Assembly: GCA_029975215.1 (NCBI GenBank)
Contig: JARKPO010000007.1
Location: forward strand, 1 to 64,000
Reading direction: 5' to 3'
Length of the DNA: 64,000 bases
DNA from: Levilinea sp.
GTDB taxonomy: Bacteria > Chloroflexota > Anaerolineae > Anaerolineales > Anaerolineaceae
The position numbers were made by a program, and so were the translations under genes. The notes below the pieces were generated by a model. It did not search any database. It was not told where the DNA came from and was given only the letters and a program-made list of their open reading frames with translations. Below are positions 1 through 64,000 of this stretch, piece after piece (the first letter of the stretch is position 1; each line of letters starts with the position of its first letter).

Positions 1-2
1 GC

Positions 3-50
3 CTGGCAAAAATCATCGACATCGCAGAACAACTCGAGTAAACTGTCCAT
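3..50 (-). mobile_element. 5' end of a transposase (IS982-like), running off the left edge
   Basis: Minus-strand ATG at 50 reads MDSLLELFCDVDDFCQ(A), open to the window edge; resembles the N-terminus of IS982-family transposases. The upstream segment (about 51-140) is presumably the IS end. Confidence 0.65.
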
Positions 51-132
51 CGAGGGCCTCTCTTCGGGATTGGACTACTGTTGTGGTGACAAAAGTTTAC
101 TCCCGTTTTGAGACCCTCTTCTTATCCCGAAC

Positions 133-594
133 TCACGTTAAATAGATGAATTCAAATTCCAGGTCAAAGGCTCTCCATGTGGCTCGTCCTCGGGGGCGGT
201 AGGCCTGACCCTGGCGCATTTCGGGGGTGACGACTTTGATGGGTGTTGAAGCCTGGACCATGGTTGGATTTTGGGTGGAGAAACCGTGATAAGCCAGCGC
301 AGACCAATGACTGATCGCCGCGGGGTTCACCAACGCCTGGGCGATAGCGAAAGGGGGAATGTCGCCCGAATATAGAGGGCTTTTCACCGCATAAGTTCCG
401 CGCTTGAGAATTTCAATCCACCCTGAGCGAGCCAGTTTGCTGATCCGTTTTCGAATCTGCTGGGAGGTCAGCGGTTGGTGCTCCGGCAGCGTCGAAATCT
501 GCTCCAGCGTGAAGATCGGGCCAAACACAGCCACAGCCCTTTCAAGAAGCTGGATTCCCTGAGAATTGGAATAAGAAGTCTTTGCCTCCGGCAT
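133..594 (-). pseudogene. AbiEi-type antitoxin / winged-helix regulator, probably 3'-truncated by the adjacent IS
   Basis: N-terminal wHTH followed by 'ISHWSALAYHGFSTQ' and 'VVTPEMRQG', typical of AbiEi family; ORF stops after ...FEFIYLT, shorter than usual for the family, next to the IS end. Confidence 0.6.
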
Positions 595-604
595 GAAAAT
601 ACTA

Positions 605-641
605 TACTTCGATAATACCTTTATTGGGTATTATCAAAGTA
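605..641. promoter_or_regulatory. Inverted repeat upstream of abiEi-like gene (putative operator)
   Basis: TACTTCGATAATACC-N7-GGTATTATCAAAGTA, 14/15 arm matches, ending about 11 bp upstream of the start codon at 594. Confidence 0.6.
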
Positions 642-732
642 ATCAATTTAATGGAAGTTTTCTTGATCTACAGCTAAATTCGTTTGGCACACACAACCCA
701 GGTCTTAACTTTCTTTGGAGAAAAAACAAGCC

Positions 733-1158
733 CTACTCCTCCCAATCCTCCCAATCGCCGGGGTCCAGCTGACGCCAGCGCTTGGCCTCGGAGCGGTGAG
801 CCTTATCCTTCAGCCGGCTGCCGCCGGAGGGGCGCGTGGCCTTGCGCACCTTGGGCACCACACTGGCCTGGCGGATCAGCTCCACCAGGCGCTCCACGGC
901 GTCCTGGCGGTTTTGCTCCTGGGTGCGGAATCGGCGCGCTTCGATGATCAGCACACCGTCTTCGGTCAGCCGGTTGCGCGCCAGTTTGGACAGGCGGTCT
1001 TTAATGTCTTCCGGCAGGCTGGCGGCGGTGATGTCGTAATACAGCTGCACCGCCGTGGCGACCTTGTTCACATTTTGGCCGCCTGGCCCGGAGGAACGAA
1101 TGAACTCAAATTGGATGTCACTTTCAGGGATAGAAAGGGTAGGGGTAATTTCGATCAT
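733..1158 (-). CDS. arfB: Alternative ribosome-rescue factor / peptidyl-tRNA hydrolase ArfB (YaeJ-like)
   Basis: RF-1 domain with GGQ motif 'SSGPGGQNVNKVAT' and basic C-terminal tail. Confidence 0.9.
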   Translation of the reverse strand: MIEITPTLSIPESDIQFEFIRSSGPGGQNVNKVATAVQLYYDITAASLPEDIKDRLSKLARNRLTEDGVLIIEARRFRTQEQNRQDAVERLVELIRQASVVPKVRKATRPSGGSRLKDKAHRSEAKRWRQLDPGDWEDWEE

Positions 1159-1382
1159 GAGGATAAGGTGGGAGGAAGGTGGGCAGTGTACGGGTTAATC
1201 ATACCATTTTTTCTGCATCCTTTGACCGGGAGATGGCGTCATTTCATTCTCGATGACAGGCAGAGGGAAATTTGTGAACATTTTCGCAAATATGACATTC
1301 GTCCATGACATTTATCACTGTTATAGTATGTTATAGGTTGCTATGATCTAATTGTTGCTAAATGTTATAACAAAGAGATCAA

Positions 1383-2135
1383 ATGGACGACTTCCTCACC
1401 TCCCGCCAGGTTCAAAACATCCTCAAAGTGGACCGAATCACAGTCTACCGCATGCTGCAGGACGGCCGCTTGAAAGGCGTTAAGATCGGGCAGCAGTGGC
1501 GCTTTCAGCGCAGCGAGGTGGAACGCATGGTGGGGGGCAGCCCTCAGCCCGCCAGCCCTGCCCAAGACCCCGAAAGTCCCTTCCCCACCCACTGCGTGCA
1601 GACCATCCAAGACCTGTTCTCCGATGTGGGGCAAATCGGCGCGGTGGTGGTGAATTCCTCCGGCGCAGCCGTCACCGAAGTCAGCCGCCCGTGCACTTTC
1701 TGTCAGCTGATCCTGGCTTCCCCCTCGGGGCGGCGCGCCTGCGAAGCCTCCTGGGAAAACGTGGCTCAAAACTGCGCGGCGGGCAGCAAATATTTCACCT
1801 GTCACGCCGGCCTGCAGTACGTGGCCGCCCCCATCCAAGACCGCGGCCAGCAGGTGGGCGCGTTTCTGGCGGGGCAGTTCTACTGGCAGCCCGCCGACCC
1901 CCGCGAGCAGGCCGAGCGCATCCGCCGCCTGGCTGAGGCACACAGCATCCCTCAGACGGATTTGGCTGTGGCCGCCGATGAAATCACCGTTATCCCGCCG
2001 GAGCAACACGTCCGCACCGAAGCCTGGCCCTTCACGGCCGCCCGGGCTGTGGAAAGCATCCTGTGCGAACGCACCGGCTTTATGGAACGATTAAAGCAAA
2101 TTGCGAACCTCACGCAGTTATCACAAGGAGCATAA
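1383..2135 (+). CDS. Excisionase-type HTH regulator with PocR-like sensory domain
   Basis: N-terminal HTH 'LTSRQVQNILKVDRITVYRMLQDGRLKGVKIGQQWRF'; C-terminal PocR-like region with 'CTFCQLI...GRRACEASW...CHAGLQY'. Confidence 0.85.
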   Translation: MDDFLTSRQVQNILKVDRITVYRMLQDGRLKGVKIGQQWRFQRSEVERMVGGSPQPASPAQDPESPFPTHCVQTIQDLFSDVGQIGAVVVNSSGAAVTEVSRPCTFCQLILASPSGRRACEASWENVAQNCAAGSKYFTCHAGLQYVAAPIQDRGQQVGAFLAGQFYWQPADPREQAERIRRLAEAHSIPQTDLAVAADEITVIPPEQHVRTEAWPFTAARAVESILCERTGFMERLKQIANLTQLSQGA

Positions 2136-2138
2136 CCT

Positions 2139-3371
2139 ATGAAAAAATTGCTGATCTTGGGCGCCGGCACGGCGGGAACGATGGTGGCCAACCGCTTGAA
2201 CCGCATGTTGGACATGGATGAATGGCAAATCACCCTGGTGGATCAAGACCCCGTGCATTATTACCAGCCGGGCTTTTTGTTCATCCCCTTTGGCGTGTAT
2301 TCCAAAAAAGATGTGATCAAGCCCAAGCGTAATTTCATCCCTCCGCAGATCAAGCTGATCCAATCCACCATTGAGATCATCGAGCCGGAGCACAACCGCG
2401 TGCGGCTGGCGGGCGGTCTGCTCCTGGACTACGACTATTTGATCATCGCCACCGGCGCGGATATTCACCCCGAAGAGACCCCCGGCCTGGCCGAACATGA
2501 ATGGAATCGGTCCATCTTCACCTTCTACTCGTTTGAAGGCTCGGTGGAACTGTGGAAGAAGCTGCAAACCTGGGAAGGTGGGCGCATGGTGGTAAACGTG
2601 GTGGAAAACCCCATCAAGTGTCCCGTGGCTCCGTTGGAATTTTTGATGCTGGCGGATTGGTTCTTCCATGAGCGCGGCATACGCGACCGCGTGGAACTGG
2701 TGTATGCCACCCCTCTGCCGGGCGCGTTCACCAAGCCGATGGCTTCTAAAATGCTGGGTGAGCTGCTGGTGCAGAAAGGCATTCATGTCGAGCCGGAGTT
2801 CAATATTGAACGCGCTGACCCAGACGAAAAGAAAATCGTGTCTTACGACGAGCGTGAAGTGCCCTACGATCTGCTGGTGAGCATCCCGCTCAACAAGGGC
2901 GCCGAGGTGGTGGGCAAATCTGGCCTGGGCGACGAGCTGAATTTTTCGCCGGTCAATAAATACACCTTCCTCTCGGACAAATTTGACAACATTTTTGTCC
3001 TGGGCGATGCTTCCAATGCGCCCGCTTCCAAGGCAGGTTCGGTGACCCACTACGCCATTGACCTGTTCGGCGAGAATTTCATCCGCTACACTTCGGGTCA
3101 AAAGCTGGTGGAAAATTTTGACGGGCACGCCAACTGCTTCCTGGAATCGGGCTTTGGCAAAGGTCTGCTGATTGACTTCAATTACACGCAAGAGCCGCTG
3201 CCGGGGCGGTACCCCCTGCCGGGGGTGGGGCCCTTCACCCTGCTGGAAGAATCCGAAGCCAACCATTGGGGCAAGCTGATGTTCCGCTGGATGTACTGGA
3301 ACATCCTCCTCAAGGGTCATGAACTGCCTTTCCCGCCCACCATGAGCATGGCGGGTAAATGGAAAGCCTAG
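2139..3371 (+). CDS. FAD-dependent oxidoreductase, sulfide:quinone oxidoreductase-like
   Basis: N-terminal GAGTAG Rossmann motif, 'NPIKCPVAPLEF' and 'VLGDASNAPASKAGS' as in SQR-like flavoproteins; only two Cys (NPIKCP, HANCFL). Confidence 0.85.
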   Translation: MKKLLILGAGTAGTMVANRLNRMLDMDEWQITLVDQDPVHYYQPGFLFIPFGVYSKKDVIKPKRNFIPPQIKLIQSTIEIIEPEHNRVRLAGGLLLDYDYLIIATGADIHPEETPGLAEHEWNRSIFTFYSFEGSVELWKKLQTWEGGRMVVNVVENPIKCPVAPLEFLMLADWFFHERGIRDRVELVYATPLPGAFTKPMASKMLGELLVQKGIHVEPEFNIERADPDEKKIVSYDEREVPYDLLVSIPLNKGAEVVGKSGLGDELNFSPVNKYTFLSDKFDNIFVLGDASNAPASKAGSVTHYAIDLFGENFIRYTSGQKLVENFDGHANCFLESGFGKGLLIDFNYTQEPLPGRYPLPGVGPFTLLEESEANHWGKLMFRWMYWNILLKGHELPFPPTMSMAGKWKA

Positions 3372-3379
3372 GAGGCACG

Positions 3380-3997
3380 ATGGATCCGCAGTGGACTGAA
3401 CTCAATCAAAAATTGGACGTGCTCACCGCGCAGGTGGCTTATTTAACTGAGCAGGCGCGTCTGAACGCGCTGGAGCGCGAATCGCGCGAGGAACTGTTGG
3501 AAACGGCCATGCCCGTGGCCAAAGACGTGATGCGCCTGGCTTCCGACGAGATGGAAGAAGTGCAGGAATACCTCAACCCCGAAGATCTGGTGCGCATCCT
3601 CAAGAAGATCATCCAGCACACCCCCCAGTTGGAAATGCTGCTGGATAACATTGACGCCGTCACCGACCTGCTGGACACGGTGGGGCCGGTGGTGCGCGAG
3701 GGTATGGATAAGGTCACAGAAGTGACCGGCGATTTGGAAGCCAAGGGCTATTTTGGCCTGGCGCGCGGCGGCGCACACCTGGCCGATCAGGTGGCCGGGG
3801 TGCTGACTGAAGACGACCTGAAACGCCTGGGCGGCACACTGGTTCCGGTGCTGCAGGCGGTGAAGGCGGCTCCCCCCGCGCAGCCGCCTTCCCTGCTGGG
3901 CCTGTTGGGGCAGATGAACGACCCGGCAGTGCGCAGCGGGCTGGCGTTGGCGCTGCGTGCGCTGAAGGCTTTAGGGGCATCCACACGCCCCGCTTAA
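3380..3997 (+). CDS. DUF1641 domain-containing protein
   Basis: ATG at 3380 after 'aggaggc'; helical protein with 'LVRILKKIIQHTPQLEMLLDNIDAVTDLLDTVGPVVREG', typical of DUF1641 proteins next to SQR/FDH genes. Confidence 0.75.
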   Translation: MDPQWTELNQKLDVLTAQVAYLTEQARLNALERESREELLETAMPVAKDVMRLASDEMEEVQEYLNPEDLVRILKKIIQHTPQLEMLLDNIDAVTDLLDTVGPVVREGMDKVTEVTGDLEAKGYFGLARGGAHLADQVAGVLTEDDLKRLGGTLVPVLQAVKAAPPAQPPSLLGLLGQMNDPAVRSGLALALRALKALGASTRPA

Positions 3998-4045
3998 TTC
4001 GTGAATTCATCAACGATTGAAAAGAAAAAAGATCTGGAGGATCAC

Positions 4046-4363
4046 ATGGCTACTCGTACAATTGCAGGCAAGACCGTCACGGTCAACGAAGAAGGCTTCA
4101 TGACCAACCCCGCGGAATGGACTCAGGAAATCGCGGTGGAGATCGCCAAAGAAGAGGGCATTGAGGAACTCACCGAAGCCCATTGGAAAGTGATCAACTT
4201 CTGCCGCGAGGTGGGTGCGGCTTCTGGCAAGGCCCCCACCCTGCGCACCATCACCAACGGTGCGGGCATCACCACCAAAGAGATGTTCACCCTCTTCCCC
4301 AAAGGCCCCGCCAAGAAAGTGGCCCACATCGCCGGTCTGGGCAAGCCCGAAGGCTGTGTCTAA
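4046..4363 (+). CDS. TusE/DsrC-family sulfur carrier protein
   Basis: MATRTIAGKTVTVNEEGFMTNPAEWTQEIA...GKPEGCV; penultimate Cys of the DsrC arm conserved. Start ATG at 4046 after 'tggagg'. Confidence 0.9.
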   Translation: MATRTIAGKTVTVNEEGFMTNPAEWTQEIAVEIAKEEGIEELTEAHWKVINFCREVGAASGKAPTLRTITNGAGITTKEMFTLFPKGPAKKVAHIAGLGKPEGCV

Positions 4364-4400
4364 ATCAACCGACTGTAATCGATCATAAGGAGAGTTAAGC

Positions 4401-4901
4401 ATGGCTGAAGACCGTAAAGTTGCATTTATTTGCTCGAAGGGCACCCTGGATATGGCCTACCCGGCGCTGGTGATGGGCTGGGCGGCGCTGGGCAACGGCA
4501 TTGATGTCACCATCTTCTTCACCTTCTGGGGCATGGACATCATCAACAAACATCGCGTGGACAAGCTGGAGATTGCGCCCGTGGCCAACACCAGCATGAA
4601 AATGAGCATGATGGGCGTAAACACCGGCAATCTAGGCATTCCCAACCTGATGGGCGTGCTGCCGGGCATGACAGCCTTTGCCACCAAGCTGATGAAAGAC
4701 AAAATGAAAGACCTGGAAGTCCCTCCGGTCAGCGAATATCTGCAAATGCTGGTGGATGCAGGCGCCAAGCTGTATGCCTGCAAAATGTCAGTGGATATGA
4801 TGGGCCTGAAGAAGGAAGATTTCGTGGACGGTGTGATTGACATCGTCACCGCCTCGGATTTCATGGACATGACCGACGGCGCACAGATCATCTTCATCTA
4901 A
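4401..4901 (+). CDS. DsrE/DsrF/DrsH-like (DsrE2-type) family protein
   Basis: 'VAFICSKGTLDMAYPALVMGWAALGNGIDVTIFFTFWGM' and 'GAKLYACKMSVDMMGL' with conserved Cys. Confidence 0.88.
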   Translation: MAEDRKVAFICSKGTLDMAYPALVMGWAALGNGIDVTIFFTFWGMDIINKHRVDKLEIAPVANTSMKMSMMGVNTGNLGIPNLMGVLPGMTAFATKLMKDKMKDLEVPPVSEYLQMLVDAGAKLYACKMSVDMMGLKKEDFVDGVIDIVTASDFMDMTDGAQIIFI

Positions 4902-4923
4902 TCCGGCGCAGTCAACGCAAATA

Positions 4924-4953
4924 CAAAAGGCCTCCCTCACGGGGGGCCTTTTT
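4924..4953 (+). terminator. Rho-independent terminator
   Basis: AAAAGGCCTCCC-tcac-GGGGGGCCTTTTT directly after the DsrE2 gene. Confidence 0.85.
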
Positions 4954-5059
4954 CTGTGCGCATGGGGTAGAATGACAGCGCAAGAATCCAATAGCGGCTG
5001 CCGCTGCAGTGCAGTATCATCCGAATCACGATTGGATGATCTGCCTGCTGGAAGGTGAA

Positions 5060-6142
5060 ATGATGAACGCGACCCCTGGAACCGAAACGCTGACGTTATC
5101 CCCCGAAGCCTGTTGGGAGGCTGTTCAAAACCGCGATGCCCGCCTGGACGGCCGTATTTTTTACGGTGTGACCACCACAGGCGTATACTGCCGCCCCTCC
5201 TGCCCTTCACGCCTGCCGCGCCGCGCCCATGTGCGCTTTTTTGGCAGCCCTCAGGCCGCCGAGCAGGCTGGTTTTCGCCCGTGTAAACGCTGCCTGCCGC
5301 AGTTGCCGCAGTCTAATTCACCTACCCTGGCGCTCATCCAGCGCGCCTGCCGCATGCTGGAAGAGGCCGAGCGTTCCCCCAACCTGACGCAACTGGCTGA
5401 GGCAGTGGGGATGAGCCCCTATCATTTCCAGCGTCTGTTCAAGAAACACGTGGGCATCTCCCCCAAGCAGTATTTTTTGCAGAAGCGCGGCGAGCGCCTG
5501 CGCGGGGCTTTGACCGCGGGGGCCACCGTTACCGAGGCCATTTATGCGGCGGGGTACGGCTCCAGCGCACCGCTTTACACCCAGGCGGCGGCGGAACTGG
5601 GCATGCGCCCGGCCCAATATCAGCACGGCGCACCTGGGCAGCAGATTCAGTACGCGGTGGCGGCTTCTTCCTTGGGCTGGGTGCTGGTGGCGCGCACGGC
5701 GGTGGGCATCTGCGCCATTGATTTTGGGGCCGACCCCGGCGCATTGGAAGCAGCTTTACGGACGCGTTTTCCACAGGCCGAGCAGGTGTCTGCGGATGCA
5801 GAATTTGAAGGCTGGGTGCGCCAGGTACTGAACTTTTTAGAAGAACCCGCCGGTGGGCTGCATTTGCCCCTGGATATCCGCGGCACAGCCTTTCAGCGGC
5901 GGGTGTGGGCCGCCTTGCAGGAAATCCCCGCCGGTCAGACGGCCACTTATGGACAGGTGGCGCAGCGGCTGGGCAGCCCCAAGGCGGTGCGGGCGGTGGC
6001 CCAGGCCTGCGGGGCCAACACCCTGGCGGTGGCCATTCCCTGCCACCGCGTAGTGGCAGCGGACGGACAGTTGGGCGGTTACCGTTGGGGCGTGGAGCGC
6101 AAACGCCAGCTGCTGGAACGCGAAGCCCGCCCCTCGGAATGA
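5060..6142 (+). CDS. ada: Bifunctional Ada: methylphosphotriester-DNA methyltransferase / AraC-type HTH / O6-methylguanine-DNA methyltransferase
   Basis: Ada Zn domain 'GVYCRPSCPSR...FRPCKRC', AraC HTH, C-terminal 'AIPCHRVV'. Confidence 0.93.
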   Translation: MMNATPGTETLTLSPEACWEAVQNRDARLDGRIFYGVTTTGVYCRPSCPSRLPRRAHVRFFGSPQAAEQAGFRPCKRCLPQLPQSNSPTLALIQRACRMLEEAERSPNLTQLAEAVGMSPYHFQRLFKKHVGISPKQYFLQKRGERLRGALTAGATVTEAIYAAGYGSSAPLYTQAAAELGMRPAQYQHGAPGQQIQYAVAASSLGWVLVARTAVGICAIDFGADPGALEAALRTRFPQAEQVSADAEFEGWVRQVLNFLEEPAGGLHLPLDIRGTAFQRRVWAALQEIPAGQTATYGQVAQRLGSPKAVRAVAQACGANTLAVAIPCHRVVAADGQLGGYRWGVERKRQLLEREARPSE

Positions 6143-6183
6143 GGGCGCGGGCTGGATGGGCGTATCGGAAGGGAAGGGAAAGG

Positions 6184-6552
6184 CTAGGCCTGGGCCATGT
6201 CGCGGCTGGCCAAGATGTTCACGCCGGTTCCCAGGACATCTTCCACCACCACTGCACCCATACGGATGGGGGCCTGCACTTCCACCGTACGCAGCACCTC
6301 GCGCAGCTCGTGGATGCGTCCTTTGGGGAAGGGCGCCGAGGTGTACACCGGCAGCAGGGGATGCAGTCCGCCGCGAATGTTAACCGTGGTGGCCACCATG
6401 CGACGCGGGTCCACCAGCTCGTTGGCGGCGTAGGCATGCCCGCGCTTGCAGCCCGGCTTGACCTCTAAAATCGTCTGTCCTTCGTGGCTGACTTCCAGGG
6501 TGCAGCCTTTGGGGCAGGTGATGCACAGGATTTTGGTTTTTTCGCTCATCAT
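6184..6552 (-). CDS. DUF1667 domain-containing protein
   Basis: 'ILCITCPKGCTLEVSHEG...CKRGHAYAANELVDPRRMVATTV' is characteristic of DUF1667. Confidence 0.85.
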   Translation of the reverse strand: MMSEKTKILCITCPKGCTLEVSHEGQTILEVKPGCKRGHAYAANELVDPRRMVATTVNIRGGLHPLLPVYTSAPFPKGRIHELREVLRTVEVQAPIRMGAVVVEDVLGTGVNILASRDMAQA

Positions 6553-6557
6553 TTCAC

Positions 6558-7835
6558 CTATCGTTTGACCACAGCCAGGGTCAATTCGTCCGCTTTCTGC
6601 ACTTCATCATAGGCTGTGGTGGGAATTTCCAGGGTGATGATTTCCCCGGGGCGGGCGTACAGCTCGCCCTTGCGCGCGATCAGATTGGTGCGGTTGCGCA
6701 CTTCCACCCACACCGGCGATTCAATCGGCTGGCGCACGCGCAATTGCAAGCGCACGGGGGTTTCGGCCAGGGTTTCGCGGTCCATGCGGTGTGGCACGAC
6801 ATAGCGCACGTTTTCGCCCGCCAGCAGCGGCACCAGGCGGTTTTCTTTGCGCCGCACCTGAGCCGCGAAGCGCGCAGCGCTGATGCCCGCCAGCCGCCCG
6901 GCTTCGGAGACCCAATCCACCAGGTCGTAGACATGCACCACGTTTCCGGCGGCGAAAATGCCGGGGATGTTGGTCTGGAAACTGTCGTCCACAAACGGCC
7001 CACCGGTGAGCGGGTCAATCAGCACGCCCGCCTGGCGCGAAAGTTCGTTTTCGGGGATGAGGCCCACCGAAAGCAGCATGGTGTCGCAGGGGATGATCTC
7101 CTCGCTGCCGGGGATGGGGTTCCAGCGCTCATCCACGCGCACGGTCTCCACCGCCTCGACGCGCTTGCGTCCGATGATGCGCTTGACGGTGTGGCTGAGC
7201 TGCAGGGGGATGTCAAAATCCATCAGACACTGCACATAGTTGCGCGTCAGGCCGGTCAGGTAAGGCATGACCTCCAGCACGCGCTCCACATGCGCCCCTT
7301 CCAGGGTCAGGCGGCGGGCCATGATCATGCCGATATCGCCGGAACCGAGGATGACATAGCGGCTGCCGGGCATAAAGCCTTCCACATTCACCCAGCGTTG
7401 GGCGGTTCCGGCGGTGTACACCCCTGCCGGGCGCATGCCGGGGATGCGAATTTGGGCGCGGGTGCGTTCGCGGCAGCCCATTGAGAGCACCACTGAACGC
7501 GCGGTCAGATCCACAATGCCGCTGTGTTTGCCGGTGGCAAAGATGCGCCGCTGCGAACTGACGTCCAATACCATCGTATCCAACAGGAACTCCACGCCGT
7601 TATCCAGGGCTTGATCAATGAAGCGCTGGGCGTAGCTGGGCCCGGGGAGGTCCTGCTGAAAGGTTTCCAGGCCAAAGCCGTTGTGGATGCACTGCTGCAA
7701 AATTCCGCCCAATTCCTTGTCACGTTCAATCACCAGCACATCTTCTGCGCCGTTCTGGCGGGCAGCAATGGCCGCCGCCAGGCCGCCCGGCCCCGCGCCG
7801 ATGATGACCACGTCATACCGTTCTTTTGTCGTCAT
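6558..7835 (-). CDS. NAD(P)/FAD-dependent oxidoreductase
   Basis: GAGPGGLAAAIAARQNG; second dinucleotide fold 'VILGSGDIGMIMARRL'; in operon with GlpA-like and DUF1667 genes. Confidence 0.88.
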   Translation of the reverse strand: MTTKERYDVVIIGAGPGGLAAAIAARQNGAEDVLVIERDKELGGILQQCIHNGFGLETFQQDLPGPSYAQRFIDQALDNGVEFLLDTMVLDVSSQRRIFATGKHSGIVDLTARSVVLSMGCRERTRAQIRIPGMRPAGVYTAGTAQRWVNVEGFMPGSRYVILGSGDIGMIMARRLTLEGAHVERVLEVMPYLTGLTRNYVQCLMDFDIPLQLSHTVKRIIGRKRVEAVETVRVDERWNPIPGSEEIIPCDTMLLSVGLIPENELSRQAGVLIDPLTGGPFVDDSFQTNIPGIFAAGNVVHVYDLVDWVSEAGRLAGISAARFAAQVRRKENRLVPLLAGENVRYVVPHRMDRETLAETPVRLQLRVRQPIESPVWVEVRNRTNLIARKGELYARPGEIITLEIPTTAYDEVQKADELTLAVVKR

Positions 7836-7836
7836 C

Positions 7837-9321
7837 TCAGGCCTCCCACGCTTTGGTTTTGCGGGTCAAAAATTCGGACCCCGGGCCTTTTTTGGTGACC
7901 TCTTCGGGGGCAATACCCAGCTCTTCGGCCAGGATTTCCACCACGCGCGGCATGTCAAAGGAGCCCAGGCAGCGGCCAGTTCCCAGCCAGGTGCGCCGTT
8001 TGATGGCATCGTAATTGCGGGCGGGGATGGGGGCGTGAATCTCGGCGATGATCTCCCCTTCGGTGACCATCTCGCAGCGGCAGATCACACGTCCAAAGCG
8101 CGGATCGGCTTTGATGAGCTTCATCTGCTCTTCACGCGGCAGCTTGCGGAAGTGCGGCCGGGGCGGGCGGATGGGGTTCCAATCTGGCTTCTCTTCCAGC
8201 TTCTCACCCGCTTCGCGCAGCAGTTCGATGACGTGCAGGGCAATGGCGGGGGCCGAGGTCAGGCCGGGGGATTCAATCCCGCCGATGTTTACCAGCCCAG
8301 GGGCTTCGCGCGGGGTTTCAATGATGAAATCGTGGTTGTGAGATACGCCCGGGGTCAGGCAGGGGGCGTTGCCGTGGGCGCGCAGCCCGGCAAAAACGGC
8401 GATGGCCAGGCGCGGGGTGAGGGAGGGGATCAGCTTCTGCGCCCCTTCCCAAATCTCGGCCATGCCGTCGCTGGTGACGGCGCTGTCTTCCACATCGTCC
8501 ACAAACTGCGAATTGGGCCCGACCATGGCGTTGCCGTGCAGGGTGGCCGTCACCAGAATGCCTTTGCCGCGCTCAGAGGGCACGGGGAAAAGCACGTTGT
8601 TCACTTCCAATTCCGCGCGGTCTAAGACGGCGTATTCCCCGCGGCGGGGGGTGATCTTAAACTCGGGGCGCACCCCGGCTTTGTGCATCACCTGGTCGGC
8701 GTACAGACCGGCGGCGTTGACCGCCCAGCGGCAGCCAAAGTCGCCAACATTGGTGCGCACGCCCACAATGCGCGCGCCGTCGAAGAGGAAATCCTGAAAT
8801 TCGGTTTCCAGCAGTACGGTAACGCCGTTGGCCACGGCGTTCTCAGCGGCGGCCACAGTGGCCATGAAGGGGTCGCAGATGCCGCCCGTGGGGGCCCACA
8901 GCGCCCCGCTGACCAGCGGGTTGATGTTGGGTTCGCGCGAGCGCATTTCGTCCGCCAGGATCACATGCATGCCGGGCACACCGTTGCGCCGCCCCTGTTC
9001 CAGCAGCTTATCCAGCGCGCCCAGTTCCTCCGGCCCAATCGCCACCACGTAGTCGCCGCGCCGGTCGTATTCAAAGCCCAGCTCGCCCGACAGCGTATCC
9101 CACATGGCGTTGCCGGCCACGTTCATTTTGGCTTTCAGCGTGCCGGGTTCGGGGTCGTAACCGGCGTGGACGATGGCCGAGTTGGCCGCGGAAGCGCCCG
9201 TGCCGATATCGGCGGCCTTGTCGATCAGCAAGATGTTCAGGCGGTAGCGCGAGAGAAAGCGCGCCGTCATGCAACCGACAATTCCGCCTCCGATGATAAT
9301 CACATCGTAAGCTTTCATCAT
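7837..9321 (-). CDS. FAD-dependent glycerol-3-phosphate dehydrogenase-like protein (GlpA-like, C-terminal BFD-like [2Fe-2S] region)
   Basis: 'DVIIIGGGIVGCMTARFLSRY'; C-terminal 'VICRCEMVTEGEIIAEIHAPIPARNYDAIKRRTWLGTGRCLGSF'. Confidence 0.88.
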   Translation of the reverse strand: MMKAYDVIIIGGGIVGCMTARFLSRYRLNILLIDKAADIGTGASAANSAIVHAGYDPEPGTLKAKMNVAGNAMWDTLSGELGFEYDRRGDYVVAIGPEELGALDKLLEQGRRNGVPGMHVILADEMRSREPNINPLVSGALWAPTGGICDPFMATVAAAENAVANGVTVLLETEFQDFLFDGARIVGVRTNVGDFGCRWAVNAAGLYADQVMHKAGVRPEFKITPRRGEYAVLDRAELEVNNVLFPVPSERGKGILVTATLHGNAMVGPNSQFVDDVEDSAVTSDGMAEIWEGAQKLIPSLTPRLAIAVFAGLRAHGNAPCLTPGVSHNHDFIIETPREAPGLVNIGGIESPGLTSAPAIALHVIELLREAGEKLEEKPDWNPIRPPRPHFRKLPREEQMKLIKADPRFGRVICRCEMVTEGEIIAEIHAPIPARNYDAIKRRTWLGTGRCLGSFDMPRVVEILAEELGIAPEEVTKKGPGSEFLTRKTKAWEA

Positions 9322-9674
9322 TCGCTTCTTTCGTTTTGGAGTTCTAGATAGTGAACGGCTTTGTGTTCTTTTTCACCAACAGCGTATGTGTAGTATACCC
9401 GAAACGCAGGCCGGTTCCGGACTTTTTAAAGCCTCTATTTGGAGCGAATCTCCTCCCCGGGCCTGCGGGTAGCCTGTGCCAGAACGAACAGGATCCTGTT
9501 TGGGGAATTGAACCGCGGCGGCACGAATGGCCACATAGGATCCCTTTCTGTGCCCATCCTTGCAGCGGTGCTCTTATTTTACTTCGCCTTTTGGCTATGG
9601 TACACTCATAGCACAATCGGTGAGATTATAGATCAATGAAGGCTGGTAACACATCGACAGGAGGAGCGAAACAG

Positions 9675-10658
9675 ATGGAAGTGACCGCTGAATTAAAGCG
9701 CGACATGTTCTGGCACATGCTTTTATCCAGGCGGCTGGACGAACGCGCCTGGGTGCTGCACCGCCAGGGCAAAATTGCCTTTCATATTTCTGGCATCGGC
9801 CAGGAGGCGGCCCAGGTGGGCGCGGCCTTTGCCCTGCGGCGCGGCGAAGATTGGGTGACGCCCTATTACCGCGATCTGGCCCTGATGCTGTGCCTGGGCT
9901 ACACCCCCCGTGATTTTGTACTCAGCCTGATGGGCAAGCGTGAGGAGCCCAATTCGGGCGGGCGGCAAATGCCCTCCCATTGGAGCCTGCGCTCGGCTAA
10001 CGCCGTCAGCCATTCCGCGCCGGTGGCCACCCAGGCCCCGCACGCGGCCGGCATCGGCCTGGCGATCAAGATGCGCAAAGAGGATAAGGTGGTGCTGACC
10101 ACCATCGGCGAAGGCTCCACTTCGCAGGGGGAATGGTACGAGGCGGTCAACTGGGCCGCCATTCACGCCCTGCCGGTGATCTTCCTGGTGGAAAACAACC
10201 AATACGCCATCTCCGTTCCCACCGATAAGCAGATGGCGGTCAAATCCGCCGCGGACAAAGCCTGCGGCTTGGGCCTGGACGGTCGCATGGTGGACGGCAC
10301 GGACGTGTTTGCTGTATACGCGGTGATGAGCGAGGTGGTGGCCAAAGCCCGCTCCGGCGGCGGCCCCAGCCTGATTGAGGTGCGCATGTACCGCATCACC
10401 CCGCACTCTTCGGATGACGACGACCGCTCGTACCGCACGCGCGAAGAGGTGGAAGAGAACAAGAAGCGCGACCCCATTTTGGTGGCGCGCACCCAATTGC
10501 TGGAAAGCGGCGTGCTCAGCGCCCGCGAACTGGAGGAGATGGAGAGCCGCGCCAAGGCCATGGTGGACGACGCCGTGGCCTACGCCGAAAAAGCCCCTTA
10601 TCCGGCGGTGGAAGAAGCCGCCTACCCGGTGTATGTGGAGGAGGTGCGCCGTGCCTGA
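9675..10658 (+). CDS. Thiamine-PP-dependent 2-oxoacid dehydrogenase E1 component, alpha subunit
   Basis: E1-alpha signature regions 'HISGIGQEAAQVGAAFAL' and 'TTIGEGSTSQGEWYEAVNWAA'; ATG 9675 after 'aggagg'. Confidence 0.92.
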   Translation: MEVTAELKRDMFWHMLLSRRLDERAWVLHRQGKIAFHISGIGQEAAQVGAAFALRRGEDWVTPYYRDLALMLCLGYTPRDFVLSLMGKREEPNSGGRQMPSHWSLRSANAVSHSAPVATQAPHAAGIGLAIKMRKEDKVVLTTIGEGSTSQGEWYEAVNWAAIHALPVIFLVENNQYAISVPTDKQMAVKSAADKACGLGLDGRMVDGTDVFAVYAVMSEVVAKARSGGGPSLIEVRMYRITPHSSDDDDRSYRTREEVEENKKRDPILVARTQLLESGVLSARELEEMESRAKAMVDDAVAYAEKAPYPAVEEAAYPVYVEEVRRA

Positions 10659-11634
10659 GATGACCCTGATTGACGCCGTGCGCATGGCGATGGATGAAGA
10701 AATGGCCCGCGACCCCAACGTGTTCATCGTGGGCGAGGATGTGGGCGTGCGCGGGGGTGTTTTTCGCGCCACAATGGGCCTGTTTGATAAATACGGCCCA
10801 GAACGCGTGATTGATTCCCCCCTGGCGGAGCTGTCCATTGTGGGGGTGGGCATCGGCGCGGCCCTGTACGGCATGCGCCCCATCTGTGAAATCCAATTTG
10901 CCGATTTTATCTACCCGGCCTTCAACCAGATCGTCAGCGAGGCGGCCAAGATGTGCTACCGCTCCAACGGCGATTGGACCGTGCCAATGGTCATCCGCGC
11001 CCCCTACGGCGGCGGCATCGGCGGCGGTCTGTACCATTCGCAGAGCGTGGAAGCCTTCTTTACACACGTCCCCGGCCTGAAGGTGGTCATCCCCTCCAAC
11101 CCGTATGACGCCAAGGGGCTGCTGAAATCGGCGGTGCGCGACCCCAACCCGGTGATGTTCTTTGAGCCGAAAAAAGGCTACCGTCTGATCCGCGGGGAAG
11201 TGCCGGAGGGCGAGTACACCGTGCCCATCGGCCCGGCCCAGGTGACGCGCGCCGGCGCGGATGTGAGCGTGTTTGCCTACGGCATGATGCACCATTACAC
11301 CCTGCAGGCGGCCGAAAAGCTGGCGGCCGAGGGCGTGGATGTGGAAGTGGTGGACTTGCGCACCCTCTACCCCGTGGACCGTGAGACCATCTTGACCTCG
11401 GTGCGCAAGACAGGCAAGGCCCTGATTGTGCATGAGGACAACCTCACCGGCGGCTACGGGGCTGAAATTGCCGCGACCATCGCCGAACACGCCTTCCAGG
11501 ATCTGGACGCCCCCGTACGCCGCCTGGCGGGGCCGGATGTGCCCGGTGTGCCCTTCAGCCACCCGCTGCAGGATTGGTTCATGCCTAACCCTGAGAAAAT
11601 CGCCGCTGCGCTGCGCGAACTGGCCGCTTTCTAA
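10651..11634 (+). CDS. 2-oxoacid dehydrogenase E1 component, beta subunit
   Basis: GTG start overlapping E1-alpha by 8 nt; 'MTLIDAVRMAMDEEMARDPNVFIVGEDVG'. Confidence 0.93.
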   Translation: MPEMTLIDAVRMAMDEEMARDPNVFIVGEDVGVRGGVFRATMGLFDKYGPERVIDSPLAELSIVGVGIGAALYGMRPICEIQFADFIYPAFNQIVSEAAKMCYRSNGDWTVPMVIRAPYGGGIGGGLYHSQSVEAFFTHVPGLKVVIPSNPYDAKGLLKSAVRDPNPVMFFEPKKGYRLIRGEVPEGEYTVPIGPAQVTRAGADVSVFAYGMMHHYTLQAAEKLAAEGVDVEVVDLRTLYPVDRETILTSVRKTGKALIVHEDNLTGGYGAEIAATIAEHAFQDLDAPVRRLAGPDVPGVPFSHPLQDWFMPNPEKIAAALRELAAF

Positions 11635-11662
11635 CCGCGTTACCTTTTTTGGGAGAGATCCT

Positions 11663-12991
11663 ATGCCGACAAAAGTGATCATGCCGCAGTTGGGTGAATC
11701 CGTGGTTGAAGGCACGGTGACCCAATGGCTGCGCCAGGAAGGTGAGACGATTCAGGAATTTGAATCGCTGCTGGAGGTCAACACCGATAAGGTGGACAGC
11801 GAGATCCCTTCGCCCGCGGGGGGCACGCTGCTGAAAATCCTGGTACCCGCCGGAACCACCGTGCGCGCCGGAACGATTTTGGCGTGGATCGGCCAGCCCG
11901 GTGAGGCTATTCCCGAGGGTGGCGGTCCCCAAAGCACGCATGCCGCCGAACCCGCACCTCAGGCTGAGGCCCCCGCGCCGCCGCCTGCCCCTGCGCCTGC
12001 CGCCGGACGCGATCGCGATCTGGGCTTTATCTCACCGGTGGTGGCGCGCCTGGCGCGCGAGCAGGGGGTGGATTTGACCCGGGTGAAAGGTACCGGCGAG
12101 GGCGGGCGCATCACCAAAAAAGATGTGCTGGCCTTCCTGGCCGCGCCCCCACCCACCCAGGCCGAACCGCCGGCCTGGGAGACCCCCGGCGAGGGCGACC
12201 TCTTCCGCCCCACCGAGCTGATGTTCACCGCGGGCGCGCCGCCCAGCACTGCACCAACCCCGCCCAAAGCTGCCCCGCCGCCGCCCGCCCCACCTGCGCC
12301 CACCGCCCAGGCCGGAGACCGGCTGGTGCCCCTGGACACCCTGCGCAAGTCCATCGCCGCCCACATGGTGCTGAGCAAGCACACCTCGCCGCACGTCACC
12401 ACCGTCATGGAAGCCAATTTGCAGCGCGTGGTGGCTCACCGCGAAGCGCACAAGGCAGCCTTTGCCCGCGACGGCGTTAACCTGACCTACACCGCCTATT
12501 GGATCTCGGCCCTGGTGGCCGCCCTCAAGGCCGTGCCCCTGGTCAACTCCTCCTGGACGGAGGAAGGCATCCTCATCCACAGCGCCATTCACATCGGCAT
12601 GGCCACCTCGCTGGGGGCCGATGGGCTGATTGTGCCGGTGATTAAGCACGCCGACGGGCTGAGCCTGTTGGGTCTGGCCCGATCCATCAACGACCTGGCC
12701 GAGCGCGCCCGCGCCCGCCGTCTGCAGCCAGATGAGGTCAAGGGCGGCACCTGCACCATCACCAACCACGGAATCTCTGGTTCTCTCTTTGCCACACCCA
12801 TCATCAATCAGCCGCAATGTGCTATACTGGGCGTCGGAGCCATTCAAAAGCGGCCGGTGGTGATTGAGGATGCCATCGCCATCCGCCCCATGGTGTACCT
12901 GTCCCTCACCTTCGATCACCGCATTTTGGATGGCGCAGCCGCGGATCTATTCCTGTCCACGGTGGTCCATACCCTTCAAGATTGGAGCTAA
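11663..12991 (+). CDS. Dihydrolipoamide acyltransferase E2 of 2-oxoacid dehydrogenase complex
   Basis: Lipoyl motif 'EVNTDKVDSEI', E3-binding domain 'SPVVARLAREQGVDLTRVKGTGEGGRITKKDV', catalytic 'LTFDHRILDGA'. Confidence 0.93.
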   Translation: MPTKVIMPQLGESVVEGTVTQWLRQEGETIQEFESLLEVNTDKVDSEIPSPAGGTLLKILVPAGTTVRAGTILAWIGQPGEAIPEGGGPQSTHAAEPAPQAEAPAPPPAPAPAAGRDRDLGFISPVVARLAREQGVDLTRVKGTGEGGRITKKDVLAFLAAPPPTQAEPPAWETPGEGDLFRPTELMFTAGAPPSTAPTPPKAAPPPPAPPAPTAQAGDRLVPLDTLRKSIAAHMVLSKHTSPHVTTVMEANLQRVVAHREAHKAAFARDGVNLTYTAYWISALVAALKAVPLVNSSWTEEGILIHSAIHIGMATSLGADGLIVPVIKHADGLSLLGLARSINDLAERARARRLQPDEVKGGTCTITNHGISGSLFATPIINQPQCAILGVGAIQKRPVVIEDAIAIRPMVYLSLTFDHRILDGAAADLFLSTVVHTLQDWS

Positions 12992-12996
12992 CTGCG

Positions 12997-14877
12997 ATGA
13001 TTCGAACGGATGGCCCCTGGTTTAAAGACGAAGCCAACCGCCGCCTGCTGCTGCGGGGGATTAACCTCAGCGGCAGCACCAAAGTGCCCTTCACACCCAA
13101 CGGCGCAACCCACCTTCGCGAAAATTTCTTCGACCACCGCACTGTGTCTTTTGTCGGGAGGCCCTTTCCCCTGGCCGAGGCGGATGAACATCTGTCCCGT
13201 CTGCGCCGCTGGGGGTTCAATTTCCTGCGGTTTCTGGTCACCTGGGAAGCCATTGAGCATGCCGGGCCAGGCTCGTATGACGAAGCCTACCTGGATTATG
13301 TCGTGCAGGTCATCCGCAAGGCGGCCCAGCACGGCTTTGATGTGTTCATTGACCCCCATCAGGACGTGTGGAGCCGTTTCACTGGCGGCGACGGCGCCCC
13401 CGGCTGGACTCTGGAAGCGGTCGGCTTTGATCTGACCCGCCTGCACGAGACCGGCACAGCCTTTGTGCACGCCATGACGGCCGGCCCATACCCGCGCATG
13501 ATCTGGCCGACCAACTATCACAAGCTGGCCGCGGCCACCATGTTCACCCTGTTCTTCGCGGGCAACGACTTTGCCCCCAACACCCTGGTGGATGGGGTTC
13601 CTGTGCAGGAATTTTTGCAGGGCCACTACATCCACGCCATCCAGCAGCTGGCGATCCGTCTGAAGGACGAACCCAACGTGATCGGCTATGATTCGCTCAA
13701 CGAGCCGCACCGCGGCTTTGCGGGCCTGAGTAACCTGAACAGCATCCATCCCCCCTTCGATTTTGGCCCCAGCCCCACGCCTTTGCAGTCCTTTGCCCTG
13801 GGCGACGGCATCCCCCAGACGGTGGGGGTATATGAACAAGGCATCACCGGCCGCCGCCTGGTGGAGCGCCGCAAGCTGAACCCAGCAGGGGTGCGCGCCT
13901 GGCTGCCCGGCCGTGAATGCATCTGGCGATCTCACGGCGTGTGGGATGTGGACGTGAACGGCCAGCCCTACCTGCTGAAACCGGACTACTTTACCCATGT
14001 GGACGGTCGCAAGGTGGATTTCCCCCACGATTATCTGCGCCCCTTCGCCAACCGCTACGCCCGTGCCATACGCATGGTGCATCCCAACGCCATCCTGTTC
14101 CTGGAAGGCACCCTGGGCGATGAACTGCCTGTGTGGGGGCCGAACGACGCCGAAAATATCGTCAACGCCACCCACTGGTACGACGACATCACCCTCTTCC
14201 TCAAGGATTACCACAGTTGGTTCAGCGTGGACGTGGACAGCCGCCGCCTGGTTTTGGGAGCCGGCAACATCAATAAAATGCACGCGCGCCAACTGGGTCA
14301 GATCAAAGAAGTCTCACGTACCCGCCTGGGGGATGTGCCCACCCTGATTGGTGAATTTGGCACGCCTATGGACATGAAACGCAAGCACGCCTACCGCACC
14401 GGCGATTTTTCGGCTCAAATCCAGGCCCTGGACGATTCGTACCGCGCGCTGGAAGCCAATCTGCTCAACAGCACGCTGTGGAATTACACCCCAGACAATA
14501 ACAACACCCACGGCGATCTGTGGAACGAAGAGGACCTGTCCATTTTCAGCCGCGACCAGCAAAAAGACCCCAACGACCCCGATTCGGGCGGGCGGGCTTT
14601 ACCGGCGGCGGTGCGCCCCTACGCACGCAAAACCTCTGGTGATTTGCTGCGCATGTCTTTTGATTTGAAAAAGCGCGTGTTTGAAATGGCTTTTCGCCAC
14701 GATCCCCAGGTGACGGCCCCCACCGAGGTGTTTGTGCCCCGGCTGCACTATCCCAAAGGCTGCCAGGTGCAGGTTTCAGACGGCGAATACAGCCTGGATC
14801 TGGACGCCCAGGTATTGCTCTACCAGCCTTCAACGGAGCGCAGCGAACACACCCTGCGGCTGACTCCTCTGGGGTGA
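12997..14877 (+). CDS. Glycoside hydrolase family 5-like protein (endoglycoceramidase / steryl-glucosidase-like)
   Basis: TIM-barrel GH5 motifs: 'WGFNFLRFLVTWEAIE', 'SLNEPHRG' (acid/base), 'LIGEFGTP' (nucleophile). Confidence 0.8.
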   Translation: MIRTDGPWFKDEANRRLLLRGINLSGSTKVPFTPNGATHLRENFFDHRTVSFVGRPFPLAEADEHLSRLRRWGFNFLRFLVTWEAIEHAGPGSYDEAYLDYVVQVIRKAAQHGFDVFIDPHQDVWSRFTGGDGAPGWTLEAVGFDLTRLHETGTAFVHAMTAGPYPRMIWPTNYHKLAAATMFTLFFAGNDFAPNTLVDGVPVQEFLQGHYIHAIQQLAIRLKDEPNVIGYDSLNEPHRGFAGLSNLNSIHPPFDFGPSPTPLQSFALGDGIPQTVGVYEQGITGRRLVERRKLNPAGVRAWLPGRECIWRSHGVWDVDVNGQPYLLKPDYFTHVDGRKVDFPHDYLRPFANRYARAIRMVHPNAILFLEGTLGDELPVWGPNDAENIVNATHWYDDITLFLKDYHSWFSVDVDSRRLVLGAGNINKMHARQLGQIKEVSRTRLGDVPTLIGEFGTPMDMKRKHAYRTGDFSAQIQALDDSYRALEANLLNSTLWNYTPDNNNTHGDLWNEEDLSIFSRDQQKDPNDPDSGGRALPAAVRPYARKTSGDLLRMSFDLKKRVFEMAFRHDPQVTAPTEVFVPRLHYPKGCQVQVSDGEYSLDLDAQVLLYQPSTERSEHTLRLTPLG

Positions 14878-14897
14878 TCCTTCTCAGCGGTTAAACA

Positions 14898-14941
14898 GAA
14901 CGGGCTGCCTTCCACAGGCTGGAGGGCGGCCCGTTTTCTTT
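14898..14941. terminator. Bidirectional hairpin terminator between convergent genes
   Basis: aacgggctgcc...gggcggcccgttttcttt. Confidence 0.7.
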
Positions 14942-16547
14942 AGGGGGCGGGACGGCGCGCGAAGAGCACCCCAAAACTGTCCGCCAGCACGCGCTGGTAG
15001 CCCGGCAGGCGGTCTTCCTGGGCCATGCGGTAGAACTCGTGTACCCACTGCATATCCCCGGGGTCGACAGCGCGTTCCACCGCGCTGGGGTCAGCGTAGA
15101 GGGTGATGTTCTCCTGCTCCAGCGCGATCAAATCGGGATTCAACGCGCTGACCTTTTCCCAGTTGGGCAGGCTCCAATCCATCTGCACACTGCGCAGATC
15201 CGTTTCGGGCAGATACACGCGCCAATCGCGGAAGACGCGCAGTTTTTGGCCGGGGCGCTCCTGGGCGATCCAATCTTCCACCCGGGCGGTGAAGCCCAGG
15301 CTGATGGAGGTCTCTTCGCGCTGGAGCTGCTGATTGTAAATCTGGGTGTCCTTGTTGAAATACATCCCAAATTGCAGCAGCACCAACATCAGCGCGGCGG
15401 TACGCAGCCCCCACTGCCAGCGCGCACGGGTGATTTGCCAGGGGCGCCAGCCTTCGGGCAGCAGGTGTACCAGGCAGGAAATGAGCGGCAGCATCACCGG
15501 CAGGAAATAATGCGTACGGCGGGTAGCAAACACAGTGAAGACCGCCATCATGGGCACGGCCCAGGCAAGGATCATGGCACTGCCCAGGCGCGACTCAGCT
15601 TTGCGCAGGCCCATCCCCAGCCCGGCCAGGCTGAGCAGCACAAAGGCCAGTTCGCCGTAATGCACGCGGAAATCCTCAGGGTACTGCCCCCATTGAAAAT
15701 ACGTATCGGCAGAGGTCAGGAAAATGCCCTGCGAGGCCTCGCGGAAGAGGGAGCGTTGGGTGGCCAGGATCTCAGCCCGTTCCTGGGGCAGCAGCAGCAG
15801 CGGGTTGGCAATCACCACCGCGGCGGCCATCACGCCCACAAAAGCCGTCCCCAACAGCGCAGCGCGCGCCCAGGTCAGCTTGCGTCGGGCGATGCCCCAC
15901 AACAGGTAGGTGGGCACAGCCAGCACAAAAAACACCCCCAGCAGCTTGGTGCCCACCGCCAGCCCGCAGGCCGCCGCCGCAAAGAGGAAATGCCGCCCGT
16001 AGCGGAAGTCATCGCGCTGGAGGAAAAACAGGGTGAGGACGATGAACAGCACCATCAGGCTGTCCACATGCCACCACAGGTTGTTCACCACCACGCCCGG
16101 CACAGCCAGCAGCAGCACAAACAGCCCCACCGAACGCGGCCAGGAGCGAAAGCGCGTCTGCATAAAGGTCAGCAGCAGCAGGGCAGCCAGCATGGGCAAA
16201 ACGCTGATCATCTGCCGCAGGGTGGTGATAATCCACGGGCTGTGCGCCGTCCACTCTGCCCCCCACCACAGGCGCAGGGGCAGCACGCTCAGCGCGGAGC
16301 TGAGGTAAAAGGGATAGCCGTAGTAGTAATGCAGGTAAATGGTGAAATTGCGCAGGCTCTGGTAGGCGCTGTCGCCCGGTGTCAGCATGCGTACCACGTG
16401 GGGGTATTGAGCGTATTCGTCCACCTCAAAGATGGACAGCATATTGGCATCACGCGCGCCGGTACGGTTGGCGGGGATGAAGGCGGCGAAATAGGTCGCC
16501 GCTATGAAAAGCAGGATGAGGAATACCTGGCGCTGTGTTGAACTCAC
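14940..16547 (-). CDS. Multi-TM glycosyltransferase (GT39/ArnT-like)
   Basis: N-terminal TM, 'FEVDEYAQYPHVVRML' acidic loop motif, many TM helices. Confidence 0.7.
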   Translation of the reverse strand: MSSTQRQVFLILLFIAATYFAAFIPANRTGARDANMLSIFEVDEYAQYPHVVRMLTPGDSAYQSLRNFTIYLHYYYGYPFYLSSALSVLPLRLWWGAEWTAHSPWIITTLRQMISVLPMLAALLLLTFMQTRFRSWPRSVGLFVLLLAVPGVVVNNLWWHVDSLMVLFIVLTLFFLQRDDFRYGRHFLFAAAACGLAVGTKLLGVFFVLAVPTYLLWGIARRKLTWARAALLGTAFVGVMAAAVVIANPLLLLPQERAEILATQRSLFREASQGIFLTSADTYFQWGQYPEDFRVHYGELAFVLLSLAGLGMGLRKAESRLGSAMILAWAVPMMAVFTVFATRRTHYFLPVMLPLISCLVHLLPEGWRPWQITRARWQWGLRTAALMLVLLQFGMYFNKDTQIYNQQLQREETSISLGFTARVEDWIAQERPGQKLRVFRDWRVYLPETDLRSVQMDWSLPNWEKVSALNPDLIALEQENITLYADPSAVERAVDPGDMQWVHEFYRMAQEDRLPGYQRVLADSFGVLFARRPAP

Positions 16548-16549
16548 GG

Positions 16550-17509
16550 TTATTCCGGCTGATTGCCCATGATTTGTTCGATCTGTTCCAGAATTTCGTC
16601 GTTCAGTTGGTCGACAGCGTCGGCGGCACCCAAATTTTCATCTAACTGTTCCTGGCGGGTAGCGCCGGTGATGACGCTGCTGACCTCTTTGCGGCGCAGC
16701 AGCCAGGCAATGGACAGCTGGGCGGTGGTGATATCCAATTCCTGGGCCAGGGCGGTCAGTTGGCGCACCTGGCTCACCCGTTCGGGGGTCAGCTCGTCGC
16801 GCATCCAGCCCATTTCGGGCAGCGAAGCGCGGCTGCCGCTGGGGATGCCGTCGTTGTATTTACCGGAGAGGATGCCAAATTCCAAAGGGCTCCAGGTGGT
16901 CAGGCCCAGGCCAAATTCCCTGCAAACAGGAGTCAGCTCCACTTCCACACGGCGGCGATAGAGCAGGTTGTAGCGCGGCTGTTCCATCGTGGGGGCGATG
17001 AGGCCGTAGCGCCCAGCCACGCCAAAGGCCTGCACGACCTGAGCCGGCTCCCATTCGGAGGTGCCCCAGTAAAGGATTTTGCCCTGGCGCACCAGGCTGT
17101 CCATGGTCTGCACCACCTCTTCGATGGGCGTGTCGGGGTCATAGCGGTGGCAGAAATACAGGTCGAGGTAATCGGTGCCCGTGCGGCGCAGGCTGGCGTG
17201 AATGGATTCAACAATGTGCTTGCGCGAGAGTCCGCGCCCGTTGGGGCCGGGCATGGTGGGCCAAAAGACTTTGCTGGAGAGCACCAGGGCTTCGCGCGGC
17301 AGGTCTTGAATGGCGCGGCCCAGCAGCACTTCGGCTTGACCGTTGGCGTACACATCCGCACAGTCAAAGAAATTGACCCCCTGGTCGTAAGCGGCGTGGA
17401 TCAAATCGCGCGCGCCGCTGGTGTCCACCTGTCCCCCGAAGGTGATCCAGGAACCCAGCGAAATCTCGCTGACCTTCAAGCCAGAACGTCCTAAGCGCCG
17501 GTAATGCAT
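16550..17509 (-). CDS. Aldo/keto reductase
   Basis: 'MHYRRLGRSGLKVSEISLGSW...FFDCADVYANGQAEVLLG'. Confidence 0.9.
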   Translation of the reverse strand: MHYRRLGRSGLKVSEISLGSWITFGGQVDTSGARDLIHAAYDQGVNFFDCADVYANGQAEVLLGRAIQDLPREALVLSSKVFWPTMPGPNGRGLSRKHIVESIHASLRRTGTDYLDLYFCHRYDPDTPIEEVVQTMDSLVRQGKILYWGTSEWEPAQVVQAFGVAGRYGLIAPTMEQPRYNLLYRRRVEVELTPVCREFGLGLTTWSPLEFGILSGKYNDGIPSGSRASLPEMGWMRDELTPERVSQVRQLTALAQELDITTAQLSIAWLLRRKEVSSVITGATRQEQLDENLGAADAVDQLNDEILEQIEQIMGNQPE

Positions 17510-17534
17510 CTTGGTACCCTCCACCAAATGAGGT

Positions 17535-18398
17535 CTATTCAGGCGGGCGGGCGATCACATAGGAACGCTCGTCCAATTCCGCCGCGCTGCGCAGGGTGGG
17601 TGCGCCGTGGATCATGGCGCACAGCTGGTACCCCAGCGGGGCCAGCAAATCCCAGGCGGTTTGGGCGGCGGCGCGGCTGTGCAGCTCTACCAACAGCAGG
17701 GGGGGATGGGTTTGCAGAATGCGCTGCATCCCTGGCAGGGCCAACACCTCGCCGCCTTCAATGTCCATCTTCACCACATCGGGGGCGGGGCGGCCCTGGG
17801 TGAACACAAATTCGTCCAGGCTCACCCCCGTCACCCACAGCTCACCGGGGTACTGCTGATTGTTGCGCCCCACCGAGCCGTCCACCTTGCCCATGCTGGT
17901 GGAATCGTGCACCAAAAAGCGCACCTGTCCGCCGCGGTCTACCACGGCTGCGGGCACCACTTCCACACCGCTGGCAAAGTCGTTCAGGGCCAGGTTTTCG
18001 CGCAGCCGCGTCACATTGTCAGGCAGGGCCTCGAAGGCAAACACCTGCCCGCGGCTGCCCACTGCGCGGGCCATCAGCAGGCTGATGTAACCGATATTGG
18101 CCCCCACGTCATAAACCACCTGGCCGGGGCGCACGAAGTCCCGCACAATCTCCTGCAGTTCGGTTTCGTACGTCCCCAGCCAGTAGTCTTTTTCTTTGTG
18201 TAAATCCAGGTTCAGACGGGCGCCTTGCAGCCCGCCCGCGGCCACCTCCACCATCACCCGCCCCTCTGGCACAGCCTGATTGAGCTGCTTGCGCAGGAAA
18301 CGCGCCAGCGGCGGCACACGGTAAAACGCCCGCCGCCAGGAATCGGGCAGGTGGCGGGCTGTCCAGGATGCCAGAGAAACCAGGGGATGCGTGGCCAA
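17535..18398 (-). CDS. FkbM-family methyltransferase
   Basis: 'GQVVYDVGANIGYISLLMARAVGSRGQVFAFEALPDNVTRLRENLALN...VKMDIEGGE'. Start uncertain (TTG at 18398; ORF open to 18449). Confidence 0.85.
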   Translation of the reverse strand: MATHPLVSLASWTARHLPDSWRRAFYRVPPLARFLRKQLNQAVPEGRVMVEVAAGGLQGARLNLDLHKEKDYWLGTYETELQEIVRDFVRPGQVVYDVGANIGYISLLMARAVGSRGQVFAFEALPDNVTRLRENLALNDFASGVEVVPAAVVDRGGQVRFLVHDSTSMGKVDGSVGRNNQQYPGELWVTGVSLDEFVFTQGRPAPDVVKMDIEGGEVLALPGMQRILQTHPPLLLVELHSRAAAQTAWDLLAPLGYQLCAMIHGAPTLRSAAELDERSYVIARPPE

Positions 18399-18403
18399 GG
18401 GGT

Positions 18404-19747
18404 TTAGTCCTCGGTTTTCGAGCCGGAGCCAATGCCCAGCGGCTTCCATTTGGAATCGTCCGCGCGCAGGCGGTGCGCCCCGCCGCCGCGGTTGTGTAGC
18501 TGGTCGAAGCCTTCCGGCTTGATGAACATCTCTTCGCCGTCCAGCAGGCCGCTGAGGCCGGACTGCCCAGGCTCCACGCGCTTATTCTGGCAGTAGGCGC
18601 AGGTCTTGGGGTCGTGAGGGCGGTATTCGATCGGCTCTTCGTAGGTGGTGATGTAGCCTTCGTAGTTGCGCAGCACAATCTTGTGATCCGACATGGTGAC
18701 CTGATAATTGGGCATGAGCGGAATTTTTCCGCCGCCGCCGGGGGCGTCCACCACATAGGTGGGCACGGCGTAGCCGGAGGTGTGGCCGCGCAGGCCTTCA
18801 ATAATCTCGATGCCTTTGGCCACAGGCGTGCGGAAGTGCCCTGCGCCTTCTACCAGATCGCACTGGTAGAGGTAGTAGGGCCGCACGCGAATGCGCACCA
18901 AATCCTGCACCAGCTTGCGCTGGATATGCACACAGTCGTTCACCCCTGCCAGCAGCACGGCCTGGTTGCCCAGAGGGATGCCCGCGCGGGTCAGCCTGTC
19001 GGTGGCCTGGGCCAGCTCGGCGCTGATTTCGTTGGGATGGTTGACGTGGATGTTCATCCACAGGGGGTGGTATTTTTGCAGCATATTGCACAAATCATCA
19101 TCCACACGCTGGGGCATGAAGACCGGCACGCGCGAACCGATGCGGATGATCTCGATGTGGGGGATTTCCCGCAGACGGCTGAGCAGTTCTTCCAACAGCT
19201 TAGGGGCCAGCACCAGGGGGTCACCGCCCGAAAGGAGCACGTCGCGCACCTGGGGGGTGCGTTTGAGGTACTCGATCTGCATTTCAAATTCGCTGCGTGA
19301 GAAGGTGGCCGTGGGATCGCCCACAATGCGCGAGCGGGTGCAGTAACGGCAGTAGGACGCGCACTGGGTGGTCACCAGCATGAGCACGCGGTCAGGGTAG
19401 CGGTGCACCAGGCCGGGCACGGGGGAGTGGCGGTCTTCAGCCAGCGAGTCTTCCATCATGCCGGTAAAAGGTGCAATTTCATCGTCGCGCGGAACCACCT
19501 GCTTGCGGATGGGGTCTTCGGGGTCGTTGGGATCAATCAGCGAAGCGTAATAGGGGGTGATATCCACGCGGAACAGGTTCTGCGTGTTCAGCGCGCGCCG
19601 CTCGGAATCGGTCAGGTTTAAAACTTTCTCAAAATCTTCGGCGGAATTCAGCCGGTTGCTCAACTGCCAGCGCCAGTTATTCCATTTTTCATCGGGGATG
19701 TCCTGGTAGATCGGGGCGCGCTTGGAGGGGAAAGGCAAGTTTGCCAT
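18404..19747 (-). CDS. kamA: KamA-family radical SAM protein (lysine 2,3-aminomutase)
   Basis: Radical SAM 'CASYCRYCTR', 'LLSGGDPLVL', C-terminal 'CAYCQNKR' Zn motif. Confidence 0.88.
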   Translation of the reverse strand: MANLPFPSKRAPIYQDIPDEKWNNWRWQLSNRLNSAEDFEKVLNLTDSERRALNTQNLFRVDITPYYASLIDPNDPEDPIRKQVVPRDDEIAPFTGMMEDSLAEDRHSPVPGLVHRYPDRVLMLVTTQCASYCRYCTRSRIVGDPTATFSRSEFEMQIEYLKRTPQVRDVLLSGGDPLVLAPKLLEELLSRLREIPHIEIIRIGSRVPVFMPQRVDDDLCNMLQKYHPLWMNIHVNHPNEISAELAQATDRLTRAGIPLGNQAVLLAGVNDCVHIQRKLVQDLVRIRVRPYYLYQCDLVEGAGHFRTPVAKGIEIIEGLRGHTSGYAVPTYVVDAPGGGGKIPLMPNYQVTMSDHKIVLRNYEGYITTYEEPIEYRPHDPKTCAYCQNKRVEPGQSGLSGLLDGEEMFIKPEGFDQLHNRGGGAHRLRADDSKWKPLGIGSGSKTED

Positions 19748-19960
19748 GAGGAATCTCCTTACTGTACTGCCATCTATAAAAAGGTATCGGGTGATGCCTG
19801 AGGGGGGGGCTCAGGCCGCAGCGCATTCCAGCTCGCCCACCAGGGGTGGGTCGTGGTCGGTGCGGAAGAAGCCCGCGATGGCAGAAACGGAAACCGAAAA
19901 ACGCATGATGTTATTCTAAAGGAAAAAGTCCCCTGGAGCAAGCGGGCGGGCGCGAAATGC

Positions 19961-20000
19961 AACCGGCCTTCTCCGGCAGAGACGCCAGAGAAGGCCGGTT
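19961..20000 (-). terminator. Hairpin downstream of the transporter operon
   Basis: Perfect 13-bp arms AACCGGCCTTCTC / GAGAAGGCCGGTT; no strong U-tract. Confidence 0.5.
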
Positions 20001-20022
20001 TGCCGTGAATCTGCTTTAGATG

Positions 20023-21447
20023 TTATCCCTCGTAGCGAATGCCCTTGGAGGCCAGCAGGTTCTTTTCTTTCTCCATGTGCAGTTGGGACAGGGAGTGCTT
20101 GATCTCGTCCCAGGCCTTACCGGCCAGGGGGTAATAGAACAGAGATAAGAAGCTGATGCCCAGCAGGATGCCGGGGATGAGCACCCAGCCCAGCAAAATG
20201 CCGGTTTCCGCCTGCGCAGACTGCGTGCCGGACAGGCCGGAGAAGTTGTAGCCGTTTTGGGTCAGGAACCAGATGAAGGCCGAATTGGCGATGCTGATGG
20301 CGGGCTTGGTGATGAAGCTGTTCACGCCTGCGTACATGCCCTCGCGGCGCAGGCCGGTGCGGTGTTCGTCCATATCCACCACATCCCCATTCATCAGCGG
20401 GATGAGATACATACCCCCGGCGAAGCCGATGCCAAAGCAGAACACGCCCAGCATGGCAGGAACCAGCTGACGGCCCAGGGCCAAGACCAGGAAGCAGCCC
20501 ACGGAGAACACGGCGGCCATCACCATCGTGCAGGTTTTCACCCCCCAGGGCTCGCGGCGGTTGACGAACAGGAACACCCCGCCGACAATGCCCACGCCCA
20601 GGGCGGCATAGAGCGGCACAGCGGGGATGGAAAACTCGGCCAGATAGTAATTCAGGCCGAGCATCAGCGAGGTCTGCACATAAATGATGGTGAAGCTGAT
20701 CACTTCAAAGACGATGAAGGAACGATTGGTGAAGCATTCTTTGAGCGACTTAAGGAAGGGCAGCTGCTCTTCTTCCTGCTGGAAGTGCATCTCTTTGTAG
20801 AAATAGGTGCTGAAGAATATCAAGGCTGCCATGACAATGCCAAAGCCGGCCATGATGATCTGGAAGGTGAGCGGGTTGGTGCCGGGTTCGGGTTTAATAA
20901 AGCCCCACAGAACCAGCGGCACAGCCAGAGGGAACACGGAGAAGATCAGCTTCCAGATGAAGATGCTGCTGCGCGCCTTGTTGGAGACGGCCATTTCAAA
21001 AGGCATGACGTAGATGCTGGTGGCGATGGCAGTGTAAAGCACATCAAAGATGAACAGCAGAGTGGTCATTTGAATGAACATGACCGTCTGGCTGGCCTGT
21101 ACGCCGCCAAAATTGATCCAGCACAGCACAAAAGCCAGCCCAATCAGCGGTGCGCCAAAGCGGATATAGGGGATTCGCCGCCCCAGCGCGCTTTTGGTGC
21201 GGTCGCTGATGTAGCCAAACAGCGGGTCGTTGACCGCATTCCAGATACCAAAGAGCAGCCAGGCGGTGGCCGCCAGCCCCGGATCCATGCCGCGGAAACT
21301 GGTGAAATAATAGGTCAGGCCGATGCTGACCACAAAGGTGTTCAGCATGGCGCAGGCAGCATCGGCGATAGAAACCCAGATTCTGCTTTTCAGGGGCACT
21401 TTCTCTTCGTGCAAAGCCAGGTTTTCAGACATGATCATCCTCATCAA
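20023..21447 (-). CDS. MFS transporter, GPH (glycoside-pentoside-hexuronide) family
   Basis: 'NAVNDPLFGYISDRTKSALGRRIPYI' GPH/MelB-type motif, 12 TM. Confidence 0.87.
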   Translation of the reverse strand: MMRMIMSENLALHEEKVPLKSRIWVSIADAACAMLNTFVVSIGLTYYFTSFRGMDPGLAATAWLLFGIWNAVNDPLFGYISDRTKSALGRRIPYIRFGAPLIGLAFVLCWINFGGVQASQTVMFIQMTTLLFIFDVLYTAIATSIYVMPFEMAVSNKARSSIFIWKLIFSVFPLAVPLVLWGFIKPEPGTNPLTFQIIMAGFGIVMAALIFFSTYFYKEMHFQQEEEQLPFLKSLKECFTNRSFIVFEVISFTIIYVQTSLMLGLNYYLAEFSIPAVPLYAALGVGIVGGVFLFVNRREPWGVKTCTMVMAAVFSVGCFLVLALGRQLVPAMLGVFCFGIGFAGGMYLIPLMNGDVVDMDEHRTGLRREGMYAGVNSFITKPAISIANSAFIWFLTQNGYNFSGLSGTQSAQAETGILLGWVLIPGILLGISFLSLFYYPLAGKAWDEIKHSLSQLHMEKEKNLLASKGIRYEG

Positions 21448-21453
21448 GTAGGG

Positions 21454-22359
21454 TTAAAGAATTTGATTTTCCATCAAGAAGTGGGTGACAACCCGGGTGT
21501 ATTCTTCTTGATTCGTCCAGAAGGATTCGGCGTGCGCTGCGCTGGGCGCCACGTACACCTGGCGCGGGCCGTGGGTCTTGTTTTCATACAGCGCGTACAC
21601 CTGGCGGGTGGGGATGAAATCATCCTCTGCGCCGTGGATGAAAAGCACCGGTGCGCTGATTTTCTGCACTTCCTGGGTGGGACGCACGTCCTCAAAGCGC
21701 ATGCCGGTGAGCAGTTTACTCATCAGGCTGGCCGCGGGAATCAGCAGAAAGGCCGGCAGATGGTAATCCTGTTGGAGGCGGTACCTTAAAAGGTCGGGCA
21801 GTTCGCTGTAACTGCAGTCCGAGACCACAAAACGGATGCGCGCATCCACCGCCGCGTGCATCAAGGAAATCCCCGCGCCCATCGACTCGCCGTGAGTTCC
21901 GATGACGGCGCCCGGGCCGATCTTTTCGAGCATCCAACTGGTGAGCGACTGCAGGTCGTAGCGTTCATAATAGCCAAAGGTGGAATTGCGACCGCCGCTT
22001 TTTCCGTGGTTGCGCAGATCGTAGATCAGCACGTTGAACCCCAGGTCACGGAAAATTTTCATGTACTTTACAGACCCGAACAGGGTGTAGGTGATGCCGT
22101 GTGAAAGGATCACGCCGCGTTTGGAGCCGGGGACCGGGAAGTAATACCCATGCAGCTCGTAGCCGTAGGGCGAGGGCAGCCGCAGAACTTCTTTTTCCAT
22201 GCGCTGAAATTCTTCTTCGACCAGCTTGCCGCTGGCTTTTTCGATTTCGTAGGTTTCCTCAAAGCCAAAACATTTGGGGAAGGTGACGATATAAGCAAAA
22301 TACAGCCCGCTGAGCAGCAGGAGCAGCAGCAAAACCAGGACAGCAATGAGCAAAGGCAT
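21454..22359 (-). CDS. Alpha/beta hydrolase
   Basis: N-terminal TM, 'GVILSHGITYTLFGSVKYM', nucleophile elbow 'GTHGESMGAG', 'FIHGAEDDFIP'. Confidence 0.87.
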   Translation of the reverse strand: MPLLIAVLVLLLLLLLSGLYFAYIVTFPKCFGFEETYEIEKASGKLVEEEFQRMEKEVLRLPSPYGYELHGYYFPVPGSKRGVILSHGITYTLFGSVKYMKIFRDLGFNVLIYDLRNHGKSGGRNSTFGYYERYDLQSLTSWMLEKIGPGAVIGTHGESMGAGISLMHAAVDARIRFVVSDCSYSELPDLLRYRLQQDYHLPAFLLIPAASLMSKLLTGMRFEDVRPTQEVQKISAPVLFIHGAEDDFIPTRQVYALYENKTHGPRQVYVAPSAAHAESFWTNQEEYTRVVTHFLMENQIL

Positions 22360-22363
22360 AAAA

Positions 22364-23752
22364 TCACTCCTCGGAATGCGCCGAACCGGCGCTGGCAGCC
22401 CTGGCCTGCAGCAGGGCTTTCACTTGCTTCAGCCGCGCGCCGTGCAGCGGATAAAACCACAGGGCGGCAATGGCCAGCAGCGAACCCAGCGCAGGCGGGA
22501 TGCTCATGAAAATGCGAAAGCCCTCGGCCACACTTTCCGGCTGGGCAGCAGCCAGCGGGTCGTACCCGTAGACGGTGGATACCCAGCCAAACACCAGTGA
22601 ACTGAGAGCGTAGGCAAAAGTAATCACAAATCCGCTCATACCGAAGTACATGCCTTCACGGCGCTGACCGGTTTGGGTCTCATCTTCATCAATCACATCC
22701 GAAAGGGTCACATCCCCCATGAGCAGCAGCCCCGCCAGGGCGGTGCCCATCAAGGCCGCGGTGAGCAAGGCAGCCAGCAGGCTTTGCGCCAGATAGAGGG
22801 GGATGGTGGACATACCCATCAGGGCGTAAGCGATGAGCAGGGTGGTGCGCGCCTCCAGGCGGTTGGCCAGGAAACGCTTCCACGGGTAGAGCGCCAGGGT
22901 AGCTACGATGAAAATGGTGGCCAGGATCATAGATGAAGAAGAAGGGTCGGCCCCCAGGCTGTATTTGGTGTAAAACGCCAGGCCAGAGGAGGCCACAGCC
23001 GTGGCAAAATGGCGCATGGTTTGGGCAAAAACGACGGTGAGGAAACTGCGGTTGTAAAAGGTGGCCCTCACAGACTGCCACCAGGGCACTTCGGGCGCGC
23101 TGAGATTGGACTGGCGTTCAAACATGCCGCGCACAGCAAACAGCAGGGCAGCGGCCGAGATCAGCCCCAGCAGCAGGCCCATCCACGGCCAGCCGATGAT
23201 GGAGGCCAGCGAAATGGGCAAAGCTGCGCCAATGATCAGCCCCACCGTCATAAAGATGTTCATGCGCACCGCCGCGCTGGTGCGGTCGTGGTATTCCGAG
23301 AACATTTCCGGCAGCAGGGCGTAATAGGCGGTCTGCACCACGGTGGCCAGGGTTTCAAAAAGGAACAAAGCGGCGATGAACCAGATCAGCAAGGCAGCCG
23401 GCTGATCAGCGCCGTTGAAGGGCGCCAGGAACAGGGCGGCAAAAAACAGGGCGTAAGGCACCGTGCCAAACAAGATGAATGGAATGCGCCGGCCCCAGCG
23501 CGATTTGGTGCGGTCGGAGAGATAGCCCATGAGGGGGTTGTTGACCGCGTTGAAAATGGCGTAGGCGGTCATCACCGCCGAGGCCCACAGCGGCGGCAAC
23601 TTGAGTACATCCACATAGAAAAACAGCACCACCGCCCCGACGGTTTGGTAGGGGATGGCGCAGCCCAGGTTGCCCAGAGCGTACAGCCAGCGTTGACCAG
23701 AGGAGGTTTGAATCTGGGCGTCTTGAACCAGCGGGTTGGCGATTCGGCGCAT
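22364..23752 (-). CDS. MFS transporter, GPH family (paralogue of 20023..21447)
   Basis: 'NAVNNPLMGYLSDRTKSRWGRRIPFI', 12 TM. Confidence 0.87.
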   Translation of the reverse strand: MRRIANPLVQDAQIQTSSGQRWLYALGNLGCAIPYQTVGAVVLFFYVDVLKLPPLWASAVMTAYAIFNAVNNPLMGYLSDRTKSRWGRRIPFILFGTVPYALFFAALFLAPFNGADQPAALLIWFIAALFLFETLATVVQTAYYALLPEMFSEYHDRTSAAVRMNIFMTVGLIIGAALPISLASIIGWPWMGLLLGLISAAALLFAVRGMFERQSNLSAPEVPWWQSVRATFYNRSFLTVVFAQTMRHFATAVASSGLAFYTKYSLGADPSSSSMILATIFIVATLALYPWKRFLANRLEARTTLLIAYALMGMSTIPLYLAQSLLAALLTAALMGTALAGLLLMGDVTLSDVIDEDETQTGQRREGMYFGMSGFVITFAYALSSLVFGWVSTVYGYDPLAAAQPESVAEGFRIFMSIPPALGSLLAIAALWFYPLHGARLKQVKALLQARAASAGSAHSEE

Positions 23753-23777
23753 GAAAGCCTCGCGATGAGATCGGGGG

Positions 23778-23803
23778 CGTCCATGTTACCGGTAACATGG
23801 ACG
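23778..23803. promoter_or_regulatory. Perfect 26-bp palindrome, putative LacI/GntR-type operator
   Basis: CGTCCATGTTACCGGTAACATGGACG, 25 bp upstream of the MFS start codon at 23752; core TGTTACCGGTAACA. Confidence 0.8.
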
Positions 23804-23999
23804 GGATAGCCTGATTGTACCTAAAAACACAAAAAATTCATACCGAAAACGGTGTGGGAATTTGGTGAATTCTTGTGCCTGCAGTCCCCCCGGCGAAGGC
23901 CTGACCGAATCGCAGCGGAAGGATATAAATCTTTTATCAGAACCGCCGCTGCCCGCTTGACGCTGATTTTCAGGCATGGTATCATCATTCCTGTATGTT

Positions 24000-24026
24000 T
24001 TAGCACTCTCAGCGTTCGAGTGCTAA
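24000..24026. promoter_or_regulatory. CIRCE element (HrcA operator)
   Basis: TTAGCACTC-N9-GAGTGCTAA, perfect, directly upstream of hrcA. Confidence 0.98.
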
Positions 24027-24037
24027 AAAGGTGAGTG

Positions 24038-25078
24038 ATGGAACCCTTAAGTGAACGTCAGAAGCTCATTCTAACCCTGGTGATTCACGAATACATCCGC
24101 ACGGCTGCGCCGGTGGGCTCTAACCATCTGGTGACTCATTACCATTTGGATTACAGCCCGGCCACTGTGCGCAACGAATTGCAGGCCCTGACCGAGATGG
24201 GATATCTGCGCCAGCCGCATACCTCTGCGGGGCGCGTGCCTTCGGATGAGGGCTACCGCTATTTTGTGGGCCGCCTTTTGCAACAGTCGGATCTGCCCTC
24301 CTCCACCCAACGCACCATCACCCACCAGTTTTATCAAATGCGGCACGACACCGACCAGTGGATGCGCCTGGCGGCCTCGGTTTTGGCCAGCCAATCGCGC
24401 GCGGCCTCCATGGTCACCGCCCCCCACCCCGAGCAGGTCCTGTTCAAGCACGTGGAGCTGATCGCCACCCGCGGGCGGCAGGTGCTGATGGTGTTGGTGA
24501 TGCTGGGCGGTGAAATCCGCCAACGACTGTTGACCCTATCAGAACCGCTATCGCAGGAACAGCTTTCAGCAGCGGCCGACCGGCTGAACGCGCTGCTGCA
24601 GGGCAAAGACACCCTGTCCATTCAGGCCCTTTCGCTGCCTTTAGACGCCCTGGAGCAGGCCATTTTGGATTGGGTGATTGAGGAAATGGCCCGCGCCGAC
24701 GCCCTGCCTTCGGGTGAGGTGTATCTGGACGGGCTGACCAATGTGGTGGGCGAGCCGGAATTTTCAGATTCAGAAGAAGCCCGCCGCACGCTGCGCCTGT
24801 TGGAAGAGCGCACCTTGCTCAACGACCTGCTGACGCGCAGCACGGTGCTGACGGATGCCCCGGTGGGCGGGGTTCAGGTGCTCATCGGCGGTGAAGGATC
24901 GTATGACGAGCTGCGCCGCTGTTCGGTGGTGCTGGCGCGCTACGGTGCCCCTGGCCTGGCCATGGGCACGCTGGGCGTGCTGGGCCCCATGCGCATGCCC
25001 TATGGACGCGCCATTTCCACAGTCCGCTTCCTGGCGGGCCTTTTAAGCGAACTGGTGGCGGATACGCTGGTGGAATAA
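24038..25078 (+). CDS. hrcA: Heat-inducible transcription repressor HrcA
   Basis: 'SERQKLILTLVIHEYIRTAAPVGSNHL...SPATVRNELQALTEMGYLRQPHTSAGRVPSDEGYRYFV'. Confidence 0.97.
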   Translation: MEPLSERQKLILTLVIHEYIRTAAPVGSNHLVTHYHLDYSPATVRNELQALTEMGYLRQPHTSAGRVPSDEGYRYFVGRLLQQSDLPSSTQRTITHQFYQMRHDTDQWMRLAASVLASQSRAASMVTAPHPEQVLFKHVELIATRGRQVLMVLVMLGGEIRQRLLTLSEPLSQEQLSAAADRLNALLQGKDTLSIQALSLPLDALEQAILDWVIEEMARADALPSGEVYLDGLTNVVGEPEFSDSEEARRTLRLLEERTLLNDLLTRSTVLTDAPVGGVQVLIGGEGSYDELRRCSVVLARYGAPGLAMGTLGVLGPMRMPYGRAISTVRFLAGLLSELVADTLVE

Positions 25079-25106
25079 ATCAAGTTTACAGAGCGAGGTG
25101 ATGTAC

Positions 25107-25664
25107 ATGCCAAAAACCAAGAAAACCGCTGCGCAGGCAACCCCTGAAGAAACCCATGCCGAACCTCAGGCCGAGGGCAGCGCGGCTGAACGGGAGGCGG
25201 AATTGCAAAAATTGCAGCAGGAACTGGAAGAAGCGCGCCGTATCGCTGCTGAGAATTCGGAAGGCTGGCAGCGCGAACGCGCCGATTTCCTGAATTATAA
25301 AAAGCGCATTGAACGCGATCAGGCGTTAATCTCACAGTCTATTACCGGGGAGGTGATTAAGAAGTATTTGGCCGTCCTGGATGACTTGGAGCGGGCTTTA
25401 AAAGCGCGCCCCACCGAAGGCGACGGCGCTGCCTGGGCGAGCGGGATTGAACTCATCCAGCGCAAGCTAACCACTATTCTTGAAAATGAGGGCGTGCTGC
25501 AAATCCCTGCAGAGGGCGCGCAGTTTGACCCTAACCTTCACGAAGCCATCACGCACGAAGACAGCCCGGACCATGAAAGCGGCCAGGTCATCGAAGTGCT
25601 CCAGCAAGGATATAAAATCGGCGACCGGGTGCTGCGCCCGGCGTTGGTTCGCGTAGCTCGATAG
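25107..25664 (+). CDS. grpE: Nucleotide exchange factor GrpE
   Basis: Coiled-coil then 'ADFLNYKKRIERDQ...LAVLDDLERAL...FDPNLHEAI...VLQQGYKIGDRVLRPALVRVA'. Confidence 0.95.
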   Translation: MPKTKKTAAQATPEETHAEPQAEGSAAEREAELQKLQQELEEARRIAAENSEGWQRERADFLNYKKRIERDQALISQSITGEVIKKYLAVLDDLERALKARPTEGDGAAWASGIELIQRKLTTILENEGVLQIPAEGAQFDPNLHEAITHEDSPDHESGQVIEVLQQGYKIGDRVLRPALVRVAR

Positions 25665-25673
25665 GAGGAATCT

Positions 25674-27590
25674 ATGGGAAAAATCATTGGAATTGATCTG
25701 GGCACCACCAATTCGGTTGTCGCGGTGATGGTCGGCGGCGAGCCTACAGTCATCCCCACCGCGGAAGGCGAACGCCTCTGCCCGTCGGTTGTGGCGGTCA
25801 ATAAAAACCGCGAACGTCTGGTGGGCCGCACGGCCCGCAACCAGGCCATCATCAACCCCGAGAACACCATCTTCTCGATCAAGCGCTTCATGGGGCGCAA
25901 GTACGAAGATGCCGAAGTGCAGCGCTCGTTGGGGCGCGTGCCGTATCACGTGGCCAAGGCCCCCAATGGGGACGCGCGCGTGATCATGGACGGTAAGGAA
26001 TATTCCCCGCCGGAAATTTCTGCCATGATCTTGAGCAAACTCAAAGCCGATGCGGAAGCCTATTTGGGTGAGCCGGTGACCCAGGCGGTCATCACCGTTC
26101 CGGCGTACTTTAACGACGCGCAGCGCAACGCCACCAAAGATGCCGGCCGCATTGCTGGTTTGGAAGTGCTGCGCATCATCAACGAACCCACGGCCTCTTC
26201 ACTGGCTTACGGTTTGGACAAGAAAAAGAATGAAATCATCGCCGTGTACGACCTGGGCGGCGGTACCTTCGACATCTCCATTTTGGATGTGGGCGACGGC
26301 GTTTTCCAGGTGCGCGCCACCTCCGGCGATACCTTCCTGGGCGGCGACGACTTCGATCAGCGCGTGATGGAATATCTCATCTCAGAATTCAAGCGCGACA
26401 CCGGCATTGACCTGCACAACGATCGGGCTGCCTTGCAGCGTTTGAAAGAAGCCTCAGAAAAGGCCAAGATCGAGCTGTCCAGCACCATGCAGACCGAGAT
26501 CAACCTGCCTTACATCACCGCAGATGCCAGCGGCCCCAAGCACCTGGTGATGACCCTCACCCGCGCCAAGCTGGAGCAGCTGACGGCAGACTTGATCCAG
26601 CGCTCGCTGGAACCGATGCGGCGGGCTTTGGCCGACGCGGGCTTGAAGACCTCCGACATTTCTGAAGTGGTTTTGGTGGGCGGTATGACCCGTATGCCGG
26701 CGGTGCAGGAAGCCGTGCGCCGCGAATTTGGCAAAGACCCCCACAAGGGCGTCAACCCGGATGAGGTGGTGGCGGTCGGCGCGGCCATTCAGGCGGGCGT
26801 TTTGGGCGGCGAGGTGAAAGATATCCTCCTGCTGGATGTGACCCCCCTGACCCTTTCGGTGGAAACCCTGGGCGGCGTGGCCACCCCCATTTTGGAACGC
26901 AACACCACCATCCCGGCCCGCAAGAGTCAGATCTTCTCCACCGCTTCCGACGGCCAGACTCAGGTGGAAATCCACGTGCTGCAGGGCGAGCGCCCCATGG
27001 CCGCAGATAACAAATCCCTGGGCAAGTTCACCCTGGACGGCATCCCGCCCGCGCCGCGCGGCGTTCCGCAGGTGGAAGTGACCTTTGACATTGACGCCAA
27101 CGGCATCCTCAAGGTGACCGCTATGGACAAGGCCACCAACCGCAGCCAGCACATCACCATCACGGCTTCCTCCGGTCTGAACGATGCTGAAGTGGAGCGC
27201 ATGCGCAAGGAAGCTGAAGCCCACGCGGAAGAAGACCTGAAGCGCAAAGAGCTGATTGAGGCGCGCAACCATGCGGATAATTTGATTTACACCACCGAAA
27301 AGACCCTCAAGGACTACGGTGATAAAATTCCTGCGGATAAGAAGAGCGCCGCAGAAGAGGCCGTCAAGAAACTGCGCGATACCATGCAGTCCAACGATCT
27401 GGACGCCATCAAGCGCGATTCTGACCGCCTGGGCGAACTGCTTCAGCAGTTGGGCGCCTGCATGTACCAGCAGCCCGGTGCGGCCGGCCCCGGCGGCGTG
27501 GGCGGCGGCCCGGCGGGAGATGCAGGCAGCGGCCCGGCGGCAGGCCCCGCGGGTGATGACGTGGTGGACGGCGAGTTCCACAGCGCCTAA
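25674..27590 (+). CDS. dnaK: Chaperone DnaK (Hsp70)
   Basis: '[18 protein letters not shown]...' and full-length Hsp70 motifs. Confidence 0.99.
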
Positions 27591-27631
27591 GCCCAATTTC
27601 GGCGCAAACCGCCTGACAATGCATTTCAACG

Positions 27632-27661
27632 GGGATACCCGGTCGCCAGGCCGGGTATCCC
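27632..27661 (+). other. Intercistronic hairpin between dnaK and dnaJ
   Basis: Perfect 11-bp arms GGGATACCCGG / CCGGGTATCCC with 8-nt loop, no U-tract. Confidence 0.6.
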
Positions 27662-27758
27662 TGAGGTGTTCAAATCCCAAAAACCGCCCGTTCCCGTCTG
27701 GCGCCGGGGATGGTGAGCTGGCTGCCTGGCTGGCCGCGGGAAGCAGGTGAATTAACGG

Positions 27759-28883
27759 ATGGCACAAAAGGACTACTACGAGATTCTCGGCGTGCAGCGC
27801 AGCGCCACCTCAGACGAGCTGAAAACCGCTTTTCGCAACCTGGCGCGCCAATATCACCCCGATGTGAACAAATCGCCGGACGCCGAAGAACGCTTTAAAG
27901 AGATCAACGAAGCGTACGCGGTGCTTTCAGATGCCGACAAGCGCGCCGCCTACGACCGCTTTGGGGTGGAAGGCTTGAACGGCATGGGCGGCATTCCCAA
28001 TTATGCCGATATTGACCTTTCTGATATCCTGGAAGGTTTGTTTGGCTTTGGCTTTGGCGGTGGGGGGTCTTCGCGCCGTTCGCGCAACGCCCCGCGCCGC
28101 GGTGCCGACCTGAGCACGGTGCTGCAGCTGACCTTTGAAGAAGCTGTGTTCGGTACGGATAAAGAGGTTGAGATCACGCGCGATGAAACCTGCTCCGCCT
28201 GTCACGGCAGCGGGTCAGAACCCGGTAGCGGCCCCACCCGCTGCGCCACGTGCAACGGCCAGGGTGAGGTGCGCACGGTTCGGCAGTCCATCTTTGGCTC
28301 GATGGTGCAGGTGGTCACCTGCCCGTCCTGCAGCGGCAAAGGGGAGGTCATCAGCAACCCCTGTAAAACCTGCCGCGGGCGCGGTTTGGAGCGGCGCACC
28401 ATCCGCAAGGTGGTCACCATCCCTCCCGGGGTGGATAACGGCACGCAGCTGCGCCTGGGCGGTGAAGGGCAGCCGGGCGCGAACGGCGGGCCGAACGGCA
28501 ACCTGTACATTGAAATGCGCGTGGCCAATCACCAGTTTTTCCGCCGCCGCCAGAACGATATCCTCCTCGACTTGAATATCAACATTGCCCAGGCAGTGTT
28601 GGGCGCGGAAATTGAAGTGCCCACCCTCGACGGTCCCTCCCGCCTGAAAATTCCGGCGGGAACCCAGCCGGGGAAGGTCTTTACCCTGAAGAACAAAGGC
28701 GTGCCCCAACTGCGCGGCAGCGGCCGCGGCGATCAGCATGTGGTTGTTTCGGTGGAAATCCCCACCAAGCTGAGTGCGGAGCAGCGCAAGCTGTTTGAGG
28801 ATCTGGCCCAAACCCTGGGCAGTGAAGTTCGCCCGCAGGAAAAGAGTTTCATGGATATTCTCAAGGAGGTTCTGGGTGGATAA
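27759..28883 (+). CDS. dnaJ: Chaperone DnaJ
   Basis: J-domain with HPD, four CxxCxGxG-like Zn repeats. Confidence 0.98.
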
Positions 28884-29790
28884 AGCCCATTGGTTAGAAG
28901 TGTCTTTGACGGTGGACGGCGAGCTGGCTGAAGCCGTGGCGGATGTGATGGCGCGTTATGTCAAAAACGGCGTGGTGGTGGAAAGCGGCGTGATCTACAA
29001 TGACGCTGAGGACGAAGGCACCCCTTTTGGCCCGGTGCGCGTGTACGGCTTTTTGCTGGCGACGCCCGATCTGGAGGAACAGCGCCAAAAATTGCTGGAA
29101 GCGTTGTGGCACCTGGGTCAGATTCAACCCCTGCCCGAGCCGTCCTTCCGCGTGATTGACGATGAAGATTGGATGGCCTCCTGGAAACAGCATTACCGCC
29201 CCATTCCCATCGGGGAACGGTTGTTGGTGCTGCCCGCCTGGGTGGAATCCAGCGATCCGCGCCGCGTGGCGGTGAAAATTGACCCCAGCATGGCCTTTGG
29301 AACGGGAACCCACCCCACTACCCAGCTGTGCATGGCCATGATTGAAAAATATCTGACCCCCGGCCAGCAGGTGATCGATGTGGGCTGCGGCTCCGGCATC
29401 CTCTCCATCGCGGCCATCAAGCTGGGCGCAGGGCACACCCTGGCAGTGGATATTGACGATGAATCCACCCGCGCAACCCTGGAAAACGCCGAGCGCAACG
29501 ATGTAAACACCGGCCTGGAGATTGGCAAAGGTTCCGTGGCCGAAATTCGCGCCGGGCAGTTCAGCCTGCGCGCGGCCCCGCTGGTTCTGGCCAACATTCT
29601 GGCCCCGATCATTCTGCGCTTGTTTGATGACGGCCTGGGGGAATTGGTGGAGCCGGGCGGGACTCTGGTGCTTTCAGGCATCTTGGTCGAGCAGGCCGCG
29701 GCGGTGCAGGCGCGAGCCGAGGCCGAGGGATATACCCATGTAGAAACGGCGCAGATGGGCGATTGGGTGGCCATTGTCCTGCGGCGCTAG
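28876..29790 (+). CDS. prmA: Ribosomal protein L11 methyltransferase PrmA
   Basis: GTG start overlapping dnaJ; '[52 protein letters not shown]'. Confidence 0.93.
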
Positions 29791-29813
29791 GCTGATGGGT
29801 ACGGAGTAATCAC

Positions 29814-29849
29814 AAAGGTGCGTTCGATGAAGCTGAACGCACCTTTTTT
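29814..29849 (+). terminator. Rho-independent terminator after prmA
   Basis: AAAGGTGCGTTC-n9-GAACGCACCTTTTTT. Confidence 0.9.
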
Positions 29850-29889
29850 ACTGCTGCGCCCCCGACAATGCGTTCGCGGTGACGCTCTG

Positions 29890-31722
29890 CTAAATGGCCT
29901 GACCCTTAAACTGACTGACGTACAAATGATGGTAAAAGCCGCGCGCAGCCAGCAGTTGCGGATGGCTGCCCTGCTCCACAATCTGCCCGTCGTTGATCAC
30001 CACCACCCGATCGGCATCGCGAATGGTGCTTAGACGGTGGGCGATGACAAAACTGGTGCGGCCTTCCATCAGGCGCAGCAGCGACTTCTGAATGCGCAAC
30101 TCGGTGCGCGTGTCTACGCTGCTGGTGGCTTCGTCCAGAATCAAAATGGCCGGGTCGGCCAAAATGGCGCGGGCGATGGCCAACAGCTGGCGCTGCCCCT
30201 GGCTCAAGTTGCTGGCCCGCTCCGACAGGCGGGTTGCATACCCCTGAGGTAGTTGGCGGATGAAGTGATCGGCGTCTGCCAGTCGCGCCGCGCGCATCAC
30301 TTCCTCGTCGCTGGCCTCCAGCCGCCCGTAGCGGATGTTTTCCATGACCGTGTCGGCAAATAAGAAGGTATCCTGCAGCACCAGCCCCAACTGACGGCGC
30401 AGGTCGGACTTGCGAATCTGGCGGATGTCCACCCCATCCACGCAGATCTGGCCAGATTGGATATCGTAAAAGCGCGTCAGCAGGTTGATGATGGTGGTCT
30501 TGCCTGCGCCGGTCGGCCCCACCAGGGCGATGGTCTGTCCGGCGGGCACCTCCAGGCTGAAATCGTGCAGCACGGGGTGATCGGAATGGTAGCCAAAGCG
30601 CACATGCTCAAAACGCACATGTCCCTGGGCGGCGCGCAGCGGCTGGGCATTGGGGGCGTCTTCCACCTCGGCGCGCACATCCATCACCTGAAACACGCGC
30701 TCGGCCCCCGCCAGGGCAGCCTGAATGGCGTTGTACATGTTGGCCAGCTGGCGGATGGGCTGGGTGAAATTTTGACCGTACTGAATGAAGGTGGCAATGG
30801 TGCCCACGCTGGCCAACCCCAGCAAAGCCAGCCAGCCGCCCAGCCCCGCCAGCACAATCACAAAGAAATTGCCCAGCACGCTGGTGAGCGGCATGAGCAG
30901 CAAGGCGTAGCTGTTGGCATACACGCCCGCCTGAAAGACGGCCTGGTTCTGCTGACGGAAGGCCTCCAAAACAGAATCGCTGCGCCGGAAGGCTTTGACC
31001 ACTTTTTGGCCGCTGATGGCCTCTTCCATCACCCCGTTCAGCCCGCCCAGGTGCTTTTGTAGATCGCGGAAACCCTTGCGGGTGTAGCGGGCCACAAATT
31101 CGGTGAACCAATAGGTGATGGGCACAATGATCAGGGTGGCCAGAGCCAGCCAGGGGTTCAAAATGAACATGGCGGCCAGGATGCCCACCAACGAAAGCAC
31201 GCTGGCCAGCAGGGCAGTCACATTCTGTGAGATGGCCTGGTTAACGGCTTCAATGTCGTTGGTCAGGCGGCTCATCAGCTCGCCCGCGGGGTGGGTGTCA
31301 AAAAAGCGCAGGGAAAGGGACTGCAAATGGGCAAACAGATCACGGCGCAGGTCCCGCAGGGCACGCTGCGAAAGGCTGGCCATGATCCAATTGGCCGCCG
31401 CCTGCGACAGGTTGGCCGCCGCGTACACCCCCAGCATGGTCAGCGCCGTGCGCGCCAGACCAGCGGCATCCCGCTGACTGATAAAGCGGTCAATGGCCAC
31501 GCCCAGCAGGTAGGGGGCCACCAGACCCAAAAGGGTGTAGGTGAGCACCAGGGCCAGGACCCCCAGCAGCGCCCACCGGTAGGGGCGCAGATAGGGCAGC
31601 AGCCGCAGCAGGGCATGGCGCGGGTCTTGCGCTTTTTCAATGCGGGCTGCGCCCGCCGGCATGCGCCCCTGCATGCGGCTGCGCAGATCGCTGGGACGGG
31701 TGGTAACCGGTAAGTTGTTCAT
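29890..31722 (-). CDS. ABC exporter, fused permease-ATPase
   Basis: TM domain, Walker A 'GPTGAGKTTII', signature 'LSQGQRQLL', Walker B 'ILILDEATSSVD'. Confidence 0.93.
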   Translation of the reverse strand: MNNLPVTTRPSDLRSRMQGRMPAGAARIEKAQDPRHALLRLLPYLRPYRWALLGVLALVLTYTLLGLVAPYLLGVAIDRFISQRDAAGLARTALTMLGVYAAANLSQAAANWIMASLSQRALRDLRRDLFAHLQSLSLRFFDTHPAGELMSRLTNDIEAVNQAISQNVTALLASVLSLVGILAAMFILNPWLALATLIIVPITYWFTEFVARYTRKGFRDLQKHLGGLNGVMEEAISGQKVVKAFRRSDSVLEAFRQQNQAVFQAGVYANSYALLLMPLTSVLGNFFVIVLAGLGGWLALLGLASVGTIATFIQYGQNFTQPIRQLANMYNAIQAALAGAERVFQVMDVRAEVEDAPNAQPLRAAQGHVRFEHVRFGYHSDHPVLHDFSLEVPAGQTIALVGPTGAGKTTIINLLTRFYDIQSGQICVDGVDIRQIRKSDLRRQLGLVLQDTFLFADTVMENIRYGRLEASDEEVMRAARLADADHFIRQLPQGYATRLSERASNLSQGQRQLLAIARAILADPAILILDEATSSVDTRTELRIQKSLLRLMEGRTSFVIAHRLSTIRDADRVVVINDGQIVEQGSHPQLLAARGFYHHLYVSQFKGQAI

Positions 31723-33494
31723 CGCTGCACACTCCCCAGAGCCGGGGGTTGGGCTTCCTGCAAGCCCCCGCCGAGCTGTGAATCGTAAATTTCCTGATAA
31801 ATGGGACTGGAGCGCATCAGCTCGGCGTGGGTTCCCTGTGCGGCGATGCGCCCCTTCTCCAATACGATAATCTTGTCCGCGTTCAGCACGGTGCTGATGC
31901 GCTGGGCCACCACAAAGCTGGTGCGACCGTGCAGGTAGGTTTCCAGCGCGTTTTGAATTTCGGTTTCGGTCTCCACATCCACCGAGCTGGTGCTGTCATC
32001 CAAAATGAGGATTTTGGGCTGGGTGATCAGGGCGCGGGCGATGGCGATGCGCTGCTTTTGGCCGCCGGAAAGATTGACCCCGCGCTCTTCCACGCGCGTG
32101 TCGTAGCCGTTGGGCAGTTCCAGAATAAATTCGTGGGCCTGCGCGGCGCGGGCGGCGGCAACCACCTCCTCATCGCTGGCCTGGGGGCGGCCGTAGCGGA
32201 TGTTATCGCGCACACTGCCCGAAAACAGCACGCTCTCCTGCGGCACAATGCCCACATGCGCCAGCAGCGAATCCTGCTGCAGGTTGCGGATGTCCACCCC
32301 GTCAATGGTGATCTGCCCCTGGGTCACGTCATAAAAACGCGGGATCAGGTTCACCAGGGTGGTCTTTCCGGCGCCGGTGGCCCCCAAAATGGCCACCGTC
32401 TGGCCGGGTTCCGCCCGCAGGTTAATCCCATCCAACACCACGGCGCTGCTGCTGCCCTGATATTGAAAACTCACGTCGCGAAACACCACCTCCCCGCGGA
32501 TGTCCTCCGGCAGCCGCCCCGCGTTGGGAGCCTCCTGCACCTCCGGCTCAGCGTCCAGCACCTCGTGGATGCGCTGGGCCGAGGCGATGCCGTTGGCCCA
32601 GGTGTTTGACAGCACGGTCATCATCGTCAGTGGGGTCATGGTGGTCATCATGTAATTGGTGAAGGCCACAATCTCGCCCACGGTCAATTCGCCGCGGATG
32701 CTCTGCAGGCCGCCCGCCCAGATGACGGTGACGATTCCGGCATTCACAAACAAGGTCAAGATGGGCGACATGGCCGACATGAACTGCATCACGCGCACGG
32801 TGCGGTCGGTGAAATCCTGGTTGGCGGCCTCAAAACGCTGGCTCTCAAAATCGGCGCGCACAAAAGCCTTCACCAGGCGCGCCCCGGCGATATTTTCCTG
32901 CAGCACGGTGTTGAGCCGGTCCAGCTTTTGCTGCACCCTGCGGAACAAAGGCTCCATGCGAATGCTGAAGACCACAATGATGGCCAAAGTGACCAGCAGC
33001 AGGGGGACCATGGTCAGCGAAAGCTGGCGGTTGGTGTTAAACATCAAAATCAGGCTGCCGATCATCAGCATGGGGGCGCGCGTGCCGATGCGCAGCGAAA
33101 CCTGAAGCAGGCGCTGCACCGCGCCAACGTCGCTGGTCAGGCGCACCAGCAGGTTGCCGGTGGTGAAGCGGTCCAGGTTTCCATAGGAAAATTGCTGCAC
33201 CTTCACAAAGATACCATCGCGCAGGTCGCGGGCCACGTTTTCGCCGGTGCGCACCGAGAAAATGTTGTTGCCCACCGCCACCAACGCGCTGAGCAGAGAA
33301 ATTCCCAGCATAAGCACAGAGGTCTGCCAGACCACCGTCAGGTTGTTTCCCTTGATGCCCTGGTCAATGATGCGCTGGATCAGGCGCGGGATGGCCAGCT
33401 CCAGAAAGACCATGATAAACAGCAGCAGCAAAGACAGCAGGGCATAGTTCGTATACGGTTTTACAAATCGCAGCAGTTTTTGCAGAGCGCGCAT
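31719..33494 (-). CDS. ABC exporter, fused permease-ATPase (partner)
   Basis: Walker A 'GATGAGKTTLV', 'LSGGQKQRIAI', Walker B 'ILILDDSTSSVD'; overlaps next gene by 4 nt. Confidence 0.93.
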   Translation of the reverse strand: MRALQKLLRFVKPYTNYALLSLLLLFIMVFLELAIPRLIQRIIDQGIKGNNLTVVWQTSVLMLGISLLSALVAVGNNIFSVRTGENVARDLRDGIFVKVQQFSYGNLDRFTTGNLLVRLTSDVGAVQRLLQVSLRIGTRAPMLMIGSLILMFNTNRQLSLTMVPLLLVTLAIIVVFSIRMEPLFRRVQQKLDRLNTVLQENIAGARLVKAFVRADFESQRFEAANQDFTDRTVRVMQFMSAMSPILTLFVNAGIVTVIWAGGLQSIRGELTVGEIVAFTNYMMTTMTPLTMMTVLSNTWANGIASAQRIHEVLDAEPEVQEAPNAGRLPEDIRGEVVFRDVSFQYQGSSSAVVLDGINLRAEPGQTVAILGATGAGKTTLVNLIPRFYDVTQGQITIDGVDIRNLQQDSLLAHVGIVPQESVLFSGSVRDNIRYGRPQASDEEVVAAARAAQAHEFILELPNGYDTRVEERGVNLSGGQKQRIAIARALITQPKILILDDSTSSVDVETETEIQNALETYLHGRTSFVVAQRISTVLNADKIIVLEKGRIAAQGTHAELMRSSPIYQEIYDSQLGGGLQEAQPPALGSVQR

Positions 33495-33505
33495 GGGTCT
33501 ACCGC

Positions 33506-34015
33506 CTATTTAGGATGGCTGCCAGTCGTGGGCAGCTGAACAGCATCGGGTTGAGAAGAGGGGTTGAACACCTGATGCAGCACGGTCAGCCCCTGAATGA
33601 CAGCGCGCATCTCTTCCGCCGACAGCCCGGCCAATTTCTCCGCCATCCAGGCGCGGTTGTGTTGGAAGATGGTGTCCAGCAGCGCCGATCCCGCGGGGGT
33701 CAGCTCCAACTGGACGCGGCGGCGGTCCTGGGAGTCGGTGCGGCGCACCACCAGGCCGCGTTCCGCCAGCCCATCCACCGCCTGGGTGACGGCCGAGCGG
33801 CTGATCTGCTTGAAGTCGGCCAGTTCGCTGGCGGAGGTGATGCCTTTGCGGATCAGGCGCAGCACGTGGAATTGCTCCACGCTCAGGTCAAACTGGCGGG
33901 CGGCCAGCGTGCGGATATTGACCCGAATGTGGTTCCAGGTGGGAGGGAAGGTTTCCCAAAATTGGTCTAACAGAAAGGGCAGCAGCTCGTCTGCGTTGGG
34001 CGGGTTCTCAGGCAT
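33506..34015 (-). CDS. MarR-family transcriptional regulator
   Basis: wHTH 'LTSASELADFKQISRSAVTQAVDGLAERGLVVRRTDSQDRRRVQLELTPAG'-type region. Confidence 0.92.
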   Translation of the reverse strand: MPENPPNADELLPFLLDQFWETFPPTWNHIRVNIRTLAARQFDLSVEQFHVLRLIRKGITSASELADFKQISRSAVTQAVDGLAERGLVVRRTDSQDRRRVQLELTPAGSALLDTIFQHNRAWMAEKLAGLSAEEMRAVIQGLTVLHQVFNPSSQPDAVQLPTTGSHPK

Positions 34016-34042
34016 GGGAGGTCAGCTCGGGGGGTAAAGTAA

Positions 34043-34055
34043 TTAAGGTACTTAA
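34043..34055. promoter_or_regulatory. Putative MarR operator
   Basis: Inverted repeat TTAAG-GTA-CTTAA 28 bp upstream of the marR start, in an AT-rich patch. Confidence 0.5.
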
Positions 34056-34265
34056 CTATTATAGCATTCTGCGCAAATCTGTCCAGGGGAATGAGGGGCG
34101 TTCAGGGAGGCGCCATTCGCACACATTATTGAGCAGATTCCCCAAACTCGAAGATCTCTTTTCCGCGATTCAACCCTATAATAAAAATACAGGTTTGGTT
34201 CCCCCCACACACCCACATCCAATCACAGCCGCCCACATGTTCACCCGCAGTTTTGGGAGGGTTCG

Positions 34266-35162
34266 ATGGCAAAAAAAGAGAAAGCGGCTCACAAAAAGTC
34301 AACAGAGGCGGCCCCTGCGCGCGCACCTGCTGGCACGCCGGCAGGCCCCCCGCCGCAGCCCGGCGCTGTGATGATTGACAAAAAAGCCTATGAAAAGGAA
34401 CTGCGCCGCCTGCAGATTGAGCTGGTCAAGCTGCAGGAGTGGGTGCGGTTCCAGGGGTTGAAGGTGGTGGTGATCTTTGAAGGGCGCGATGCCGCTGGGA
34501 AGGGCGGGGTGATCAAGCGCATCACCGAAAGCCTGAACCCGCGCGTGTGCCGCGTGGTGGCGCTGCCCACCCCCACCGAACGCGAAAAAACACAGTGGTA
34601 TTTCCAGCGCTACGTGGTGCATTTGCCCGCCGCGGGCGAAATCGTGCTCTTTGACCGCAGCTGGTATAACCGCGCCGGGGTAGAGCGCGTGATGGGCTTC
34701 TGCACCGACGACGAATACCGCGAATTCCTGCGCTCCGCTCCCGAATTTGAGCGCATGCTGGTGCGCTCCGGTATCATTTTGATCAAGTACTGGTTTTCGG
34801 TCAGCGATAAAGAGCAGGAAAAGCGCTTCCAGGCGCGCATTGCCGACCCCACCAAGCGCTGGAAGCTCAGCCCCATGGACGTGCAGTCGCGCTCGCGCTG
34901 GGTGGAATATTCGCGCGCCAAGGATGAAATGTTCGCCCACACCGACATCAAACAGGCCCCCTGGTATGTGGTCAACGCGGACAATAAAATGTGCGCCCGC
35001 CTGAACTGCATCCGCCACCTGTTAAGCCTGATCCCCTACCAGGATCTGACCCCCGAGCCCATTGAGCTGCCCCCGCGCCAGGAAGAACACGGCTACGTGC
35101 GCCCGCCGATCACCGACCAGACCTTTGTGCCCGAGCTTTACCTGCCGGAAAAAGGCGCCTGA
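34266..35162 (+). CDS. ppk2: Polyphosphate kinase 2 family protein
   Basis: 'VVVIFEGRDAAGKGGVIKRITESLNPRVCRVVALPTPTEREKTQWYFQRYV...FDRSWYNRAGVERVMGFC'. Confidence 0.95.
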   Translation: MAKKEKAAHKKSTEAAPARAPAGTPAGPPPQPGAVMIDKKAYEKELRRLQIELVKLQEWVRFQGLKVVVIFEGRDAAGKGGVIKRITESLNPRVCRVVALPTPTEREKTQWYFQRYVVHLPAAGEIVLFDRSWYNRAGVERVMGFCTDDEYREFLRSAPEFERMLVRSGIILIKYWFSVSDKEQEKRFQARIADPTKRWKLSPMDVQSRSRWVEYSRAKDEMFAHTDIKQAPWYVVNADNKMCARLNCIRHLLSLIPYQDLTPEPIELPPRQEEHGYVRPPITDQTFVPELYLPEKGA

Positions 35163-35176
35163 GGCGTGTTTAAATC

Positions 35177-35206
35177 CAAAGCTGGGGCGGCAGCGCCCCA
35201 GCTTTG
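35177..35206. terminator. Hairpin terminator between convergent genes
   Basis: CAAAGCTGGGGCG-n4-CGCCCCAGCTTTG, 13-bp perfect stem. Confidence 0.65.
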
Positions 35207-35239
35207 AGTGAAATCTGTTGAATAGAAAATGACGGGGGG

Positions 35240-35446
35240 TTAATCTACGGCGAAGCCGACCTTCACCGTCACCTGCCATTGGGTCACCTGGCTGCCTTCA
35301 ATGCGGCCGCGGGTTTCCACCACCTCGAACCAGCTCATCCCGCGCACCGATTCGCCCGCCTTTTGGATGGCGGTCTGCACGGCATCTTCAATGCTGACCG
35401 ACGAGGTGCCGGTTAACTCGATTTTCTTATACACACTGGTGCTCAT
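35240..35446 (-). CDS. Dodecin family flavin-binding protein
   Basis: 68 aa, '[61 protein letters not shown]'. Confidence 0.93.
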
Positions 35447-35739
35447 GGATTGTCCTCCGTAGGGGGTTGAGAATTGGGGGTTTCCGGCGGGGCGCTGCGG
35501 TACTTGCGCCCCTCAAAAAATTCCAGCAGGCCCGCCCAAACCAGCATAAAGGCGGCGCCTTCGTCCAGGTTGCCGATGAAAGGGATGTTATCGGGCAGAA
35601 ATTCGAGGATGCCGGCGGTGGGGTTCAACAGATACAGTGCCCCCAACGCCGCCAGGGTATACACCACCCACACCGGCCAACCACGCTGGCTGAGGGGAGT
35701 GGTGAGCAGGGGTTTATCAATTTCTTTCGATTCGCTCAT
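35443..35739 (-). CDS. Small membrane protein, DUF1232-like core
   Basis: '[28 protein letters not shown]'; ATG 35739 after an AGGTGAG-like SD; 4-nt overlap with dodecin gene. Confidence 0.6.
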
Positions 35740-35771
35740 ATCCAATCTCACCTTTCCGCCGGGGGTCTGGC

Positions 35772-36728
35772 CTATTCCACCAAACCGCGCGGCGCATTGT
35801 CCAAAATGGCGTTCACTTCGGCGGTTTCGCTCTCGCTCAATTTCCAATCCGAGGCTTTCACATTGGCCAGGAGCTGATCCAGCCGGGTGGCGCCGGTGAT
35901 GACCGAGCGCACCTCCGGGCGAGCCAACAGCCAGGCCTGAGCCAGTTCATTCAAGCCGCGGCCACGGGCCTTGGCCCAGGCGTCCAGCTTTTCAATGCGG
36001 TCGTAATTTTCGTCCGTCATGTACTGCTGCACATAGGTGCTGCTTTCCCCGCGCGAACCGGCAGGGGCGGGTTGACCGCGCTGGTATTTGCCGCTGAGGA
36101 AGCCGCCCGCCAGAGGGAAATAAGGCACAAAGCCGGTGCCATGCGCGCGGCAGTAGGGCAGCACCTCGGTTTCCACCCCGCGTTCCAGCATATGGTAATG
36201 CGACTGGAGGGCGATGAAAGGCGTCCACCCGCGCACCTCCGCCAGCAAATTGGCGTGAGCCAGCTGCCAGGAGGCAAACGCCGATGCGCCGATGTAGCGC
36301 ACCTTGCCCATGCGCACCAGGTCGTCCAACGCGCGCAGGGTTTCTTCAATCGGCGTGGTCTCATCCCAGCGGTGCAGGTAATACAGATCAATGTGGTCGT
36401 GCTGCAAGCGCCGCAGGCTGTCTTCGACGGCGTTGAAAATATGGTAGCGCGAGGCGCCCCGTTCCATGATGCCTTCGCCGGTTTCGAAATAAAACTTGGT
36501 GGCCAGCACAAAACGATTCCAGCGGCCTTTGAGGGCCATCCCCAGGGTTTCTTCAGAGCGTCCGTCCGTGTAGATATTGGCCGAATCGAGGAAATTGATG
36601 CCGTGATCCTGCGCCGCAGCGATGACTTCGTTCACGCCCGCCTGATCCAGCTTGGAGCCAAAGCGGTTGGTGCCCAGCCCGATGACGGATACCCGCAGCC
36701 CAGAAGGGCCTAGATTGCGATATTCCAT
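35772..36728 (-). CDS. Aldo/keto reductase
   Basis: 'MEYRNLGPSGLRVSVIGLGTNRFG...NFLDSANIYTDGRSEETLG'. Confidence 0.9.
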   Translation of the reverse strand: MEYRNLGPSGLRVSVIGLGTNRFGSKLDQAGVNEVIAAAQDHGINFLDSANIYTDGRSEETLGMALKGRWNRFVLATKFYFETGEGIMERGASRYHIFNAVEDSLRRLQHDHIDLYYLHRWDETTPIEETLRALDDLVRMGKVRYIGASAFASWQLAHANLLAEVRGWTPFIALQSHYHMLERGVETEVLPYCRAHGTGFVPYFPLAGGFLSGKYQRGQPAPAGSRGESSTYVQQYMTDENYDRIEKLDAWAKARGRGLNELAQAWLLARPEVRSVITGATRLDQLLANVKASDWKLSESETAEVNAILDNAPRGLVE

Positions 36729-36768
36729 GCGGTTATGCTCTCCTTCATGTTCAAAATCCAGCGCGCGT

Positions 36769-37764
36769 TCAGCGCACCTGGTTGGGATCAATCACATACA
36801 GCCACCAGTTGTTGGCCACGCTGCCGGTGAACCCCGCCTTGCGCGGAAAATGCCCCAGCCACCACAGGTGGTGCTGGCGGATGTCGCCCCCGCCCCATTC
36901 AGCGCAGCCCACCATCACCGCCTCGCCGCGCAGCTGGGGGAAATCGCTCCAGGTGCGGCAGCGGGTGAGCACGGGGGTGGGGTTGCCCCATTCATAATCG
37001 GTGCGGCTGTTGGGGGCGTAATGCACACTGCCCACCTCGGCCTGGCCGGGGTGGCTTTTGTCATAGCGCGTAAAGCGCTCCCAAAAATTGGGTGTGCCGC
37101 TGGCGGTGCTGTACACATGCTGGAGGATGGACTCAGCCCGGTGGCCAAAGGCTTCTAACATCTCGCCCACCCCGCGCTGCAAATTGAAGCCCATCAAAAT
37201 CACACGGCGGTTAAAACTGCCCGCGTTTTCCAAGGCAGGCGCGTTGCACCAAAATGCGCCCGGCCCAGCCATGCGCGATTCATAAAACCCGGCGTACGGA
37301 TAGCCCATCAGCCAGATCTCGTCCGCGTCCCCACGGTTCACGCGCTCCACCAGGTTAAAATCGGCCACCAGGCGGTGGTAATCGAGCCAATCGGGCTGGT
37401 GAGCGCTGCTTTCACCGCGGATCACCGCCAGATATTCCTCCGGGGTGTAGCGAAACCCGTCCGCCTTGACAGGGAAGGCATGCGTGGTGATGCGCTCGGT
37501 GAGTGTGTAGCGCACATAGCCGCCGCTGACCGTCTGCAGATCCTGGATGTAGGCGTTCATCAGGGCTTCGGGATCGTTCCAACGCATGACCTTCGAGAGG
37601 GGCTGGTTGTCGTGCGAAGGCACCAGCGGGTCAAACAAAATTGCCAGCACCTTACGCTCCACCGGCTGAATCTCCCACCCGGCGGGCGGTGGGGGTTCGG
37701 GCGGGGCCGGCGCGGCAAACAGCGAGCGCCACCAGGCTTGCAGCTTGCGGAAAAATTCATCCAT
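36769..37764 (-). CDS. Hypothetical protein, no recognised domain
   Basis: 331-aa ORF, good coding character (Trp/Tyr-rich, 'WLMGYPYAGFYESRMAGPGAFWCNAP'). Confidence 0.75.
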   Translation of the reverse strand: MDEFFRKLQAWWRSLFAAPAPPEPPPPAGWEIQPVERKVLAILFDPLVPSHDNQPLSKVMRWNDPEALMNAYIQDLQTVSGGYVRYTLTERITTHAFPVKADGFRYTPEEYLAVIRGESSAHQPDWLDYHRLVADFNLVERVNRGDADEIWLMGYPYAGFYESRMAGPGAFWCNAPALENAGSFNRRVILMGFNLQRGVGEMLEAFGHRAESILQHVYSTASGTPNFWERFTRYDKSHPGQAEVGSVHYAPNSRTDYEWGNPTPVLTRCRTWSDFPQLRGEAVMVGCAEWGGGDIRQHHLWWLGHFPRKAGFTGSVANNWWLYVIDPNQVR

Positions 37765-37782
37765 ACTGGCCTCCTCGCTGGC

Positions 37783-38349
37783 TCAGCCGTAAATCTTGTG
37801 ATACTTATCCAAATCCACCGAGGCGATATAGGGCAGGTTGCGGCCTTTTTCATCAATATCCAGGCCGTAACCCACCACAAAGTAGTCCGGTATTTGAAAG
37901 CCGCAGTAATCAATGGGGATGTCCACTTTGCGGCGTTCCACCTTATCCAACAGAGCACACACCTTTAGGCTGCGCGGTTTGCGGTCTAACAGCAGCTTGC
38001 GGATGGTGGCGATGGTGTAGCCCGTGTCCACAATGTCGTCAATCAGAATCACATCCCAACCAGCGATGTTGGTTTTATGGTCGGAATCAATGCGGATGAA
38101 GCCGCTGGACTCGGCTCCGGCATAAGAAGATACCGACATGAAGTCCATGGTCAGCGGCAGCTGCACCTTGCGCATCAGGTCGGTGATGAACATCACACTG
38201 CCGCGCAGCAGCCCCAAAAGCAGCAGCTTATCTGAGCCGCGGTAATCACGGGTGATGGTGTTGCCCAACTGCTGCACGCGCCGCTCGATTTCTTCTTGTG
38301 AAAAAAGAATTTGGCCGATAAAGTCGTAGGAAAAATCATGCGCTGTCAT
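37783..38349 (-). CDS. hpt: Hypoxanthine phosphoribosyltransferase
   Basis: 'DKLLLLGLLRGSVMFITDLMRKV', PRPP loop 'VILIDDIVDTGYTI'. Start at internal ATG 38349. Confidence 0.92.
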   Translation of the reverse strand: MTAHDFSYDFIGQILFSQEEIERRVQQLGNTITRDYRGSDKLLLLGLLRGSVMFITDLMRKVQLPLTMDFMSVSSYAGAESSGFIRIDSDHKTNIAGWDVILIDDIVDTGYTIATIRKLLLDRKPRSLKVCALLDKVERRKVDIPIDYCGFQIPDYFVVGYGLDIDEKGRNLPYIASVDLDKYHKIYG

Positions 38350-38477
38350 CGCTTGCTCCTCATCAAAATTCGCGGTTCCGCAAAATGATTGTATCAGCGA
38401 ATCCCTTTGAATGGAAACCTTTGGGATTATTTCGAGTACAATGCTCAATATACTCACCTATTCGCCCGGAGTGCGCC

Positions 38478-39965
38478 ATGAGAAAACTTTCTCTTCTGAT
38501 CCGCGGTGTTGCCATCTTTGGTTTGGCTCTCAGCCTGCTTTGGCAGGCCGCCCTGCCGGTTCAGGCCGATGTGGCTCCGCCGGATTGGCCGCCCGGGGCC
38601 AACCCCGCCCCAGGTGCAGAGATCACCCAGGTGCGCATGGAATCCGAAAAGGTGACCCTGACGGTCTTACCCAAGCCGAACGGGGCCGCCCCAGGCTCCG
38701 CTGCAGTGGAGGCGGTGTTTAACCTGCGCAATTTGGGCAGCGCCGAAGAGAAAATGACCGTGCGCTTCCCGCTTTCCTTCTGGAACGGTTCTTCCGACGG
38801 CTTTGGCCGCTTTCCAGAGATTCGCAGCATCGAAGTCAAAGTAAACAACCGCAGCGTCCCCACCCGCCGCATGGAAAGCCCCAACCCCAGCGAATATGAA
38901 GATACACCCCTGCCCTGGGCAGCCTTTGATGTGACCTTCCCGCCCGGCGAGGAAGTGGTGCTGTGGGTGCGCTACGGGTGTGACGGCATGGGCGAATTCC
39001 CCAACGTCTCCTTCCGCTACATCCTGGAAACGGGCGCGGGCTGGCAGGGGACCATTGGTAAGGCCGAATTGGAGGTACGCCTGCCCTACCCCGCCAGCGA
39101 AGAGAACGTCGTTTTTGATGAAGGTGTCGGCTTCGGTGGGATGACCCCTGGGGGCATTCTTTCAGGGCAGTCCATCCGCTGGGTTTTCGAAGACCTGGAA
39201 CCCGGTCCGCAGGATAACCTGAACGTGCGGGTGACCATGCCCGCAGCCTGGCAAAAGGTGTTGAAAGAGCGCGAATATACCCAGCGCAGCCCGCGCGACG
39301 GCGAAGGCTGGGGACGGCTGGGCAAGGCGCTGAAAGATGTGCTGCGGCTGCGGCGCGGCATGCGCACGGACGCGGCAGCACAGAAAATGTACCAAGAAAG
39401 CGTCCGCGCGTATGAAAAATCCGTCGAACTGCTGCCAGAAGATGCGCTGTGGCATTACGGCTTTGCCGATTTGCTGTGGCTGCGGGCTTATTGGAGCGAT
39501 CAGGGCATTTTCTCATCCCAATACAGCGATGCCCGCCGTGCAGTTCTGGAGCTGCGCCGCGCACTGGAAATTAACCCCAAACTGCCCCAGGCGTTGGAGA
39601 TGCTGCAAGAGGTAGGGCTTTCGGCCCCCGATCTGGTGCGGTGGGACGGTTCCAGCGCAGATTATTTGATTCTAACAGCCACCCCCACGGCCAAACCGAC
39701 CGAGATCCCCATCGAAGCCCTGTTGGCCAGCCCCACCCCGCCCGCACCGCCCACCCCAACGCAGGCGGTTCCCCCCAGCCCGGCTCCCCCCGCGCAGGAG
39801 CAGGCCGCCCAACCCTCACCCACCCCCACCCCGCCGCCCACGGCGACCGTGCCGCCCAACGCCAAAGGTCCGCGTCTGCCGGGCTGCGCATCTGCCTTGG
39901 CTCTGCCGGCGGCCGCGGTGATGCTGTGGGCGCGCGGGCGAAAGGCCAATCCCATATCGGGATAA
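38478..39965 (+). CDS. Secreted/anchored TPR-containing protein with Pro/Thr-rich linker and C-terminal TM sorting-like tail
   Basis: Signal peptide 'MRKLSLLIRGVAIFGLALSLLWQAALPVQA', TPR-like region, PT-rich linker, tail 'PRLPGCASALALPAAAVMLWARGRK'. Confidence 0.75.
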   Translation: MRKLSLLIRGVAIFGLALSLLWQAALPVQADVAPPDWPPGANPAPGAEITQVRMESEKVTLTVLPKPNGAAPGSAAVEAVFNLRNLGSAEEKMTVRFPLSFWNGSSDGFGRFPEIRSIEVKVNNRSVPTRRMESPNPSEYEDTPLPWAAFDVTFPPGEEVVLWVRYGCDGMGEFPNVSFRYILETGAGWQGTIGKAELEVRLPYPASEENVVFDEGVGFGGMTPGGILSGQSIRWVFEDLEPGPQDNLNVRVTMPAAWQKVLKEREYTQRSPRDGEGWGRLGKALKDVLRLRRGMRTDAAAQKMYQESVRAYEKSVELLPEDALWHYGFADLLWLRAYWSDQGIFSSQYSDARRAVLELRRALEINPKLPQALEMLQEVGLSAPDLVRWDGSSADYLILTATPTAKPTEIPIEALLASPTPPAPPTPTQAVPPSPAPPAQEQAAQPSPTPTPPPTATVPPNAKGPRLPGCASALALPAAAVMLWARGRKANPISG

Positions 39966-40020
39966 GAGCCAGTCGCGCCTACCGGTTGGTTTTTTTGTGC
40001 GCCGTGCTACAATAAAAACG

Positions 40021-42468
40021 ATGAACTGGCACCTCACGCCTCTCTCAGGATTGATCCTGCTGGCAGCCGTCATCCCGCTGGGTTTGCTGGTGCTGGCTCG
40101 CCTGCGTCCGGCCATGCTGGCCCGGCCGCAGTTTTGTTTGTTGTTGGCAGCGATCATCGTCTGGCAGGTGGGGTACAGCCTGGAATGGGGCACACAGAGC
40201 TTCACTCAAAAGCTGTTTTGGGCACAGGTGGAGTATCTCGGCATTGTGTGGGTGCCTTTGCTCTGGGCGCTGCTGGTGGCCGAAGCCACCCATCAAAGCA
40301 GTTGGCTGCAGCTCCCCCGTATTCGCTGGCTGGCAGTGCTGCCCATGGTCACCATCGTGATGGTCTGGAGCAACGACGCCCATGGCCTGGTTTGGAGCCA
40401 GATCACCCTATCGGCGGGCAGCGCCACCGGACCGCTGCACTTTGAACACGGCCCCTGGTTCTGGCTGAATGTGTTTTATACGTATTTTTTGGTGATCCTT
40501 TCCTGGGTATGGCTGGTGCAGGAGCTGCGCCGCCCGTTCAGCGTTCACCGCCGCCAGGTCGCCTTGCTGCTGGGCATCAGCACCCTGCCGGTGGCTGCGA
40601 ACCTGGCCTACCTGGTCTTTCGCCAGCAGCTCAACGGCCTGGATCTGACCCCTATCGGCCTGGGTCTGGCCGCCCTGGTGTACGGCCTGGCGGTGGCCTG
40701 GGATAACAGCTATGTGCTGCTGCCGGTGGCGCGCGCCGTGCTGATTGAGGCTTTACAGGACGGCGTGGTAGTGATGGACGCGTCGAACCGCATTTTGGAT
40801 ATCAATCCGGCGGCACGCTCCATGCTGTCCAATCCCAAAGAAGAAGTCATCAGCCGTCCAGTGAACGCCGCCCTGCCGTTTTTGGACTCATTGGTGGCCA
40901 ACCCCGTGCCGCAGAGCGAGATCGAACTTTCCCCCGGACGGTTTGTGGAAGTGCGCACCATCCCGCTGAATAACCGCGGCGTTTTTGTGGGGCATTTGGT
41001 CCTGCTGCGCGACATCTCCGAGCGCAAGCAGGCCGAACTGGCCTTACAGGACAGCGAACTCAAATTCCGCACCCTGGTGCAGGTCAGCTCCGATGCGATC
41101 TTCATCATTGACAACGAGACCGGCCAGATTCTGGATGTGAACGAAGCCGGTCCGGCCATGTATGGGTACACGCGCGAAGAACTGCTGAGCATGAAGAATA
41201 CGGACGTCTCCGCACAGCCGGAAGAAACCCGCATCGCCACGCACAGCACCGAAATCGGCCAGGTGCTGGTTCCCGTGCGCTACCACCGCCGCAAAGACGG
41301 CACAGTGTTCCCTGTGGAGATCATCGGAAAGGCGTTTGAATGGAAAGGGCGCACCGTGCACGCCGCCGCCATCCGCGATATCAGCGAGCGCGTTCGCGTG
41401 GACAAGCAGTTGGAAGGTCTGCTCAAAGCCGAACGCAGCCGGGTGAAGCAGTTAGATGCGCTGCGCATGATCTGGGTGGAGTTGGCCACGGAATTTGACC
41501 TGAACTCGCTCCTATCCAAAATCTTGGAAAGCGCCCGCAGCCTGCTCTCCGCTGATACCGGTGAGCTTTCTTTGTATGAGCCAGAGGAAGATCAACTGCG
41601 GGTGGTGGCTTCCTGCGGTTTTGACAAAGACACCGGCGGAGATATTGTGCCAATGGGCGAAGGTCTGATGGGGCTTTCGGCACAAACCAAGCAGCCCTTG
41701 TTGGTGAAAAATTACCAAAAATGGGAGAATCGTTCGCCGCGCTACTCTACCCTGGTGTTGGAAGAGGCGGTGGGCGCCCCCATGCTGTCGGGCGGGGTGC
41801 TGTTGGGATCGGTGGTGTTGGGCAGCTTCCAGCCGAACACCTTTGATGCATCCAGCATGGATTTGCTGAATTTGTTCGTGCAGCAGGCCTCGCTGGCCAT
41901 TCACAACGCGCGCCTGTTCGAGCAGTTGAACGACCTGGCAGTCACCGACACGCTTACCGGCCTGTTTAACCGCCGCCACTTTTTCTATCAGGCCGAAACC
42001 CTGGTGATCCGCGCCCAGCGGTACAGTTCGCCCCTTTCGGCGGTGATGATTGACCTGGACCACTTCAAAGAGATCAATGATACTTTCGGCCACTCCGCGG
42101 GGGATCATGTTCTGCGTGAGGTGGCGCGGGTATTGTCGGCAGCCCTGCGCAAAAGCGATCTGATTGGGCGTTACGGCGGCGAAGAATTCTGCGTGCTGCT
42201 GCCTGAAATTGATTTGGAAGAAGCCCGCGCTGCCGCGGAACGGCTGCGGCAGGAAGTCTTTAACCTGCAAATCCCCACCCTTAAGGGCACGGCTGCGGTG
42301 ACGGCCAGCCTGGGGGTGGCTACGTTGAACCTCAGCGGTGAAACCCTCGATCAGCTCCTGCAGCGGGCCGATGCCGCCCTGTATCGGGCAAAACGCGCCG
42401 GGCGCAACGCGGTTTCAGTGGAAGCAGGTGGGGGCGCGGACGTGATGGTGGATGACAAACTACAGTAA
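40021..42468 (+). CDS. Diguanylate cyclase with N-terminal 7TM, PAS, PAS and GAF domains
   Basis: His-kinase-N-type 7TM; PAS 'DSELKFRTLVQVSSDAIFIID'; GAF; 'GRYGGEEFCVLLPE' active site. Confidence 0.9.
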   Translation: MNWHLTPLSGLILLAAVIPLGLLVLARLRPAMLARPQFCLLLAAIIVWQVGYSLEWGTQSFTQKLFWAQVEYLGIVWVPLLWALLVAEATHQSSWLQLPRIRWLAVLPMVTIVMVWSNDAHGLVWSQITLSAGSATGPLHFEHGPWFWLNVFYTYFLVILSWVWLVQELRRPFSVHRRQVALLLGISTLPVAANLAYLVFRQQLNGLDLTPIGLGLAALVYGLAVAWDNSYVLLPVARAVLIEALQDGVVVMDASNRILDINPAARSMLSNPKEEVISRPVNAALPFLDSLVANPVPQSEIELSPGRFVEVRTIPLNNRGVFVGHLVLLRDISERKQAELALQDSELKFRTLVQVSSDAIFIIDNETGQILDVNEAGPAMYGYTREELLSMKNTDVSAQPEETRIATHSTEIGQVLVPVRYHRRKDGTVFPVEIIGKAFEWKGRTVHAAAIRDISERVRVDKQLEGLLKAERSRVKQLDALRMIWVELATEFDLNSLLSKILESARSLLSADTGELSLYEPEEDQLRVVASCGFDKDTGGDIVPMGEGLMGLSAQTKQPLLVKNYQKWENRSPRYSTLVLEEAVGAPMLSGGVLLGSVVLGSFQPNTFDASSMDLLNLFVQQASLAIHNARLFEQLNDLAVTDTLTGLFNRRHFFYQAETLVIRAQRYSSPLSAVMIDLDHFKEINDTFGHSAGDHVLREVARVLSAALRKSDLIGRYGGEEFCVLLPEIDLEEARAAAERLRQEVFNLQIPTLKGTAAVTASLGVATLNLSGETLDQLLQRADAALYRAKRAGRNAVSVEAGGGADVMVDDKLQ

Positions 42469-42483
42469 AGAAAGGCTCTGAAG

Positions 42484-42951
42484 ATGCCGCGGTACCCCTA
42501 CCCAACCCTCCCCATGGATGTGACCATTTCTATCCTATCCGCGGTGGATGATGAATTGATTTCGGCTTTTCAAACCTTAATGCCGCAATTGAACCCCAGC
42601 CTGCCCGCGCCGGATGCAGCCGCGCTGTCTTCTATCCTTTCTTTCCCCGCAGTAAGCCTTTTGGCAGCCCGCCTGGAGGGCAGGATCGTGGGCGTGTTGA
42701 CCCTGGCGGTGTTCCCCGCACCCACCGGCGTGCGCGCCTGGGTGGAGGATGTGGTCGTGGATCAGACGGCGCGCGGGCGCGGGATTGGCGAAGCGCTGAC
42801 GCGCTGGGCTTTGGCTCTGGCGGCCGAACGCGGCGCAAAATCGGTGGAACTGACCTCGCGCCCCGCGCGTGCCGCAGCCAACCGCCTGTACCAGCGCCTG
42901 GGGTTTATCCAGCCGCAAACCAATTATTACCGTTATTCCTTCACGGAGTGA
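42484..42951 (+). CDS. GNAT N-acetyltransferase
   Basis: 'VEDVVVDQTARGRGIGEALTRWAL...LTSRPARAAANRLYQRLGF'. Confidence 0.9.
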   Translation: MPRYPYPTLPMDVTISILSAVDDELISAFQTLMPQLNPSLPAPDAAALSSILSFPAVSLLAARLEGRIVGVLTLAVFPAPTGVRAWVEDVVVDQTARGRGIGEALTRWALALAAERGAKSVELTSRPARAAANRLYQRLGFIQPQTNYYRYSFTE

Positions 42952-42960
42952 GGGTGCCCC

Positions 42961-43425
42961 ATGAAGATGTTTCGTATTCGCCCTCCGGAGCCGCAGGATG
43001 AAGCTGCATTGGTGGATCTTTCGCTCCATTTTGCCGGTGAATCCGACTGGACCAGCACCATCCCCATCGGGCAAATTGACACCCTGGAAAAGGCGCACCA
43101 ACGTTTGTTCGGAGAACAGGTCCTTTCAGTGGTGGTGGCCGAAAACGACCAGGGCAAGATGATTGGGTACATAGGCATTTACCGCACCGAACACAACCCC
43201 TATGCGTCCATATTGGTACACAAGGAATATCGCCTGCGCGGGTTGGGGCGGGCTTTGGTGGAGCAGGCCTTTGAAAAACTGCCCCCTGGCCTGACGGTGG
43301 AAGCCTGGGTGGGAGCTTTTAACCATCTATCCCTGGCTGCCACCCCCCGCCTGGGGTTCCATTGGGATCACAGCGTTGAGGTGGACGGGCGCACCTTGAA
43401 TATTTTCATTCGCCAATCAGAATAG
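42961..43425 (+). CDS. GNAT N-acetyltransferase
   Basis: 'ASILVHKEYRLRGLGRALVEQAFE'. Confidence 0.8.
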   Translation: MKMFRIRPPEPQDEAALVDLSLHFAGESDWTSTIPIGQIDTLEKAHQRLFGEQVLSVVVAENDQGKMIGYIGIYRTEHNPYASILVHKEYRLRGLGRALVEQAFEKLPPGLTVEAWVGAFNHLSLAATPRLGFHWDHSVEVDGRTLNIFIRQSE

Positions 43426-43450
43426 ACCTCACCCAATCGGCAGTTAAAAA

Positions 43451-43485
43451 CGCCAGCCCGCGCTGTATTCTTTTGCGGGCTGGCG
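43451..43485 (-). terminator. Terminator for tyrS (minus strand)
   Basis: CGCCAGCCCGC...GCGGGCTGGCG followed on minus strand by TTTTTAACTG. Confidence 0.8.
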
Positions 43486-43507
43486 AATGGTTTCAGCAGG
43501 GATGCGC

Positions 43508-44788
43508 CTAAGACAGCACGCGCACCAGATGGTAGTTCTTTTTGCCCTTGCGCAGGACGATGAACTGTCCGGCCAACAGATCGTTGACCGTCACCATCTG
43601 CAGCGGGTCTTGGATGCGCACGTTGTTGATGGACAGACCGCCCTCGCTGATGCTGCGGCGGGCATCGCCCTTGGATTTAACCAGACTGGTTCCGACCAAC
43701 AGGTCCACTACGGCCAGCCCTTCGCCTTCCAACTGGCTTTTGGGCAGCTCGCTGGCGGGCACTTCGGCGAACACGTCGGCAATATCAGCGGCGTCCAGGC
43801 TGCTGATGTCACCGCCAAACAGGGCCTGAGTGGCCTGTTCAGCGCGCGCCAGGGCCGTGGGGCCGTGGACGGTGTCGGTCATCACCCGCGCCAGCGTACG
43901 CTGAGCTTCGCGCTGTTCGGGGCGCTGTGCAGTGGCCTCGGCCAGGGCTTCAATCTCATCCTTAGACAGAAAAGTGAAGTATTTCAGGTAGTTCACCACA
44001 TCCCGGTCGTCCGTATTCAACCAGAACTGGTAGAAACGATAGGGTGAGGTGCGCTCTGCCGAAAGCCACACACTGCCCGATTCGGTTTTGCCAAACTTGC
44101 TGCCGTCGGATTTGGTGATCAGCGGATACACCATGCCGTAAGCCTGCCCACCGCGCATGCGCCGGATCAGCTCCACGCCCGCAGTAATGTTGCCCCATTG
44201 GTCGCTCCCGCCGGTCTGCAGCACGCAGCCGGCGTGATCGTACAGATAGAGGAAATCGTAGGACTGCATCAACATGTAAGAGAATTCGGTGAAGGACAAA
44301 CCGTCCTCCCGTTCCAGGCGGCTGCGCACAGAATCTTTGGCCAGCATGTAGTTGACGGTGAAATGCTTTCCAACGTCGCGCAGGAACGAGACCAGATTGA
44401 GCGGGACAAGCCAATCGGCGTTGTTCCACAGGCGGGCGGGGTTCGATTTCACCTCGAAATCCAGGAAATGCGCCAACTGGCCCTTGATGGACTCCACATT
44501 GGCAGCCAACTGCTCCAGACTGAGCAGCTGACGTTCCTGCGCCTTCCCGCTGGGATCGCCGATCATGCCGGTTCCGCCCCCGGCCAGCGCGATGGGATGG
44601 TGCCCATAGCGCTGAAGGCGCGCCAGGGCGATCAACGGGACCATATGGCCGACGTGCAGACTGTCGCCGGTGGGGTCAAACCCGTTGTAGACCGTGACCT
44701 TCTGGCTGGCCAGCAGCTGCTGGACGCCTTCGACATGGTCATACACCATACCGCGCCACTTCAGATCTTCAAAAGCATTTGCAAACAT
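43508..44788 (-). CDS. tyrS: Tyrosine--tRNA ligase
   Basis: '[19 protein letters not shown]', '[12 protein letters not shown]' (KMSKS variant), C-terminal S4 domain. Confidence 0.97.
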
Positions 44789-44926
44789 GTTTCCCTTCCT
44801 ACGATGGGCCGCCCGGGGCAGGGCTGACCGAGATATCAGTTGATTTTAACACGGTTTCCTGCGCCTGAAACCCGCTATCCGGCCAGGTTTTTGGCTGTCC
44901 ACTTCGCGCAGCGCAGTCAAAGGTCG

Positions 44927-44932
44927 TATAAT
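44927..44932 (+). promoter_or_regulatory. Sigma-A -10 box candidate upstream of degV-family gene
   Basis: TATAAT in 'ggtcgTATAATggtctc', about 43 bp before the ATG. Confidence 0.45.
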
Positions 44933-44974
44933 GGTCTCATTAACACTAGGTCCGGCGAAACAGGAAGGGACGGT

Positions 44975-45847
44975 ATGCACGATTCTCGCGTAGCAATTAT
45001 CACCGACAGTACCTGCGATTTACCGCAGGAGATGATTGATCAGTACGGGATTTACATTCAACCGCTGCGGGTCATTTGGGGCGAAGAACAGTTGCGGGAC
45101 CGCATTGATATTCAACCCCAAGAGTTTTACGAGCGGCTGGCCCAGGGCTACCCCATCCCCACCTCCTCTCAGCCCAGCGTGCTGGAATTTGTGGAGCTGT
45201 ACCGGCGAGCGCAGGCCGAGGGCGCCGAAGAAATTGTGACCCTGACGCTCAGCTCCGGCATGAGCGGCACCAATCAAACCGCCCTGCAGGCCGCCCAGCA
45301 GGTTTCGCTGCCGGTGCACGTGATTGACACCAAAGGTCCCACCATGACCCTGGGGTGGCAGGTTCTGGCCGTGGCACGGGCGCGGCTGGCGGGGGTAAAC
45401 GTGCAGGGTATGCTGGCCGCCGCGGAAAAGGTGCGCCGTTCACTGGTGCAGTTTGTGTGCATGGACACGGTGGAATATCTGCGCAAGGGGGGGCGGATTG
45501 GCAAAGCCATTGGCCTGCTGGCCAATATGCTGGACATCAAGCCCATCATTCAGGTCAATCACGAAAGCGGCGTGGTGGAGCCGATTGCCGTGGCGCGCAC
45601 GCACCGCAAAGCCGTTGAAGTCTTTTACGAGAAGTTTTTCAGCCGGCTGAACACCTCGCTGCCCATGCGCATCGCCGTGCTGCACGGGGGTGTGGCGGAA
45701 GAGGCCCAGCAGTTGGCGGAGCGCATCAACGCCGATTTTCACCCCGTGGAGATCATCGTCAACACCACCGGCCCGGTGCTGGGCATTCACACCGGCCCGC
45801 GCGCCCTGGCCCTGGCGGGGTATTGCGAAGAGGCAGGCAGCGCTTAA
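44975..45847 (+). CDS. DegV family protein
   Basis: 'VAIITDSTCDLPQEMIDQYGIYIQPL', 'TLTLSSGMSGTNQTAL'. Confidence 0.93.
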   Translation: MHDSRVAIITDSTCDLPQEMIDQYGIYIQPLRVIWGEEQLRDRIDIQPQEFYERLAQGYPIPTSSQPSVLEFVELYRRAQAEGAEEIVTLTLSSGMSGTNQTALQAAQQVSLPVHVIDTKGPTMTLGWQVLAVARARLAGVNVQGMLAAAEKVRRSLVQFVCMDTVEYLRKGGRIGKAIGLLANMLDIKPIIQVNHESGVVEPIAVARTHRKAVEVFYEKFFSRLNTSLPMRIAVLHGGVAEEAQQLAERINADFHPVEIIVNTTGPVLGIHTGPRALALAGYCEEAGSA

Positions 45848-45880
45848 AAAAATCAGCCCCCGAAGGGGTTGATTTTTATC
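45847..45880 (+). terminator. Rho-independent terminator after degV-family gene
   Basis: AAAAATCAGCCCC-cgaa-GGGGTTGATTTTTAT. Confidence 0.85.
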
Positions 45881-45892
45881 GGTTAAATTAGC

Positions 45893-45921
45893 GAGCGCCG
45901 GGGACGCCGACCCCGGCGCTC
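45893..45921. other. Strong GC hairpin without U-tract
   Basis: Perfect 11-bp stem GAGCGCCGGGG-acgccga-CCCCGGCGCTC. Confidence 0.6.
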
Positions 45922-45990
45922 TCTTAAGGAGGAGAAGAAGAGAAGTCGCCCTTGCAAATATATTACCAAGATCATCAGATTCCTGCATGA

Positions 45991-46012
45991 CGCTTACCCT
46001 ACGCTTACCCTA
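45991..46012. repeat. Tandem direct repeat of 11 bp (x2)
   Basis: CGCTTACCCTA CGCTTACCCTA. Confidence 0.75.
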
Positions 46013-46150
46013 CGCCCCCCCAACAATTATGCAAACAGCCGCCTGATTCTGCCTGTTTTGCCGCCACCTGCGTCAAAATCTCCCTCCCGCAGCCGCGCGT
46101 GCACTGCGGGGGTCTCTGATATACTTACTTTTAGCACGGAGGGACGGCAT

Positions 46151-46693
46151 ATGAACATCGGGGATTCGGGGATTCCAGTTTGGTCGGGTGAATTGGCGGA
46201 AACGCCCATCGGCCCCATCTGTGTGACAGTCTCAGAAGTGGGACTGCGCCAGGTGGTTTTTGCACCCCTGCGCGGTTGGGCCGCACAGCCCGGAGAGCGG
46301 CCCCAGCCGCCTGAGACCGCTCCCGCCTGGTTGGGCGAGGCTCTGAGGCAGGTGGATGACTATTTGCATTGCCACTGCCGCCTGTTCGGCCTGCCCATCG
46401 ATTGGCGCGGTGTGGGCATATTTCAGCGCGAGGTGCTGGAGCTGACCCAGCGAATTGCCTTCGGTGAGGTGCGCACCTACGCAGATCTGGCCCACGATCT
46501 GGGGCGGCCCCGAGCGGCCCGCGCCGTGGGCGGAGCGTTGGCGCGCAACCCCATGCCCCTGGTGCTGCCTTGCCACCGCGTGGTGGGCAGCGACCGCCGC
46601 CTGCACGGTTTTGGCGCGCCCGGCGGCACCGCCACCAAAGCCTGGCTGCTGCAAATGGAAGGCGTGCCCCTGGACGGCCAACGCGTTCGCTGA
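46151..46693 (+). CDS. ogt: Methylated-DNA--[protein]-cysteine S-methyltransferase
   Basis: 'VPFGEVRTYADLAHDLGRPRAARAVGGALARNPMPLVLPCHRVVGSD'-type C-terminal domain (PCHRV). Confidence 0.92.
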   Translation: MNIGDSGIPVWSGELAETPIGPICVTVSEVGLRQVVFAPLRGWAAQPGERPQPPETAPAWLGEALRQVDDYLHCHCRLFGLPIDWRGVGIFQREVLELTQRIAFGEVRTYADLAHDLGRPRAARAVGGALARNPMPLVLPCHRVVGSDRRLHGFGAPGGTATKAWLLQMEGVPLDGQRVR

Positions 46694-46783
46694 CCTTCGT
46701 CCTTTGGGATCATTTCTTATTGGCGGCGCGGGGCTGTCGGCGGCCCTGCGCATACTGGTTGGCAGCTTGAATCTGGAGGTAGG

Positions 46784-47701
46784 ATGAGCCAAAAGTCGTC
46801 GTTTCGTTCTGGTTTTGTCACCCTGGTGGGCCGTCCCAATGTGGGCAAATCCACTTTGCTGAACGCGCTGCTGAAGCAAAAAGTGGCCGCGGTGTCGCCC
46901 CGTCCGCAGACCACGCGCCGCCGCCAACTGGGCATTTTAACCCTGCCCCAGGCTCAACTGGTGCTGATGGACACCCCCGGCATGCATTCCCCCCGCCACA
47001 AGCTGGGTGAATTTATGAACGCCGAAGCCGCCGACACCCTGGGCGATGCGGATGCGATTGTGTGGCTGGTGGATGCCAGCCAGCCGCCCACGCCCGAAGA
47101 TGAGGCCATCGCCGCTCGTATCGCCGCACTCAGCCAGCCCCCGCCGGTCTTCCTGACCCTGAATAAGGTAGACACCTGTTCCGCGGCGGATGTGGACCTG
47201 CGCCGGGAACAGTTTGCCGCTCTGCTGCCGGGGGCGCATCTCTTCTCGATCTCAGCGGCCCACGGACAGGGGCGAGACGCCTTGCTGCAAGCCCTGGTGG
47301 AGACTTTGCCCGAAGGCCCGCCCTATTACGATGCGGATCAGATCACCGATCTGTACGAACGCGACATCGCCGCCGACCTGGTGCGCGAGGCAGCCCTGGT
47401 ACTGCTGCGCGAGGAAGTCCCCCACGGCATCGCTGTGCGCATTGATGAATACACCGAACGCAGCGAAAACAACGCTTATATCGCCGCCACCCTCTTTGTG
47501 GAGCGCGACTCGCACAAAGGCATCGTCATTGGCAAAGGCGGCGAAATGCTCAAGCAAATTGGCTCGCTGGCCCGCCAGAAAATCGAAGAGATGTCGGACC
47601 GCAAGATTTTCTTGGAGCTGCGCGTCAAGGTAGATAAAAACTGGCGGGATAACCCCGACGCACTGCGCGGGTTTGGCTATTCGATCGAAAAAGATTCCTG
47701 A
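46784..47701 (+). CDS. era: GTPase Era
   Basis: 'GFVTLVGRPNVGKSTLLNALL', 'MDTPGMHSP', C-terminal KH 'SHKGIVIGKGGEMLKQIG'. Confidence 0.97.
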   Translation: MSQKSSFRSGFVTLVGRPNVGKSTLLNALLKQKVAAVSPRPQTTRRRQLGILTLPQAQLVLMDTPGMHSPRHKLGEFMNAEAADTLGDADAIVWLVDASQPPTPEDEAIAARIAALSQPPPVFLTLNKVDTCSAADVDLRREQFAALLPGAHLFSISAAHGQGRDALLQALVETLPEGPPYYDADQITDLYERDIAADLVREAALVLLREEVPHGIAVRIDEYTERSENNAYIAATLFVERDSHKGIVIGKGGEMLKQIGSLARQKIEEMSDRKIFLELRVKVDKNWRDNPDALRGFGYSIEKDS

Positions 47702-47733
47702 TCAACCCCGATTCATCTACGAAAGCAGGGACT

Positions 47734-48399
47734 ATGCTCAATTTTTGGTTTTGGCTGGCATTGATTACGGCGGCAGCAGATTGGGTGGTGGTGGCGCGCG
47801 GCGGGGGGCGGCTGCGCTGGCTGACCAAACCCGGTGCGCTGCTGCTGATGATTGTGTGGTTCACCACTGTGGGCGCCTGGCGCGGCCCGCTGCTGTGGTT
47901 TGGGTTAGCGCTGGTGTTTTCTATGCTGGGGGATATTCTGCTGCTGCCGCCGCGTTTGTTTTTAGGCGGGCTGCTGGCTTTCTTAACCGCGCACGCCTTT
48001 TATGTGGTGGGCTTCAACACCTCGCCGCTGGCTTTCCGTTGGACGGCCTTGTTTTTGCTGCTGCCTGTACTGCTGCCCATGGGCCTGTTTAATCAGCGCC
48101 TGCTGAACAAGATGCGCCGCGGGCCTGAAACCCGCCTAACCATCATCCTGGTGATGGTTTACAGTCTGGTGATCGGCCTGATGCTGGTCTCAGCGCTGCT
48201 TACCCCCTTCCGCCCGGCCTGGCCGGTAGGCCCAGCCTGGATGGCGGTGGCCGGGGCAATGTTGTTTGTGCTCTCCGATTCCACCCTGGCGGCGGCGCGC
48301 TTCATCCGCCCGCTGCGCTACAGTGAGCTGGCGGTGATCGTCACCTATCACGTCGGGCAGTTCCTGCTGGCGGGGGCGGCCCTGTGGATGTTTGCCTGA
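47734..48399 (+). CDS. Lysoplasmalogenase (YhhN/TMEM86) family membrane protein
   Basis: 'LTKPGALLLMIVW', 'GLALVFSMLGDILLL', 'GGLLAFLTAHAFYVVGF', 'GAMLFVLSDSTLA'. Confidence 0.85.
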   Translation: MLNFWFWLALITAAADWVVVARGGGRLRWLTKPGALLLMIVWFTTVGAWRGPLLWFGLALVFSMLGDILLLPPRLFLGGLLAFLTAHAFYVVGFNTSPLAFRWTALFLLLPVLLPMGLFNQRLLNKMRRGPETRLTIILVMVYSLVIGLMLVSALLTPFRPAWPVGPAWMAVAGAMLFVLSDSTLAAARFIRPLRYSELAVIVTYHVGQFLLAGAALWMFA

Positions 48400-48443
48400 G
48401 GCCCAGCCGAACTTTCTCTGTCTAATCCATTGACTCGGCGCAG

Positions 48444-48485
48444 ATCGTCTGGTATATTGGACTAAAGTCCAACATATCAGACGAT
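48444..48485. promoter_or_regulatory. 42-bp near-perfect dyad, putative operator of the IclR-PNPOx gene
   Basis: ATCGTCTGgTATaTTGGACT-AA-AGTCCAAcATAtCAGACGAT; ends 9 bp before the ATG at 48495. Confidence 0.75.
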
Positions 48486-48494
48486 AGGTGCTGC

Positions 48495-49649
48495 ATGTCC
48501 GATTCTTTACCCCTTGGCGCTGCGGTTGAACGCACCATGCGCCTGGTGGAGCTTTTGCTGTCTGCTCCCGACGGCCTTACCCCCCAGGAACTGCTTTTAC
48601 AGCTAGATATTTCGCGCAGCACCCTCTTTTTGCTCCTGCGCAGCATGAAGGCTTTGGGATATGTGGAGCAGGCCGAGAAGCGCGGCCGCTACTATCCCGG
48701 CCCGCGCCTGCAAACCTGGCAGCAGCCCAGCCCGCCCCTCTCACGCGATCTGCTCACCGCCTTTTACCAGGAGGGTGCGCGCCTCAACAACCCCGAGACC
48801 CTGGCGCTGACGGTGCGTGCCGAAGCGGGCGTGCTGGTGGTGGGGCAGGTGGAAGGCAGCCAGCAGGTGCGCAGCGTGCTTCAGCCCGGCCAGGTGTACA
48901 CCAACCTGCGTGCCGCGGCTGAAGTGTTGGCAGAATTCCCCAGCGCCGAGGTGCGGACCTACGGCTATCACTTTTATGAAAATGAAGACAGCCTGGAACT
49001 GGCCCTGCCGGTGTGTCCCGACGGCGCCACCCCCCAGGCTGCCCTGCTGCTCAGCGCGCCGCGCTTCCGCTGGCGTTCGGAAATTTTCCTGGAACGCCAT
49101 CTGCCCGAACAGCGCGCCCTGGCCGCCCGGCTTTCTCACCAAATGGGCGCGACCGCCTACACCCCCTTTCACTATCACCCCGCCGCCCAACTTCAGCCTT
49201 CCGGTCCGCTTTCACCCGAAGAGATTTCCAACTTCCTGCAAGGTCCCTGGACGGCGCGCCTGGCCTGTGTGCGTCCCGACGGCCGCCCCCATGTCATCCC
49301 CGTCTGGCAGGAATGGGACGGCAGCGCTTTTTGCGTGGTGGCCTGGCAGGGTTCGCAGTGGGCCGATTACGTCGCCCAGGATCCCAACGTCTCGCTGACG
49401 GTGGACGAGCCCTGGCCCCCGCTGCGGCGGGTGGTGGTGCGCGGGGTCGCCGAGCCGCTGGCCGCGGGCGACCCAGAGGCCCTGCACAAACTGGTGCGCT
49501 CGCTGGCCAGCCGCTATTTGGGTCAGCTGACCCCCGGCTTGCTGGAGCAGGTGCAGGGGGCTTTTCGCATTCAGCCACAGGCGGTACGCGGCTGGATGGG
49601 CGTGCCGGGGACACCCGCGCGAGGGTCAGCACATGCATCTGGAAATTGA
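48495..49649 (+). CDS. Fusion regulator: IclR-type HTH/ligand domain + C-terminal pyridoxamine-5'-phosphate-oxidase-like (FMN-binding split barrel) domain
   Basis: N: 'AVERTMRLVELLLSAPDGLTPQELLLQLDISRSTLFLLLRSMKALGYVEQ'; C: 'FLQGPWTARLACVRPDGRPHVIPVWQEWDGSAFCVVAWQGSQWADYVAQDPNVSLTVDEPWPPLRRVVVRGVAEPL'. Confidence 0.8.
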   Translation: MSDSLPLGAAVERTMRLVELLLSAPDGLTPQELLLQLDISRSTLFLLLRSMKALGYVEQAEKRGRYYPGPRLQTWQQPSPPLSRDLLTAFYQEGARLNNPETLALTVRAEAGVLVVGQVEGSQQVRSVLQPGQVYTNLRAAAEVLAEFPSAEVRTYGYHFYENEDSLELALPVCPDGATPQAALLLSAPRFRWRSEIFLERHLPEQRALAARLSHQMGATAYTPFHYHPAAQLQPSGPLSPEEISNFLQGPWTARLACVRPDGRPHVIPVWQEWDGSAFCVVAWQGSQWADYVAQDPNVSLTVDEPWPPLRRVVVRGVAEPLAAGDPEALHKLVRSLASRYLGQLTPGLLEQVQGAFRIQPQAVRGWMGVPGTPARGSAHASGN

Positions 49650-50397
49650 TCACCTCTCCCACACCTTTGCGGGCCGCCCGCCGCGCGCAGCCCTGGCAGA
49701 CCTGAGCTTCGCGGTGCCCTCCGGCCAGTTCACCGCCGTCATCGGCCCCAGCGGCTGCGGCAAGTCTACGCTGCTGCGCCTGGCGGCAGGGCTGCTGCCG
49801 GTGCAGGAGGGAAGTTTGCGGCTGGGCGGGCAGACCCCGTCTCAGGCGGGCGCCCAGCGGAGCGTGGCCTGGATGGCGCAAAGCCCGGCCCTGCTGCCCT
49901 GGCGCACGGTGCGCGATAACGTTTTGCTGGCCTTGCGCTTTTTGCCCGCAGGCCATGCTGCCCGCCTTTCGGTGGACGAGGCACTGGCGCGCGTGGGGCT
50001 GTTGGATTCGGCCAACGCGTACCCTTTCATGCTCTCCGGCGGGATGCAGCAGCGCCTGGCCCTGGCGCGCACTTTGATGCTGGACGCCGGACTGTGGCTG
50101 ATGGACGAACCCTTCGCCGCCCTGGATGAGCTGACCCGCGAGCGCCTCACCCACGAATTGCTGAACTTGTGGCAGGCCCAGCGCCCCACCGTGCTGTGGG
50201 TTACCCACCACATTCAAGAAGCCCTGCGTCTGGCCGATCGGGTGGTGGTGCTTTCCCCGCGTCCGGCCCGCCTGATCCTGGACCTGCCGGTGGAGCTGCC
50301 GCGCCCGCGCCCCGAAAGCTCGCCCGCGTTTCAGGCGCTGTTGGGCCGTCTGCGCGCCGCCCTGGGCCTGGCCGCCGCGGCCGCGGAGGGCGCATGA
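49633..50397 (+). CDS. ABC transporter ATP-binding protein (NitT/TauT type)
   Basis: Walker A 'GPSGCGKSTLL', 'LSGGMQQRLALAR', Walker B 'LWLMDEPFAALD'. Confidence 0.93.
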   Translation: MHLEIDHLSHTFAGRPPRAALADLSFAVPSGQFTAVIGPSGCGKSTLLRLAAGLLPVQEGSLRLGGQTPSQAGAQRSVAWMAQSPALLPWRTVRDNVLLALRFLPAGHAARLSVDEALARVGLLDSANAYPFMLSGGMQQRLALARTLMLDAGLWLMDEPFAALDELTRERLTHELLNLWQAQRPTVLWVTHHIQEALRLADRVVVLSPRPARLILDLPVELPRPRPESSPAFQALLGRLRAALGLAAAAAEGA

Positions 50398-51167
50398 AGC
50401 CCCGCGCCGTCTGGAACCCCCGCGATCTGCTCACTGCAGGGCTGATTGTGTTCACCTTCTTTCTGCTGTGGGAATTGAGCGTGCGCCTGCTCGACATGCC
50501 GGTGTACCTGCTGCCGTCCCCCAGCCTGGTGACCCTTACCCTGTTTCAAAACACGGGCCTGTATGCCCAGGCCACCGCGTTGACATTGGGAGAGGCTCTG
50601 GTGGGGCTGGTACTGGGGCTGTCGGCCGGTTTTTTGCTGGCCAGCATACTGGTTTTGCGCCCAGGGCTGGAAGGCGGCGTGATGACCCTGGCGATCCTGG
50701 TCAAATCCACCCCAATGGTGGCAATTGCCCCCCTGCTGACCCTGTGGATGGGCTTTGGGGTGCTGCCCAAAATCGTCATCACCGCCCTGATGACCTTTTT
50801 TCCCGTGCTGGTCAACATCCTCACCGGCCTGCAGCGCACCGACCCAGCCCTACTGGACCTGTTCCGCGCCTGGCACGCCAGCCGCTGGGAAACCTTTCTC
50901 TTTTTGCGCCTGCCCTCTTCCCTGCCTTACCTGTTCGCCGCGCTGAAGATCAGCGCGCCCCTGGCTCTCATCGGCGCGGTGGTGGCCGAATGGACGGGCG
51001 CCTCCGGCGGGCTGGGGCGCACCATGTGGCTGGCCTACACCAATCTCAACCTGCCTTATCTGTTTGCCGCCATCTTCATCCTGGCTGCAGTCGGCATGTT
51101 TCTGTATCAGTTTTTGGCCTGGCTGGAGGCCCGTGCGGTCTTCTGGCAGGTGCCCCCGCAAGACTAA
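50394..51167 (+). CDS. ABC transporter permease (NitT/TauT type)
   Basis: BPD permease with 'EWTGASGGLGRTMWLAYTNLNLPYLFAAI'; 4-nt overlap with ATPase gene. Confidence 0.92.
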   Translation: MKPRAVWNPRDLLTAGLIVFTFFLLWELSVRLLDMPVYLLPSPSLVTLTLFQNTGLYAQATALTLGEALVGLVLGLSAGFLLASILVLRPGLEGGVMTLAILVKSTPMVAIAPLLTLWMGFGVLPKIVITALMTFFPVLVNILTGLQRTDPALLDLFRAWHASRWETFLFLRLPSSLPYLFAALKISAPLALIGAVVAEWTGASGGLGRTMWLAYTNLNLPYLFAAIFILAAVGMFLYQFLAWLEARAVFWQVPPQD

Positions 51168-51196
51168 CTCTTATCCAATGAATAGGGAAAACGAAG

Positions 51197-52192
51197 ATGA
51201 AAACGAAGATGTTATTTCGCTGGTTCTTGGGGATGGGGATGCTGGTATCGCTTTTGGGCTGCCGTCCGGCGCAGCCCGCCGCGCCCGATCAGCTGACCTT
51301 TATGGCTGGCTACAAACCGCAGGCCAACCTGCCCTTTGTGGGCGTGTATGTGGCCCAGGAGAAAGGTTTTTTTGCTGAAGAAAACCTCCAGGTCGACATT
51401 CAGCATTCTGCGGGGCAGGGGCAGCATTTACAGTTGGTGGCGGCGGGCGAAGTGCAGGTGACCACCCAGGACGCGGGTATTTTATTGCAGCGCCGTTCTA
51501 CCCCCGGGTTGCCGCTGGTCTCCATCGCCCTCATCGGCCAGCGCGGCCAGCAAGCCTTTGCAGCCCTGCAGTCCACCGGGCTGAAGACCCCTCAGGATTG
51601 GGCCGGTCATACCGTGGGGTACAAAGGCTCCCCTCCGCCGGAATTATTCGCGCTGATGGCGGCCAACAACTTGAGCCAGGACGACGTGCAGTTGGTGAAC
51701 GTTGGCTTTGACCCGCGCATCTTATCGGAAGGCAAAGTGGACGTCTACCCCGTGTTTAAGTCCAACGAACCCGATATGCTGCGTTCCTGGGGTTACGAGC
51801 TGACCCTGTGGGACCCCGCTGATTACGGCGTGCCCAGCCTGGGGCTGACCTACGTCACCAGTCAGGAAACCCTGGACACCCAGCCGGAGAAGTTGGCGCG
51901 TTTTCTGCGCGCCGCCCTGAAAGGCATAGACTACGCCAGCCAGAACCTGGATGAGGCTGTGAATATTGTGATGAAATACGCCGGAGAACAGGCTGATCCG
52001 AAGCACCAGCGCTTTATGCTGGAAACCGAGCTGGCCGACTACCGCAGCCCCGTCACCGAGGCGCACGGTGCCGGTTGGCAGACTGAAGAGCAGTGGTCAG
52101 CCCTGGCAGAAATGCTGCTGAAATATGAACTGGTGAAAGAAGTCAACGTGGCAGGTGCGTTCACCAACGAACTGCTGCCCCAAAGCAAGTAA
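51197..52192 (+). CDS. ABC transporter substrate-binding lipoprotein, NMT1/THI5 (ThiY/RibY)-like
   Basis: Lipobox 'MLVSLLGC'; 'FVGVYVAQEKGFFAEENLQVDIQHSAGQGQHLQLVAAGEVQVTTQDA'. Confidence 0.87.
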   Translation: MKTKMLFRWFLGMGMLVSLLGCRPAQPAAPDQLTFMAGYKPQANLPFVGVYVAQEKGFFAEENLQVDIQHSAGQGQHLQLVAAGEVQVTTQDAGILLQRRSTPGLPLVSIALIGQRGQQAFAALQSTGLKTPQDWAGHTVGYKGSPPPELFALMAANNLSQDDVQLVNVGFDPRILSEGKVDVYPVFKSNEPDMLRSWGYELTLWDPADYGVPSLGLTYVTSQETLDTQPEKLARFLRAALKGIDYASQNLDEAVNIVMKYAGEQADPKHQRFMLETELADYRSPVTEAHGAGWQTEEQWSALAEMLLKYELVKEVNVAGAFTNELLPQSK

Positions 52193-52194
52193 TC

Positions 52195-52503
52195 CTAAGG
52201 CAGCCAGCGGCCGATATCCGCCCAGGCATACTCCAGGTGAGCCGCAAGGTTCTTACCGGCCTTGCGTTTCACCTGGCGGTGGGCAAATTCCATCAGCTCC
52301 AGTCCGCCGATCTCATCCAGGCGGCGGCCGATCTGGCGCGCGCCCTCATGGCGGCACTGAGCGTTAAATGGGCGGCCGGGACGTTCGGAGAGGTAATCTT
52401 CCTTTTGACCGATGGTGATCAACTCGCTGATCAGGCGGTTGACCTCTTCGCGTTTCGCGGGAGGGCAGGGGGCTAAATTGAAAAAATCGCTAAAGAAACT
52501 CAT
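52195..52503 (-). CDS. Small hypothetical protein
   Basis: 'MSFFSDFFNLAPCPPAKREEVNRLISELITIGQKEDYLSERPGRPFN...' with SD 'ggagaaa' upstream. Confidence 0.65.
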   Translation of the reverse strand: MSFFSDFFNLAPCPPAKREEVNRLISELITIGQKEDYLSERPGRPFNAQCRHEGARQIGRRLDEIGGLELMEFAHRQVKRKAGKNLAAHLEYAWADIGRWLP

Positions 52504-52578
52504 GCGCGTTTCTCCTCCAACGCCGGTCGGTACGGCGCAGTCATTTGACTTCATTATACTTTATGGTAAAACAAAGCC

Positions 52579-53331
52579 ATGCGATGGATTTACCTTTCCC
52601 CTCATTTAGATGATGCCGTCTTATCCTGCGGTGGGCTGATCTGGGAGCAGGTTCAGGCCGGCGCGCAGGTGGAAATTTGGACGATCTGCGCCGGGGATCC
52701 CCCCCGCGGGCCGTTTTTCCCCTTCGCCGAAGAGCTGCACCAGCGTTGGGGCACCAGCGGAGAGGCCGCCCTGGCGGTTCGCCGCGCCGAAGACCGCGCC
52801 GCCTGTGCACAATTGGGGGCCGTCTCCCGTCACTTTGACCTGCCGGACTGCATCTACCGCCGCCAGCCGGGCAGCGATCTGCCTCTGGTGGAACGCTCGG
52901 AAGATTTGTTCCGCGGGCTGAACCCGGTGGAACAGCCCCTGGTGGAAGCCTGGGCGCAGCGCCTGAGACAGGCATTGGAGGGTGAATCCGCCCAGGTGGT
53001 CAGCCCCCTGACCCTGGGCGGCCATATGGATCACGCCCTGACGCGCGCCGCGGCCGAAAAGCTGGGGCGGCGGCTGTGGTATTACCCCGATTACCCCTAC
53101 GCCGCCATGCACGCGGTGAATGTGCCCGCCTGGCTGGGGCCGGGCTGGGAGGGCTTAGCCCAGGCCGTTTCTGCCCAGGGGCTGGAGGCCTGGCAGGCAG
53201 CTGTGGCCGCCTATGCCTCGCAGATCAGCTCTTTTTGGCCGGGGATCGAGGCCATGCGCGCCGCGGTGGCCGCCTACGAGCAAACCCAGGCCGGTATGCG
53301 CTTGTGGCGCAAGATTGGAGAAAGTGGATAA
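52579..53331 (+). CDS. PIG-L/LmbE-family deacetylase
   Basis: 'YLSPHLDDAVLSCGGLI' (PHxDD-like), 'GGHMDHALTR'. Confidence 0.9.
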   Translation: MRWIYLSPHLDDAVLSCGGLIWEQVQAGAQVEIWTICAGDPPRGPFFPFAEELHQRWGTSGEAALAVRRAEDRAACAQLGAVSRHFDLPDCIYRRQPGSDLPLVERSEDLFRGLNPVEQPLVEAWAQRLRQALEGESAQVVSPLTLGGHMDHALTRAAAEKLGRRLWYYPDYPYAAMHAVNVPAWLGPGWEGLAQAVSAQGLEAWQAAVAAYASQISSFWPGIEAMRAAVAAYEQTQAGMRLWRKIGESG

Positions 53332-53371
53332 ATAATCACCTTGCGATTTGTTCTTGTGCTATACTGGAAAC

Positions 53372-53623
53372 ATGCAAGAACGTTCATTCTGGTTATCCTG
53401 GGCGCACAACTTGCAACGTTGGGGGCTGCGTGAACCCGTTGCAGCCTTACTTGAAGCTGGAGGACCGCTGTCGCTTCTCCTGGCGCAGGTGGTCTATTTG
53501 GGTCAACCTCTGTTAAGCGGATCTTCCTCAGCTGGGGCCTGGCAGGCTCTGGCGGAGATGTTGGAAGACCCGCTGCAAACTCGTTCTTTTGCCGCATTTT
53601 TGCGGGAGGAGGAGGTTGCGTAA
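53372..53623 (+). CDS. Small hypothetical protein, first gene of uncharacterised cluster
   Basis: ATG 53372 downstream of 'tgtgctatactgg' promoter-like sequence; 1-nt overlap with next gene. Confidence 0.6.
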   Translation: MQERSFWLSWAHNLQRWGLREPVAALLEAGGPLSLLLAQVVYLGQPLLSGSSSAGAWQALAEMLEDPLQTRSFAAFLREEEVA

Positions 53624-54378
53624 TGGCATTATCCAGTATCCTCGGGATCGGGCTGGTGGGGCTGGGGCTGGCGCTGCTGTTCTTTTTTGCGCTGCCGGGC
53701 CGCCAGCGAGAGGCGCACGCCTGGCGCCCCATCCCGGCCATTCGCCGTCTCCGGCGCGCCATTGGTCTGGCGGTGGAGGACGGCAAGCGGCTGCACATTT
53801 CTTTGGGCAAAGCCAACCTGCTGACGCCGGATAACGGTTCAGCGTTGTCGGCTTTAAGCACCCTGGAGCGCATCGCGCGCATGAGCGTGGTCAGCGACCG
53901 CCCGCCGGTGGTCACCAGTGGGGATGGGGCTTTGGCCGTGCTCAGCCAGGACACCCTGCAGGCCGCCTACCGCACCAGCCACGCCCTGGACCAATATGAC
54001 CCCGACCGCGGCCGCTTGAGCGGGCCGACGGCGCTTTCGTATGTCGCCGGTTCACTGCCCGTCATCCGCGATGAGCAGGTTTCTACCAATATTTTGATGG
54101 GCAACTTTGGCCCGGAAGTGGCGTTGATGACCGAAGCCAGCGAAAAGGCCCGCGCCTTCACCCTGGCGGCCAGCGATTCGCTGTCAGCTCAGGCGGTGTT
54201 ATACGCTGCCGCGGAAGAGACCCTCATCGGCGAAGAACTGTTCGCCGCCCCGGCCTATCTTCAGGCCGGCGCCGCCCACCAGGCCAGTTTGCGCGTTCAA
54301 GACGTGCTGCGCTGGGTGCTGGTGGCCCTGCTGATCTTGGGGGCGCTGCTCAAAATGGCAGGAGTGGATTTGCTATGA
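53623..54378 (+). CDS. Membrane protein of unknown function (DUF6754-like, unverified)
   Basis: N- and C-terminal TM helices, conserved-looking core 'GNFGPEVALMTEASEKARAFTLAASDSLSAQAVLYAAAEETLIGEELFA'. Confidence 0.75.
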   Translation: MALSSILGIGLVGLGLALLFFFALPGRQREAHAWRPIPAIRRLRRAIGLAVEDGKRLHISLGKANLLTPDNGSALSALSTLERIARMSVVSDRPPVVTSGDGALAVLSQDTLQAAYRTSHALDQYDPDRGRLSGPTALSYVAGSLPVIRDEQVSTNILMGNFGPEVALMTEASEKARAFTLAASDSLSAQAVLYAAAEETLIGEELFAAPAYLQAGAAHQASLRVQDVLRWVLVALLILGALLKMAGVDLL

Positions 54379-55001
54379 GATCCCCCGTTACCACTGCCGT
54401 CGCCATTGGGTTAGGTATCGTCGCCCTCCTGGGCTATTTTGTGCCCTTGCCGTTTTTGGTAGATATCCAAAGCCTGCTGCTCAGTTGGGCGGTGATATTG
54501 GCCGCGGTGGCGGCTTTGGTGGCCATTTTCAACCTGGTGCGCGTTCACGTGCGCAAGCTGCGCGGCAGCCCGCCCAAACAGCGCGGAGATGGGTACAGCC
54601 TGCTGGTGCTGATTGGGTTTGCGGTCACTTTCCTGGCGGGGCTGCTGCTGACGCCGGACCATCCTCAGTTTCAGCAGGCGGTTTTGGCGGTGCAAACGCC
54701 GGTAGAAACCAGCCTGATCGCGGTGCTGGCGGTGACCCTGGCGTACGCCAGTCTGCGCCTGCTGCAGCGCCGCCCCAACTGGATGGGCATCCTGTTTGCC
54801 CTCAGCGCGGCCTTTTTCCTGATTCTGGCCAGCGGCGCCCTCTCGGGGCTGCGCGGCCTGCCGCTTTTGGGAGATCTGCTGGGCGTGGTGGAGCGTCTGC
54901 CGCTGGCGGGCGCGCGCGGGCTTTTATTGGGCATCGGCTTAGGCAGCCTCTTGACCGGGCTGCGTATTTTGATGGGCGCGGACCGCCCATATAGTGGGTG
55001 A
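54375..55001 (+). CDS. Multi-TM membrane protein of unknown function
   Basis: About six hydrophobic segments; 4-nt ATGA overlap with upstream gene. Confidence 0.75.
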   Translation: MRSPVTTAVAIGLGIVALLGYFVPLPFLVDIQSLLLSWAVILAAVAALVAIFNLVRVHVRKLRGSPPKQRGDGYSLLVLIGFAVTFLAGLLLTPDHPQFQQAVLAVQTPVETSLIAVLAVTLAYASLRLLQRRPNWMGILFALSAAFFLILASGALSGLRGLPLLGDLLGVVERLPLAGARGLLLGIGLGSLLTGLRILMGADRPYSG

Positions 55002-55003
55002 GC

Positions 55004-57817
55004 ATGGCTGAGAAGCATTGTCCGATTTGCGGAAGCAGCAATACCGAGGCGGCCACCAACTGCCAGTTTTGCGGCGCGCCCTTTGGGGACCTGCCGGCTC
55101 GCCCCGAGCCGGACGATACCCCGGATTGGCTGAAGGATTTCCAATCCACCGACAGCGGCGCCGCAGAACCAGAACCCGCCGCCCCGGCTGAATCGGGCCT
55201 GCCCGATTGGCTCTCCTCCATCCGCCAACGCTCTGCCGCAGAAGAAGCGCCGGGGGTGGAGGGTCTTTTGGGCGCGGAGGAAGAGGAATCCGGCGCGGTG
55301 AAAGCCGACCTGCCCGACTGGCTTTCAGATTTGCGCCCCAGCGCGGCCGAACCGCCCGCCCCAGCGGCGAGCGCGGCTGAACCCGAAGAAGACGACACCG
55401 CCTGGCTGAAGGGCCTGGGCGATTGGCAAAACGGCCCCCTGGGCGGAGATTCCAGCACCTCGGCCACCGAACCTGAGGGGGATGATTGGCTGCGTAATTT
55501 GGGGGGCGGGCTGGACGAGATCCCCGCTGAGCCGCCTTTACCGGTGCAGCCAGCAGGAAACCAGGATTGGCTGGGCGACTTGCGCAATTTGTCAACTGAA
55601 CGCGCTGCTGCCCCCTCAGAAGAACCCTCGGCGTTGGAAGGGCTTCCCTCCTGGTTGGAGGATACCCCCGCACCGCAAACCTCCGCTGCTTCCGAAGACA
55701 ATTTCCAGGATTGGCTGGCGGATGTTCCCGAAGAACTGCCGGCCCAGCCCAGCAGCGCGGCCGAGACCGGGCTGGGGGATTTGCCGGATTGGATGCAGAC
55801 TCCTCCGGCCGCTGACGAGACGCCCATCGCTGCCGGAAACGAGCCAGATTGGCTGAGCGCATTCGCCGCGGAAACCTCCGCGCAGGAGACTCCCGCAGAA
55901 GCCGCCCCTGCCTCAGACGACACCCCCGACTGGCTCAAATCTTTCGCCAGCGAGATCCCCGCGCCAGAAACGCCCGCCGCTGCCGGAAACGAGCCAGATT
56001 GGCTGAGCGCATTCGCCGCGGACACCTCCGCGCAGGAGACTCCCGCAGAAGCCGCCCCTGCGGCTGCAGAGGACGGAACCCCCGACTGGCTGAAAGAATT
56101 CGCCAGCGAGACCCCCGCGCCAGAAACGCCTGCCGCTGCCGGAAACGAGCCGGATTGGCTGAGCGCATTCGCCGCGGATACCTCCGCGCAGGAGACCCCC
56201 GCAGAAGCCGCCCCTGCGGCTGCAGAGGACGGAACTCCCGACTGGCTGAAAGAATTCGCGGCCGACTTCTCTGCTCAGGAAACGCCGGAAGCTGAACCCC
56301 CAGCCCCCGCTTCCCCAGGTGAGACTCGCGTTTTCCAGGGCGAGACGCGCGCATTTGACCTGCCGGAAAGCGAACCGTCCTCCGGCGAGACCGCCGATTG
56401 GCTGCGCGCCTTTGCCAGCGAAGACAGCAGCGTATTCGCCACCCCAACCTCAGACACCGCCCCCATCAGCGGCGAGCCAGTTCCAGCCTTCGCCCTGGGA
56501 GATGGAGCCGATCTGCCCGATTGGCTTTCTGAAGTCGACCTATCGGAAATGAACCTGGAAAGCGACACTTCCGGCGATGCGGCCCTGGCTTCTGCGGATC
56601 AGGTTCCCGATTGGCTGCGAGATAAGGCCAGCCAGGCCGGGGTAGAACTGAGCGGTGAAACTGAGGCTGAAGCGGAAGCCGCAGCCCCTGCAGGCGAACT
56701 GGCCCCGGCGGCGCTGCCTGCCTGGTTGCAGGCCATGCGGCCGGTAGAAGCCGTCATGCAAACCGGGGCCGAAGGCGCGCTGGTGGAAAGTGAACATGTA
56801 GAAAAAGCCGGGCCGCTGGCCGGCATTCAGGGCATTTTGCCCACGCTGGATCTGACCCGCCAATACCGCAAGCCTCCGCGCTATTCGTCCAAGCTAAAAA
56901 CCTCCGAAAAACAGCGCGAACATGCCGAACTGCTGGACGCATTGGTCTCCGGTGAATCTCAGCCGCAGCAAGTGCAGCGCGAATTTGTGCAAGCCCCCCA
57001 ACGGGCCATGCGCATTGGCATCGGCCTGCTGCTGATCCTGGTGGTGGTGCTCACCTACCTGTTCGGCGGCGTCCCGGCGAACCCTGCTGCGCCCGTGGAG
57101 GTGCTGAACTTCAACAACGCCGTGGGCGCGCTGCCCTCAGGCAGCACCGTGCTGCTGGCAGTGGATTATGCCCCGGCCTATTCGGGTGAAATGCGGCTGG
57201 CCGCCACGCGGGTGGTGCAGATGCTCATGGAAAAGGGCCTGCGCCTGGCCCTGGTTTCTACCCAGGTGACCGGGCCGGTGCTGGGCGCGGATCTGCTGCG
57301 CAGCGCCGCGGCGGAACTGCCCGCGGGCAGTTTTAATTTCGATGAACAAAGCGCCAACCTGGGCTATTTGCCGGGCGGCATCGCCTCGCTGCGCGAATTT
57401 GCCAACCAACCGCGCCGGGCCGTCCGCTGGCCGGGCATGTGGGACCGGCCCGCAGTGCAGCAGGTGAACGCTCTGACGGATTTCTCTGCGATTATCGTCC
57501 TGACCGATCAAGTGGAAGGCGGGCGGGCCTGGATGGAACAGGTGCAGCCCCTCTACGGCGAGCGTCCCTTCCTGCTGGTCTCCAGCGCCCAGGCGGCGCC
57601 GGTGCTTCAGGCCTATGTCAACGAGGGTCAGGCGGATGGATTGGTGGCCGGTTTCACCGGCGGCATGGCGTTTGCCGGATTATCCGGGCAGACGCCGGCT
57701 GGTTTAGGGGGATGGTGGGGCAGCTACCGCGCCGGGTTGTTCCTGGCGGTGGTGCTGATCTTCTTGGGGGTGATCCTTCAGGCGCTGATCCGCCTGAGCA
57801 CCCGCCGGAAAGCGTGA
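55004..57817 (+). CDS. Zinc-ribbon membrane protein with long disordered region carrying about 19 (P/x)DWL motifs
   Basis: 'CPICGSSNTEAATNCQFCGAPFG' N-terminus; repeats PDWLSAF/PDWLKEF; TM 'IGLLLILVVVLTYLFGGV'; C-terminal extracytoplasmic domain and final TM. Confidence 0.8.
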   Translation: MAEKHCPICGSSNTEAATNCQFCGAPFGDLPARPEPDDTPDWLKDFQSTDSGAAEPEPAAPAESGLPDWLSSIRQRSAAEEAPGVEGLLGAEEEESGAVKADLPDWLSDLRPSAAEPPAPAASAAEPEEDDTAWLKGLGDWQNGPLGGDSSTSATEPEGDDWLRNLGGGLDEIPAEPPLPVQPAGNQDWLGDLRNLSTERAAAPSEEPSALEGLPSWLEDTPAPQTSAASEDNFQDWLADVPEELPAQPSSAAETGLGDLPDWMQTPPAADETPIAAGNEPDWLSAFAAETSAQETPAEAAPASDDTPDWLKSFASEIPAPETPAAAGNEPDWLSAFAADTSAQETPAEAAPAAAEDGTPDWLKEFASETPAPETPAAAGNEPDWLSAFAADTSAQETPAEAAPAAAEDGTPDWLKEFAADFSAQETPEAEPPAPASPGETRVFQGETRAFDLPESEPSSGETADWLRAFASEDSSVFATPTSDTAPISGEPVPAFALGDGADLPDWLSEVDLSEMNLESDTSGDAALASADQVPDWLRDKASQAGVELSGETEAEAEAAAPAGELAPAALPAWLQAMRPVEAVMQTGAEGALVESEHVEKAGPLAGIQGILPTLDLTRQYRKPPRYSSKLKTSEKQREHAELLDALVSGESQPQQVQREFVQAPQRAMRIGIGLLLILVVVLTYLFGGVPANPAAPVEVLNFNNAVGALPSGSTVLLAVDYAPAYSGEMRLAATRVVQMLMEKGLRLALVSTQVTGPVLGADLLRSAAAELPAGSFNFDEQSANLGYLPGGIASLREFANQPRRAVRWPGMWDRPAVQQVNALTDFSAIIVLTDQVEGGRAWMEQVQPLYGERPFLLVSSAQAAPVLQAYVNEGQADGLVAGFTGGMAFAGLSGQTPAGLGGWWGSYRAGLFLAVVLIFLGVILQALIRLSTRRKA
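55831..56262 (+). repeat. In-frame tandem DNA repeat, about 150/156-bp units, about 2.8 copies
   Basis: 'tgccggaaacgagcc(a/g)gattggctgagcgcattcgccgcgg' recurs at 55831, 55981 and 56137 with the intervening sequence largely conserved. Confidence 0.9.
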
Positions 57818-57824
57818 GGCCCGG

Positions 57825-58490
57825 ATGTCAATGGATTTGATTTGGACGGCGGTGGGCTTTTTGCTGACGGTGTGCGTGTTGAGCTACCTGTTTGGGGATA
57901 ACCCGCTCTTCCGCCTGGCTACGTCTCTATTCGTGGGCGTGGCGGCGGGGTATGCGGCTGTGCTTCTGATTTATCAGGTGCTGCTGCCGCGCCTGGTGCT
58001 GCCTTTGCTGCAAGGCTCGCTGGCCGAACGCGGCCTGCTGGTCATCCCTCTGGTGCTCAGCGTATTACTGCTCTTCAAGCTCTCTCCGCGCTTCACCCGC
58101 CTGGGCAACCTCTCGATGGGAGTGATTGTGGGCGTGGGCGCGGGGGTGTTGGTGGGCGGCACGGTGTTGGGAACCCTGCTGGGCCAAACCCGCGCAGCGG
58201 TGGACGCCTTTGCCCTGCGGGGCACGGCCAGCCCGATGGTGCTCTTATTCGAGGCCGTTCTGTTTCTGATCGGCACGGTATCCACCCTGGTGTACTTCCA
58301 TTTTGGCGTCAAGCCGCGCCCCAACCAGCCCGCCCGGCGGCCTTCATGGATGGAATTCACGGCGAGCATTGGTCAGGTGTTCCTGGCAGTGACTTTGGGC
58401 GCTTTGTTTGCCGGGGTGTTCGCCGCGGCACTGGCCGCATTAATTGACCGTGCGGATTTCCTCTTCCGTGCGGTTCAAATGCTATTCTGA
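57825..58490 (+). CDS. Multi-TM membrane protein of unknown function
   Basis: 221 aa, about six TM segments; in the same operon-like array. Confidence 0.75.
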   Translation: MSMDLIWTAVGFLLTVCVLSYLFGDNPLFRLATSLFVGVAAGYAAVLLIYQVLLPRLVLPLLQGSLAERGLLVIPLVLSVLLLFKLSPRFTRLGNLSMGVIVGVGAGVLVGGTVLGTLLGQTRAAVDAFALRGTASPMVLLFEAVLFLIGTVSTLVYFHFGVKPRPNQPARRPSWMEFTASIGQVFLAVTLGALFAGVFAAALAALIDRADFLFRAVQMLF

Positions 58491-58499
58491 GTGTAGCCC

Positions 58500-60227
58500 A
58501 TGAGCCCTTCGATCATTGATGCTCAATCCATCCTGGCGGTTGAAATTGGCACGGTCACGACCCGCGCGCTCTTGTTTGACGTGGTGGAGGGGCAGTACCG
58601 TTTCATCGCCCAGGGCAGCGCCCCCAGCACGGTCAACGCGCCCTTCCGTGAAGCCGGGGAGGGCATTCACCTGGCGGTGAACCGCCTGGAAGAAATCACC
58701 GGCCGCACCTTGATGAACCTGAAGGGCGAGTTGATTCTGCCAGTGCAAAGCGACAACAGCGGTGTGGACCGGCTGGTGCTCACCTACACCGCCGGACCGG
58801 CGCTGCGCGTGGTGGTGGCGGGGCTGCTGGCGGATGTTTCCCTGGAAAGTGCACGCAACCTGGCGGCCACCCTGCCGGTGCAGGTGGTGGAAACACTGGG
58901 CCTCAACGATACCCGCAGCCTGGATTTGCAGATGCAGGCCCTGATCGCGGCCGAGCCAGATCTGGTGCTGCTGGCGGGCGGCAGTGAACACGGCGCCAGC
59001 CGCTCGGTGTTTAAGCTGGCAGAGCTGATCAGCCTGGCCTACCGTGTGCTGCCGCCAGACCGCCGCCCGCATGTGCTCTACGCGGGCAATCAGGCCCTGG
59101 CCAAAAAGATCAAAGAGGGCCTGGAGCGCACGGTACACACGCTGACCGCCCCCAATGTACGCCCGTCGGTGGATGTTGAAGACCTGGCTCCCGCTGAAAG
59201 CGCGCTCAGCGAAGCAGCGGCCAATATCCGCTACGCACAGATCGGCGGTCTGCAAAATTGGGGTTCCATCAGCAGCGCCCTGCCCTTGCCGGGTTCATTG
59301 GCCTTTGGGCGCATGATCCGCTTCCTTAGTCACATTGGGGACGCGGTGAAGGGCGTGTTGGGGGTGCAATTGGGCTCCGGCAGCACCACCCTGGCGATGG
59401 GCAAGGGCGGTAATCTGGCGCTGGAAGTCTTCCCCTACAGCAGCGGCCGCGGTGCTTCTTTGGTGTTGGAGCACAGCGCCTTAGAAGACATCACCCAATG
59501 GCTGCCGATGCACATGCCCGATGTGGTGGCGCGAGACTATCTGGTGCAGAAAACCCTTTACCCCCAGGTGATGCCCACCACCAGCGAGACGCTGGCTCTG
59601 GAATTGGCGCTGGCGCGCCAGGCCCTGCGCCTTTCCATGCAGCAGATGCTGGCCCGCCACCCGCTGTACAACCTATCCTACGAGCCCATTCTGGCGGGCG
59701 GGGCGGTGTTGACCCAGGCCCCCCAGCCAGCCCACGCCCTGTTGGCGCTCTTAGACGGACTGCAGCCGGTGGGGGTGACCACCCTGTTCCTGGATCAAAA
59801 CGAACTGCTCACCAGCCTGGGGGCCGCCGCGCAGATCAACTCGCTGCTGCCCGTTCAGGTGATCGAATCCGGCGCGCTGCTCAACCTGGGCACGGTCATC
59901 TGCCCGGTGAGCGACGCCCGCTACGGCACGCCCATTCTGCGCGCCCGCCTGGAATATGAGCGCGGGGGTGAAAATGTGGTGGAGGTGCGTCAGGGTTCTT
60001 TGGTGACTTTGCCCCTGCAAAATGGGCAGGTGGCCAATCTGCACCTCCAGCCTTTGCGCCGTGTGCAGATTGACCCGCGCGGCAAGCCCGGCCCGGCCAA
60101 ATTCCAAATCGTGGGCGGGGCGTGCGGTGCGGTGATTGACGCGCGCGGCCGGCCGCTGGTTCTGCCCAAAGATTCGGCCCGCCGCCGCGAGATGATCAAG
60201 AAATGGAGCCTGGCTTTCGGCATCTAG
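58500..60227 (+). CDS. Glutamate mutase L (MutL/GlmL)-family ASKHA-fold protein
   Basis: 'ILAVEIGTVTTRALLFDVVEGQYRFIAQG', 'LVLLAGGSEHG', 'GVLGVQLGSGSTTLAM'. Confidence 0.8.
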   Translation: MSPSIIDAQSILAVEIGTVTTRALLFDVVEGQYRFIAQGSAPSTVNAPFREAGEGIHLAVNRLEEITGRTLMNLKGELILPVQSDNSGVDRLVLTYTAGPALRVVVAGLLADVSLESARNLAATLPVQVVETLGLNDTRSLDLQMQALIAAEPDLVLLAGGSEHGASRSVFKLAELISLAYRVLPPDRRPHVLYAGNQALAKKIKEGLERTVHTLTAPNVRPSVDVEDLAPAESALSEAAANIRYAQIGGLQNWGSISSALPLPGSLAFGRMIRFLSHIGDAVKGVLGVQLGSGSTTLAMGKGGNLALEVFPYSSGRGASLVLEHSALEDITQWLPMHMPDVVARDYLVQKTLYPQVMPTTSETLALELALARQALRLSMQQMLARHPLYNLSYEPILAGGAVLTQAPQPAHALLALLDGLQPVGVTTLFLDQNELLTSLGAAAQINSLLPVQVIESGALLNLGTVICPVSDARYGTPILRARLEYERGGENVVEVRQGSLVTLPLQNGQVANLHLQPLRRVQIDPRGKPGPAKFQIVGGACGAVIDARGRPLVLPKDSARRREMIKKWSLAFGI

Positions 60228-60294
60228 CCCAGCAACTGCGGCTGATGTGCAGATTGGTACAAAGATTGCACCTTATCCTTTGGGATTAAACACT

Positions 60295-61347
60295 ATGCAA
60301 GCACCTGTCACCCACATTTTGGCCCTCACCAACCTGCGCCGGGCGCGGCTGCTTCCGGCGGCAGGCAAAGTGTTGGTCAAGCAAGGTCAAAAGGTTTCCC
60401 CCAACGATGTGATTGCGGAAACCGTGCTGCACCCGCGCCACATGGTGTTTGACGTGCGCCAGGCGCTGGGCATCACCCGTCCGGCGCAGCTCAGCCAGGC
60501 CATCGAGCGCCGCGTGGGCGACAAGGTGGAGGTGGATGACGTGCTGGCGCGCTCTGGCGGCCTGTTTAAGCGCGTCCTGCGCGCACCGGTGGCCGGACAG
60601 ATTTCCATCATCGCCGGTGGGCGGATTGTGATGGAGGTGGACAGCCCCCTCTTCCAACTGCGCGCCGGACTGGCAGGCATCATCACCGAGATCATCCCCG
60701 AACGCGGCGCCATTCTGGAAGCCAGCGGGGCCTTGGTGCAGGGGGCCTGGGGCAACGGGCGTATCGATTCCGGCGTGCTGCTTTCGCTGGCCGCCGCCCC
60801 CGAAGATATGCTCACCCGCGAGCGCCTGGATGTGAGCATGCGCGGGGCGGTGGTGGTGGCCGGGCACTGTGCCCAGGCAGATGCGATCCGTGCGGCCAAC
60901 GAGCTGCCCCTGCGCGGCCTGATTTTGGGCAGCGCCACGGCGGATCTGCTGCCGGCCCTGCAAACCGCGCTCTTTCCCATCCTCTTAACCGAAGGTTTCG
61001 GCCGCATTCCCATGAATCTGGCCGCCCACCGCATTTTGACCACCAACGAGAAGCGCGACACCGCGGTCAACGCCACCATGTGGAACGCATTTACCGGCGA
61101 GCGCCCCGAAGTGCTCATCCCCCTGCCCGCCGCAGGCAGCGTGCCCGCCGAAAGCGTCACCCTGAAAGAGGGCCTGCACGTGCGCATTTTGGGGATGCAG
61201 CAAGCCGCGCGGGTGGGGACGATTGTGTCCCTGCCGGCAGAGCTGGTGACTTTGCCGAACGGCGTGCGCGCCCGCGTGGCGCAGGTCAAATTGGAAAACG
61301 ATGAGCAGTTCGCCGTGCCGCTATGCAATCTGGATGTGCTAGAATAA
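60295..61347 (+). CDS. Uncharacterised protein with barrel-sandwich-hybrid-like repeats and C-terminal small beta domain
   Basis: 'GKVLVKQGQKVSPNDVIAET' and 'LRAPVAGQISIIAGGRIVMEV' lipoyl/RnfC-like beta patterns; ATG 60295. Confidence 0.65.
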   Translation: MQAPVTHILALTNLRRARLLPAAGKVLVKQGQKVSPNDVIAETVLHPRHMVFDVRQALGITRPAQLSQAIERRVGDKVEVDDVLARSGGLFKRVLRAPVAGQISIIAGGRIVMEVDSPLFQLRAGLAGIITEIIPERGAILEASGALVQGAWGNGRIDSGVLLSLAAAPEDMLTRERLDVSMRGAVVVAGHCAQADAIRAANELPLRGLILGSATADLLPALQTALFPILLTEGFGRIPMNLAAHRILTTNEKRDTAVNATMWNAFTGERPEVLIPLPAAGSVPAESVTLKEGLHVRILGMQQAARVGTIVSLPAELVTLPNGVRARVAQVKLENDEQFAVPLCNLDVLE

Positions 61348-61423
61348 TCTTGCACGGGCCTGCCGTGCCCTGGCAGTGCGCCGGGCGGGGCTGTCTGGCA
61401 ACCTGAATTGGAGGAGGACAAGC

Positions 61424-62050
61424 ATGAGCAACTTTGACGACAGCGTTTTTGAGGGTTTTGAAGAAGAGCCCCCCGAAGCTCCCAAAGAAAGTAAGGGCGG
61501 CGGCAACAACAACCGCACGTTCTTGATCGCCGTGGGCATCATTGCCGCAGTCACCGTTTTGGTGGTGATCGTGGGCGGCATCTTGCTGGTGGCGCTGCGT
61601 TCCGGCGGAACGAGCACCGCCATGCAGCAGGCCGCGCAGATCAACGCGCAGAACACGGCCACTTCGATGGCGGCCACCAGTGTGGCGGCCACCGAGGCCT
61701 TCATGCGCATTCCCACCAACACCCCCCAGCCCACCGCCACGCCCGAACCGACCAAAACGCCGGTAGTGGTCTTCCCCACCGACACCCCGCAGCCCACCGA
61801 AGAACCTCCGCTGGCAGCTGCAGACGCGGCAGCAGTGGAATCTTCGGCGCGCACGCAGACGGTGGCGGCCTTGCTGACCCAGGCCGCGGCGGGCACCACC
61901 CCCACCGTTCCCGGCCCCACGCCCACCGCCCTGCCCAATACCGGCTTCATGGATGAAGTCGGCCTGCCGGGCATGCTGGGCCTGTCGGCGCTGCTGATTG
62001 TGGTCATCTTCCTGGCGCGCCGCCTGCGCTTCTCGGCCCACCAATCCTAA
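61424..62050 (+). CDS. Small anchored protein, N-terminal TM, PT-rich linker, C-terminal LPNTG-TM-Arg tail
   Basis: '...PTALPNTGFMDEVGLPGMLGLSALLIVVIFLARRLRFSAHQS'; ATG 61424 after 'ggaggagga'. Confidence 0.75.
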   Translation: MSNFDDSVFEGFEEEPPEAPKESKGGGNNNRTFLIAVGIIAAVTVLVVIVGGILLVALRSGGTSTAMQQAAQINAQNTATSMAATSVAATEAFMRIPTNTPQPTATPEPTKTPVVVFPTDTPQPTEEPPLAAADAAAVESSARTQTVAALLTQAAAGTTPTVPGPTPTALPNTGFMDEVGLPGMLGLSALLIVVIFLARRLRFSAHQS

Positions 62051-62119
62051 GACCCTCCCTTCTCAGGCTGCCCGGCCCCTGGCATTGAGCCGCGCAGGCA
62101 GACGAAAGATGCACTTCCG

Positions 62120-62151
62120 CTTGGGCGCCCGTTGCGGCGCCCAAGTTTTTT
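62120..62151 (+). terminator. Rho-independent terminator
   Basis: CTTGGGCGCC-n6-GGCGCCCAAGTTTTTTG. Confidence 0.9.
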
Positions 62152-62172
62152 GTTCACCTGTGCTGCAAAACA

Positions 62173-62196
62173 AAAGCCCCGCCGCAGCGGGGCTTT
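62173..62196 (-). terminator. Rho-independent terminator for phosphomutase gene (minus strand)
   Basis: AAAGCCCCGC-n4-GCGGGGCTTT, T-rich on the minus strand. Confidence 0.8.
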
Positions 62197-62217
62197 AAAT
62201 ACCTTTTGAGAGGCAGG

Positions 62218-63678
62218 CTAGGCCACGCTGTTGGCCACTTCTTCGCCAAAGCCCAGCAAAGCCTTCACCATTGCCTGGCTGCGCCCTTCGGCGTACACGC
62301 GCAGCACCGGTTCCGTTCCCGACGGGCGGATCAGCAGCCACGAGTCATCGTTCATCACATATTTGACCCCGTCCAGGGTGCTCACCTGGGCCACGCCTTC
62401 CCCGCCAATTTCAGCCGGAGCTTCATCGCGCAGACGCTGGGTAATGGCCGATTTGGACACCGGGTGGCGCAGGCGCAGGTCTTTGCGCTCGTAGAAGGCC
62501 GGGCCGACGTCTTCCAACAGGTCGTCCACCAGCTCGTTGAGGGGCGCGCGCGCGGCGGCCACAATCTCGGCCAGCAGCAGGCCCATGATGGGACCGTCAC
62601 CTTCAGGAATGTGCCCCTTGAAGGAGATGCCGCCCGATTCTTCGCCGCCGATGAGCACATCCTCTTTCATCATGTAATCGGCGATGTGGTTAAAGCCCAC
62701 CGGAGTCTCATACAGGGGCAGCCCGTAGCGCGCCGCCAGCCGGTCCACCATGCGCGAGGTGGACACCGTGCGCACCACCGCACCACGCCAGCCACGCTTT
62801 TCCACCAGATAGCGCAGCGACAGGGCGATGATCTTGTGCGGATCCACGAAGTTGCCGCGCCCGTCCATGGCCCCAATGCGGTCGGCGTCGCCGTCCGTGG
62901 CCAGGCCAAAATCGCCAAAGCCAGAGCTGATGGCCCCCGCCAGGGGAGCCAAATAGCGGGCGATGGGTTCTGGGTGGACCCCGCCGAAGCCGGGGTTCAT
63001 CTCGCCGCGAATTTCATACACCTCGCAGCCTGTCCCCTGCAGCGCCCCGCGGATGACCCCGCGCCCCGATCCATACATCGAATCAACCACCACGCGCAGC
63101 TTGCCTTCGGCGATGACGTCGAAATTGATCAGCTGGCGCACATGATCCAGATACGAGGGGATGGGGTTAAAGCGCTGGATGCGCTTCATTTGCAGGGCCT
63201 GTTCGTAATCCATCAGGTTTGGCCCGCGGCTCTGAATTTCGTTGTCATTCAGATACACTTCCACCTGGCGGCACTGTTCCGGCGAGGCCGAACTGCCGGT
63301 GGCGGCCTTCAGCTTGACGCCGTTGTAGCGCGGCGGGTTGTGCGAAGCGGTGATCATCACCCCGCCCACCGCCTTTTGCTGGTAAACGGCGTACGAAATG
63401 GCCGGGGTGGGCGCATCCGATTGAGCCAACAGCACATTAAAGCCGTTGGCTGCCAACACGCGGGCCACATCCGTGGCGTAGCGGTCGGAAAGGAAGCGTG
63501 TGTCGAACCCCACCACGATCTTGCGCGGGTCAAACCCATTGCTGGGCGGATTTCCGTTGTGCCAGGTGGAAGATGCGATGGCGTCAGCAATCGCCTGGGC
63601 GACCATACGCAGATTATTAAAAGTGAACGTGTCTGAAATGACAGCACGCCAGCCGTCGGTGCCAAAATGGATTGGCAT
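62218..63678 (-). CDS. Phosphoglucomutase/phosphomannomutase family protein
   Basis: 'IHFGTDGWRAVISD', active-site 'GVMITASHNPPRYNGVK', 'ATDGDADRIGAMD'. Confidence 0.95.
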   Translation of the reverse strand: MPIHFGTDGWRAVISDTFTFNNLRMVAQAIADAIASSTWHNGNPPSNGFDPRKIVVGFDTRFLSDRYATDVARVLAANGFNVLLAQSDAPTPAISYAVYQQKAVGGVMITASHNPPRYNGVKLKAATGSSASPEQCRQVEVYLNDNEIQSRGPNLMDYEQALQMKRIQRFNPIPSYLDHVRQLINFDVIAEGKLRVVVDSMYGSGRGVIRGALQGTGCEVYEIRGEMNPGFGGVHPEPIARYLAPLAGAISSGFGDFGLATDGDADRIGAMDGRGNFVDPHKIIALSLRYLVEKRGWRGAVVRTVSTSRMVDRLAARYGLPLYETPVGFNHIADYMMKEDVLIGGEESGGISFKGHIPEGDGPIMGLLLAEIVAAARAPLNELVDDLLEDVGPAFYERKDLRLRHPVSKSAITQRLRDEAPAEIGGEGVAQVSTLDGVKYVMNDDSWLLIRPSGTEPVLRVYAEGRSQAMVKALLGFGEEVANSVA

Positions 63679-63714
63679 AGGGAATGATCTCCTCAGTAAA
63701 ATAGATTTAGCGGT

Positions 63715-64000
63715 CTACCAGCCAGGAACAGGCGTGGCGGTAGCCAGGAGAGAACGTAAAATCCACCCTTCCACCCCGTCCTCCGTACGTACATACACCC
63801 ACAGGCTCGTGCCTTTTTGAACCACACGTTCGGTCACTTCCACCAGCATGCCGTTCAGCAGGGTTTTTACCACCGCAGAGGTTTGATCAGGTTCAGCGCG
63901 AATCACCGCCCCATCCGAGCCGCGCGCGTTGATGCGGGCATAGACGGGGGTGGGCACAGGGCTGAGGGTCAACGTGGGCGTGCGCGAAGGCACCAGGGTG
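63715..64000 (-). CDS. SH3b-domain protein, 5' end beyond window
   Basis: 'YARINARGSDGAVIRAEPDQTSAVVKTLLNGMLVEVTERVVQKGTSLWVYVRTEDGVEGWILRSLLA' typical bacterial SH3; PT-rich upstream linker. Confidence 0.7.
   Translation of the reverse strand, partial: TLVPSRTPTLTLSPVPTPVYARINARGSDGAVIRAEPDQTSAVVKTLLNGMLVEVTERVVQKGTSLWVYVRTEDGVEGWILRSLLATATPVPGW

Follow-up and report, generated by a model that had tools for sequence, protein, structure and literature searches.

Eukaryotes offer well-known examples of conserved multivalent motif systems; in bacteria, such systems have seldom been described. Pex5 has several Trp-centred motifs in a disordered N-terminal region, where WxxxF/Y repeats bind Pex14, and it carries TPR repeats in the same protein. 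The Rubisco-binding motif, [DN]W[RK]xx[LIVA], is also centred on a Trp, in this case one that follows Asp or Asn. In the Chlamydomonas pyrenoid, one short motif is repeated on a soluble linker, EPYC1, and is also present on membrane proteins, and it is proposed to assemble the Rubisco matrix and to tether it (PMC10473226).

A similar layout was found in the locus of Levilinea sp. analyzed here, where a predicted membrane protein, g3, has a Trp-centred motif repeated in a disordered region, and a predicted soluble protein encoded elsewhere in the genome repeats the same motif. The window, i.e., the whole stretch of DNA that was analyzed, has 64,000 nucleotides. The likeness to the EPYC1 system has its limits: Arg or Lys follows Trp in the Rubisco-binding motif, whereas every one of the 19 motifs in the window has Leu or Met and never Arg or Lys at this position (83% Leu in the family), about 70 copies are reached here, and the two systems belong to different kingdoms with no sign of common descent. 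Pex5 resembles this case in combining Trp-centred motifs in a disordered region with TPR repeats, which are found here in the partner protein, and Phe stands at +4 in 8 of the 19 window motifs. However, there is no conserved F/Y at +4 in the family, where this position is mostly Leu or Ile and is lost in the largest arrays; moreover, the conserved core is P-x-W-L, and there is no peroxisomal context. Zinc-ribbon membrane proteins of the PF13248 (Zn_ribbon_3) and PF12773 (DZR) types share with g3 the N-terminal CxxC...CxxC, a disordered stretch and TM segments, but g3 scores under the curated cut-offs and its external domain matches no Pfam family. In the open-access literature, PDWL was not found together with Chloroflexi, and the term 'DWL motif' was found only for plant enzymes and oomycete effectors.

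The array gene and its operon

The gene for g3 lies within a group of eight genes, listed below with their positions in the window and their strand.

53348-62047, + strand: eight-gene operon g0-g7, with the array gene g3 as the fourth
53348-53623, + strand: g0, small protein of about 91 aa, conserved in place
53623-54378, + strand: g1, DUF6754 protein (PF20539, 102 bits)
54375-55001, + strand: g2, membrane protein of 208 aa, conserved in place
54998-57817, + strand: g3, array protein, 939 aa from the GTG at 54998 or 937 aa from the ATG at 55004
57825-58490, + strand: g4, membrane protein of 221 aa, conserved in place
58500-60227, + strand: g5, MutL/GlmL-related protein of 575 aa (PF13941, 178 bits)
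60247-61347, + strand: g6, 366 aa, weak barrel-sandwich (RnfC_N/biotinyl-lipoyl) and KOW-like similarity, conserved in place
61424-62047, + strand: g7, N-terminal TM segment, Pro/Thr-rich stretch, LPNTG and C-terminal TM segment (LPXTG_anchor, TIGR01167)

The ATG at 55004 was favoured as the start of g3 because the orthologues begin MAE/MAD-CP-like. No family was above the cut-off for g3 in Pfam or NCBIfam searches; the DUF6754 and MutL/GlmL families were matched above the Pfam cut-off by its neighbours g1 and g5, but not by the array protein. The g5 protein was far under the GlmL equivalog cut-off. A structure model of the DUF6754 protein was too poor to be used (pLDDT 48) and was set aside. 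When the profile of g6 was searched, weak matches to KOW domains (SPT5, NusG and L24) were obtained, along with one, at 6.6e-7, to a segment containing WGNG in a phage-type lysozyme (5i8l). The g7 protein resembles an LPXTG-type sorting signal (17.2 against LPXTG_anchor, cut-off 15.9), and its gene is kept beside the operon in most order-level loci.

The nearest named relative was Levilinea saccharolytica, with 97% identity over the C-terminal 315 residues of g3. A single-sequence search detected this C-terminal part in 87 of 101 relatives; with a profile, it was recovered from 89 of 150 genomes of the class and 59 of 251 genomes of the phylum, almost always as a single copy. In-frame stops flagged in some of the class-level matches were ordinary gene ends in the loci read (L139 and L169 excluded). 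The order g0, g1, g2, g3, g4, g5, g6, g7 was observed in nearly all the Chloroflexota loci fetched, once contig ends were allowed for. Families f75, f85, f111 and f114, which we take to belong to the class Chloroflexia, had g0-g5, and family f71 had g0-g6. In other families, the genes on either side of the operon resembled housekeeping genes, and no partner was found among them. We found no published function for this operon, and DUF6754 is unmentioned in the open-access papers searched.

Parts and predicted topology of g3

The following parts were distinguished within g3.

55019-55072, + strand: N-terminal zinc ribbon, residues 8-25, C-x2-C-x10-C-x2-C
55118-56740, + strand: acidic disordered array with 19 xW[LM] motifs, Trp at residues 44-576
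55820-56259, + strand: recent tandem duplication within the array, 156-bp unit in 2.9 copies
56810-56842, + strand: conserved juxtamembrane segment GPLAGIQGILP, residues 605-615 (family form GPLAGxxGxLP)
57014-57070, + strand: predicted TM helix 1, residues 673-691, from hydropathy and charge pattern
57071-57733, + strand: predicted external alpha/beta (Rossmann-like) domain, residues 692-912
57734-57790, + strand: predicted TM helix 2, residues 913-931, followed by RLSTRRKA

A preliminary description of this DNA, made from its letters and open reading frames, had called g3 a zinc-ribbon membrane protein and suggested that it has a multivalent docking array on the cytoplasmic side and a second domain outside the membrane. 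The ribbon is plain in the sequence as CPIC-x10-CQFC with its four Cys, though its score against PF13248 was 14.7 bits and the gathering score is 27; the CxxC...CxxC pattern was present at the N-terminus of 99 of the 127 family members. Around the TM segments, the mean number of Lys plus Arg was 3.4 before and 0.6 after helix 1, and 1.2 before and 3.4 after helix 2; therefore, both ends of g3 are predicted to be cytoplasmic. Such a positive-inside pattern was observed in 101 of 125 family members and, along with the zinc ribbon, it supports the arrangement first proposed.

An AlphaFold2 model of the external domain, built from three sequences, gave alternating alpha and beta elements in a Rossmann-like arrangement at moderate confidence (pLDDT 66.5). 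No significant relative was found when this model was compared with the PDB (weak matches, best E 5e-3), and the sequence of the domain gave nothing significant in Pfam and PDB sequence searches. A kinship of this domain with g1 was considered and rejected, as it showed no relation against the g1 profile. In family f71 (L171, L173, L174 and L175), g3 has only 292-310 aa and consists of the external domain nearly alone, with the tail, the array and the zinc ribbon all absent from an otherwise similar operon. The domain is therefore the core of the family, and the array is an optional addition.

Motif content of the array in the window

Residues 31-612 of g3 contain 20 Trp, and 19 of these are found in xW[LM] (16 in DW[LM]); the one outside the motif is W143. 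In 20,000 composition-preserving shuffles of the same region, the mean number of motifs was 1.8 for xW[LM] and 0.16 for DW[LM], with maxima of 8 and 3, respectively. The count of about nineteen xDWL-type motifs in the preliminary description was thus reproduced at the same place, far over the shuffled sequences. The name xDWL suits the 16 window motifs with Asp before Trp, but it does not describe the family, where the core is [LVI]-P-x-W-L, with Pro at -2 in 72% and Asp at -1 in 50% of the cases. Nor could the regular spacing reported for Trp be confirmed, since it was found to be loose, with 20-52 residues between successive motifs. A two-motif unit of 156 bp, with a 93% match between copies, covers only about 6 of the 19 motifs; recent local duplication, one of the points named beforehand on which the preliminary description could fail, explains only part of the array. 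An example of the motif as a 12-residue peptide is ADLPDWLSDLRP.

Conservation of the motif across the family

A profile of the motif was built from the Trp found upstream of the C-terminal 340 residues in 127 family members, weighted per protein. The motif, with L, M, I, V or F after Trp, accounted for 1418 of the 1589 Trp (89%), and the consensus was [ED]-[LVI]-P-[DE]-W-L-x-x-[LI]-R. Upstream of Trp, the profile had E/D at -4, L/V/I at -3, P at -2 (0.72) and D/E at -1 (0.66); downstream, it had L at +1 (0.83), L/I at +4 (0.47, with L 0.32 and I 0.15; F 0.05) and R at +5 (0.30). The information dropped to background beyond about -5 and +5. The median spacing was 29 residues (quartiles 22-39). 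Copy number ranged from 0 to about 70 and rose with tail length (r = 0.75); many orthologues had very short arrays of 2-5 motifs, sister species differed in having 20 and 27 copies, and L177 and L179 showed extreme tandem duplication. The hydrophobic residue at +4 and the Arg at +5 were lost in the largest arrays (WLQEAEP, WLRAEEP), so that the motif cannot be the same fixed pocket-filler in every array.

Among 24 pairs of orthologues, identity was 88% in the P/W/L core and 48% in the linkers. Because the core had been defined by Trp, the alignments were redone with Trp masked, and the values were then 0.89 for W, 0.93 for P at -2 (linker P 0.65), 0.88 for L at +1 (linker L 0.52), 0.80 for D at -1 (linker D 0.44) and 0.94 for R at +5 (linker R 0.45). 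Where the core residues were identical, their codons were synonymously different in 36% of the cases, and the motif cores are therefore old enough for the DNA to have diverged. We read these comparisons as a sign of purifying selection on a short motif within the fast-changing tail of g3. Conservation of the motif with varying linkers had been named beforehand as another point on which the preliminary description could fail, and it was borne out in orthologues from across the phylum.

A second array in a TPR protein

The genome was scanned at the DNA level for [LVI]PxWL-like and P[DE]WL patterns, which few-motif or off-consensus arrays would escape; a strict pattern, [LVI]P[DE]WLxx[LIV]R, was too narrow and was dropped. 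The scan gave two dense in-frame clusters, g3 and L211:7477-11052 on contig C73. The latter encodes a predicted soluble protein of 1191 aa, with TPR domains at both ends and a disordered middle that contains the motif array. Its pooled consensus, L-P-D-W-L-x-E-L, is the same motif as in g3; the protein also contains a DSAFAWLESLAARQGAEEGLL-like unit three times. Relatives of this TPR protein are present across the phylum, and a sigma-70 gene adjoins the TPR gene in close relatives only. In families f75, f85, f111 and f114 (L242-L248), the middle of the TPR protein has no PxWL and repeats PFSLEELGLSPEEIA-like units instead (11-27 counted); the repeat that replaces PxWL is PFSLEEL, whereas g3 of the same families keeps PxWL. 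The sequences thus point to an apparent motif swap in the orthologous TPR protein.

To compare the two proteins, an array was defined as at least two motifs, either PxWL or, in the TPR protein, PF[ST]L, the latter being included after the data had been seen. Both arrays were present in 27 of 43 genomes, only that of g3 in 1, only that of the TPR protein in 1, and neither in 14. With PxWL as the only motif and the seven genomes of the four families above removed, the numbers were 20, 1, 1 and 14. On a tree of the g3 C-terminus and g5, each of the two traits requires 7 changes when mapped separately, whereas 8 suffice for both jointly, figures that come from hand-chosen genomes, with some TPR proteins partial, and from one tree with no support test of its branches. 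Long tails could also co-vary for reasons other than a shared function. The motif numbers of g3 and the TPR protein gave a raw Spearman coefficient of 0.07; this is explained by the different TPR motif of the same four families, and presence or absence was therefore used for the comparison.

Discussion

The many motif copies conserved above their linkers, and the same motif in a second, co-occurring protein, are features of multivalent short-linear-motif scaffolds. The reading that we favour, with a probability of roughly 0.55, is that g3 acts as a membrane-tethered multivalent docking scaffold and that it and the TPR protein have a receptor or network in common. The g3 protein would cross the membrane twice, with the zinc ribbon and the acidic disordered tail in the cytoplasm and the alpha/beta domain outside. 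A single [ED]-[LVI]-P-x-W-L(-x-x-[LI]-R) unit would dock its partner weakly, probably as a short turn or helix that inserts its Trp and Leu into a pocket; the many units together would provide avidity and would concentrate a cytoplasmic partner, in many copies, at the membrane complex that the operon encodes. Given that the TPR protein has the same motif and that the two arrays are present or absent jointly, the most likely options are a common receptor for both proteins or binding of the motifs of one by the TPR domains of the other; the TPR protein would present the same sites in solution, and the outcome may be a membrane-tethered network at the envelope complex of the operon. Several observations count against this reading: the residues at +4 and +5 are lost in the largest arrays, the TPR proteins of the four families carry PFSLEEL in place of PxWL, and some genomes keep the domain and the operon with no array at all.

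Among the alternatives, one that we consider unlikely is that the Trp-Leu units associate weakly with one another, so that the two array proteins would form a membrane-bound dense phase with no dedicated receptor. The aromatic stickers, the acidic Pro/Ala-rich spacers and the scaling of copies with tail length (r = 0.75) fit sticker-spacer behaviour, as does a motif common to both array proteins, but the context of P at -2, D/E at -1, L at +1 and R at +5 is conserved beyond the needs of a generic sticker, and arrays of only 2-5 motifs are found in many orthologues. A receptor within the operon, with the array docking the MutL-like, ASKHA-type g5 (or g0) and concentrating it at the membrane complex, appears quite improbable. 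In its favour, g5 is the operon's large predicted soluble protein and occurs in nearly all loci, also where the arrays are at their largest. But g0 and g5 occur just as regularly in the array-less f71, and the idea leaves the co-occurrence with an unlinked TPR array unexplained.

The least likely alternatives, both very improbable, are contact with the membrane surface and neutral expansion. Insertion of the Trp-Leu units into the inner leaflet, keeping the tail at the membrane surface, would suit adjacent Trp and Leu, typical of interfacial anchoring, in a protein already at the membrane, but the motif has strongly acidic surroundings (E/D at -4 and -1), which is unfavourable at an anionic membrane, and the same motif is found in the soluble TPR protein. 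A low-complexity tail with functionless Trp units, lengthened by slippage and duplication, would agree with the tandem duplications in the window, their extremes in L177 and L179, and the 20 and 27 copies of the sister species, but not with a core conserved well above the linkers over many synonymous changes, nor with a consensus common to the whole phylum and to the unrelated TPR protein.

The conserved motif system itself is real and, as far as we could find in the open-access literature, it has no published description. We propose only tentatively, as a possibility that may well prove wrong, that Chloroflexota own a motif-addressed scaffold in which membrane-tethered and soluble arrays share the [LVI]PxWL address and together assemble, on an envelope complex found throughout the phylum, a hub or condensate anchored to the membrane; in its layout of soluble linker and membrane tether, this would be a bacterial counterpart of the pyrenoid. 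The PxWL system is phylum-wide, reaches up to about 70 copies, changes fast in copy number and links two unrelated proteins. The array-less g3 of family f71 gives a natural reference against which the contribution of the array could be judged, and the motif, as one 12-residue peptide, provides a testable entry into an eight-gene operon of Chloroflexota.
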